34,763 nt of DNA from Haloparvum sedimenti. GTDB taxonomy: Archaea; Halobacteriota; Halobacteria; Halobacteriales; Haloferacaceae. This document shows positions 1 to 34,763 of this stretch, one piece after another (the first letter of the stretch is position 1; each line of letters starts with the position of its first letter). The stretch spans positions 1-34,763 of the forward strand of contig NZ_LKIR01000042.1 in NCBI RefSeq assembly GCF_001462205.1, in the 5' to 3' direction. Made by a program: the position numbers and the translations under genes. Under the pieces are notes generated by a model. That model was not told where the DNA came from. It made no database searches and was given only the letters and a program-made list of their open reading frames with translations.

Positions 1-1
1 C

Positions 2-1240
2 GGGGAGACATCGGACAGTAATGTCAGAAATAATAAGGGAGTTGCGGACGAGACGTGGAAGCGCCGGAAAGTAATGAAGGCCGGCGCGGCAGCGAGTACG
101 GGCCTGTTCACGGCCGCGGCGGGATGTACGAGCAGTCCGGACGGAGACGGTGGCGGCGGTGGCGACGGCAATGGCGGCGGAGGAAACGGTGGCGACTCGG
201 ACGGCAGTCAGGAGTCGCAGACGACGGTACGGCTCCTCCTCGCCCCGACCGGGTTCCAGGGGATCATCATGGACTACCTCGCCGAGGACACGGAGATCCT
301 CGCCGACCACTACAGCGAGGAGAACCTGGAAGTCGAGGTCTCCCGGAGCTGGGAGGGCGCGGCGATCTTCACGTCCGGTGGCGCCGACTTCGAGACGTTC
401 GGCTCCCTGGAGGCGGCGAAGCTGGCGGGCGAGCGGGACATCCCGCTGGCAGTGAACGCCAACCTCGCGCCCCAGATCATGCAGGTGGTCGGAGCGCGCG
501 GCGGCGACTACGACCCGGAGGTGTCGGGTAGCCCGCAGGCGTCGATGGACCTGCTCAACGAACAACAGGACGTGTTCGCGCTCGGCGGCTGGGGCGGCGG
601 CACCGGCATCATGATGCCGATGATCATCCAGGAGGCGTTCGGGTACACCTTCTCCGACGACGAGTCGAGCGACTTCGAGAACATCACCACGGCCGAGTAC
701 TCGGCGGTCCCGCAGCTCGTCGAGGGCGGGGACGCCGCGATGGGGACGACATCCCCGATCCACGGAGCCTCGCCGACGATGGCACCGGAGGAGTACAACG
801 ACGAGGAACAGACGGTCACGAGCATCTTCGGCTGTGGGAGCATCATGGCCGATCTCGACGAGTTCAACGCGCCGCAGCTGAACTCGTGGACCTGTTCACA
901 GGACTACGCGTCCCAGTACCCCGGCTCGCCGCGGGCGATCGTCCAGTCCTTCTCCGAGGGGCTCAACTGGCTGTACGAGGACCCGATCGGCCGCATCGAG
1001 GAGGACGAAGAGCATCTCAACCAGCTCGGGTTAGAGAACATGGACCAGGCGCAGTACGTGCTCGATTGGGGGCTCAACCTGGAACTGGATAACGACCTTC
1101 CGGTCATCTACGAGGACATCGGACTGACGGAGTCGTTCATCGAGGAGGACAAGAACTTCCTCCGCTCGGCCCAGGACGTCGGCTTCCTCACGGAGGGCTG
1201 GGAGGAGAATCTCGAGTACCGCCAGGTCGAAACCGAATAA
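2..1240 (+). CDS. ABC transporter substrate-binding lipoprotein, NMT1/SsuA-like (5' end outside window)
   Basis: Extracellular solute-binding protein of an importer whose permeases and ATPase follow directly. The first ATG in frame is at 74, but the frame stays open to the window edge. Just before that ATG it encodes a twin-arginine motif (KRRKVMKAG, bases 59-85), followed by a hydrophobic stretch and a lipobox (TAAAGC). The true start is therefore probably upstream, and a start at 74 would cut the Tat signal. After the lipobox cysteine comes a Gly/Asp/Asn-rich linker of about 30 residues typical of haloarchaeal surface lipoproteins, then the binding domain. The stop is 1 base before the permease start. 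Two SsuC/TauC-type permeases nearby suggest a nitrate/sulfonate/taurine-class system. The substrate cannot be told from sequence; the neighbouring aldolase and FAH genes hint at an organic acid. Confidence 0.88.
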   Translation, partial: GETSDSNVRNNKGVADETWKRRKVMKAGAAASTGLFTAAAGCTSSPDGDGGGGGDGNGGGGNGGDSDGSQESQTTVRLLLAPTGFQGIIMDYLAEDTEILADHYSEENLEVEVSRSWEGAAIFTSGGADFETFGSLEAAKLAGERDIPLAVNANLAPQIMQVVGARGGDYDPEVSGSPQASMDLLNEQQDVFALGGWGGGTGIMMPMIIQEAFGYTFSDDESSDFENITTAEYSAVPQLVEGGDAAMGTTSPIHGASPTMAPEEYNDEEQTVTSIFGCGSIMADLDEFNAPQLNSWTCSQDYASQYPGSPRAIVQSFSEGLNWLYEDPIGRIEEDEEHLNQLGLENMDQAQYVLDWGLNLELDNDLPVIYEDIGLTESFIEEDKNFLRSAQDVGFLTEGWEENLEYRQVETE

Positions 1241-1241
1241 C

Positions 1242-2063
1242 ATGAGTACGTCTCAGCCGCGCCGACTGGCCAACGCCCTTCCGGACTCGCTGTTCACGAA
1301 TCGGTCCGTGGTGTTCGTCGAGTCGATCGTCGCGTTGGTCCTCGTCTGGTCTGTCGTCTACCGGATCCTGCCGCCGATCCAGGAGTCCTTCGTCTCGCCG
1401 ACCGAGGTCGTCATCGCGACGCAGGAGCTCCTCGTGAGCATGGTGTGGGTCGAACACTTCCTCGCGAGCCTGACACACGTCGCCTACGGGTTCGGGATCG
1501 CGCTCTTCGCCGGTACCGCACTGGGGATTCTCGTCGGCTGGTGGGACTTCTGGGAGAAGGCGTTCCAGGACTACCTCACCATCGGCATCGCGGTCCCCTC
1601 GCTTTTCGTCGCGATCTTCTCGGCGATGTGGTTCGGGCTCGGGGCGACGACGCCCGCGGCCGCCGCGGCCATCGTCGCCACGCCGTACCTGGCGACGAAC
1701 GTGTACGGCGGCATTAACAACATCGACAACGACCTGCTGAAGATGTCGAACGCGTTCGACGTCTCCCGATTTCGGGTCATCCGGCGCGTGATCATCCAGT
1801 CGGTCCTGCCCGACTGGTTCGCCGGGCTCCGGTACGCGCTCGCGTTGAGCTGGAAGATCGCGAGTCTGGCGGAGTACATCGCCGCCGAGCAGGGGATCGG
1901 CTTCATGATCCGCTTCGAGATGCGGGTCCTGGACCTCGCGGGCGTCATGTCCTGGGTCGTCTTCTTCACCGTGTTCCTGCTGTTCCTGGAATACGGCGTG
2001 TTAGCGCAGATCGAAAAACGCGTCTTCGCCTGGCGGCAGAACGACTCCGTCGGGTGGTCCTAA
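1242..2063 (+). CDS. ABC transporter permease, SsuC/TauC type (first of two)
   Basis: Integral membrane subunit of a binding-protein-dependent importer (BPD_transp_1 family), 273 residues with about six hydrophobic segments. The cytoplasmic EAA-type loop that docks on the ATPase is visible around residues 165-210, containing LLKMSNAFDVSR and, further on, LSWKIASLAEY. The ATG lies 1 base after the stop of the binding protein, so the genes are surely co-transcribed. A second, different permease of the same family follows the ATPase gene, so the channel may be a heterodimer rather than the homodimer usual for SsuC. Confidence 0.9.
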   Translation: MSTSQPRRLANALPDSLFTNRSVVFVESIVALVLVWSVVYRILPPIQESFVSPTEVVIATQELLVSMVWVEHFLASLTHVAYGFGIALFAGTALGILVGWWDFWEKAFQDYLTIGIAVPSLFVAIFSAMWFGLGATTPAAAAAIVATPYLATNVYGGINNIDNDLLKMSNAFDVSRFRVIRRVIIQSVLPDWFAGLRYALALSWKIASLAEYIAAEQGIGFMIRFEMRVLDLAGVMSWVVFFTVFLLFLEYGVLAQIEKRVFAWRQNDSVGWS

Positions 2064-2065
2064 CA

Positions 2066-2857
2066 ATGAGTTCAGAAACATCACAAGCGCCGACCGACGA
2101 ATCGCTTACCTCGAACAACGCCGGCTCCATTCACATAGAGAACCTCGCCAAGGAGTTCGACACGGCGGAGGGCCACGAGCAGGTGTTCGAGGACATCAAC
2201 ATCGACATCGAGCCCGAGAGCTTCGTTTGCCTCCTCGGGAAGTCCGGAAGCGGGAAGTCCACGATGCTGAACATCGTGAGCGGGATCCTGGAACCGACGG
2301 AGGGGCAAGTCCGGTTCGAGACCGCGGACGGCAGCGGTGACGTCACCCTCGGGCACGTGTTCCAGTCCCCGCGGCTGATGCCGTGGGACTCGAACCTGCA
2401 GAACATCGAGTTCGTGAACGAGGACAACCCCGACTACACGGAGGAGGTCGGAAAACAGCACCTGGACCTGGTCGGACTCTCCGACCACTACCACAAGTAC
2501 CCGGGACAGCTGTCGGGCGGTCAGCGCCAGCGCGTCGGTATCGCGAGGGCGCTAAGTATCGACCCGGAGGTCCTGCTGATGGACGAGCCGTTCAGCAACC
2601 TCGACGAGATCACGGCCGAGGAGCTGCGGAAGGAGCTCATCAGCCTCTGGTCGGAGCTGAACAAGACGGTGTTCTTCGTCACCCACGACATGACGGAGGC
2701 GATCCAGCTGGCCGACCGACTGCTGATGCTTGGAGACGGCGAGATCTACGGAGACCTGGAGGTCCCGCTCGAGCGCCCCCGCCGGATCGACTCCGACGAG
2801 TTCCTCAAGTTCAGGCAGAAGGCCATCGACACGTTCCACTCCATCGACGAGGACTAG
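2066..2857 (+). CDS. ABC transporter ATP-binding protein, SsuB/TauB type
   Basis: Cytoplasmic ATPase of the importer, 263 residues from ATG 2066; an in-frame GTG at 2054 would overlap the upstream stop. Walker A is GKSGSGKST (58-66), the Q-loop lies near VFQSPRLMPW (98-107), the signature is LSGGQ (149-153), Walker B is VLLMDEP (169-175), and the switch histidine is H207 in FVTHD. Length and the MPW motif after the Q-loop fit the nitrate/sulfonate/taurine ATPase family. It lies between the two permease genes, with gaps of 2 bases upstream and 1 base downstream. Confidence 0.93.
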   Translation: MSSETSQAPTDESLTSNNAGSIHIENLAKEFDTAEGHEQVFEDINIDIEPESFVCLLGKSGSGKSTMLNIVSGILEPTEGQVRFETADGSGDVTLGHVFQSPRLMPWDSNLQNIEFVNEDNPDYTEEVGKQHLDLVGLSDHYHKYPGQLSGGQRQRVGIARALSIDPEVLLMDEPFSNLDEITAEELRKELISLWSELNKTVFFVTHDMTEAIQLADRLLMLGDGEIYGDLEVPLERPRRIDSDEFLKFRQKAIDTFHSIDED

Positions 2858-2858
2858 A

Positions 2859-3716
2859 ATGTCAATCCGCACACAGCTATCCAGATACAACGTCCAACTG
2901 CTAAACGGGGACGTGAAGTCGCTGCTCTCCGACTCGTTCGCCCGGATGATCGGGATCGGCGTCGGCTTCGTCCTCTGGTCGCTCCTCGCGGCCCAGTTCC
3001 CGCGCGAGCTGCTTCCGACCCCAATAGAGACCGTCGGTCTCGCGTGGGGACTCGTCGCGGACGGGACCGCCTGGATCCACATTTCGACGACGTTCCAATC
3101 GCTGTTCTGGGCGTTCCTGTTCGCGATGCTCCTCGGCGGAACGCTGGGCGTCCTGATGGGACTCAACAGTTACAGTCAGAACTTCTTCACGCCCTACGTC
3201 AACATCGGACTGTCCATCCCCGGACTGGCGTGGGCGGCCGTGGCGTTTCTCGTCTTCTCGTACGGGTCGATCGCGCTGGGAACGCTCCGGTTCGCTCCCG
3301 TCGTCGCGGCGACCCTGACCGTGTTCCCGTACGTCGCGATCAACATCTGGAAGGGAGTCGAGAACATCGACCACGACCTGCTACGGATGGCGAACGCGTT
3401 CTCCATCTCGCGGCGGCGAGTCCTCTGGCGGGTCGTCCTGCCGAACATCGCTCCCCAGATCTTCTCGGCGGTTCGGTTCGGCCTCGCGATCGGCTGGAAG
3501 GTCACCATCATCGCGGAGCTGTTCGCCGGGTCCGCCGGTGTCGGGTACAAGCTGGAACACGCCTATCAGGTGTACCAGTACGAGGAGGCGTGGGCATGGG
3601 CCGCCGTCTTCCTGTTCATCATTATCCTCATCGAATACGGCGTCTTCAAGCCGATCGAGCGGCGCGCGTTCGACTGGCGGAGCGACGTCGAACTGAGCGA
3701 TATCGGCGGCGCGTAG
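2859..3716 (+). CDS. ABC transporter permease, SsuC/TauC type (second of two)
   Basis: Second membrane subunit, 285 residues from ATG 2859, which follows the ATPase stop by 1 base. A longer reading frame from 2730 exists, but its first 43 residues are the shadow of the ATPase gene (Ser/Arg/Thr-rich), so it is not used. The EAA-type loop is visible around LLRMANAFSISRRRVLWRVV, then IGWKVTIIAELF. It is clearly homologous to the first permease (both have an LLxMxNAF loop) but well diverged. It ends the operon. Confidence 0.9.
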   Translation: MSIRTQLSRYNVQLLNGDVKSLLSDSFARMIGIGVGFVLWSLLAAQFPRELLPTPIETVGLAWGLVADGTAWIHISTTFQSLFWAFLFAMLLGGTLGVLMGLNSYSQNFFTPYVNIGLSIPGLAWAAVAFLVFSYGSIALGTLRFAPVVAATLTVFPYVAINIWKGVENIDHDLLRMANAFSISRRRVLWRVVLPNIAPQIFSAVRFGLAIGWKVTIIAELFAGSAGVGYKLEHAYQVYQYEEAWAWAAVFLFIIILIEYGVFKPIERRAFDWRSDVELSDIGGA

Positions 3717-3745
3717 TCGCCGAGCGGCACCCGTTTTCCCCGAGG

Positions 3746-3753
3746 CTATTTAC
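3746..3753 (+). promoter_or_regulatory. TATA-like box of the chaperonin gene
   Basis: CTATTTAC lies 28-35 bases before the ATG at 3781, the spacing expected for a leaderless or near-leaderless haloarchaeal transcript. No Shine-Dalgarno is seen between the box and the ATG. Confidence 0.5.
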
Positions 3754-3780
3754 GAGCGAGCGACCTAGCGAGGACCATTC

Positions 3781-5343
3781 ATGTCACGCACTTCAACGGC
3801 CGATGCGATCGAATCGATCATCGACGACGGCGTCGACGTACAGTGGGACGACCGCGCCCGAAGCCAGGCGACACAAAGCACCCGGTCAGTGGGTGAGATG
3901 GTGGCGACGACGATGGGGCCGTTCGGCCGGGACAAGCTCGTCGTCAACAACGGCGGGAACGTCCACGTCACGAACGACGCGGTGACGATCCTCCGGAACC
4001 TCCACCTCACCGATCCGGTCAGCCGGACGGTCCGGGAGGTGGCGAACAGTCAGATCTTCAACGCCGGGGACGGGACGACGACCGCGCTCGTCCTCGCGAG
4101 CGAGCTCATGTCGCACGCGCTCGACCTCTGCGAGGAGGGTCTCCATCCGACGAGCGTGATCCAGGGCTATCGGCTGGCGGCCGACGCCGCACGCGGTCGG
4201 CTGACGGACATCGCGACGACGTACGACCTCACCGACCGCGAGGTCGCCCGCGATGTCGCACGGACGACGCTGGCCGGGTCGAACGCGACGTACGAGCGCG
4301 AACACCTCGCCGAGCTCGCCGTGAGAGCCGTCGAGCGAGTGACGGACGGCTACGACGTCGACCTCGACGCGATCCGCCTTCGAACGGCGGGGGGCCGGGA
4401 CATGGCGGAGTCACGCCTCGTGTCCGGCGCCATGCTCGAGGCGACACCCGCACGCCGGACCGGCGAGCACACGACCGGCGAGGCGGAGATCCTCGTCGTC
4501 GACGGATCGATCACGCGCGAGGACACGGAGGTCGCGGACGTCGTCGACGGAGCGACGTATGACCCCTCGGAGTTCGCCGCGGAGGGTCGAGAGTGGGCCA
4601 CACAGGCAGCCGAGCGGATCCGGGAGAGCGGGGCGACCGTCCTGCTCTGTTCGGGCACGGTGGACGACGCGGTCAGGGAACGGTTACGGCGACACGGCGT
4701 CACCTGTGTGACGAACGTGAGCGACCCCGACGTCCGCTTCCTGCGGCGGACGTTCGAGACGCGGATCCCGACGACTCTCGACGGGATCGAAGACGGGGAT
4801 ACCGTCTCGGGGTCGGTCGCGTACGACTGGGACGAGGGACGGACGACGGTAACCGCGCCGGACGCGCGGGCCGTTACGGTCCTGCTGTTCAGCCAGAGCG
4901 ACGCTCACCGTGAGGAGTTAGAGAGCACGATGTCGGACGCGGTCGAGGTCGTCGCGCAGGTGGCGTACGACGGGCGAGTCGTCCCCGGCGGTGGAGCGGC
5001 CGAGATGGAGATGGCACGGGCCGTCGAGGCGGCGGCTCGGCGACGGGACGACAAAGCCCAGCTCGCGGCGTACGCCTTCGCGGACGCGCTGGAAACGATC
5101 CCGCGGGTTCTCGTGCGGAACGCGGGTCTCGACCCGATCGACCGGCTCAACGAGCAACGGGCCGCGCACGCGGACGGACGGCTGAACGCCGGGATCGACC
5201 TGGAGAGCGGAGCCGTGATCGACGTCACGGAACACGGCGTTCGGGACACGCTGACGGTGAAACGTCACGCGGTCTCGACGAGCGTCGACGCCGCCTGCAT
5301 GTTGGTTCGGATCGACGGGATCGTCGAGGCGGCACAGCAGTAG
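3781..5343 (+). CDS. Thermosome-like group II chaperonin subunit, divergent
   Basis: ATP-driven protein-folding chaperonin of the TCP-1/cpn60 family, 520 residues. The ATP-site hallmarks are present: TMGPFG (44-49), VTNDAVTI (63-70) and GDGTTT (96-101), with VVPGGGA and the NAGLDPIDRL helix in the C-terminal equatorial domain. Against canonical archaeal thermosomes it is somewhat short, has NDA instead of NDG, has TMGPFG instead of TVGPKG, and ends without the usual Gly/Met-rich tail. The middle (apical) part is poorly conserved. It is a lone gene between an ABC operon and a convergent metabolic operon. This looks like an accessory chaperonin paralogue rather than the main housekeeping subunit; whether it forms its own ring or joins a mixed one cannot be told. 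Confidence 0.88.
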   Translation: MSRTSTADAIESIIDDGVDVQWDDRARSQATQSTRSVGEMVATTMGPFGRDKLVVNNGGNVHVTNDAVTILRNLHLTDPVSRTVREVANSQIFNAGDGTTTALVLASELMSHALDLCEEGLHPTSVIQGYRLAADAARGRLTDIATTYDLTDREVARDVARTTLAGSNATYEREHLAELAVRAVERVTDGYDVDLDAIRLRTAGGRDMAESRLVSGAMLEATPARRTGEHTTGEAEILVVDGSITREDTEVADVVDGATYDPSEFAAEGREWATQAAERIRESGATVLLCSGTVDDAVRERLRRHGVTCVTNVSDPDVRFLRRTFETRIPTTLDGIEDGDTVSGSVAYDWDEGRTTVTAPDARAVTVLLFSQSDAHREELESTMSDAVEVVAQVAYDGRVVPGGGAAEMEMARAVEAAARRRDDKAQLAAYAFADALETIPRVLVRNAGLDPIDRLNEQRAAHADGRLNAGIDLESGAVIDVTEHGVRDTLTVKRHAVSTSVDAACMLVRIDGIVEAAQQ

Positions 5344-5348
5344 CCGCC

Positions 5349-6026
5349 TTACAGCTTCGTGAAGTAGTAGTCCAGCGTCTTGACGATCTGCCCCTCGCTC
5401 GTCATGTTGTTGACGTTCTCCTCGACGAGCGACTCGGGGAGGTACCAGGGCTCGCCGACGACCGCCTGTTTGTAGAGCAGTTCGGCGTTGTACTCCATCT
5501 TGAGGCTCTTCACGACGACCTCGGGGACGCTGTCGCCGACGACGACGACGCCGTGCCCGCGGAGCACGACCGCTTCGTGGTCGCCCAGCGCGTCAGCGAT
5601 GTCCTGTCCCTCGTCCTCGGTCGTCACCAGCATGCCTCCCTCAGTGTGGTAATCCTCGAACACCGGGAAGGGCTCCTTCTGGATGACGCCGTTCGGATGG
5701 ACCGGCTTGTGGGGGATGCCGACGCTGGACAACAGCGTCGTGTACGGCGCGTGGTGATGACAGACGGCCTCGACGTCGGGGCGGTTCCGGAACGTCTGCG
5801 TGTGGATCGGCGTCTCGCCGGGCGCGCTGTCGGGGTAGTCGGTCCCCGAGAGGTCCACCTCGATGTAGTCACGGATCGTCGTCGTCGCGGGGCTCGCGAA
5901 CGCGTTGATGAGGACATCGTCGGGGTCCTCCTGACGTGCGCTGAGGTGGCCGTGTTCGTCGAACAGTCCGGCCTTGTCGAGGAGCCGGCAGCCCAGCACC
6001 AACTGCTGTTTGTCGGTTACCGACAT
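5349..6026 (-). CDS. Class II aldolase/adducin family protein
   Basis: Zinc-dependent aldolase fold related to fuculose-1-phosphate and ribulose-5-phosphate enzymes, 225 residues. Probable metal ligands are within the HHH run at 90-92 and at H158 (RGHGVVV); E71 in GETPIH sits where the family's catalytic acid is found. The segment TQTFRNRPDVEAVCHHH is typical of the family. Its start lies 2 bases past the end of the FAH gene, so the two form a leftward operon. Substrate is unknown; with an FAH hydrolase it could cleave 2-keto-3-deoxy or diketo acids to pyruvate plus an aldehyde or acid (inference). It converges on the chaperonin gene, with a 5-base gap between the stops. Confidence 0.88.
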   Translation of the reverse strand: MSVTDKQQLVLGCRLLDKAGLFDEHGHLSARQEDPDDVLINAFASPATTTIRDYIEVDLSGTDYPDSAPGETPIHTQTFRNRPDVEAVCHHHAPYTTLLSSVGIPHKPVHPNGVIQKEPFPVFEDYHTEGGMLVTTEDEGQDIADALGDHEAVVLRGHGVVVVGDSVPEVVVKSLKMEYNAELLYKQAVVGEPWYLPESLVEENVNNMTSEGQIVKTLDYYFTKL

Positions 6027-6028
6027 GG

Positions 6029-6802
6029 TCAGAGGTTCGGCATGAAGTCGTGCTCGACGGTCCCGGCGAACTCGCCCGCGGCGACGTCGTGCGAGAGCGT
6101 TCCGACCCCCTCGATCTCGACGGCGACCTCGTCCCCGTCGGAGAGCGGACCGACGCCCGCCGGCGTCCCGGTCGCGATGACGTCACCCGGTTCGAGCGTC
6201 ATCAGCGTCGTGATCTCCTCGATGAGTTCGGGCACGGAGAAGATCAGGTTCTCGATCGTCGAGTCCTGCCTGGTCTCGCCGTTGACGCGGAGGGAGATCG
6301 ACGCGTCGTCCGGGACCTCGTCCGGCGTTGCCAGCACCGGGCCCATCGGTGCGGCGTTGTCGAACGCTTTGCCGCGGACCCAGTTCTGCTCTTGCCGCTG
6401 GTCGTCACGGTTCGAGATGTCGTTCACGCACGTGTACCCCGCGATGACTTCCTCGGCCTGGTCCGCAGGCACGTTCCGGCACTGCGATCCGATGACGACC
6501 CCGAGCTCGGCCTCGAAGTCGATCCGCTCTTTGTCCTCCGGGAGCTGCACGGTCGATCCCGGCGAAGCGAGCGTGTTCGGGGTCTTGATGAACAGGAGGG
6601 GACGGTCGGGGATCTCGGAGTCGGTCTCCTCGGCGTGGTCGGAGTAGTTCAGCCCGACGCAGACGATCTTCGAGGGATCGACCGGCGGCAGGAGATCGAC
6701 CTCGTCCAGGTCGTACGTCCGGTTGCCGAACGCCACCTCACCGTCGGTCAGCGTTCCTGTTCGTTCGGTCCCCGCGGGATCTCTAAAGGTTACTCTTCGC
6801 AT
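6029..6802 (-). CDS. Fumarylacetoacetate hydrolase (FAH) family protein
   Basis: Divalent-metal enzyme of 257 residues. The family acts on 2-keto or diketo acids (fumarylacetoacetate, acylpyruvates, 2,4-diketo-3-deoxy sugar acids, oxaloacetate). Likely metal ligands are E97 and E99 in IDFEAELGVVIG and D128 in CVNDISNRD. Other family marks are NYSDHAEE (52-59, with H56), KTPNT (73-77) and TGTPAGVG near the C-terminus. It is first in a leftward operon with the class II aldolase. The pairing fits a sugar-acid or aromatic-breakdown end step, but the sequence does not fix which. Confidence 0.9.
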   Translation of the reverse strand: MRRVTFRDPAGTERTGTLTDGEVAFGNRTYDLDEVDLLPPVDPSKIVCVGLNYSDHAEETDSEIPDRPLLFIKTPNTLASPGSTVQLPEDKERIDFEAELGVVIGSQCRNVPADQAEEVIAGYTCVNDISNRDDQRQEQNWVRGKAFDNAAPMGPVLATPDEVPDDASISLRVNGETRQDSTIENLIFSVPELIEEITTLMTLEPGDVIATGTPAGVGPLSDGDEVAVEIEGVGTLSHDVAAGEFAGTVEHDFMPNL

Positions 6803-6830
6803 TACAGCCCTCTAGATACGGTGATTGGGC

Positions 6831-6836
6831 ATAAAA
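6831..6836 (-). promoter_or_regulatory. TATA-like box of the FAH-aldolase operon
   Basis: On the minus strand, TTTTAT lies about 29 bases upstream of the FAH start codon at 6802, consistent with leaderless transcription of the operon. Confidence 0.45.
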
Positions 6837-7721
6837 CCTTGGTTGAGTTCCGCATTCCACCCCGTCGCCCGCTGGCGGCTGTTCGTTTAGGAGATCTAAA
6901 TCCGGCAGACCGAAGACGGTTTCGCGGCCCGTTCGAGTCGTCCGCGCGAGAAGCATCGCGGAGTCGAGGCCGTTCCGGCCGCGGCCGCCTTTGATCGTAT
7001 GTGAACGCTCCACACCCAACCCGATGGGTTTAGTCCTGCTAATTTTCGGGAGAGAATAGCCGACAGCAGACGGGCGCGGGCGAGAAGTAGAATTACAGTA
7101 GTACATGTGTAATGGAATGTCGGGAGAGACCGACCTCCGAACGAAGTCGACCGGTCAGACGCCGACGGAACGAACGTCATATAAATATTCGAGAAGTAGT
7201 TGGTTCGATATGATATTCAGGAGACAAACTCAGTCTATGAGGGAATACGATAAATAACTGTCCGTATCGCGGGTGACACCGGTAATAATGCCAATTCTGA
7301 AAAAATAACGTGGAGAATTATCCAGTACCAGTGTTTTAGTACATAGCAGATAGAGTATGAGAATAGAGAAAAGTCAGAATACGAACATAACTATCCGCCT
7401 CACGCGAGCGGGCCGGATTCCCGGACTTGACCGAACCGAGGACGGCCGCGTCGGCGGCGACGGACGATCGAGTACGGCCGCGGCCGTGAGCGCATCCGCG
7501 CTCGCGACTGCGGTCGAGACGGCGGGTGGGACGAAGTGTTCGGGAGCCGGATGCGGATCGACCCTGATAGATTTAGCTCTGCAAAACTCGTCCCCGGGAC
7601 CGGGACGGACGTGGCGGTCGCGACGCGGACGGCGCGTGTGGCCGGAGATCCGCACGAACCCGGAGGCGGCGACGCCGGCGGCGGGACCAATCTTGAAGAC
7701 GGGGCGGTGAGAGACCGGAGT
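6837..7721. other. Long intergenic region, partly AT-rich, no convincing gene
   Basis: About 880 bases with no supportable gene. The part from about 7180 to 7400 is much richer in A/T than the surroundings, and 7400-7720 is GC-rich again. Open frames here (for example on the plus strand from 7357) lack recognisable domains and the clean acidic, GC3-rich composition of the neighbouring genes. One strong TATA-like box is present at 7180-7187. Confidence 0.6.
7180..7187 (+). promoter_or_regulatory. Strong TATA-like box without a nearby gene
   Basis: TATAAATA is among the best TATA matches in the window. A start near 7210 would give only a 15-codon frame. The next real gene starts at 7722, so this box could serve a leader of about 500 bases or a non-coding RNA. 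Confidence 0.35.
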
Positions 7722-8873
7722 ATGGAAGTCGTCGACTACGAACTGTTCGCGATCCCCCCGCGGTGGGTCTTTCTCAAACTCGAAACGGATACCGGGGTCG
7801 TCGGCTGGGGTGAACCGGCCCTGGAGGGGCGCTCGACCACCCTCTGTAGCGCCCTCTCGGAGCTAGTCGAGGATTACGTCATCGGCTCGGATCCCCGGCG
7901 CATCGCCGACCTCTGGTACCGCATGTACATGGGGGACCACTACAACAACGGCCCGGTCCTGATGAGCGCGATCGCGGGCATCGACCAGGCGCTGTGGGAC
8001 CTCAAGGGGCGCGCCCTCGGGAAGCCGGTGTACGAGCTGTTGGGCGGACCGGTTCGCGACAAGGTGCAGGTGTACCAGTGGCTCAGCGGCGACCACCCGG
8101 ACGACCTCGCGGACGTCGCGGTCGCGGCGGTCGAGGACGGGTACACGACGCTGGGACTGATGGCCCACACGCGACCCGCGCGGGTCCGGACGCGCGAGAT
8201 CGTCTCGAACGTCCGGAAGCGGGTCGACGCCGTGATGGACGCGGTCGGCGAGAGCGTCGACCTCGCGGTCGACTTCCGGGGCCGGGTCACCACCGGGGTC
8301 GCGCGGCAGTTGCTGTCGATGCTCGAGGAGTACAACCTGATGTTCGTCGAGGAACCGGTCCATCCCTCGTACAACGAGAACCTGCCCGAGTTGAGCGCGG
8401 CGACGAACATCCCGTTCGCGACCGGCCAGCGGATGTACTCGCGGTGGGACTTCCGGGAGGTGTTCCAGAGCCAGTCGGTGGACATCGTGCAGCCGGCGAT
8501 ATCGCACGCGGGGGGGATCACCGAGGTCGTCAACATCGGCAAGATGGCGGAGGCGTACAACATCATGCTGATGCCGAAGTGCTCCGTCGGGCCGGTGTCC
8601 TTTGCCGCCTCGATGCACGTGCAGTTCGCGGTTCCGAACTCGATCCTGCAGGAACAGCACGACGAGTTCTACGCCGAGCAGGACAACGAGTTCTTCAACT
8701 ACCTCGCCGACGAGAGCCCGTTCACGCGCTCGGACGGCTACATGTTCATGGACGGCAAGCCCGGACTCGGCATCGAGATGAACGAGTCGTACATCCGCGA
8801 GCAGGCGGGGAAGAAGACCTCCTGGAAGGGTCCGACGTGGAACTACGAGGACGGAAGCGTCGCGAACTGGTGA
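7722..8873 (+). CDS. Enolase-superfamily protein resembling D-galactonate dehydratase, with altered active site
   Basis: Protein of 383 residues that lines up end to end with E. coli DgoD as I recall it: IPPRWVFLKLETD at the start, then GVVGWGEP, MSAIAGIDQALWD, MFVEEPV, SHAGGITE, ILQEQ and KPGLG. ATG 7722 is chosen because IPPRW then falls at the same residue number as in DgoD; the 62 extra residues of the longer frame from 7536 look non-coding. Metal ligands D184 and E210 and the ILQEQ glutamate E311 are kept. The catalytic histidine pair is replaced (R186 in DFRGR, K286 in MPKCS), the third metal ligand is Q236 (TGQRM), and the dyad aspartate is A259 (QPAIS). It may have a different chemistry or be non-catalytic. 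The IclR gene follows 38 bases downstream. Confidence 0.85.
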   Translation: MEVVDYELFAIPPRWVFLKLETDTGVVGWGEPALEGRSTTLCSALSELVEDYVIGSDPRRIADLWYRMYMGDHYNNGPVLMSAIAGIDQALWDLKGRALGKPVYELLGGPVRDKVQVYQWLSGDHPDDLADVAVAAVEDGYTTLGLMAHTRPARVRTREIVSNVRKRVDAVMDAVGESVDLAVDFRGRVTTGVARQLLSMLEEYNLMFVEEPVHPSYNENLPELSAATNIPFATGQRMYSRWDFREVFQSQSVDIVQPAISHAGGITEVVNIGKMAEAYNIMLMPKCSVGPVSFAASMHVQFAVPNSILQEQHDEFYAEQDNEFFNYLADESPFTRSDGYMFMDGKPGLGIEMNESYIREQAGKKTSWKGPTWNYEDGSVANW

Positions 8874-8911
8874 GCGATGGCCTTTTGCGCACCGGAGTGT
8901 TACGTCTTCCC

Positions 8912-9649
8912 ATGACATCCGCGGAGGCAGCGAACCCGGTCCGGACGACGCAGACGTCGGTCGAGATCCTCCGATGTGTGGCCGACAGCGGCGGCGCCAC
9001 GCTCATGGAGCTGAACGACCGCGTGTCGGTCTCGAAGGGGGCGCTGTACAACCACCTCTCGACGCTGGTCGAGCTGGAACTCCTCGAACGGGTCGACGGG
9101 ACCTATCGGGTTGACGTGGGGGTACTGGCGCTGGGCGAGCAGGCGCGGATGGCGATCCCGGGCTTCCCGGCCATTCGTGGCACCCTTCGGAACCTGGCGA
9201 TGACCTCCGGGGAGTTCGCGACCTTCGTCAAGACGCGGGACGGGACGCCGATCGTCGCGGAGACCGCGGCCGGCGAACTGGTCGAGCGCCACTGGCTGTC
9301 CGTGGGTCAGGAGCTGCCGCTCGCGACGACGGCCGCGGGGAAGGTCGTGCTCGCGACGCTTCCCGAGGAGCGTGCGGCGGCCCTCGTGCGCGAGCAGACC
9401 AGCCACGAGACCGAATCGCTCCTCGAGGAGATTCGGACCGTTCGCGTTCAGGGGCTGGCGTTCAGCCGCGGCGAGTTCCAGGACGACCAGTACAGCGTGG
9501 CGGCGCCGATCGACAGCAGCGACGGACCGACGTACGTCGTGTCGCTCACCGGCCCCAAGGACCGACTTGACGGGAAGTCCCTCCAGCAGGACATCGCCGG
9601 CCTCGTGGTGAGCGCGTCGAACGAGATCCAGCGGCACATTCTCTCGTAG
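8912..9649 (+). CDS. IclR-family transcriptional regulator
   Basis: DNA-binding regulator of 245 residues. A winged helix-turn-helix covers roughly residues 12-70 (TSVEILRCVADSGG, then VSKGALYNHLSTLVELELLER), followed by the IclR effector domain (LATTAAGKVVLATL and the C-terminal SVAAPI segment). IclR proteins usually sense small organic acids. It follows the galactonate-dehydratase-like gene closely and faces the Liv-type importer operon, so it could control either. ATG 8912 gives an N-terminus of normal length; the longer frame from 7994 is a shadow of the preceding gene. Confidence 0.92.
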   Translation: MTSAEAANPVRTTQTSVEILRCVADSGGATLMELNDRVSVSKGALYNHLSTLVELELLERVDGTYRVDVGVLALGEQARMAIPGFPAIRGTLRNLAMTSGEFATFVKTRDGTPIVAETAAGELVERHWLSVGQELPLATTAAGKVVLATLPEERAAALVREQTSHETESLLEEIRTVRVQGLAFSRGEFQDDQYSVAAPIDSSDGPTYVVSLTGPKDRLDGKSLQQDIAGLVVSASNEIQRHILS

Positions 9650-10227
9650 CGCCTTCTGTAAGCGACCGGATCGAGCGGCGCGTTCGGGCAGAGAGCGGTG
9701 TCGAGTCCGCGATGGCTCGCGGTGCCTCACGCAGAACCACCAAAATTAGAGAATGACACGATTACAGACAAATAGCGGAGAACGTCGCTGCCGTACAGGG
9801 AAAGAACCGACGGATCGGCGCTGATCGACGAACCAGGTCCAGCTCGTCCATGACCGACAATATCGCAAGCAAGCAGCGTGTTCGTATGTCGCAGTCCGGA
9901 GTCAGCAAGAGAACGCGTCCACGAGCGCCCCGCAGCCTAGAAATCGCACGGATCGGCACCAAAGCTCGTCTACGGGCCGTCGAGGTTGCAAGATCGGTGT
10001 GTGCCCACACATTGTAGTCCTCGCCGGGAAGGACGCGACAACAGGAACCAAGAAGATGTGTTTTTTAGAAAATATTTCGGGGAACAAATCAGGTGGCATA
10101 TGAGTTTAGAGGTGCGGGCTCAGTTCGATGGGGGCTCACCGACCGGTCCAGCCACGCGACGGCAGCGTGCGGAACGCGTGAAGAGAGGACGCGATTCCGA
10201 AACGCGTTGAGTGACAACGCGACGTGT
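9650..10227. other. Intergenic region, no convincing gene
   Basis: About 580 bases between the IclR gene and the importer promoter. A 36-codon frame at 10099-10209 follows an AT-rich box (10070-10077) at leaderless spacing. However, its third-codon positions are far less GC-rich than in the neighbours and it has no recognisable motif, so it is not called. Confidence 0.5.
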
Positions 10228-10251
10228 GGTAGCTACCCGCATATTTATATA
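10228..10251 (+). promoter_or_regulatory. Palindrome plus TATA box ahead of the Liv-type operon
   Basis: A perfect 10-base palindrome GGTAGCTACC (10228-10237) lies directly upstream of a strong TATA-like box TTTATATA (10244-10251). The gene starts at 10281, giving a leader of only a few bases. The palindrome occupies the BRE-proximal position where a regulator could block or aid TFB/TBP binding. The adjacent IclR protein is a candidate binder (inference). Confidence 0.5.
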
Positions 10252-10280
10252 GGACCGAGACACAGGGATAATCGTTAACA

Positions 10281-11603
10281 ATGGTAACTGCAGGTTCGGA
10301 TGTCGAAAACAAGCGTAACCGGACAGGGGATGTTGAGAGGAATTCGGAAAACCGATCGTCGGTCGGTCGGCGACGGTTCCTGCAGGCCGCCGGCGCCGGC
10401 GCGACCGTCGCGGTGGCCGGCTGCATGGGCGGCGGCGGTGACGACGTGGTGCGGCTGGGTGCGACGTACATCCTCTCGGGGTTCGCCTCGCTGTACGGCG
10501 AGGCAGCCGAGCGGGGTATCGAGATGGCCCAGTCGGAGATCAACGACAACGGCGGCATCGACGGACAGGATGTCGAGATCGTCGTCCGCGACAGCGAGGC
10601 GAGCGCCGACACGGCGATCCAGCAGATACGGAGCCTCGTCGAGGAGGACGACGTCGACGGGCTGTTCGGGCTCGACTCCAGTGGGGTCGCCCAGGCCGTG
10701 GCGCCACAGGTGGCACAGCTCCAGATGCCGTTCATGATCACGCACGCGGCGACGCCGTTCGTCACCTCGCCGGAGGGCGAACACGAGGACTCCGTGGGCA
10801 ACGACTACGTGTTCCGCGACTCCAACAGCCTCGCGCAGGACATCTACGGCGCCGCACGGACCGCGGCCGAGCTGGACGCCACGGAGTGGGCGACGATCGG
10901 CCCCGACTACGCGTTCGGCTACGAGACGTGGGACTACTTCCAGGACTTCTGTGCGGGGCTCGGCGTCGAGGCCGAGTTCACCGCCGAGCAGTTCCCGGCG
11001 CTGGCGACAAGCGACTACACGCCCTACATCAGTTCCATCCTCGACGCCGAGCCGGACGCGGTGATCACGCCGCTGTGGGGAGCCGACCTCACCACGTTCA
11101 TCGGCCAGGCCGAGGAGGCGGGCTGGTTCGACCAGATCGACCACACCCTGTTCAGCGTCGGAATGGGGACGGACCTCGCGAGCGACGGGAACCCGCTCCC
11201 GGAGGGCGAGTACGCTTCGACCCGCTACGACCCGTTCGTCCCCGACACCGAGGCGAACAACACGTTCCGCGACGCGTACTACGAGGAGCACGACACGCTC
11301 CCGACGTACAACGCCGAGGGCGCGTACCGCGCCGTCTACCTGTACAAGGAGGCGATCGAGTCGGCCGGCAGCACCGAAGCCGACGCCCTCGTCGACGAGT
11401 TCACCGGGATGGAGCACTCCGGCCCGGTCGGTGACTACCAGTTCAGCGAGACGAACCAGGCGACGGTGGCGTCCATCTGGGGAACCGTCTCGTACGACGA
11501 CGAGTGGGAGAGCAACGTCCTCGACCCCGTGAACAGGTACGAGGCCGGCCCCGACGAGCTCTCCGAGGCGCTCGGCGACTCCGACCTGCCGACGGGTATC
11601 TAA
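10281..11603 (+). CDS. livK: Branched-chain amino acid-type (LivK-like) substrate-binding lipoprotein
   Basis: Secreted ligand-binding protein, 440 residues, periplasmic-binding-protein type I fold. The N-terminus has a clear Tat motif GRRRFLQAAG followed by a hydrophobic stretch and lipobox VAGC, so it is exported folded and lipid-anchored. The mature part starts with VRLGATYILSGFASLYGEAAERGIEMAQ, here noted only as its opening features: the ligand-cleft strand and helix with the GIEMA motif typical of LivK/AmiC-like proteins. It leads a seven-gene rightward operon. LivK relatives bind amino acids, amides, urea, aromatic acids and short organic acids, so the ligand is open; the downstream CoA ligase suggests a carboxylic acid. 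Confidence 0.92.
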   Translation: MVTAGSDVENKRNRTGDVERNSENRSSVGRRRFLQAAGAGATVAVAGCMGGGGDDVVRLGATYILSGFASLYGEAAERGIEMAQSEINDNGGIDGQDVEIVVRDSEASADTAIQQIRSLVEEDDVDGLFGLDSSGVAQAVAPQVAQLQMPFMITHAATPFVTSPEGEHEDSVGNDYVFRDSNSLAQDIYGAARTAAELDATEWATIGPDYAFGYETWDYFQDFCAGLGVEAEFTAEQFPALATSDYTPYISSILDAEPDAVITPLWGADLTTFIGQAEEAGWFDQIDHTLFSVGMGTDLASDGNPLPEGEYASTRYDPFVPDTEANNTFRDAYYEEHDTLPTYNAEGAYRAVYLYKEAIESAGSTEADALVDEFTGMEHSGPVGDYQFSETNQATVASIWGTVSYDDEWESNVLDPVNRYEAGPDELSEALGDSDLPTGI

Positions 11604-11624
11604 CCCGCCCCCGACGTGTTTTCC

Positions 11625-12518
11625 ATGAGCCTCTCATCACTCGTTCCACTGATCGGCGTCTCCGACGTCGTCATCGGGCTGAGCCTCGGCAGCCGGCTCT
11701 TCCTGATCGCCGTCGGGCTGAGCCTCATCTTCGGCGTGCTCGGCGTCCTCAACTTCGCGCACGGCGGCTTCTACATGCTCGGCGCGTACGTTACGCTCGC
11801 GTTCGTGACGAACGTCATCGACAACTTCTGGCTGGCCGCCGTCGTCGGCGCGCTCGCGGTGGGGGTCGTCGGTGCCGTCATCGAGTTCGCGGTGATCCGA
11901 CCACTGTACGACCGGGTCGACGCGGACCTCGACCAGCTCATCGTCACGTTCGGGTTCGTGCTCATCATCCACGAGACGGTCCGATTCATCTGGGGGTCGG
12001 GGTCGTACTCGGTCGAGCCGCCCGCGCTGTTCGACTTCTCCGTCTCGCTCGGCGGGAGTTCCTTCGGCGCGTACCGGTTGGTAGTCGTCGGTCTCGCGGT
12101 GGCGGTGTTGGTCGGCCTCTGGCTGTTCATCACGCAGACGTACTTCGGCTCGCTGGTGCGAGGCACCTCCTCGGACCGCGAGATGGCGTCGATGCTCGGC
12201 GTCGACGTGCCGCGCCTGTACACGGGGGTCTTCTTCCTCGGGAGCGTGCTCGCCGGCCTCGGCGGCGCGCTCTCCTCGCCGCTGCAGTCGACCAGCCCGG
12301 CGCTCGGCGACCAGGTGATCATCGACGCGTTCATCGTCGTCGTCATCGGCGGCCTCGGCTCCATGGGCGGGGCGTTCGTCGGCGCGATGCTCATCGGCAT
12401 GATGCAGAGTCTCGGCCCGCAGTTCATCAGCGCCGGCAGCATCGCGATCCCGTTCCTTGCGATGGTGATCGTGTTGCTGTTCCGTCCCGAGGGACTCTTC
12501 GGAGGGTTCGGTGAATGA
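11625..12518 (+). CDS. livH: Branched-chain-type ABC transporter permease LivH
   Basis: Membrane subunit of 297 residues with about eight hydrophobic segments. The family mark GVLNFAHGGFYMLGAY lies at residues 40-55, and the cytoplasmic loop contains REMASMLGVD. ATG 11625 is chosen over GTG 11616, three codons upstream. It starts 21 bases after the binding-protein gene and its stop overlaps the start of livM (ATGA), indicating tight coupling. Confidence 0.93.
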   Translation: MSLSSLVPLIGVSDVVIGLSLGSRLFLIAVGLSLIFGVLGVLNFAHGGFYMLGAYVTLAFVTNVIDNFWLAAVVGALAVGVVGAVIEFAVIRPLYDRVDADLDQLIVTFGFVLIIHETVRFIWGSGSYSVEPPALFDFSVSLGGSSFGAYRLVVVGLAVAVLVGLWLFITQTYFGSLVRGTSSDREMASMLGVDVPRLYTGVFFLGSVLAGLGGALSSPLQSTSPALGDQVIIDAFIVVVIGGLGSMGGAFVGAMLIGMMQSLGPQFISAGSIAIPFLAMVIVLLFRPEGLFGGFGE

Positions 12519-13657
12519 GCGCGACGACCGACACCGGCGACCGCGTTCGCGAGTTCGGCGCCGCGGTCGCGGACGGCTGGACCCGCGAACGGTTCGGGCT
12601 CCTCGGCGCGATCGGCCTGATCCTGATGGCGTTCGGGCCGTCCTTCCAGATATACCTGTTCACCGACTTCCTCGTCGTCGCGCTGTTCGCGCTCGGGTTC
12701 AACCTGCTGTACGGCTACACCGGCCTGCTGTCGTTCGGTCACGGGCTGTTCTACGCGGGCGGCGCGTACGGGATCGCGGTCGTGTTGCGGGACCTGACGC
12801 CCGTGTTCGCGGACGTCGTCGGGGCCGGGGTCGCCCCGCTCGTCGCGTTCGTCGTCGGCGGGGTCGTCGGTCTGACGCTCGTCGTCGCCGTGGCGGTGCC
12901 CGTCGGGTGGCTCAGCGTCCGATTGGAGGAGATCTACTTCGCGCTGATCACGCTCGCGTTCGGGATGCTCGGCTACTCGCTCATTATCCAGGACCCGGCG
13001 GGGTTGACGAACGGGACCGACGGGATCATTGTCCTGCTCGGAAGCGTCGACCTGGGCGGGTTGAGCTTCCGGATCGGCGCACGGCGAACGTACTACGTGC
13101 TGACCGTGGCCGTCGTGCTCGCGGCGACGTACGGGACGTGGCGCGTCGTCAACTCCCCGTTCGGCACCGTCTGTAAGGCGATACGCGAGAGTCCCGACCG
13201 CGCGGCCGCGCTCGGCATCGACGTCAGACACCACCGCTGGATGACGTTCATCATCTCGGCGGCGATCGTCGGGATCGCCGGCGTGTTGCGCGCGGGACTC
13301 GCGAGCGTCGCCTCGCCGGGGCTGACCCACTGGTCGACGAGCGCGATCGCCGTGATCGCGACCGTGATCGGCGGCGCGACGTACTTCTCCGGGCCGATCG
13401 TGGGTGCGTTCATCTTCCTGTACATTCGCTGGGCGATCAGCCGCTTCCCCACGCTGGAAGCGTACTGGGAGCTGTTCTTCGGCGCGCTGCTCATCGGCGT
13501 CGTGCTGTACTTCAAGCAGGGGGCCGTCGGCGGGCTCCTGCTGGCCCGGGACCGGCTGCTCGGGGACGGCGCGGACGACGCCGGCGGAACCGAAGCGGAT
13601 TCGACCGACGACTCACGGAGCGACGACGCGCGGACCGACCGGGGTGACGACTCGTGA
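12515..13657 (+). CDS. livM: Branched-chain-type ABC transporter permease LivM
   Basis: Second membrane subunit, 380 residues. It has the LivM hallmark GYTGLLSFGHGLFYAGGAYG near residue 68 and the EAA-type loop around AIRESPDRAAALGIDVRHHR. The C-terminus ends in a tail of about 35 residues rich in Asp, Thr and Ser that is not part of the fold. Its start overlaps the livH stop and its stop overlaps the GTG of livG (GTGA). Confidence 0.93.
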   Translation: MSATTDTGDRVREFGAAVADGWTRERFGLLGAIGLILMAFGPSFQIYLFTDFLVVALFALGFNLLYGYTGLLSFGHGLFYAGGAYGIAVVLRDLTPVFADVVGAGVAPLVAFVVGGVVGLTLVVAVAVPVGWLSVRLEEIYFALITLAFGMLGYSLIIQDPAGLTNGTDGIIVLLGSVDLGGLSFRIGARRTYYVLTVAVVLAATYGTWRVVNSPFGTVCKAIRESPDRAAALGIDVRHHRWMTFIISAAIVGIAGVLRAGLASVASPGLTHWSTSAIAVIATVIGGATYFSGPIVGAFIFLYIRWAISRFPTLEAYWELFFGALLIGVVLYFKQGAVGGLLLARDRLLGDGADDAGGTEADSTDDSRSDDARTDRGDDS

Positions 13658-14481
13658 CGACAGTTCTCAAAACCGAAGACCTCCGCAAGCAGTTCGGCGA
13701 ACTGACCGCTGTCGACGGCGTCTCGATCGAGGTCGACGACAGCGAGATCACCAGCATCATCGGGCCGAACGGGGCCGGCAAGACCACGTTCTACAACCTG
13801 TTGACCGGCGTGCTACAGCCGACCGCCGGCTCGATCTGGCTGCGGAGCGGAGACGCCGCCGTCGTCGGCGACGGCGATGCTGCCGGCGGCGATGGCCGCG
13901 CCGGAGGCGACGGCGGGCTCCGCGACATCACCGACGCGGAGCCGCACGAGGTCGCCCAGGCCGGCCTCTCGCGCTCCTACCAGATCACGAATATCTTCGA
14001 GGGGCTCACGGTCCGCGAGAACGTCCGCGTCGCGCGGATCAGCCACGAGAAGACGCGGCTGGACTTCCGCTCGCGGGCGACCGGCGACGAGGCGCTTGAG
14101 GCCGACATCGAGGAGCTGCTGGAGCTGACCGGGCTCACCGACATCGCGGACACGAAGTGTGACACGCTGAGTCACGGCGAAAAACGAACGGTCGAAATCG
14201 CCCTGGCGCTGGCCATCGAGCCGAACGTGTTCCTTATGGACGAGCCGACCGCGGGGATGAACCCGACGGAGGTGACCGAGATCGTCTCGCTGATCCGCGA
14301 ACTCGACGCCGACTTGGACGCCACGTTCGTGGTGACCGAACACAACATGGACGTCGTGACCGACATCTCCGACCGGATCGTCGTGCTCGCCGAGGGGGCG
14401 ATCCTCGCCGACGGGACGCCGGAGGACGTCCTGACCGACGACCGCGTGACCGAGGCGTACCTAGGAAGTGATAGCGTATGA
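13654..14481 (+). CDS. livG: Branched-chain-type ABC ATPase LivG, with Gly/Asp-rich insertion
   Basis: Cytoplasmic ATPase of 275 residues starting at GTG 13654, which overlaps the livM stop. Walker A is GPNGAGKTT (37-45), the signature is LSHGE (172-176) and Walker B is VFLMDEP (192-198), followed by TAGMNPTE, typical of LivG. Between the first beta-sheet and the GLSRSYQ segment (about residues 65-90) there is an added low-complexity stretch of Gly, Asp and Ala that LivG proteins normally lack. Confidence 0.93.
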   Translation: MTTVLKTEDLRKQFGELTAVDGVSIEVDDSEITSIIGPNGAGKTTFYNLLTGVLQPTAGSIWLRSGDAAVVGDGDAAGGDGRAGGDGGLRDITDAEPHEVAQAGLSRSYQITNIFEGLTVRENVRVARISHEKTRLDFRSRATGDEALEADIEELLELTGLTDIADTKCDTLSHGEKRTVEIALALAIEPNVFLMDEPTAGMNPTEVTEIVSLIRELDADLDATFVVTEHNMDVVTDISDRIVVLAEGAILADGTPEDVLTDDRVTEAYLGSDSV

Positions 14482-15191
14482 CAATACTCGACGTAGACGA
14501 CATCGACACGTACTACGGGAACAGCCACGTCCTCCACGGGATCTCGCTGTCGATCGACGAGGGCGAGGTCGTGGCCCTGCTCGGGCGAAACGGGGCGGGA
14601 AAGACGACGACGATGCGCTCCATCGTCGGTGCGTCGCCGCCGCGGAGGGGCTCGATCACTTACCGGGGCGAGGAGATATCGGGGCTCTCACCCGACGAGA
14701 TCAACGCGCTCGGGATCTCGCTCGTGCCGGAGGATCGACGGGTGTTCCCCACGCTGACCGTGCAGGAGAACCTCCGGCTCGCCCACAACCTCGCGGACGA
14801 TCCCCGTCCGGTCGAGGAGATGTACGAGCTGTTTCCCACGCTCGACTCGCTGCGGAACAACGACGGACAGAACCTCAGCGGCGGCGAACAGCAGATGGTG
14901 TCGGTCGCCCGCGCGCTGGTCCAGTCGCCCGACGTGCTGCTGCTCGACGAGCCTACCGAGGGGCTCGCGCCGGTCATCGTCGACGACCTCCGGGAGATCG
15001 TCCAGACCGTCGTCGACCAGAACGTCACCGTCCTGTTGACGGAACAGAACGTGAACTTCGCGTTCGACCTGGCGGAGCGGGGCTACATCATGGACACCGG
15101 GGAGATCGTCTTCGACGGGACCGTCGCGGAGATCCGCGACCGCGAGGACCTTCTCGAGACGTACCTCTCCGTGGGGACGGCGGATGCCTGA
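14478..15191 (+). CDS. livF: Branched-chain-type ABC ATPase LivF
   Basis: Second ATPase of the importer, 237 residues. Walker A is GRNGAGKTT (36-44), the signature is LSGGEQQMVSVARAL, and Walker B is VLLLDEPTEGLAPVIV. VPEDRRVFPTLTVQENL is typical of LivF. It starts within the livG stop (ATGA) and overlaps the start of the acyl-CoA synthetase by 8 bases. Confidence 0.94.
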   Translation: MTILDVDDIDTYYGNSHVLHGISLSIDEGEVVALLGRNGAGKTTTMRSIVGASPPRRGSITYRGEEISGLSPDEINALGISLVPEDRRVFPTLTVQENLRLAHNLADDPRPVEEMYELFPTLDSLRNNDGQNLSGGEQQMVSVARALVQSPDVLLLDEPTEGLAPVIVDDLREIVQTVVDQNVTVLLTEQNVNFAFDLAERGYIMDTGEIVFDGTVAEIRDREDLLETYLSVGTADA

Positions 15192-16833
15192 GGAGCTCAC
15201 CCTCCGCCCGTTCTTCTGGCGGGCGACTCGACTGTTCCCCGAGACGGAGGTCGTCTCGCGCACCCGCGACGGGGTCGACCGGTACACGTACGCCGACTTC
15301 GGCGACCGTGTCCGCCGGCTCGCGGCCGCGCTCGCGGACCTGGGCGTCGAGCCCGGCGACCGCGTCGGGACCCTCGGGTGGAACACCCACCGCCACTTCG
15401 AGGCGTACTACGCGGTCCCGCTCTCGGGCGCCCAACTGCACACGGTCAACCCCATCCTGCAGGACGACCACGTCGAGTACATCATCAACGATGCCGACGA
15501 CGACGTGCTGATCGTCGACCGCGAGGTCGTCGCGACGCTCGACCGGCTGTGGGACCGGATCGACGGCGTTCGCGAGGTCGTCGTCATGGGCGATTCGGTG
15601 CCGGAGACGGAGGCCGACCTGCCGCTGTCGGCGTTCGAGGAGCTGATCGCCGAGGCCGACCCGATGGCGTCGTGGCCGCCGCTGTCGGAGGACGACCCGG
15701 CCGGGATGTGTTACACCTCCGGGACCACGGGGAAGCCGAAGGGCGTCGAGTACACGCACAAGATGATCTACGCCCACGCGATGATGGTGATGACCCCCGC
15801 GGCGCTCGACATCGCCGAGGACGACGTGGTAATGCCCGTCGTCCCCATGTTCCACGTCAACTCCTGGGAGTTCCCGTACGCCGTGACGATGGCGGGGGCG
15901 AAGCAGGTGTATCCCGGTCCGTCTCCGGAGCCGGCGGACCTCGTGGAGCTGATCGAGTCCGAGGACGTGACGCTCACCGCGGGCGTCCCCACCGTCTGGA
16001 TCGACGTGCTCGACCACCTCGACGAACACGGCGGCGACCTCTCCTCGCTGGAGCGCATCGTCGTCGGCGGGAGCGCGGCTCCCCGGGAAGTTATGCGTCG
16101 GTACGAGGACGAACACGACGTGACGATCGAACACGCGTGGGGCATGACCGAGACGATGAGCATCGGCTCGGTCTCCCGGCCGACTTCGGGGATGGACGAC
16201 GACGACCGCGAGGCGAAACTCGACAAGCGCGCGAAGCAGGGGCTGCTCTCCCCCGGGCTGGAGATGCGGGTCGTCGACGACGACGGCGAGGCGGTCGCCT
16301 GGGACGGCGAGGCCTTCGGCGAGCTGCTCGTCCGCGGGCCCTCCGTGGTCGAGGAGTACTACAACCGCCCGGAGGCCAACCGGACGGACTTCGTCGAGGC
16401 CGACGACGGCGGCGCGCGCTGGCTCCGGACGGGAGACATCGCCACCGTCGACGAGGACGGCTACATCGAGGTCGTCGACCGCGTCAAGGACGTGATCAAG
16501 TCGGGCGGGGAGTGGATCTCCAGCATCGAGCTGGAGAACGCCCTGATGGCCCACGAGGACGTGAGCGAGGCGGTCGTGATCGCGGCGCCCCACGAGCGCT
16601 GGCAGGAACGCCCGCTGGCGTTCGTCGTCCCGAAGGTGGACCGGGAACTCGACGTGGCGGCCATCCGGACGTTCCTCGCCGACCAGTTCCCGCGGTGGTG
16701 GCTCCCGGACGACGTGCGGTTCCGCGAGGAGATTCCCAAGACCGCGACCGGCAAGTTCGACAAGAAGACGCTCCGTGAGGCCGTCGAGGATCCGGATCTC
16801 CCGTACGCGCCGGGAGAGGGGGGTGAAGAATGA
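15184..16833 (+). CDS. AMP-forming acyl-CoA synthetase (fatty/organic acid-CoA ligase)
   Basis: Activates a carboxylic acid to its CoA thioester via an acyl-AMP, in the cytoplasm; 549 residues. The P-loop-like motif TSGTTGKPKG is at about 178-187, the hinge region has RTGDIATVDEDGY and DRVKDVIKSGGEWIS, and the catalytic lysine is in TATGKFDKKTL near the end. The closest general type is the medium/long-chain acyl-CoA synthetase group. Its start overlaps livF and its stop overlaps the SDR gene, so it belongs to the importer operon. Import followed at once by CoA activation would trap the substrate. In levulinate catabolism the equivalent step is LvaE. Confidence 0.93.
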   Translation: MPEELTLRPFFWRATRLFPETEVVSRTRDGVDRYTYADFGDRVRRLAAALADLGVEPGDRVGTLGWNTHRHFEAYYAVPLSGAQLHTVNPILQDDHVEYIINDADDDVLIVDREVVATLDRLWDRIDGVREVVVMGDSVPETEADLPLSAFEELIAEADPMASWPPLSEDDPAGMCYTSGTTGKPKGVEYTHKMIYAHAMMVMTPAALDIAEDDVVMPVVPMFHVNSWEFPYAVTMAGAKQVYPGPSPEPADLVELIESEDVTLTAGVPTVWIDVLDHLDEHGGDLSSLERIVVGGSAAPREVMRRYEDEHDVTIEHAWGMTETMSIGSVSRPTSGMDDDDREAKLDKRAKQGLLSPGLEMRVVDDDGEAVAWDGEAFGELLVRGPSVVEEYYNRPEANRTDFVEADDGGARWLRTGDIATVDEDGYIEVVDRVKDVIKSGGEWISSIELENALMAHEDVSEAVVIAAPHERWQERPLAFVVPKVDRELDVAAIRTFLADQFPRWWLPDDVRFREEIPKTATGKFDKKTLREAVEDPDLPYAPGEGGEE

Positions 16834-17642
16834 GCGACGGCGGTCCCTCGACGCCGGACAGCGCCTCCCTGACGCCCGAGGACGCCCTCCCGGATCTGTC
16901 GGGGAAGGTCGCCGTCGTCACCGGCGGCGGCCGCGGGATCGGGCGGGCGATCACGCTCGGGCTGGCCGCCGCGGGGGCGGCGGTCGTCCCCTCGGCGCGA
17001 ACCGCGGCGGAGGTCGAGGCGGTCGCCGCCGAGGCACGCGAGCACGGCGTCGAGGCGCGGGCGATCACCGCGGACGTGACCGACGACGGCGACGTGGACG
17101 CCCTGATCGAGGAGACCGTCGAGGCGTTCGGCTCGCTGGACGTGCTCGTCAACAACGCGGGGTTCAACCCCGGCGACGCGCTCGGCGACCCGGCCGAGAT
17201 CGAGAGCAACGCGGTCGACTCCGTCCTCGACGTGAACTTGCGCGGCGCGTTCCGCACCATTCGGGCGGCCGGACCACACCTCCGGGAGGCGAACGGCAGC
17301 GTCGTCAACGTCGCCAGTGTGGCGGGGGAGGTCGGCCTGCCGAAACAGCACCCGTACGTCGCCTCGAAGCACGGACTCGTCGGGCTGACGAAGAGCGCGG
17401 CGCTGGACTGGGCGCCGGAGGTGCGGGTGAACGCGGTCGCTCCGGGGTACGTCGCGACGGACCTGACGGAGACGCTCCAAGAGAACGAGCGCCTGCGACA
17501 GTCGATCATGGACCGGACGCCGCAGAATCGCTTCGCGGACCCGATGGAGGTCGCGGGCCCGGTCGTCTTCCTCGCGAGCGACGCGGCGAGCTTCGTCACC
17601 GGCGAGACGCTCGCCGCGGACGGCGGCTGGACGGCGCGGTAG
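16830..17642 (+). CDS. Short-chain dehydrogenase/reductase (FabG-like SDR)
   Basis: NAD(P)-dependent oxidoreductase of 270 residues. The cofactor motif is TGGGRGIG (31-38), with NNAG at 108-111, catalytic S163, and YVASK with Y176 and K180. The N-terminal 24 residues are an acidic extension. S53-A-R after the second strand is compatible with NADP use but not decisive. It overlaps the CoA ligase stop (ATGA) and ends the operon. Possible roles are reduction or oxidation of a keto/hydroxy acyl-CoA, such as the 4-keto group in a levulinyl-CoA-type intermediate (inference). Confidence 0.92.
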   Translation: MSDGGPSTPDSASLTPEDALPDLSGKVAVVTGGGRGIGRAITLGLAAAGAAVVPSARTAAEVEAVAAEAREHGVEARAITADVTDDGDVDALIEETVEAFGSLDVLVNNAGFNPGDALGDPAEIESNAVDSVLDVNLRGAFRTIRAAGPHLREANGSVVNVASVAGEVGLPKQHPYVASKHGLVGLTKSAALDWAPEVRVNAVAPGYVATDLTETLQENERLRQSIMDRTPQNRFADPMEVAGPVVFLASDAASFVTGETLAADGGWTAR

Positions 17643-17666
17643 GTCCCGTCGTCCGGGCGCTCGTCG

Positions 17667-18734
17667 CTACAGCCGCTCGGTCTCGCCCTCGACGTACGCC
17701 AGCGTCCGCGCCGCGAGCGTGGGCACCTGCGCCTCCATTTTGGGGTACAGCGGGTCGTCGCTGTCGTCGTTCAGGTGCCGCGCGAGGAACATCTCACCGA
17801 GCGCGGCCATCTTGTAGGCCGCGAGCGCCCGGTAGAACCGCTCGTGAGCGAACTCGCGGCCGGTCGTCGCCTCGTACCGGTCGATCAGCTCCGCGCGGGT
17901 CGGGTACCCCTCCCGTGCGGTGAACGTCGACATCAGGTCGGGCATCGCGGGGTCCGGATCGCCATCGTCGTACCAGAAGAGGAGCAGCCATCCGAGGTCG
18001 GCTAGAGGGTCCCCGAGCGTCGACAGCTCCCAGTCGAAGACGGCGACGACCTCCGGAGGCGTCCCGGGGCCGTACATGACGTTGTCGAGCTTGAAGTCGC
18101 CGTGAACGAGTGTTTCGGGGTGTTCGTCGGGGACGTTGTCCGCGAGCCACTCGCCGACGGCAAGCAGGTCCGGGACCTCCCTGACCGCCTCGGTCGTCTC
18201 GAACGCCCAGTTGAGCTGTCCCGTCCAGCGTTCGACCTGCCGGGCCGTGTACCCCGCGGGGCGGCCGAACTCGCCGAGCCCGACCGCCTCGTAGTCGACC
18301 GCGTGGATCGCCGCCAGCGTGTCGGCGAGATCGGTCCCGATCCGCTCCCGTGCGGCCGGGTCGGCGAAGCGCTCCGGCTCGGTCTCCCTGAGCACGTCGC
18401 CCTCGGTGCGCTCCATGACGTAGAAGTCGCTGCCGAGGACGGAGTGGTCGTCGCAGGCGCGGAGCGTCCGAGGGACGGGAACGGCGGTGTCACCGAGCGC
18501 GTCGACGACGTGATGCTCGCGAAGCACGTCGTGGGCCGTATCGGCCGTCTCCCCGGGCGGCGGTCGTCGGATCACCAGTTCGCGGTCGCCCCACGTGACG
18601 AACAGCGTCTCGTTGGAGTGCCCCTCGGCGTGCCGCTCGACTGCGAACTCCGCCGCCGGCCCGAACTCGTCCGTCAGATACGCCTCGAGCGCGTCGTCGT
18701 CGACGAGTCGATCGAGGTACTCGCGGTCGCTCAC
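17667..18734 (-). CDS. APH-family phosphotransferase, LvaA / ACAD10-11 kinase-domain type
   Basis: Small-molecule kinase of the aminoglycoside-phosphotransferase fold, 355 residues. The catalytic loop is HGDFKLDN (211-218, base D213), the metal-binding motif is FDWELSTLGDPLADLGWLL (D234), and the N-lobe has RRPPPG. GTG 18734 is preferred to GTG 18743 because a GGAGG (18745-18749) sits 10 bases before it but only 1 base before the longer start. In animals this domain is fused to an acyl-CoA dehydrogenase in ACAD10/11, and in Pseudomonas LvaA it phosphorylates a 4-hydroxyacyl-CoA. Here the dehydrogenase partner is the divergent neighbour. Phosphorylation of a 4-hydroxyacyl-CoA is therefore the leading guess; an unrelated hydroxyl substrate is possible. 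Confidence 0.88.
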   Translation of the reverse strand: MSDREYLDRLVDDDALEAYLTDEFGPAAEFAVERHAEGHSNETLFVTWGDRELVIRRPPPGETADTAHDVLREHHVVDALGDTAVPVPRTLRACDDHSVLGSDFYVMERTEGDVLRETEPERFADPAARERIGTDLADTLAAIHAVDYEAVGLGEFGRPAGYTARQVERWTGQLNWAFETTEAVREVPDLLAVGEWLADNVPDEHPETLVHGDFKLDNVMYGPGTPPEVVAVFDWELSTLGDPLADLGWLLLFWYDDGDPDPAMPDLMSTFTAREGYPTRAELIDRYEATTGREFAHERFYRALAAYKMAALGEMFLARHLNDDSDDPLYPKMEAQVPTLAARTLAYVEGETERL

Positions 18735-18829
18735 GCCCGACACGCCTCCGCATCGGGCGTTCTCGACGGAGCCGCGCTCGGTCCATTTTCCCTCGAACGG
18801 CTTTCACCGTCTGCGGCAGATTCGACTAA

Positions 18830-18917
18830 CATTGTAAATCTATTTTTGTACATAGGTGGTCTCATTCGGGATTTATAGCCTTTTGGGGGACGTTCGCCGG
18901 AACGACTATTTACATTG
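18830..18917. promoter_or_regulatory. Divergent promoter region with near-perfect inverted repeat
   Basis: Between the kinase and dehydrogenase genes, CATTGTAAAT (18830-18839) and ATTTACATTG (18908-18917) form an inverted repeat with one mismatch and arms about 70 bases apart. The right arm overlaps the TATA-like CTATTTAC (18906-18913) of the dehydrogenase gene, at leaderless spacing from ATG 18934. The left arm lies in the AT-rich stretch upstream of the kinase gene. This layout suits a shared regulator binding both promoters. Confidence 0.4.
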
Positions 18918-18933
18918 CTAAATAAGGGGCGCC

Positions 18934-20154
18934 ATGGAGTACGACGACATCGGACGCGGGCCGGAGGTCGCCGAGGCCGTCAGGGAGTTCGTCGACGAGA
19001 CGGTCCTCCCGGTCGAGCGCGAGTGGCTCGGCCAGGGACCGATCCCGGCGGCCGAGATCGAGGCGTTGCGCGAGGTCGCGCGGGAGCGGGGGATCTACGC
19101 CCCGCAGGTGGCCGAGGAGTACGGCGGGCTCGGACTCGGCTTCCGCGAGATGCTACCGGTGTTCGAGGAGGCGGGCCGCAGCCTGCTCGGACCGACCGCG
19201 CTCCGGTGTGCGGCGCCCGACGAGGGCAACATGCACACCTTCGAGATCGCGGGCACGGAGGCACAGAAGGAGCGCTGGCTCCGGCCGCTAGCGGCCGGCG
19301 AGATGAACTCGGGCTTCGCGATGACCGAGCCCATGCAGGGCGGCGGGTCTGACCCGAAGATGCTGGCGACGACCGCGGAGAAGGACGGCGACGAGTGGGT
19401 CATCGACGGCCACAAGTGGTGGACGACCGGCGGCGTCGACGCGGACGTGCTGTTGACGTTCGCCCGAACCGACCAAGAGGCGCATCCGTACGCCGGCTGC
19501 TCGGTCATTCTCGTCCCGACCGACGCGGACGGCGTCGAGATCGTCCGGAACATCCCGCACCTCGGCGAGGGGCTGGTGGGGACGACCCACGCCGAGATCC
19601 GGTTCGACGACGTGCGCGTCCCGGTCGAGAACACGCTCGGCGAGGAGAACGAGGGGTTCACGCTCGTCCAACAGCGGCTCGGGCCGGCCCGGCTCACGCA
19701 CTGCATGCGGTACGCCGGGATGGCCGACCGCGCGCTCGACATCGCGACCGCCTACCTCTCCGAGCGCGAGGGGTTCGGCGAACCGCTCTCCGAGAAGCAG
19801 GGGCCGCGGTTCCGGATCGCCGACCGCCGCACCGAACTCCACGCTGCGCGGACGATGGTCCGGCACGCGGCCGGGCGGATCGCCGACGGCCACGAGGCGC
19901 GCATCGAGGTGGCGATGGCGAAGACGTTCGCGGCGAACGTGGTCCAGGAGGCGATCGACGACGCGCTCCAGTTCTGCGGCGGCAACGGGATCGCGTACGA
20001 TCTCCCCATCGCGCGCTTCCACGAGAACGTCCGGCAGTTCCGGCTCGTGGACGGCGCCGACGAGGTCCACCGGCGGTCGATCGCCCGCGACGCCTTCGAG
20101 GACCCACCGAGCGAGGAGCTGGAGGCGGTCACGCGGTTCGGCGAGTTCGACTGA
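18934..20154 (+). CDS. Acyl-CoA dehydrogenase, ACAD10/11-like
   Basis: FAD-dependent enzyme of 406 residues with the three-domain acyl-CoA dehydrogenase fold. FAD/substrate motifs include FAMTEP (128-133) and GSDPKM (138-143). Features that match the human ACAD11 dehydrogenase domain, as I recall it, are APDEGNM (94-100), HKWWTTG (160-166), RLGPARLTHCMR, CGGNGIAYDLP and the terminal VDGADEVH in place of the YEG found in ordinary fatty-acid dehydrogenases. Enzymes of this subgroup, together with an APH-type kinase, convert 4-hydroxyacyl-CoA via a 4-phospho intermediate. The divergent neighbour is exactly such a kinase. Function on a 4-hydroxyacyl-CoA is inferred; simple beta-dehydrogenation is the alternative. 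Confidence 0.92.
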   Translation: MEYDDIGRGPEVAEAVREFVDETVLPVEREWLGQGPIPAAEIEALREVARERGIYAPQVAEEYGGLGLGFREMLPVFEEAGRSLLGPTALRCAAPDEGNMHTFEIAGTEAQKERWLRPLAAGEMNSGFAMTEPMQGGGSDPKMLATTAEKDGDEWVIDGHKWWTTGGVDADVLLTFARTDQEAHPYAGCSVILVPTDADGVEIVRNIPHLGEGLVGTTHAEIRFDDVRVPVENTLGEENEGFTLVQQRLGPARLTHCMRYAGMADRALDIATAYLSEREGFGEPLSEKQGPRFRIADRRTELHAARTMVRHAAGRIADGHEARIEVAMAKTFAANVVQEAIDDALQFCGGNGIAYDLPIARFHENVRQFRLVDGADEVHRRSIARDAFEDPPSEELEAVTRFGEFD

Positions 20155-20214
20155 GGCGGCGAGGCCGGTCGTGAAGGCCGTCTCGAGGTCGGGTGAGCGG
20201 GCGGGCGACGGCGG

Positions 20215-20745
20215 TCACTCGCCGTCGCCGTCCTCCTGAAACACCTCGAACAGCTCGGGGTCGGTCCCGAACTTGAGGACGTTCGTCACGACGGAGTTTC
20301 GGAGGTTGTTGATGAGGTCGCCGTGCTCCTTGTAGAACTCGTGGATCCACTTCGACTCCTGTTCGCGGTTCTCGAACATCATGATCGTCTTCCACTGGTA
20401 GTCGCCGTCCGAGAGGAAGTACATGAACGTGTGCCGGCTCGACCGGACGTGTTCGAGCGCGTCCCGCCAGTGCTCGTCGAACCCCTCGGGGTTGAACTGG
20501 AACTCGAACAGCGAGAAGAAGAGGTGCTCCTCGTTGGGGACCAGCGCCTCGCGGAACACGCCGTCCTCGCGCATCCGGCGGATCGACTCGTTGACCGTGA
20601 CGTGTGAGACGTCGATGTCGTGCTCCTCGGCGAGCAGGTCGCGGAGCCCCCGAGAGGTGAGCTGGGGGTCCCGGGCGAGCTCCTGGAGGATGATCGTGTC
20701 CCGCTCGGAGAGGTTCCAGTCGGAGCGCGGCTGTTTCTCGGGCAT
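20215..20745 (-). CDS. Lrp/AsnC-like winged-helix regulator
   Basis: Transcriptional regulator of 176 residues. The N-terminal half has a winged helix (SERDTIILQELARDPQLTSRG, here noted by its opening SERDTIILQEL and by the recognition segment VSHVTVNESIRRMREDGV). The C-terminal half is an alpha/beta domain rich in aromatic residues (FMYFLSDGDYQWKTIMMFEN) that differs from a standard RAM effector domain. It converges on the acyl-CoA dehydrogenase gene, with 60 bases between the stops, so it is a candidate regulator of the acyl-CoA cluster. Confidence 0.78.
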   Translation of the reverse strand: MPEKQPRSDWNLSERDTIILQELARDPQLTSRGLRDLLAEEHDIDVSHVTVNESIRRMREDGVFREALVPNEEHLFFSLFEFQFNPEGFDEHWRDALEHVRSSRHTFMYFLSDGDYQWKTIMMFENREQESKWIHEFYKEHGDLINNLRNSVVTNVLKFGTDPELFEVFQEDGDGE

Positions 20746-20810
20746 GCTTTCCTGAAGGTGGACACGTCACCGTAATCAGTATTTGGACCGGGTCCCGGCC
20801 GCCGGACGGC

Positions 20811-21371
20811 TCACTCGGCGTGAGCGATCAGGAGGAACGTCTCCGGCCGTTCCGCCTCGAACCGGACGTCGAACCCGTGCCGGCGAAGCGCGCTCGCGGC
20901 CTCGGTGACGGAGAATCGCTCATCGACGGGCGGGCCGTGGGTGCCGCGACCGGACGCCGCCCAATCGGCGACGACGAACGTCGCGCCCGACCCGAGCACG
21001 CGGGCGACCTCGGTCAGCGCCGCGTCGTCCGCGAACTCGTGGTAGGTCATCGTCGAGAACGCGGCGTCGAGACTATCCGTCTCGAACGGGAGGTCGGCGA
21101 CACCGCTCGTCACGAGGTCGACGTTCTCTGGGACGCCCTTCTCCCGGTAGTAGTCGTGCATCGCCTCCTGGATGTCGACCGCGGACACGTGGTCGACGGC
21201 CGGCGCGACGTCGTCGGTGTAGAACCCGGTCCCGCTCCCGAGGTCCGCGACCGTCTCGTCGCCGTCCGGCGAGAGGGCCCAGAGGAGTTCCTCCGCCGAG
21301 AGGAACCGGTACCGCTGCCGGGCCTCCTCGAGCCTGTCGGCGCGGTCGGCGTCGAACGTGTGGTACCCCAT
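20811..21371 (-). CDS. Class I SAM-dependent methyltransferase
   Basis: Rossmann-fold methyltransferase of 186 residues. Motif I is VADLGSGTGFYT, the acidic post-I residue is in VDIQEAM, and motif IV is near AAFSTMTYHEF, followed by LTEVARVLGSGATFVVADW as in UbiE/ArsM-like enzymes. It begins 1 base after the stop of the DUF302 gene, so it is the second gene of a leftward pair. The substrate is unknown; a thiol, sulfide or metalloid acceptor would suit the sulfur-rich surroundings, but nothing in the sequence proves it. Confidence 0.88.
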   Translation of the reverse strand: MGYHTFDADRADRLEEARQRYRFLSAEELLWALSPDGDETVADLGSGTGFYTDDVAPAVDHVSAVDIQEAMHDYYREKGVPENVDLVTSGVADLPFETDSLDAAFSTMTYHEFADDAALTEVARVLGSGATFVVADWAASGRGTHGPPVDERFSVTEAASALRRHGFDVRFEAERPETFLLIAHAE

Positions 21372-21372
21372 G

Positions 21373-21813
21373 TTAGAGGTTCGAAAACGCCTCGTCGACG
21401 AGTTCGCCGGTGTCGGCGACGATGTCCGCCATCTCCTCGTTGTCCGGCGCCATCCCGACCAGTCGCGCGATGCGCATGATCGAGACGTGATAGACGACCT
21501 GCGTTCCGGGTTCCTCCTCCCAGATGACGACGTTGCAGGCCATGAGCGCGCCGAGTTTGTTGTCCGTCGCGTCGAGCGCGCGGTCGGCGACCTCGGGGTT
21601 GCACGCGCCGAGCACGTAGTAGGGGTCGCGGCCCGCGTCGACCTTCTCGTTGAGCATCTCGGAGGGCGAGAACTCGACGGGGACGCCGAAGCCGGCGTCG
21701 GTGAACACGTCGCGGACGTGCTCGACGGCGTCCTCGTGGCTCATGTCGAGCGTCGCCCGCTCTTCGCCGATGTCCGCCGGGTCGATCTGGGTCGGGTCGA
21801 TGGGGAGCGTCAT
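21373..21813 (-). CDS. DUF302 domain protein
   Basis: Soluble protein of 146 residues with a DUF302 core: SHEDAVEHVRDVFTDAGFGV at the start (described only by its position, residues about 25-44), then YYVLGACNPEVADRAL and LGALMACNVVIWEE. C70 and C93, in the ACNP and MACN motifs, are the two family-typical cysteines. The biochemical function of DUF302 is not established, but it recurs next to sulfur-transfer and redox genes. It is first of a leftward pair with the methyltransferase; a GTATTGT element lies 10-16 bases upstream of the start. Confidence 0.88.
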   Translation of the reverse strand: MTLPIDPTQIDPADIGEERATLDMSHEDAVEHVRDVFTDAGFGVPVEFSPSEMLNEKVDAGRDPYYVLGACNPEVADRALDATDNKLGALMACNVVIWEEEPGTQVVYHVSIMRIARLVGMAPDNEEMADIVADTGELVDEAFSNL

Positions 21814-21822
21814 TCGTGTGTT

Positions 21823-21829
21823 GTATTGT
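21823..21829 (+). promoter_or_regulatory. GTATTGT element upstream of the DUF302 gene
   Basis: One of six copies of this heptamer found in the upstream regions of the sulfur island. Here it reads GTATTGT on the plus strand while the gene runs leftward, so its orientation is opposite to that seen at the rightward genes. It lies between the start codon and the probable promoter. Confidence 0.4.
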
Positions 21830-22021
21830 GTTTACAGAACAAAGTCTCTTTGGGTACACGGCCGCGGGGCCGGGCGGCAGCGACTCGGTGACTTCCGGAT
21901 CCAGCTCATCCGGATCGAAATTCCTGGTTAGCGGTGGCTCGAGCGTGACCGGCCGATCGCCCTCGCTCCGCGGTAGCGTCGACGAGGCGAGAAATGGGAT
22001 CCGGAATTCGAATGACAGCGA

Positions 22022-22621
22022 TCAGACGAGGAGTTGAATGTCGGCGTCAGCCATGTCCTGGAGCGCCGTCGCCGCGCCAACGCCCGTCGTGACGCCGTCG
22101 TAGAAGTCGTCCTCGTCGTAGTCCATCAGGTCGATGGTCATCTGGCAGGCCTGGAACTCGACGCCCATCTCGAGGCTCGTCTCGATGAGTTCCTCGATGG
22201 TGGCGGTGTCGTTGTCCGCGATCTTCTTCTCCATCATCTTCGTCGTCACGCGGTCCATCCCGGGGAGCGCGGCGACGGCGTTCGGCACCGGCATGTTGGG
22301 GTTGCCGACGGAGCTCAGCTTGAGGTTCTTCGAGCGCTCCTCGTGGAGGATCTCCAGCCCCCAGAACGTGTGGAAGACGGTGACCTCGTAGCCGAACGCG
22401 GCCGCGGTGCTGGCGAGGATGAGCGGGGGGTACGCCATATCCAGCGTCCCCTTCGTCGCGATGATGCTCATCTTCTTGCCGTCCTCGCCCTCGGCCTCGG
22501 CGAGCGCGTCCTCGAGTTCGTCGACGCGCGCGGCCAGCTCCGCACGCGACGGCGCGTCGTCGGCCGGCGCGTCGTCGGCCGGCGCGTCGTCGGCCGGCGC
22601 GTCGGATGTGTCCGTGCTCAT
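22022..22621 (-). CDS. DsrE/DsrF-like (DrsE_2) sulfur carrier protein with ADDAP repeats
   Basis: Protein of 199 residues related to DsrE2-type persulfide carriers. The core begins KKMSIIATKGTLDMAYPPL and continues with FGYEVTVFHTFWGLEIL; the family cysteine is in MGVEFQACQMT. Before the core come about 25 residues with tandem ADDAP units, then a short coiled-coil-like helix (RVDELEDALAEAEG). It starts 2 bases after the TusA stop, so the two form one operon. DsrE and TusA exchange persulfide sulfur in known sulfur-oxidation relays, and the same is likely here in the cytoplasm. Confidence 0.9.
   Translation of the reverse strand: MSTDTSDAPADDAPADDAPADDAPSRAELAARVDELEDALAEAEGEDGKKMSIIATKGTLDMAYPPLILASTAAAFGYEVTVFHTFWGLEILHEERSKNLKLSSVGNPNMPVPNAVAALPGMDRVTTKMMEKKIADNDTATIEELIETSLEMGVEFQACQMTIDLMDYDEDDFYDGVTTGVGAATALQDMADADIQLLV
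22553..22605. repeat. 15-base tandem repeat coding ADDAP units
   Basis: The unit GCGTCGTCGGCCGGC is repeated three times in full, plus partial copies, inside the 5' part of the DsrE-like gene. The perfect DNA identity points to recent slippage or unequal exchange. Confidence 0.85.
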
Positions 22622-22623
22622 CG

Positions 22624-22869
22624 TTACGCCGTCTTGCGGACGTAGTGTCTGTACACGTCGTCGCCCTCCTCCTGGTCGACGAGCTCGACGCCCTCGGTGC
22701 CGGCGGCCCAGCCGTCGATGTCGCTCATGCTTCCGGGGTCGGTCGCCAGCACTTCGAGGACGTCACCCTCGGCCAGATCGTCGATGGCGGTCTTCGTCTT
22801 CACCACTGGCATGGGGCACGATGCGCCTTTCACGTCAAGCGTCTCCGTGATGTCGAATTCAGCACTCAT
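22624..22869 (-). CDS. tusA: TusA-family sulfurtransferase
   Basis: Small sulfur carrier of 81 residues with the defining motif KGASCPMPVVKTK, whose cysteine carries the persulfide. The fold ends with a VELVDQEEGDDVYRHYV strand. A GGAG (22880-22883) sits 10 bases before the ATG, so this transcript probably has a leader. It is first in a leftward operon with the DsrE-like gene. TusA takes sulfane sulfur from rhodanese or DsrE partners and passes it on for oxidation or biosynthesis. Confidence 0.95.
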   Translation of the reverse strand: MSAEFDITETLDVKGASCPMPVVKTKTAIDDLAEGDVLEVLATDPGSMSDIDGWAAGTEGVELVDQEEGDDVYRHYVRKTA

Positions 22870-22891
22870 TGGTTATCTGCTCCGTTAGTCT

Positions 22892-22914
22892 GTATTGGAG
22901 CTATCGCACAATAC
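22892..22914. promoter_or_regulatory. Perfect inverted repeat GTATTG-N11-CAATAC upstream of tusA
   Basis: GTATTG (22892-22897) and CAATAC (22909-22914) are exact inverse copies separated by 11 bases, the geometry of a dimeric regulator site. On the minus strand it also contains GTATTGTG. It lies between a possible minus-strand TATA box (TTTTACTTA, 22923-22931) and the tusA leader, which would suit repression. Confidence 0.55.
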
Positions 22915-23048
22915 CCCCTGCCTAAGTAAAAGATTGTCGGTTTTTGTGAACACCGCCAACTACTGTGAAGCCGACATACACCGGTCAAGTCCCAATAAGC
23001 CGCATATATGGCGTTTAGGGGCATTATGCTGATTCGTCAACGCCAACA

Positions 23049-23075
23049 GTATTGTTTAGAATAGGAATTATTATG
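23049..23075 (+). promoter_or_regulatory. GTATTGT element and AT-rich box upstream of the rhodanese-MBL gene
   Basis: GTATTGT (23049-23055) is followed by an AT-rich TATA-like stretch AATTATTATG (23066-23075). The ATG is at 23119, so a leader of about 20 bases is likely. Confidence 0.45.
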
Positions 23076-23118
23076 CGAACGCTTTTGTACGTCCACCCGG
23101 TAGAAAGGACTGCACAAC

Positions 23119-24312
23119 ATGAACGCCGACGACTTCCCAACTCCGGACGTCGACGTGGAATCCGTCGACCCGGAATCGCTCAAAGACCGCATCGACGCCG
23201 GCGAGGACGTGACGCTCCTCGACGCGCGCATGCAATCCGACTACGAGGAGTGGCATATCGACGGCGAGAACGTCACGTCGATCAACGTTCCGTACTTCGA
23301 GTTCCTCGAGGACGAGATCGACGAGGACATCCTCGCCCGGATCCCCGACGACCGCGAGGTGACCGTCCTGTGCGCGAAGGGCGGTGCCAGCGAGTTCGTC
23401 GCGGGCACGCTCGCGGAGCTCGGCTACGAGGTCAACCACCTCGAGGACGGCATGAACGGGTGGGCGAGCATCTACGAGGCCGTCGAGGTCGAGCGCTACG
23501 ACGGCGCCGGGACGCTCATCCAGTACCAGCGCCCCTCCTCGGGCTGTCTCGGCTACCTCCTCTACGACGACGGCGAGGCCGCGATCATCGACCCGCTGCG
23601 GGCGTTCACCGACCGCTATCTCGCGGACGCCGACGACCTCGGCGTCGACCTACGGTACGCGTTCGACACGCACGTTCACGCCGACCACATCTCGGGCGTT
23701 CGTGACCTCGACGCGGAGGGCGTCGAGGGCGTCATCCCCGAGGCGGCCGTCGACCGCGGCGTCACGTATGCGGACGACCTGACGACCGCGGCGGACGGCG
23801 ACACCTTCGCCGTCGGTGACGCCACCATCGAGGCCGTCTCCACGCCCGGCCACACGACCGGGATGACCTCGTACCTCGTCGACGGGAGCCTGCTCGCGAC
23901 CGGTGACGGGCTGTTCATCGAGAGCGTCGCCCGCCCCGACCTCGAGGAGGGGGACGACGGCGCGCCCGACGCCGCCCGCATGCTCTACGAGTCCCTGCAG
24001 GAGCGCATCCTGACGCTTCCCGACGACACGCTGATCGGGGGCGCGCACTTCAGCGACGCCGCCGAGCCCGCCGCCGACGGCACCTACACCGCGCCGATCG
24101 GCGAACTCGTCGAGGAGATGGACGCGCTCACGATGGACGAGGACGAGTTCGTCGACCTGATCCTCTCGGACATGCCGCCACGGCCGGCCAACTACGAGGA
24201 CATCATCGCGACGAACCTGGGGCAGAACGCCGTCGGCGACGACGAGGCGTTCACCCTGGAGCTCGGCCCGAACAACTGCGCCGCCAGCCAGGACTCGCTC
24301 GCGGGTGACTAA
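23119..24312 (+). CDS. Rhodanese / metallo-beta-lactamase fusion, persulfide dioxygenase-like
   Basis: Protein of 397 residues with an N-terminal rhodanese domain (about 12-122, active cysteine C85 in CAKGGAS) and a C-terminal metallo-beta-lactamase domain. Metal ligands there are in THVHADH (184-190), H245 in PGHTTG, D263 in ATGDGLF and H310 in GGAHF. Members of this group include ETHE1-type persulfide dioxygenases, which oxidise glutathione or other persulfides to sulfite; fusion with rhodanese couples this to thiosulfate. Order rhodanese-then-MBL is the reverse of some bacterial fusions. It leads a rightward operon with YeeE/YedE-type transporters. Thiosulfate uptake, sulfur transfer and sulfite release would link these genes. 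Confidence 0.9.
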   Translation: MNADDFPTPDVDVESVDPESLKDRIDAGEDVTLLDARMQSDYEEWHIDGENVTSINVPYFEFLEDEIDEDILARIPDDREVTVLCAKGGASEFVAGTLAELGYEVNHLEDGMNGWASIYEAVEVERYDGAGTLIQYQRPSSGCLGYLLYDDGEAAIIDPLRAFTDRYLADADDLGVDLRYAFDTHVHADHISGVRDLDAEGVEGVIPEAAVDRGVTYADDLTTAADGDTFAVGDATIEAVSTPGHTTGMTSYLVDGSLLATGDGLFIESVARPDLEEGDDGAPDAARMLYESLQERILTLPDDTLIGGAHFSDAAEPAADGTYTAPIGELVEEMDALTMDEDEFVDLILSDMPPRPANYEDIIATNLGQNAVGDDEAFTLELGPNNCAASQDSLAGD

Positions 24313-24320
24313 CGACGCCG

Positions 24321-24878
24321 ATGGTCACTGACCCAGTACTGCTCCAGGCGGCCGCCGACCTGTTCCCCAACGGGATCAGTCGCTACGCCGTCGGCGGACT
24401 GCTCGTCGGCCTCGGGACCGTCCTGATCTACGTCGGGACGGGGATCCCGGCCGGCGCGAGCACGTTCCTGGAGTCGACGCTGTCGTACGTCTCCGACCGG
24501 TCGCGGTTCCAGCAGTACGTCGGCTCCCGGGACTGGCGGCTCGTGTTCACGGCCGGCATCATCCTGGGCGGCCTGGCGTTCGCGGCGACGTTCCAGTCCG
24601 GACTGGTCACGAGCTCGCTGTACGAGCCCGGAACGACCGGGCAGCTCTACGATGTGGCCGGCGTGACGCTGTGGATGACCGACGTTCAGCCGTGGCGGCT
24701 GTTCGTCGGCGGCGTCCTGGTCGGCATCGGCACCCGGATCGGCAAGGGGTGTACGTCCGGCCACGGCGTCTGTGGCGTCGGATCGGCCTCGAAGACGTCG
24801 CTGGTCGGCGTGGTGACGTTCCTGACCGTGGCGATCGGCACCGCACAGGTCGTCGCCGCGCTGGGGGTGAGCCCATGA
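24321..24878 (+). CDS. YeeE/YedE family thiosulfate/sulfur transporter, first half
   Basis: Membrane protein of 185 residues with about five hydrophobic segments. The family signature GKGCTSGHGVCGVG, with two cysteines, lies near the C-terminus, as in the pore of TsuA-type thiosulfate transporters. Bacterial YeeE is one longer chain; here the second half is the next gene, whose ATG overlaps this stop (ATGA). Together they should form the complete carrier. Starts 8 bases after the rhodanese-MBL stop. Confidence 0.9.
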   Translation: MVTDPVLLQAAADLFPNGISRYAVGGLLVGLGTVLIYVGTGIPAGASTFLESTLSYVSDRSRFQQYVGSRDWRLVFTAGIILGGLAFAATFQSGLVTSSLYEPGTTGQLYDVAGVTLWMTDVQPWRLFVGGVLVGIGTRIGKGCTSGHGVCGVGSASKTSLVGVVTFLTVAIGTAQVVAALGVSP

Positions 24879-25333
24879 GCGACCGCCATCCGCTGTTCAA
24901 GCCGCTGGTCTTCGTCGGCGGCCTCGTCTTCGGGTTCGGGCTCGGGTTCAGCCACATGGCGCGGCCGGAGGTCGTGTTGAACTTCCTCCAGTTCGAGGAC
25001 CTCGGCCTCCCGTTCGTCATGTTCGGGGCCGCGATCGTCTCCGGGATCGCGTTCGCGCTGCTCCCCCGGATCCGGGACGCCGCGCCCCTGACGGGCGACC
25101 CCTACGAGCGGCGCCTGAAGCCGTTCGACCGGAACGTCCTCGTCGGCGGCGCCGTCTTCGGGGTCGGCTGGGGCCTCTCCGGCATCTGTCCGGGCGCGGC
25201 GTACGCGAGCCTCGGCGTCGGCAACGTCACGATCCTCTGGGCGCTCGCCGGCATGTTCGTCGGCGCCTACGCCCAGGGCTACTGGCGGAGCCGCAGCCAG
25301 GCGCGTGACTCCGCCGTAACGGGCGCGAACTGA
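24875..25333 (+). CDS. YeeE/YedE family transporter, second half (DUF6691-like)
   Basis: Membrane protein of 152 residues with about four hydrophobic segments. It has the matching signature GLSGICPGAAYASLG with one cysteine, which together with the two in the partner gives the three pore cysteines known from TsuA. ATG 24875 overlaps the partner's stop; the longer frame from 24671 is a shadow. Confidence 0.9.
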   Translation: MSDRHPLFKPLVFVGGLVFGFGLGFSHMARPEVVLNFLQFEDLGLPFVMFGAAIVSGIAFALLPRIRDAAPLTGDPYERRLKPFDRNVLVGGAVFGVGWGLSGICPGAAYASLGVGNVTILWALAGMFVGAYAQGYWRSRSQARDSAVTGAN

Positions 25334-25340
25334 CTCACGA

Positions 25341-26516
25341 ATGGACCTCGCTCTCCTCGCCCTCTTCGTCGGTGCAGCGCTCGCCAGCCTGTTCATGGCG
25401 TGGGTCATCGGCGCCGGCTCCAGCGGCGCGACGCCGTACGCCCCCGCGGTCGGCGCGAACGCCATCGGGACCATGCGCGCCGCCTTCCTCGTCGGCGTGT
25501 TCGGCTTCGCCGGTGCCGTCACGCAGGGCGGCAGCGTCTCGGAAGCCGTCGGCAGCGGCCTCGTCGGCGGCATCAGCCTGCCCGTCGCCGGGGTCATCCT
25601 CGTGCTCGTGTTGGGCGCGGGGCTGATGGCGGTCGGCATCACGACCGGCTATCCGATCGCGACCGCGTTCACCGTGACCGGTGCCGTCATCGGCGTCGGC
25701 CTCGCGCTCGGCGGGACCCCGGTCTGGCCGAAGTACCAGCAGATCGCCGCCGTCTGGGTGTTGACGCCGTTCGTCGGCGGCGGTATCGCGTTCGCCATCG
25801 CGAGCGTCCTCCCGCGCCCCGGCGTTCCCGAGCGGTACAGCGTTCCCGCCCTGGCCGGCCTCGTCGGGGGCGTCCTCGTGAACGTCCAGTTCAGCTTCCT
25901 GGGCGAGGGGAGCGCCTCCGGGACCCTCCGCGGTCTCGGACAGCAGATGCTGGCTATCGACGGGACTCCCTCGGCGGTCGGGATAACCGGCTTCGCGGCG
26001 CTGGCCGTCGCCGCCGTCGTCTGGTGGGACATCAGCCGCGACGAACGCGGCGGCCTGCGGCGCGTGCTGCTTGCCCTCGGGTCGCTCGTGGCGTTCTCCG
26101 CGGGCGGGAGCCAGGTCGGTCTCGCCGTCGGGCCGCTGCTCCCGCTGCTCGAGGAGGTCGAGGTGGTGTCGACGTTCGCGGTGCTCGTCGGGGGCGGTTT
26201 GGGGATGCTCGTCGGCTCGTGGACGGGCGCGCCGCGGATGATCAAGTCGCTGGCGCAGGACTACTCGTCGCTCGGGCCGCGACGCTCCATCTCGGCGCTC
26301 GTGCCGTCGTTCCTGATCGCACAGCTGGCCGTGCTGCTCGGGGTCCCCGTCTCGTTCAACGAGATCGTCGTCAGCGCCATCATCGGAAGCGGCGCCGCGG
26401 TCGGCGGTCGGGAGGCGGTGGACGCGCGAAAGATCCTCCTGACGGTCGGGGCGTGGGCGGGGTCGTTCGGCCTCTCGTTCGCGCTCGCGTACGGCGCTGC
26501 GTACCTCCTGTTGTAA
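25341..26516 (+). CDS. PiT-family permease (phosphate or sulfate type)
   Basis: Integral membrane protein of 391 residues with roughly ten or eleven hydrophobic segments, belonging to the inorganic phosphate transporter (Pho4/PiT) family. The duplicated family motif is visible as GANAIGTMRAAFLVGVFGFA (N-terminal half) and as SAIIGSGAAVGGREAVD in the second half. PiT members also include sulfate permeases such as CysP. Position directly after the YeeE/YedE pair (7-base gap) favours a sulfur oxyanion rather than phosphate, but this is inference from context only. Confidence 0.85.
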   Translation: MDLALLALFVGAALASLFMAWVIGAGSSGATPYAPAVGANAIGTMRAAFLVGVFGFAGAVTQGGSVSEAVGSGLVGGISLPVAGVILVLVLGAGLMAVGITTGYPIATAFTVTGAVIGVGLALGGTPVWPKYQQIAAVWVLTPFVGGGIAFAIASVLPRPGVPERYSVPALAGLVGGVLVNVQFSFLGEGSASGTLRGLGQQMLAIDGTPSAVGITGFAALAVAAVVWWDISRDERGGLRRVLLALGSLVAFSAGGSQVGLAVGPLLPLLEEVEVVSTFAVLVGGGLGMLVGSWTGAPRMIKSLAQDYSSLGPRRSISALVPSFLIAQLAVLLGVPVSFNEIVVSAIIGSGAAVGGREAVDARKILLTVGAWAGSFGLSFALAYGAAYLLL

Positions 26517-26522
26517 CCACGA

Positions 26523-27836
26523 ATGAACCTGTTGAACTCAAAACCGATGCCAACGACGACTAAACTCAGACAAGGAATCCGCGAACACCTCGGGCAGTTC
26601 TCGCTGCACGTCCTGCTCGTCTTCGCGACCGGACTGACCATCGGCTCCGAACGGACCGTCGTCCCCGTGCTGGGGGAAGAGGTCCTCGGCGTCGAGTCGT
26701 TCCTCGTGATCGGCTCGTTCGTCGTGTCGTTCGGTATCGTGAAGTCGATCCTCAACCTCTACGCCGGCAAGTGGGGCGAGGAGTACGGCCGCAAGCCCGT
26801 GCTCGTCGCCGGGTGGGTGACGGCGCTCCCGCTCCCGGTCATCCTCATCTTCGCCCCGAGTTGGGGCTGGATCACCGTCGGGAACGTCCTCCTGGGTGTC
26901 AACCAGGCGCTGACCTGGAGCATGGCGATCAACGCGAAGATCGACCTCGCGGGCCCCGACCAGCGCGGCCTCGCGGTCGGGATCGACGAGGCGTTCGGCT
27001 ACACCGGCGTCGCCGTCGGCGCCTGGGTCACCGGCGTCATTGCCGGACAGTGGGGGCTGCGGCCCGAGCCGTTCTACTTCCTCGGCGTCGTCGTCGTGCT
27101 GGCGCTGCTCATCTCCGTCTTCCTGATCACGGAGACCGTCCAGTACGCGCGGGCCGAGGGCGACGACCACCACCACGACGCGAACCTGCCGTTCGAGGAG
27201 GTGCTGAAGCGCGCGACCTACGGCGACCGGACGCTGTTCGCGGCGGCGCAGGCCGGCCACGTCGAGAACTTCGTCGACACGCTGTTCTGGATCGCCGTCC
27301 CGCTGTACCTGACGAGTCAGGGGCTCGGCATCGCGGCGGTGGGGGTCGTCGTGGGCGTCCACAGCGCGATGTACTTCCTCCAGATCGCGACCGGCGGCCT
27401 CGCGGACCGCATCGGTCGCCGTCCACCGGTGATCTGGGGGATGTTCCTCGCCGGTGCTGGCGTCCTCGGGATGGTGCTCGTCGAGGGGTACCTCCCGTGG
27501 GCCGTGCTGGCCGGCGTCTCCGGGCTCGGGATGGCGCTTCTGTACCCGAACCTGATGACGGTCCCCAGCGACGCCGCGCACCCGACGTGGCGCTCGGCGG
27601 GGATGGGTGTCTACCGGATGTGGCGTGATTCCGGCTACGCCGTCGGCGCGGTCCTGATCGGACTCTCGATGGAGCTCGTGAGCGCGGCCGCCGCGTTCTA
27701 CCTGACCGCGGCCCTGATGTTCCTCTCCGGCGGCGTGGTGTACGTGTGGATGGAGGAGACGCATCCCGAGTTCGGGACGCACGAGCCGCCCGCACCCGCG
27801 CCGTCCGGGGATGGTCCGGCCGGCACGGGGGACTGA
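26523..27836 (+). CDS. Major facilitator superfamily transporter
   Basis: Secondary transporter of 437 residues with twelve likely membrane segments. MFS motif A appears twice, as GKWGEEYGRKPVLVAGW in the first half and GGLADRIGRRPPVIWG in the second. A histidine-rich loop (GDDHHHDANLP) lies between the halves, and the C-terminus is a Pro/Gly-rich tail. An alternative start at 26547 would remove eight residues. It is 6 bases after the PiT gene and ends the operon. The substrate is unknown; the context suggests export or import linked to sulfur compounds. Confidence 0.88.
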   Translation: MNLLNSKPMPTTTKLRQGIREHLGQFSLHVLLVFATGLTIGSERTVVPVLGEEVLGVESFLVIGSFVVSFGIVKSILNLYAGKWGEEYGRKPVLVAGWVTALPLPVILIFAPSWGWITVGNVLLGVNQALTWSMAINAKIDLAGPDQRGLAVGIDEAFGYTGVAVGAWVTGVIAGQWGLRPEPFYFLGVVVVLALLISVFLITETVQYARAEGDDHHHDANLPFEEVLKRATYGDRTLFAAAQAGHVENFVDTLFWIAVPLYLTSQGLGIAAVGVVVGVHSAMYFLQIATGGLADRIGRRPPVIWGMFLAGAGVLGMVLVEGYLPWAVLAGVSGLGMALLYPNLMTVPSDAAHPTWRSAGMGVYRMWRDSGYAVGAVLIGLSMELVSAAAAFYLTAALMFLSGGVVYVWMEETHPEFGTHEPPAPAPSGDGPAGTGD

Positions 27837-28288
27837 CGGGTCGCTTCGGCCGGTTTTCTGAGGCCCGCGGACGTTCTCGATGGGTTTCGACAGCGAGTGG
27901 CGACGAAGTCGGTGCGGTCGAGTGGTGGCATCCAGTACGAAAGCCCAAGCCACGCTCGGTACGGCGCATTTTTGAGTCTGTCTCGGTCGCTGATCCTGTG
28001 ACTCGGAACGACGACGACACACAGAAAGTCCCACTCCCGCACCGCGACCGCACCGCACCGCAGCCTCGCCCCTCCCCAGCCTCGGCCGCGGGCCGGCCGC
28101 GAAACAGCACCGTACGCAGGCGGCCGGCCCGCGCCCTCCCTCGCGCGCGTTCCTCGCGCGCGCCCACCGTCAGTAACCGGTGAACGTGAAACGTGGAAGT
28201 GAACGACCAGCAGGTGGATCCTGGAGCGGATCGGTACGATACGTTCTCGATAAGTTATCGGTACTCCGGCCGAGGTTATCCGGATATA
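27837..28288. other. Intergenic region, no convincing gene
   Basis: About 450 bases after the MFS gene. The first 300 are GC-rich, with runs such as CTCGCGCGCG; open frames on both strands are Arg/Ser/Pro-rich and lack domains. The last 60 become AT-richer, leading into the promoter at 28289. Confidence 0.55.
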
Positions 28289-28319
28289 GTATTGTACAGT
28301 AACCCCAAAACCGTTATAG
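28289..28319 (+). promoter_or_regulatory. GTATTGT element and TATA box for the DUF7512-TauE pair
   Basis: AGTATTGT (28288-28295) lies upstream of CCAAAAC (28304-28310) and a TATA-like TTATAG (28314-28319). The same order and the same 18-base gap between heptamer and TATA occur at the thioredoxin promoter. ATG 28398 would give a leader of about 57 bases with a GGAGGG (28385-28390) before it. Confidence 0.5.
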
Positions 28320-28397
28320 GCACAAGGCGGGTAGGGGGTGTTGAGCAGAAATGTTCCAACAGCGAATTTCCGCACTCGACTGTCGGAGGGAGAATCG

Positions 28398-28562
28398 ATG
28401 GCAGGACTAGCGGTTCCGACGTGGGACCCGGAGACGGCCGTGCTTATCGGCACGATCCTCCTCGAAGCGATCGTGTTGTACGTGGGCTACGGCGGCCTCG
28501 AACGGCTCTTCGGACCCCGACTGATGAAACTCCTCATCGGAGGTGATGCGGATGCTCGATAG
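28398..28562 (+). CDS. Small membrane protein, DUF7512-like
   Basis: Protein of 54 residues with one hydrophobic segment (about residues 13-31, TAVLIGTILLEAIVLYVGY) and a basic/acidic C-terminus. ATG 28398 is chosen because GGAGGG lies 7 bases upstream; the frame is open further up but that part has poor coding character. Such short proteins are commonly found directly before TauE/SafE genes in haloarchaea, which I recall as DUF7512. It overlaps the TauE gene by 11 bases and may be an accessory subunit of that carrier (inference). Confidence 0.75.
   Translation: MAGLAVPTWDPETAVLIGTILLEAIVLYVGYGGLERLFGPRLMKLLIGGDADAR
28539..28547 (+). promoter_or_regulatory. Strong Shine-Dalgarno inside the DUF7512 gene, sets the TauE start
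   Basis: GGAGGTGAT is a full complement to the archaeal 16S 3' end. It sits 4 bases before ATG 28552, which makes that the best start and the GTG and ATG at 28543 and 28546 unlikely. An internal gene with its own strong site fits translational coupling. Confidence 0.7.
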
Positions 28563-29610
28563 CCTCCTCGACGGACTCGGCATCGCTGGGACGAGTCCCG
28601 AGATGCTGGCGCTGTTCGTCGGGTTCGGCCTCGTCGTCGGGGTCCTGTTCGGGTTCTTCGGCATGGGCGGGTCGTTCCTCGTTACCCCTGCCCTCCTGAT
28701 GCTCGACTACGAGCCGTCGGTCGCGGTCGGGAGCGGGATGGCGTTCGTCTTCGGGACGGCCGTCATCGCGACCCTGAAACACCACGACCTCGGGCAGGTC
28801 GACTACAAGCTCGGCGCGATAATGATCACCGGGACGACCATCGGGATCGAGGCCGGCCGCGCGAGCGTCTACTACCTCGAGTCGCTGGGACTCGCCGGCG
28901 GGATCATCAGCGTCGCCTACGTCGTCCTGCTCGGCGGCGTCGGGGCGATGGTGACTCGCGACGCCCTGAACGGTGACGGCGGGGGCGGGATCGACCACGA
29001 GGCGGCCGACAAGGACCTCAGTGAGTACGAGGTCCCCGAAATCGCCAAAACGATCCAGCGGACCGTCCGGATTCCGCCGATGGTGACGCTCCGCGGCGAC
29101 GTCCGCGTCTCCGCGTGGGTCATCACGGCCGTCGCCTTCGCGACCGGCCTCCTGTCGGGTTTCCTCGGCGTCGGTGGCGGCTTCATCCGGATGCCGGCGA
29201 TGATCTACGCGATCGGCGTCCCGGTGCCGGTCGCGGTGGGAACGGACCTCTTCGAGATCGTCTTCTCCGGCGGCCTCGGGAGCTACCTCTACGGGCAGGG
29301 CGGGGGCGTAAACCTCGGGATCGTCGTCCCGCTGCTGTTCGGGAGCGCCCTCGGTGCGCGTGTCGGCTCTGCCGCGACCGCCGTCGTCGACGCGGACGGG
29401 ATCAAGATCTACTTCGGCGGGATGCTCCTGATCGGTGCTCTCGCGGTCGGCATCGGCGAGATCGGTTCCTACATCGGCAGTCCGACCCTGGAGCTGCTCG
29501 GGCTGGTTCTCGTCATCGGTGCGGCGGTCGTCGTCGCGGTCGCGATCCTCTATACCACGATCTCCTCACTGCGGGTGAAAAGCCACGGGCGAACGACCAC
29601 CGCGGACTGA
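28552..29610 (+). CDS. TauE/SafE family sulfite/anion exporter
   Basis: Membrane protein of 352 residues with about eight hydrophobic segments. The duplicated family motif is seen as GFFGMGGSFLVTPALLM (N-terminal half) and SGFLGVGGGFIRMPAMIY (C-terminal half). A soluble, charged loop of about 60 residues joins the halves. TauE/SafE proteins export sulfite, sulfoacetate or other anions. Next to a persulfide-dioxygenase-like enzyme, removal of sulfite is the simplest role. It shares a transcript with the small DUF7512-like protein. Confidence 0.9.
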   Translation: MLDSLLDGLGIAGTSPEMLALFVGFGLVVGVLFGFFGMGGSFLVTPALLMLDYEPSVAVGSGMAFVFGTAVIATLKHHDLGQVDYKLGAIMITGTTIGIEAGRASVYYLESLGLAGGIISVAYVVLLGGVGAMVTRDALNGDGGGGIDHEAADKDLSEYEVPEIAKTIQRTVRIPPMVTLRGDVRVSAWVITAVAFATGLLSGFLGVGGGFIRMPAMIYAIGVPVPVAVGTDLFEIVFSGGLGSYLYGQGGGVNLGIVVPLLFGSALGARVGSAATAVVDADGIKIYFGGMLLIGALAVGIGEIGSYIGSPTLELLGLVLVIGAAVVVAVAILYTTISSLRVKSHGRTTTAD

Positions 29611-29720
29611 TCGGTTTCGAGCTCCCCCCTATCGGTTCCCGCTACTCCTCTATTGATCCCCTCCACTCCCCTATCGATCCCCCGGTCGTCGTTGAGCACG
29701 CGTCCTCTCGATAAGATCTC
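29611..29720. terminator. Pyrimidine-rich tract after the TauE gene
   Basis: The plus strand downstream of the stop is strongly C/T-rich, with repeated CCCCTATCGAT-like units spaced about 25-30 bases apart. Archaeal termination favours U-rich tracts, and the composition differs sharply from coding DNA, so this may be the transcript end. No clear hairpin is seen. Confidence 0.3.
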
Positions 29721-29786
29721 CACGCGACGGAGAGCGATTCACAGTCACGCATTTACCCCGCCCTTCGCGACGTGATTCGTCACGGG

Positions 29787-29815
29787 ATTGTGCGTATTGT
29801 GCAAAAGTCTTTTAA
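29787..29815 (+). promoter_or_regulatory. Tandem ATTGTGC elements and TATA box of the HTH regulator gene
   Basis: ATTGTGC occurs twice (29787-29793 and 29796-29802), 9 bases apart; the second copy is within GTATTGTGC. TTTTAA (29810-29815) is the TATA-like box, and ATG 29846 follows after a leader of a few bases. The element in front of its own gene suggests autoregulation. Confidence 0.5.
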
Positions 29816-29845
29816 CGGCACAGTGTCTACGTAGCATCGATAACA

Positions 29846-30250
29846 ATGCCAGATTCGATGTCCGAACAGCTCCGCCGGGATATGGAGTGCGAGGGCCTGT
29901 TGGAGTGCTTCCACGGCCTCAAGGAGCTCGATAAGGAGTGCTTCCGGGCGCTCGTCGAGTCAGAAGAACCGCTGACGGTGGACGAAATTGCCGACGCGGT
30001 CGACCGCGAGCGCTCGACCGCCTACCGTGCAGTCCAGCGGCTGCTGCAGACCGGATTCATCGAGAAAAACCAGATCAACTACGACCAGGGCGGCTACTAC
30101 CACGTCTACTCGCCGACGGACCCCTCCCAAATCGCCGACGACATGCAGCGGCTACTCAACGACTGGTACGCGAAGATGGGCCAGCTCATCCAGGAGTTCG
30201 AGACCAAGTACGAACAGTCCGAAACCGCGACCACGGCCGCCGAAAGCTAA
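29846..30250 (+). CDS. HTH transcriptional regulator (TrmB/ArsR-like) with three N-terminal cysteines
   Basis: Regulator of 134 residues. A winged helix-turn-helix spans about 25-95 (LTVDEIADAVDRERSTAYRAVQRLLQTGFIEK, described here by its opening LTVDEIADAV and the recognition helix RSTAYRAVQRLL), followed by a C-terminal helix suited to dimerisation. C15, C21 and C32 lie in the helices ahead of the DNA-binding part (MECEGLLECF, DKECF). Cysteine pairs in similar-size repressors such as BigR/SqrR sense persulfides, so a sulfur- or redox-sensing role is likely but inferred. Its position between TauE and thioredoxin, and the shared upstream element in six units, make it the best candidate for the local regulator. 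Confidence 0.85.
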   Translation: MPDSMSEQLRRDMECEGLLECFHGLKELDKECFRALVESEEPLTVDEIADAVDRERSTAYRAVQRLLQTGFIEKNQINYDQGGYYHVYSPTDPSQIADDMQRLLNDWYAKMGQLIQEFETKYEQSETATTAAES

Positions 30251-30312
30251 CTCTCCCCGCTTCTCTCTCCCTCTCTCTTTTCCCTCCCTCTCTCTCGTCT
30301 CCCCACCCCGAG
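30251..30312. terminator. Long C/T-rich tract after the HTH regulator gene
   Basis: About 60 bases of nearly pure C and T (CTCTCTCCCTCTCTCTTTTC and similar) begin at the stop codon. It could act as a transcription end, as archaeal RNA polymerase terminates at pyrimidine/U-rich non-template tracts. Confidence 0.4.
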
Positions 30313-30395
30313 TTCCATCACTTCCGACGATGGGCAAACTGCCTCGTGAGACGTGAGTATGACCACGAGTTCCCGCTGGTTTTCTATAGTGTGTA

Positions 30396-30427
30396 GTATT
30401 GTGAATAGTCTCCAAAACTCTTAATTA
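30396..30427 (+). promoter_or_regulatory. GTATTGT element and TATA box of the thioredoxin operon
   Basis: AGTATTGT (30395-30402), CCAAAAC (30412-30418) and a TATA-like TTAATTA (30421-30427). ATG 30451 is about 24 bases beyond the box, so the mRNA is likely leaderless. The layout mirrors that of 28289-28319. Confidence 0.5.
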
Positions 30428-30450
30428 GCGGCGGAGCGTACGTACTGGTG

Positions 30451-30810
30451 ATGGCAACCGACACTGCATCCGACGCCGGTACCGCGACCGCGAACGAACC
30501 ACTCCACGTCGACGGGCAGTCGCAACTCGACGACATCGTCGCAGAGAACGATGTCGTCCTCGTGGACTTCTACGCCGACTGGTGTGGGCCGTGCCAGATG
30601 CTCGAACCGACCGTCGAGACGCTAGCCGCCGAGACCGACGCGACCGTGGCGAAAGTCGACGTCGACGCCAACCAGCAGCTCGCTGCTGCCTACGGCGTCC
30701 AGGGCGTTCCCACGCTGATCCTGTTCGCCGACGGTGAACAGGCCGAGCAAGTCGTCGGTCTCCAGGGTGAGGATCAGCTCCGCGCGCTCATCGAGACCCA
30801 CAGCGAATGA
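30451..30810 (+). CDS. trxA: Thioredoxin
   Basis: Cytoplasmic disulfide reductase of 119 residues with the active site WCGPC (C45, C48), the FYADW lead-in and the cis-proline segment GVPTLILF. The first 20 residues are an Ala/Thr/Asp-rich extension. ATG 30451 is used rather than GTG 30448 since it fits the leaderless promoter. Its stop overlaps the reductase start (ATGA), so the reductase-thioredoxin pair is made together and can reduce persulfides and disulfides in this sulfur island. Confidence 0.95.
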   Translation: MATDTASDAGTATANEPLHVDGQSQLDDIVAENDVVLVDFYADWCGPCQMLEPTVETLAAETDATVAKVDVDANQQLAAAYGVQGVPTLILFADGEQAEQVVGLQGEDQLRALIETHSE

Positions 30811-31844
30811 CTGAGGACAGCCACGACCTCGTCATCGCTGGTTCGGGCGTCGCCGGTCTCTCGGCGGCGGTCTACGCGGCCCGAGCCGACCTCGACCCCC
30901 TCGTTCTCGAGGGCGACGAGCCGGGCGGTCAGCTCACGCTGACGACCGACGTCGAGAACTACCTCGGCTTCCCTGACGGCGTCGGCGGTATGGACCTCGT
31001 CCAGCGCGGGAAAGAGCAGGCCGAGCAGTTCGGCGCGCAGTTTCGATACGGTCGGATCGAGGACGCAGACCTGGACGGCCAGCCCCTGGAGCTGTCGCTG
31101 TCGACCGGCGACACGATCTTCACGCGGTCGCTGATCGTCGCGACCGGCGCGAGCGCCCGCTGGGTCGGTGCCGAAAACGAGGACGAACTGATGGGATACG
31201 GGCTGTCGACGTGCGCGACCTGTGACGGGGCCTTCCACCGCGGCGACGACGTGCTCGTCGTCGGCGGCGGCGACAGCGCGATGGAGGAAGCGCTGTTCCT
31301 CGCGAAGTTCGCCGACTCCGTGACGGTCGTCCACCGCCGCGAGGAACTGCGAGCATCGGAGATCATGGTCGACCGCGCCCGCGAGCACGACGATATTCAC
31401 TTCCGGTGGAACACTGAACTCGAAGCCATCCACGGCTCGCAAACTGAGGGCGTCACCGGGGTCACGCTCGTCGCTCACCCCGAGGGATATCCGAGAGAGA
31501 AAGCGGAGTCCGGAACGAACGTCGAGCGGGAGACCGTCGAGATGGGCGGCGTGTTCTACGCGGTCGGCCACACGCCGAACACGCAGTTCCTCGACGGCAC
31601 CGGCGTCGAACGGGACGATAGCGGATACATCTTTACTCGGACCGACAACACTGGGCGGCCCTCCGCTCACACGGCAGTCGATGGGGTGTTCGCCGCCGGC
31701 GACATCGCGGACCCTCGCTATCGACAGGCGATTACGTCCGCCGGCACCGGCAGCATGGCCGCTCTCGACGCGGAGGAGTTCCTTGAGGCGCTCCCGGACG
31801 CGGACGAGTCGATGGCAACCGCCTCGGCAGAGACGGTCCCGTGA
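30807..31844 (+). CDS. trxB: Thioredoxin reductase-like FAD/NAD(P) enzyme
   Basis: Flavoprotein of 345 residues. FAD-binding GSGVAGLSAAVYAAR is at about 12-26, the redox-active site CATC at 136-139, the NADPH-binding motif GGGDSAMEEA at 153-162, and HRREELRAS at 176-184 (the HRRxxxR form indicates NADPH). GVFAAGDIADPRYRQAITSAGTG (by position, near 292-314) is the second FAD motif. It overlaps trxA by 4 bases and should recharge that thioredoxin. Confidence 0.94.
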   Translation: MTEDSHDLVIAGSGVAGLSAAVYAARADLDPLVLEGDEPGGQLTLTTDVENYLGFPDGVGGMDLVQRGKEQAEQFGAQFRYGRIEDADLDGQPLELSLSTGDTIFTRSLIVATGASARWVGAENEDELMGYGLSTCATCDGAFHRGDDVLVVGGGDSAMEEALFLAKFADSVTVVHRREELRASEIMVDRAREHDDIHFRWNTELEAIHGSQTEGVTGVTLVAHPEGYPREKAESGTNVERETVEMGGVFYAVGHTPNTQFLDGTGVERDDSGYIFTRTDNTGRPSAHTAVDGVFAAGDIADPRYRQAITSAGTGSMAALDAEEFLEALPDADESMATASAETVP

Positions 31845-31873
31845 CCGACCGTCCGCTGCCGCCGAACTGAAAA

Positions 31874-31928
31874 TTTTAGAAATTCTGAAAATCTCGTGAG
31901 GTTTGCGCATTTTGGACATGGTTAAGTA
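31874..31928 (+). promoter_or_regulatory. AT-rich imperfect palindrome and TATA-like box upstream of parA
   Basis: TTTTAGAAATTCTGAAAA (31874-31891) contains the palindrome AGAAATTCT and is the most AT-rich stretch in this gap. It is followed by TTAAGTA (31922-31928). Partition operons are usually autoregulated, so the palindrome is a candidate operator; it could equally be the end of the trx transcript. Confidence 0.35.
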
Positions 31929-31951
31929 GGCGGGATGTGTGGGACGCAACG

Positions 31952-32047
31952 ATGACGAGAGCGCACGAGCCAGCCACCGATCGCCGCTCGCGGACGCCGA
32001 CACCGGGGTCCGAGAACGGACGGCGATGTCGAGGAGGGGTCGAGTAA
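31952..32047 (+). CDS. Possible 31-residue leader peptide ending at the parA start
   Basis: A 31-codon frame starts at ATG 31952, 24 bases after the TTAAGTA box (leaderless spacing). It ends in TAATG, sharing one base with the parA ATG at 32047. The overlap suggests translational coupling. Its product is Arg/Pro-rich and third-position GC is lower than in true genes nearby, so it may be chance. Confidence 0.25.
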   Translation: MTRAHEPATDRRSRTPTPGSENGRRCRGGVE

Positions 32048-32871
32048 TGGGCCGAGCGGTCAGCGTCTCGCTCCAGAAGGGCGGCGTCGGGAAGACCACA
32101 GTCGCGATCAACCTCGCGGACGCGCTTGCGGCACGGGACAACGAGGTGCTGCTCGTGGACTTAGACCAACAGGGGAACGCGACCGAGGGGGTCGGTCTCA
32201 AGGACGTCTACGAGAACGCGAGCCCGAACGTCGGCGACGTGCTCACGGACTCGGACCCCGTCGACGCCCGCGAGGTGATCGTCGACCGCGACGCATTCGA
32301 CGTGTTGCCGGCCCACGTCGACCTGGACGAGACTGCGGAGAAGATCCGGAACTCGACGTTCGGGATGCTGTGGGTGCGCCGGCGCATCGTCGAACCGCTG
32401 CTGGACGAGGCGTACGACTACGTCGTGATCGACTCGCCGCCCAGCCTCGGTCCCCTCTCTGACGCCTCGCTCATCGGCGCCGGAAACGTCGTCGTCCCGC
32501 TGTTGATGAGCGAACCGAGCGTGAGCGGGTTCGAGCGCATGTGGGAACATCAGGTCGTGCCGATCCGCAACGAGGTCGAACTCGACCTGCTGGCCATCGT
32601 GCCGAACGACCTCAGCGGCAACAACGAGGAGAAACGGATCATCCGCGACCTCGAGGAGTCGCAGTTCGGGGCATACCTCCCCTCATTCTGTCGTTCGACC
32701 GAGTTCGACGACCCCGACTCCCCGGGTCCGGGGCTTCGCCATCGGATCGCGTTCAGCCGGGCGTGGCGCGAGGGGAAGACCCTCCGTGAGTACGACCCGG
32801 ACAGCGACATGCTCGATCGGCTCGACGAGCTCGCGCGGATCGTCGAGGATGGAGGCGTGGCCGATGCCTGA
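32047..32871 (+). CDS. parA: ParA/Soj-family partition ATPase
   Basis: Walker-type ATPase of 274 residues that positions DNA by dynamic binding to the nucleoid. The deviant Walker A motif KGGVGKTT is at 11-18, the VDLDQQGNAT motif at 37-46, and VVIDSPPSLGPLSD is the Walker B region. ATG 32047 is chosen as GGAGG (32033-32037) lies 9 bases before it; the longer frame from 31939 has no site. No N-terminal HTH is present, as in small type Ib ParA proteins. It overlaps the next gene by 8 bases, and a direct-repeat array follows, together suggesting a partition cassette. Confidence 0.92.
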   Translation: MGRAVSVSLQKGGVGKTTVAINLADALAARDNEVLLVDLDQQGNATEGVGLKDVYENASPNVGDVLTDSDPVDAREVIVDRDAFDVLPAHVDLDETAEKIRNSTFGMLWVRRRIVEPLLDEAYDYVVIDSPPSLGPLSDASLIGAGNVVVPLLMSEPSVSGFERMWEHQVVPIRNEVELDLLAIVPNDLSGNNEEKRIIRDLEESQFGAYLPSFCRSTEFDDPDSPGPGLRHRIAFSRAWREGKTLREYDPDSDMLDRLDELARIVEDGGVADA

Positions 32872-33514
32872 CGAGAACCGCTTCGCCGGGCTGACCGACG
32901 CGATGGAGGAGGAAGCGGAGGCCGAGGAAACAAAGGTTGACGAGGCGGAGGCCGACGAAGGGACCGACGACGCTAGCGACGACGCTAGCGAGCCCGCCGC
33001 TGACGCCGAACCGGCGGCTGGCGTGGATTCCGCCTCCGCTTCCGACTCCACCTCCTCTTCCGACCCCACCTCCTCTTCCGACCCCACCTCCTCTTCCGAC
33101 CCCACCTCCTCTTCCGACCCCACCTCCTCTTCCGACCCCACCTCCTCTTCCGACTCCACCTCCGCTTCCGACTCCACCTCCGCTTCCGAATCGGCCGCGG
33201 CCGACGCGGGTGAGCCGGAGGACGCGGACGCCGAAGGGGACGCCGCGAAGGCCGGAGAGGCGACTGACGATATGGACCCTGTCGAAGTGCCGGCGTTCGC
33301 GTTCGAGGAGGCGTCGCCGAAGTCCATCTACGTCCGCGACGAAACGCTCGCGTTGCTGGAGGACGCGGAGTTCGAGGTCGAGGCTGCGCTCCGGCGGGAC
33401 CGACAGATCCGAAACGTGACCGGGCGGGAGTTCCACGACGCCGCAGTTCGCGTTATCGCCGACCACGCGGAGGAGATCGCTGAGGAGATCGTTCGCCTTC
33501 GCGAGGAAGAGTGA
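32864..33514 (+). CDS. Putative partition adaptor (ParB-role) with SSSDPT repeats and RHH-like C-terminus
   Basis: Acidic protein of 216 residues that overlaps parA by 8 bases; GGAGG (32850-32854) sets ATG 32864. Three parts are seen: a short start MPDENRFAGL that could contact ParA; a very acidic low-complexity linker with tandem SSSDPT hexads at about 60-107; and a folded end (139-216) with strand KSIYVRDE (153-160) and two helices (LALLEDAEFEVEAALRR and REFHDAAVRVIADHAEEI), compatible with a ribbon-helix-helix DNA-binding dimer. No ParB nuclease-like or HTH domain is present. Place and layout match centromere-binding adaptors such as ParG, omega or SegB, but the family assignment is inference. 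I recall related unnamed proteins beside ParA in other haloarchaea. Confidence 0.75.
   Translation: MPDENRFAGLTDAMEEEAEAEETKVDEAEADEGTDDASDDASEPAADAEPAAGVDSASASDSTSSSDPTSSSDPTSSSDPTSSSDPTSSSDPTSSSDSTSASDSTSASESAAADAGEPEDADAEGDAAKAGEATDDMDPVEVPAFAFEEASPKSIYVRDETLALLEDAEFEVEAALRRDRQIRNVTGREFHDAAVRVIADHAEEIAEEIVRLREEE
33041..33184. repeat. Eight tandem 18-base units coding Ser/Asp/Thr hexads
   Basis: Five identical units of TCCGACCCCACCTCCTCT (33059-33148) are flanked by one variant copy before (33041) and two after (33149, 33167). Serines here use TCC and TCT rather than the TCG and AGC codons common nearby, as expected of a recent slippage expansion. Confidence 0.92.
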
Positions 33515-33533
33515 CGGAGCGCCTCGAGGGACA

Positions 33534-33950
33534 CACCGGTCTGCAAGTGTTCCGGGAGTGAGCCTCGACGGGGATCCGAGGCGAACCCCACACACCACCG
33601 TGCAAGTGTTCCTGAGACGCCCGGTGCCTGAGCCACTCGATCGCTCGGCCCGGTGCCGTTCGTACCGGTCTTCGCACGACCATCGATCGTTCTTGTGGCC
33701 TTCCTTCTGATCTTTCTTCTGGACTTTCTATCGTTCTTGTCGCCGGTCCGTCGTGCTTTCCGTCGTTCTCGCGGTGTCCTTTGACGATGCGTTTTGCCCA
33801 GGCGGACACCCCCGTGCAAGTGTTCGAGTGGCTGTTCGGAATGGACAGCGAAACTGAATACGGCCGTATAGCGCGCTGTTTCCCGGATCGAAGCGAAGTG
33901 GCAGGGCCGAGAACACCGGTCTGCAAGTGTTCCAGGAATGAGCCTCGACG
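33534..33950. repeat. 37-base near-identical duplication around repeat copies 1 and 4
   Basis: Segments 33534-33570 and 33914-33950 match over 37 bases with two differences. Both include a TGCAAGTGTTC core, the preceding CACCGGTC and a following GAGTGAGCC-like flank, so this part of the array grew by copying larger blocks. Confidence 0.8.
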
Positions 33951-34201
33951 AGAGATCCGGACCGGTCCGGAGACACCCACCACCCTGCAAGTGTTCTGGA
34001 AGGGGGAGGGACATCGGGAGAAGAGGAACATCGGGAAGAAAGAGAAACACCGGTTGGTGGACTATCGGACACACACCCACCACCCTGCAAGTGTTCTCGG
34101 GTGAGAAAGGGCGGGAAAATCGGTCGTTAACGGGGTGTCGGTCGGACCCCCACCACCCTGCAAGTGTTCCGTCGGCGAAGCCGGTTCGACGAATCGGCCG
34201 C

Positions 34202-34266
34202 GAAGACGGAACACCTCGCGGCCGTGAAGACGGAACACCTCGCGGCCGTGAAGACGGAACACCTCG
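34202..34266. repeat. 24-base tandem repeat, three copies
   Basis: GAAGACGGAACACCTCG starts at 34202, 34226 and 34250, with GCGGCCGT between the copies. It contains GGAACAC, which matches the first half of the reverse complement of the main core (GAACACTTGCA), so it may hold inverted half-sites. Confidence 0.85.
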
Positions 34267-34326
34267 GCCAATTACCCCTTGAATCGGGGGATCTGGTCGA
34301 CTGATCGAAACGGACACCCACCACCC

Positions 34327-34484
34327 TGCAAGTGTTCTGGAGCAGCGCCACGAGACGAGTATCCACAGAGCGACACAGTGGAACGACCACACACGCACAC
34401 CACCCTGCAAGTGTTCTGGAGCAGCGCCACGAGACGAGTATCCACAGAGCGACACAGTGGAACGACCACACACGCACACCACCC
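34327..34484. repeat. 79-base perfect tandem duplication carrying the core repeat
   Basis: Bases 34327-34405 and 34406-34484 are identical, each starting at a TGCAAGTGTTC core. Perfect identity over 79 bases indicates very recent duplication. Confidence 0.9.
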
Positions 34485-34523
34485 TGCAAGTGTTCCAAGT
34501 TACAGACCGGAAGGGAAGGACAA

Positions 34524-34573
34524 CGGGAGACGGGAGACCGAAGACTGTCGGGAGACGGGAAACCAAAGACTGT
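34524..34573. repeat. 25-base tandem repeat, two copies
   Basis: 34524-34548 and 34549-34573 share CGGGAGACGGGA and AAGACTGT and differ at two positions. It lies just beyond the last core of the array. Confidence 0.75.
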
Positions 34574-34625
34574 CGAGAGAAGGCAGAAACGAACGTGCCG
34601 TCCACGCGAACGACGAGGGGGACAG

Positions 34626-34763
34626 TCAGGTGAACCGCCAGAGGTTCTGCTGCGTCTCGTCGGAGCCGTGGGGCGCCTCGTAGGAGGTCGCTTCGCCCTC
34701 CTTGTGGTGTTGAAGGATTTCCCAGACGTTGCTCGGGAGGGCGTCGCTGTAGTCCGATTTCTG
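34626..34763 (-). CDS. Unidentified protein, C-terminal 45 residues (5' part beyond window)
   Basis: A minus-strand frame is open from the window edge to a TGA at 34626-34628, with acidic haloarchaeal composition and GC-rich third positions. It ends ...NLWRFT. The visible part (LPSNVWEILQHHKEGEATSYEAPHG) has an alpha-helical look but matches no family I can name. As it faces the repeat array and partition genes, a replication or plasmid-maintenance role is possible but not shown. Confidence 0.6.
   Translation of the reverse strand, partial: QKSDYSDALPSNVWEILQHHKEGEATSYEAPHGSDETQQNLWRFT

Follow-up and report, generated by a model that had tools for sequence, protein, structure and literature searches.

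In Haloarcula hispanica, oriC2D is a 722-bp region with 11 boxes located downstream of cdc6E (Wu et al., PMC3936714). Its deletion proved impossible in the presence of oriC2, and it reduced the copy number of an oriC2-driven plasmid, probably via titration of Cdc6E (PMC3936714). Three such boxes were reported for H. lacusprofundi, and a plasmid with oriC2 and an H. hispanica host that itself contains oriC2 proved incompatible (PMC3936714). According to passages of a survey of the origins beside orc/cdc6 genes in 15 haloarchaea, origin boxes of these organisms bear a G-string and their usual layout is an inverted arrangement around an AT-rich stretch (PMC3528665).

Among partition systems, the closest described ones are the bacterial type Ib systems and archaeal SegAB. 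In type Ib, the centromere consists of short repeats, precedes the operon and serves as binding site for a small ribbon-helix-helix (RHH) protein, the mobile N-terminus of this protein activates ParA, and the centromere-binding proteins double as repressors (PMC5016525). The centromeres of archaeal chromosomes and plasmids were listed as an outstanding question in a 2016 review (PMC5120986).

The window, as the analysed stretch of 34,763 nucleotides from Haloparvum sedimenti is called here, contains a parA gene, a small adaptor gene, an array of ten repeats and the 3' end of an orc1/cdc6 gene. It is very probable that these belong to two independent modules lying side by side, an oriC2D-type origin module and a parA-adaptor partition module.

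The ten-repeat array and the orc1/cdc6 gene

Ten exact copies of TGCAAGTGTTC were found between 33542 and 34495, all of them on the plus strand (33542, 33601, 33815, 33922, 33986, 34086, 34159, 34327, 34406 and 34485), just as an earlier note on this DNA had described; the extended site that it mentioned (CACCACCCTGCAAGTGTTC) was confirmed for most copies. Dinucleotide shuffles contained on average 0.22 matches with one mismatch allowed, compared with the ten exact ones observed. On the minus strand the box reads GAACACTTGCAGGGTGGTG, which is GAACACTTGCA with a G-rich end, the G-string being of the halophile type. Within the array, a 24-bp unit is present three times (34195-34266) and a 79-bp unit with one box is duplicated at 97% identity (34314-34471). 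These duplications suggest recent growth of the array.

The boxes lie directly downstream of an orc1/cdc6 gene that ends at 34626. The minus strand of 34626-34763 codes for the final 45 residues of the Orc1/Cdc6 protein; the window ends inside the gene, the remainder of which lies past it, with the start at position 36045 of contig C81. Over the last 45 residues, identity with the C-terminus of the H. hispanica Orc (locus L202) is 61%, and the N-terminal 289 amino acids (locus L009) share 84% identity with the chromosomal Orc of that species. The gene is broken by a run of N that starts exactly at the window end (34764 onward; L009:4765-5177). Its length is incompatible with one continuous reading frame, so that the N may mark an assembly gap of undefined length.

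Beyond the window, further copies of the motif were located on contig C81 at 36088 (two mismatches), 36144, 36580 (inverted), 47890 and 47935. The boxes at 36144 (+) and 36580 (-), upstream of orc, are inverted around the AT-richest 200 bp of L009. The two most distant ones (C81:47890-47950; L009:17891-17946) share one orientation; they are origin boxes as well and lie 12 kb off the origin.

The resemblance to oriC2-cdc6E/oriC2D of H. hispanica extends to the Orc protein (84% over 289 aa), the box core, the inverted boxes that enclose AT-rich DNA ahead of the gene and the same-orientation cluster downstream, with 10 boxes here and 11 there. The locus differs from it in the span of the boxes (about 950 bp instead of 722 bp), in the parA-adaptor pair beyond the cluster and in the two extra boxes 12 kb away. 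With the origins surveyed in PMC3528665 it shares the link between Orc family and box sequence, the G-string boxes and the flanking on both sides that is seen at some orc genes, whereas a parA-adaptor pair is not treated in the passages of that survey drawn on here. The ten-repeat array is an already known kind of element, namely a cluster of origin recognition boxes, and the window adjoins a regulated replication origin.

The linkage of the motif was evaluated over the family and the class. Clusters of at least four copies, looked for in 171 family genomes, occurred only at Orc homologues at least 83% identical, where they surround the gene. Across the class, the motif is present at every locus whose Orc reaches 73% identity (29/29, window included). 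In nearly all of them, two boxes in inverted orientation lie upstream of the gene and a group in one common orientation lies downstream, where as many as 12 boxes are counted if two mismatches are allowed; the adaptor gene is present only in the window. The numbers of downstream sites at the Orc loci of H. hispanica (11) and H. lacusprofundi (three) agree with the published ones. In contrast, none of 38 other loci with a ParA at least 60% identical, a set in which a few species are represented twice, has more than a single stray copy (Fisher p of about 5e-18, which is no true probability because the rows are related). At the ten closest ParA-adaptor pairs (ParA 76-83% identical) the motif is absent, save for one stray copy 4 kb off.

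In another genome (G122), three or more additional origin boxes (L136:15275-15425) form a group on the downstream side, some 7 kb past the orc gene and its first box cluster. At a further locus, another ParA-like gene (34% identical) lies just past the downstream boxes of an orc of the same family (L138:6587-7081).

In nearly all Haloferax pairs retrieved, an orc gene of another family is found within a few kilobases, in either orientation, surrounded by its own boxes with a different repeat (AACAGCGGAC). The idea that every pair possesses its own downstream array was considered and rejected: in Haloferax, the arrays that separate adaptor from orc correspond to the boxes around the same orc, and pairs without an orc have none.

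The anatomy of the origin module and the linkage of its motif to the Orc family were directly established. The orc1/cdc6 gene belongs to the cdc6E (oriC2) family known from H. hispanica; its origin lies upstream and the ten-box cluster downstream. By analogy with H. hispanica, this cluster would bind Orc and reduce initiation at the origin by titration.

The ParA-adaptor pair

The parA gene (32047-32871, plus strand) encodes a Walker-type ATPase of 274 aa, recognized by Pfam as AAA_31 (1.5e-34) and related to ParA/Soj proteins of solved structure. The protein is short, it has no N-terminal DNA-binding domain, and its Walker motif comprises residues 11-18. The next gene (32864-33514, plus strand) encodes an acidic protein of 216 aa, the adaptor. 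The overlap between a small acidic gene and parA that had been noticed earlier amounts to 8 nt (32864-32871), and both the pair and the adaptor architecture are kept in relatives: a conserved N-terminal MPDENRFAGL, a variable acidic linker and a conserved C-terminal domain. With regard to the arginine finger that type Ib proteins have in their mobile N-terminus, R6 of the N-terminal motif is invariant in the close family and missing in several distant adaptors (e.g. DPFADL). The long Ser/Asp repeat linker pointed out in the earlier note is a genuine feature, since 18-bp tandem repeats coding for Ser, Asp, Pro and Thr occupy 33048-33191 on the plus strand, but it is seen in this genome only: relatives have acidic linkers that differ in sequence, vary strongly in length and lack the 18-bp repeat.

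When 60 genomes of the family and order were searched for the adaptor domain, 24 gave matches, almost all of which adjoin a ParA gene. Relatives of ParA were found on 139 plasmid records, which are haloarchaeal among the matches listed. One pair is on pHME505 of Haloferax mediterranei (E6P09_RS16675/RS16670). The neighbour genes of the pair are conserved only inside groups of close species. The genome itself contains a second, distant pair on contig C83 (L045:10765-12010; ParA 40-43%), with its own 9-bp repeats upstream, of another sequence (approximately GGGCTATTC).

The AlphaFold2 monomer model of the adaptor C-terminal domain (33281-33511, plus strand; pLDDT 85.9) shows an extended KSIYVR segment and then helices at 20-41, 48-61 and 63-76, all of them confident. 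The model is compatible with an RHH fold, which is possible for this domain. No match of the adaptor to the PDB was obtained by sequence, profile or fold (Foldseek), and profile searches in Pfam and NCBIfam gave no support for RHH. Direct comparison with omega and ParG sequences gave no support for it either. SegB, which was compared only through the PDB sequences and Pfam, gave no match either.

The anatomy is that of the type Ib systems ParF-ParG of TP228, delta-omega of pSM19035 and pCXC100 (PMC5016525): a short ParA, repeats upstream of the operon and a small downstream gene for a protein with a variable N-terminal part and a compact C-terminal domain. The locus differs from them in its 9-bp, nearly palindromic units, in the long acidic linker and in an adaptor without detectable sequence homology, for which RHH is, on the monomer model, only a possible fold. 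Archaeal SegAB (PMC5120986) likewise combines a gene for a ParA-type ATPase with a small overlapping archaeal gene and has its sites upstream. SegB binds separate imperfect palindromes, unlike the 9-bp units described here, and the adaptor has no sequence match to any PDB chain. On sequence grounds, the pair is probably a separate and widespread haloarchaeal module for partition with a new adaptor family. Concerning the pair or its 9-bp repeats, no published description was found in open-licence papers.

The 9-bp repeats upstream of parA

A candidate centromere or operator of the pair was located at 31869-31922 (no strand assigned). It consists of about six degenerate, nearly palindromic 9-bp units, in order GAAAATTTT, AGAAATTCT, GAAAATCTC, GTGAGGTTT, GCGCATTTT and GGACATGGT, with a TATA-like TTAAG directly downstream. 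In relatives, the region upstream of parA contains common short AT-rich words far above shuffled controls. In the autocorrelation of the 500 bp upstream of parA, a period of 9 or 18 ranked first at 36 of 44 loci, with a mean z9 of 4.75. In five control regions the same periods were strongest in 7-21 of about 42 loci, with a mean z9 of 1.1-1.5. Codon periodicity was discarded as the source of the signal, as the controls, coding ones included, raise multiples of three but show no excess z at 9 or 18. The array of the window itself is short and degenerate; 9 ranks first among the periods there, with a signal that is weak by itself (z = 2.2).

A 9-bp matrix was trained on 15 relatives, the window excluded, and was used to scan both strands of the 34.8-kb window and the retrieved loci. 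The best 4-unit match in the window starts at 31869 (score 31.3, the next one 12.7), and the best 6-unit match covers 31869-31922 (43.0, the next one 10.1), about 125 bp upstream of parA. Two of 200 column-permuted matrices also reached the local score of the window. For 11 loci outside the training set, the best match was upstream of parA in 10.

The repeat unit of the close family is approximately ACAAATTGT; distant families have others, such as GGGCTATTC, ACATTATCT and GAGGTAGCT. It was found that the similarity of the units tracks that of the adaptors (Mantel r = 0.61, with none of 2000 permutations as high; r = 0.40 for distant pairs). Part of this co-variation may reflect descent, related loci being non-independent. 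Additional 9-bp arrays with scores like those of the upstream ones occur 4.4-8.6 kb downstream of parA in L046, L048 and L151, and at about 1.3 kb in L160 and L161. They are possible secondary centromere sites away from the operon.

Alternative explanations and significance

The earlier note had described a partition cassette in which the TGCAAGTGTTC array acted as the centromere. The conserved pair, probably a partition module, stands; the array does not keep that role. A centromere would fit repeated sites on one strand that immediately follow the adaptor gene and extend over about 1 kb, but the motif is missing at the close pairs, is constant around an orc family that has the pair only in the window and, in other copies, makes up the inverted origin upstream of orc. 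The note had proposed looking for an array beside each haloarchaeal pair, and had held that a consistent lack of repeated sites near homologous pairs would tell against it; TGCAAGTGTTC is missing beside them. The array was therefore rejected as parS, and its being the centromere of the pair is extremely improbable. Judged from the DNA, the likelier centromere is the 9-bp array upstream of parA. It could also be supposed that the box array serves segregation or incompatibility as well, its neighbourhood with the pair being functional. Pair and orc are neighbours in nearly all Haloferax loci retrieved too, and the oriC2 incompatibility in H. hispanica (PMC3936714) points in the same direction. 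Such a shared mechanism is nevertheless quite improbable, as Orc family, box sequence and gene orientation vary from one such neighbourhood to another, an orc is missing near many pairs, and oriC2D of H. hispanica works without an adjoining pair.

Two further explanations concern the 9-bp repeats. They might be only an operator through which the adaptor regulates its own operon, with the centromere elsewhere; in the window and in several relatives the array is directly upstream of a TATA-like element, and several relatives possess more arrays kilobases off. We consider this unlikely, since many relatives have long arrays, in several blocks over hundreds of bases, beyond what an operator needs, and type Ib centromere-binding proteins also repress (PMC5016525). 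A little more doubtful is that the pair positions a cargo other than DNA, or is a regulator, while another protein binds the arrays. This would agree with an adaptor without homology to known centromere-binding proteins and with the presence of some pairs on contigs of chromosome size; against it stand the co-variation of adaptor and repeat unit and the occurrence of pairs on many large plasmids, often beside orc genes.

For the partition module, conservation of the pair, conservation of the 9-bp array and co-variation of adaptor and unit were directly established. The type Ib anatomy recurs here, with repeats ahead of parA and, behind it, the gene of a small protein that has an N-terminal motif, a linker and a compact domain, and we infer that the module operates likewise. 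The C-terminal domain of the adaptor would bind the 9-bp repeats upstream of parA and build the partition complex, its N-terminal tail would stimulate ParA across the flexible acidic linker, and the adaptor bound to the repeats would probably repress the operon.

Reading the ten-repeat array as origin boxes avoids a wrong centromere annotation. On balance, the chromosomes and megaplasmids of haloarchaea appear to share an undescribed partition system, composed of ParA, a new family of centromere-binding adaptors and centromeres of 9-bp repeats upstream of parA, the sequence of which co-varies with the adaptor. For the sorting of the many haloarchaeal replicons, the 9-bp arrays supply well-defined centromere candidates across many species; one of these, Haloferax mediterranei, has genetics.
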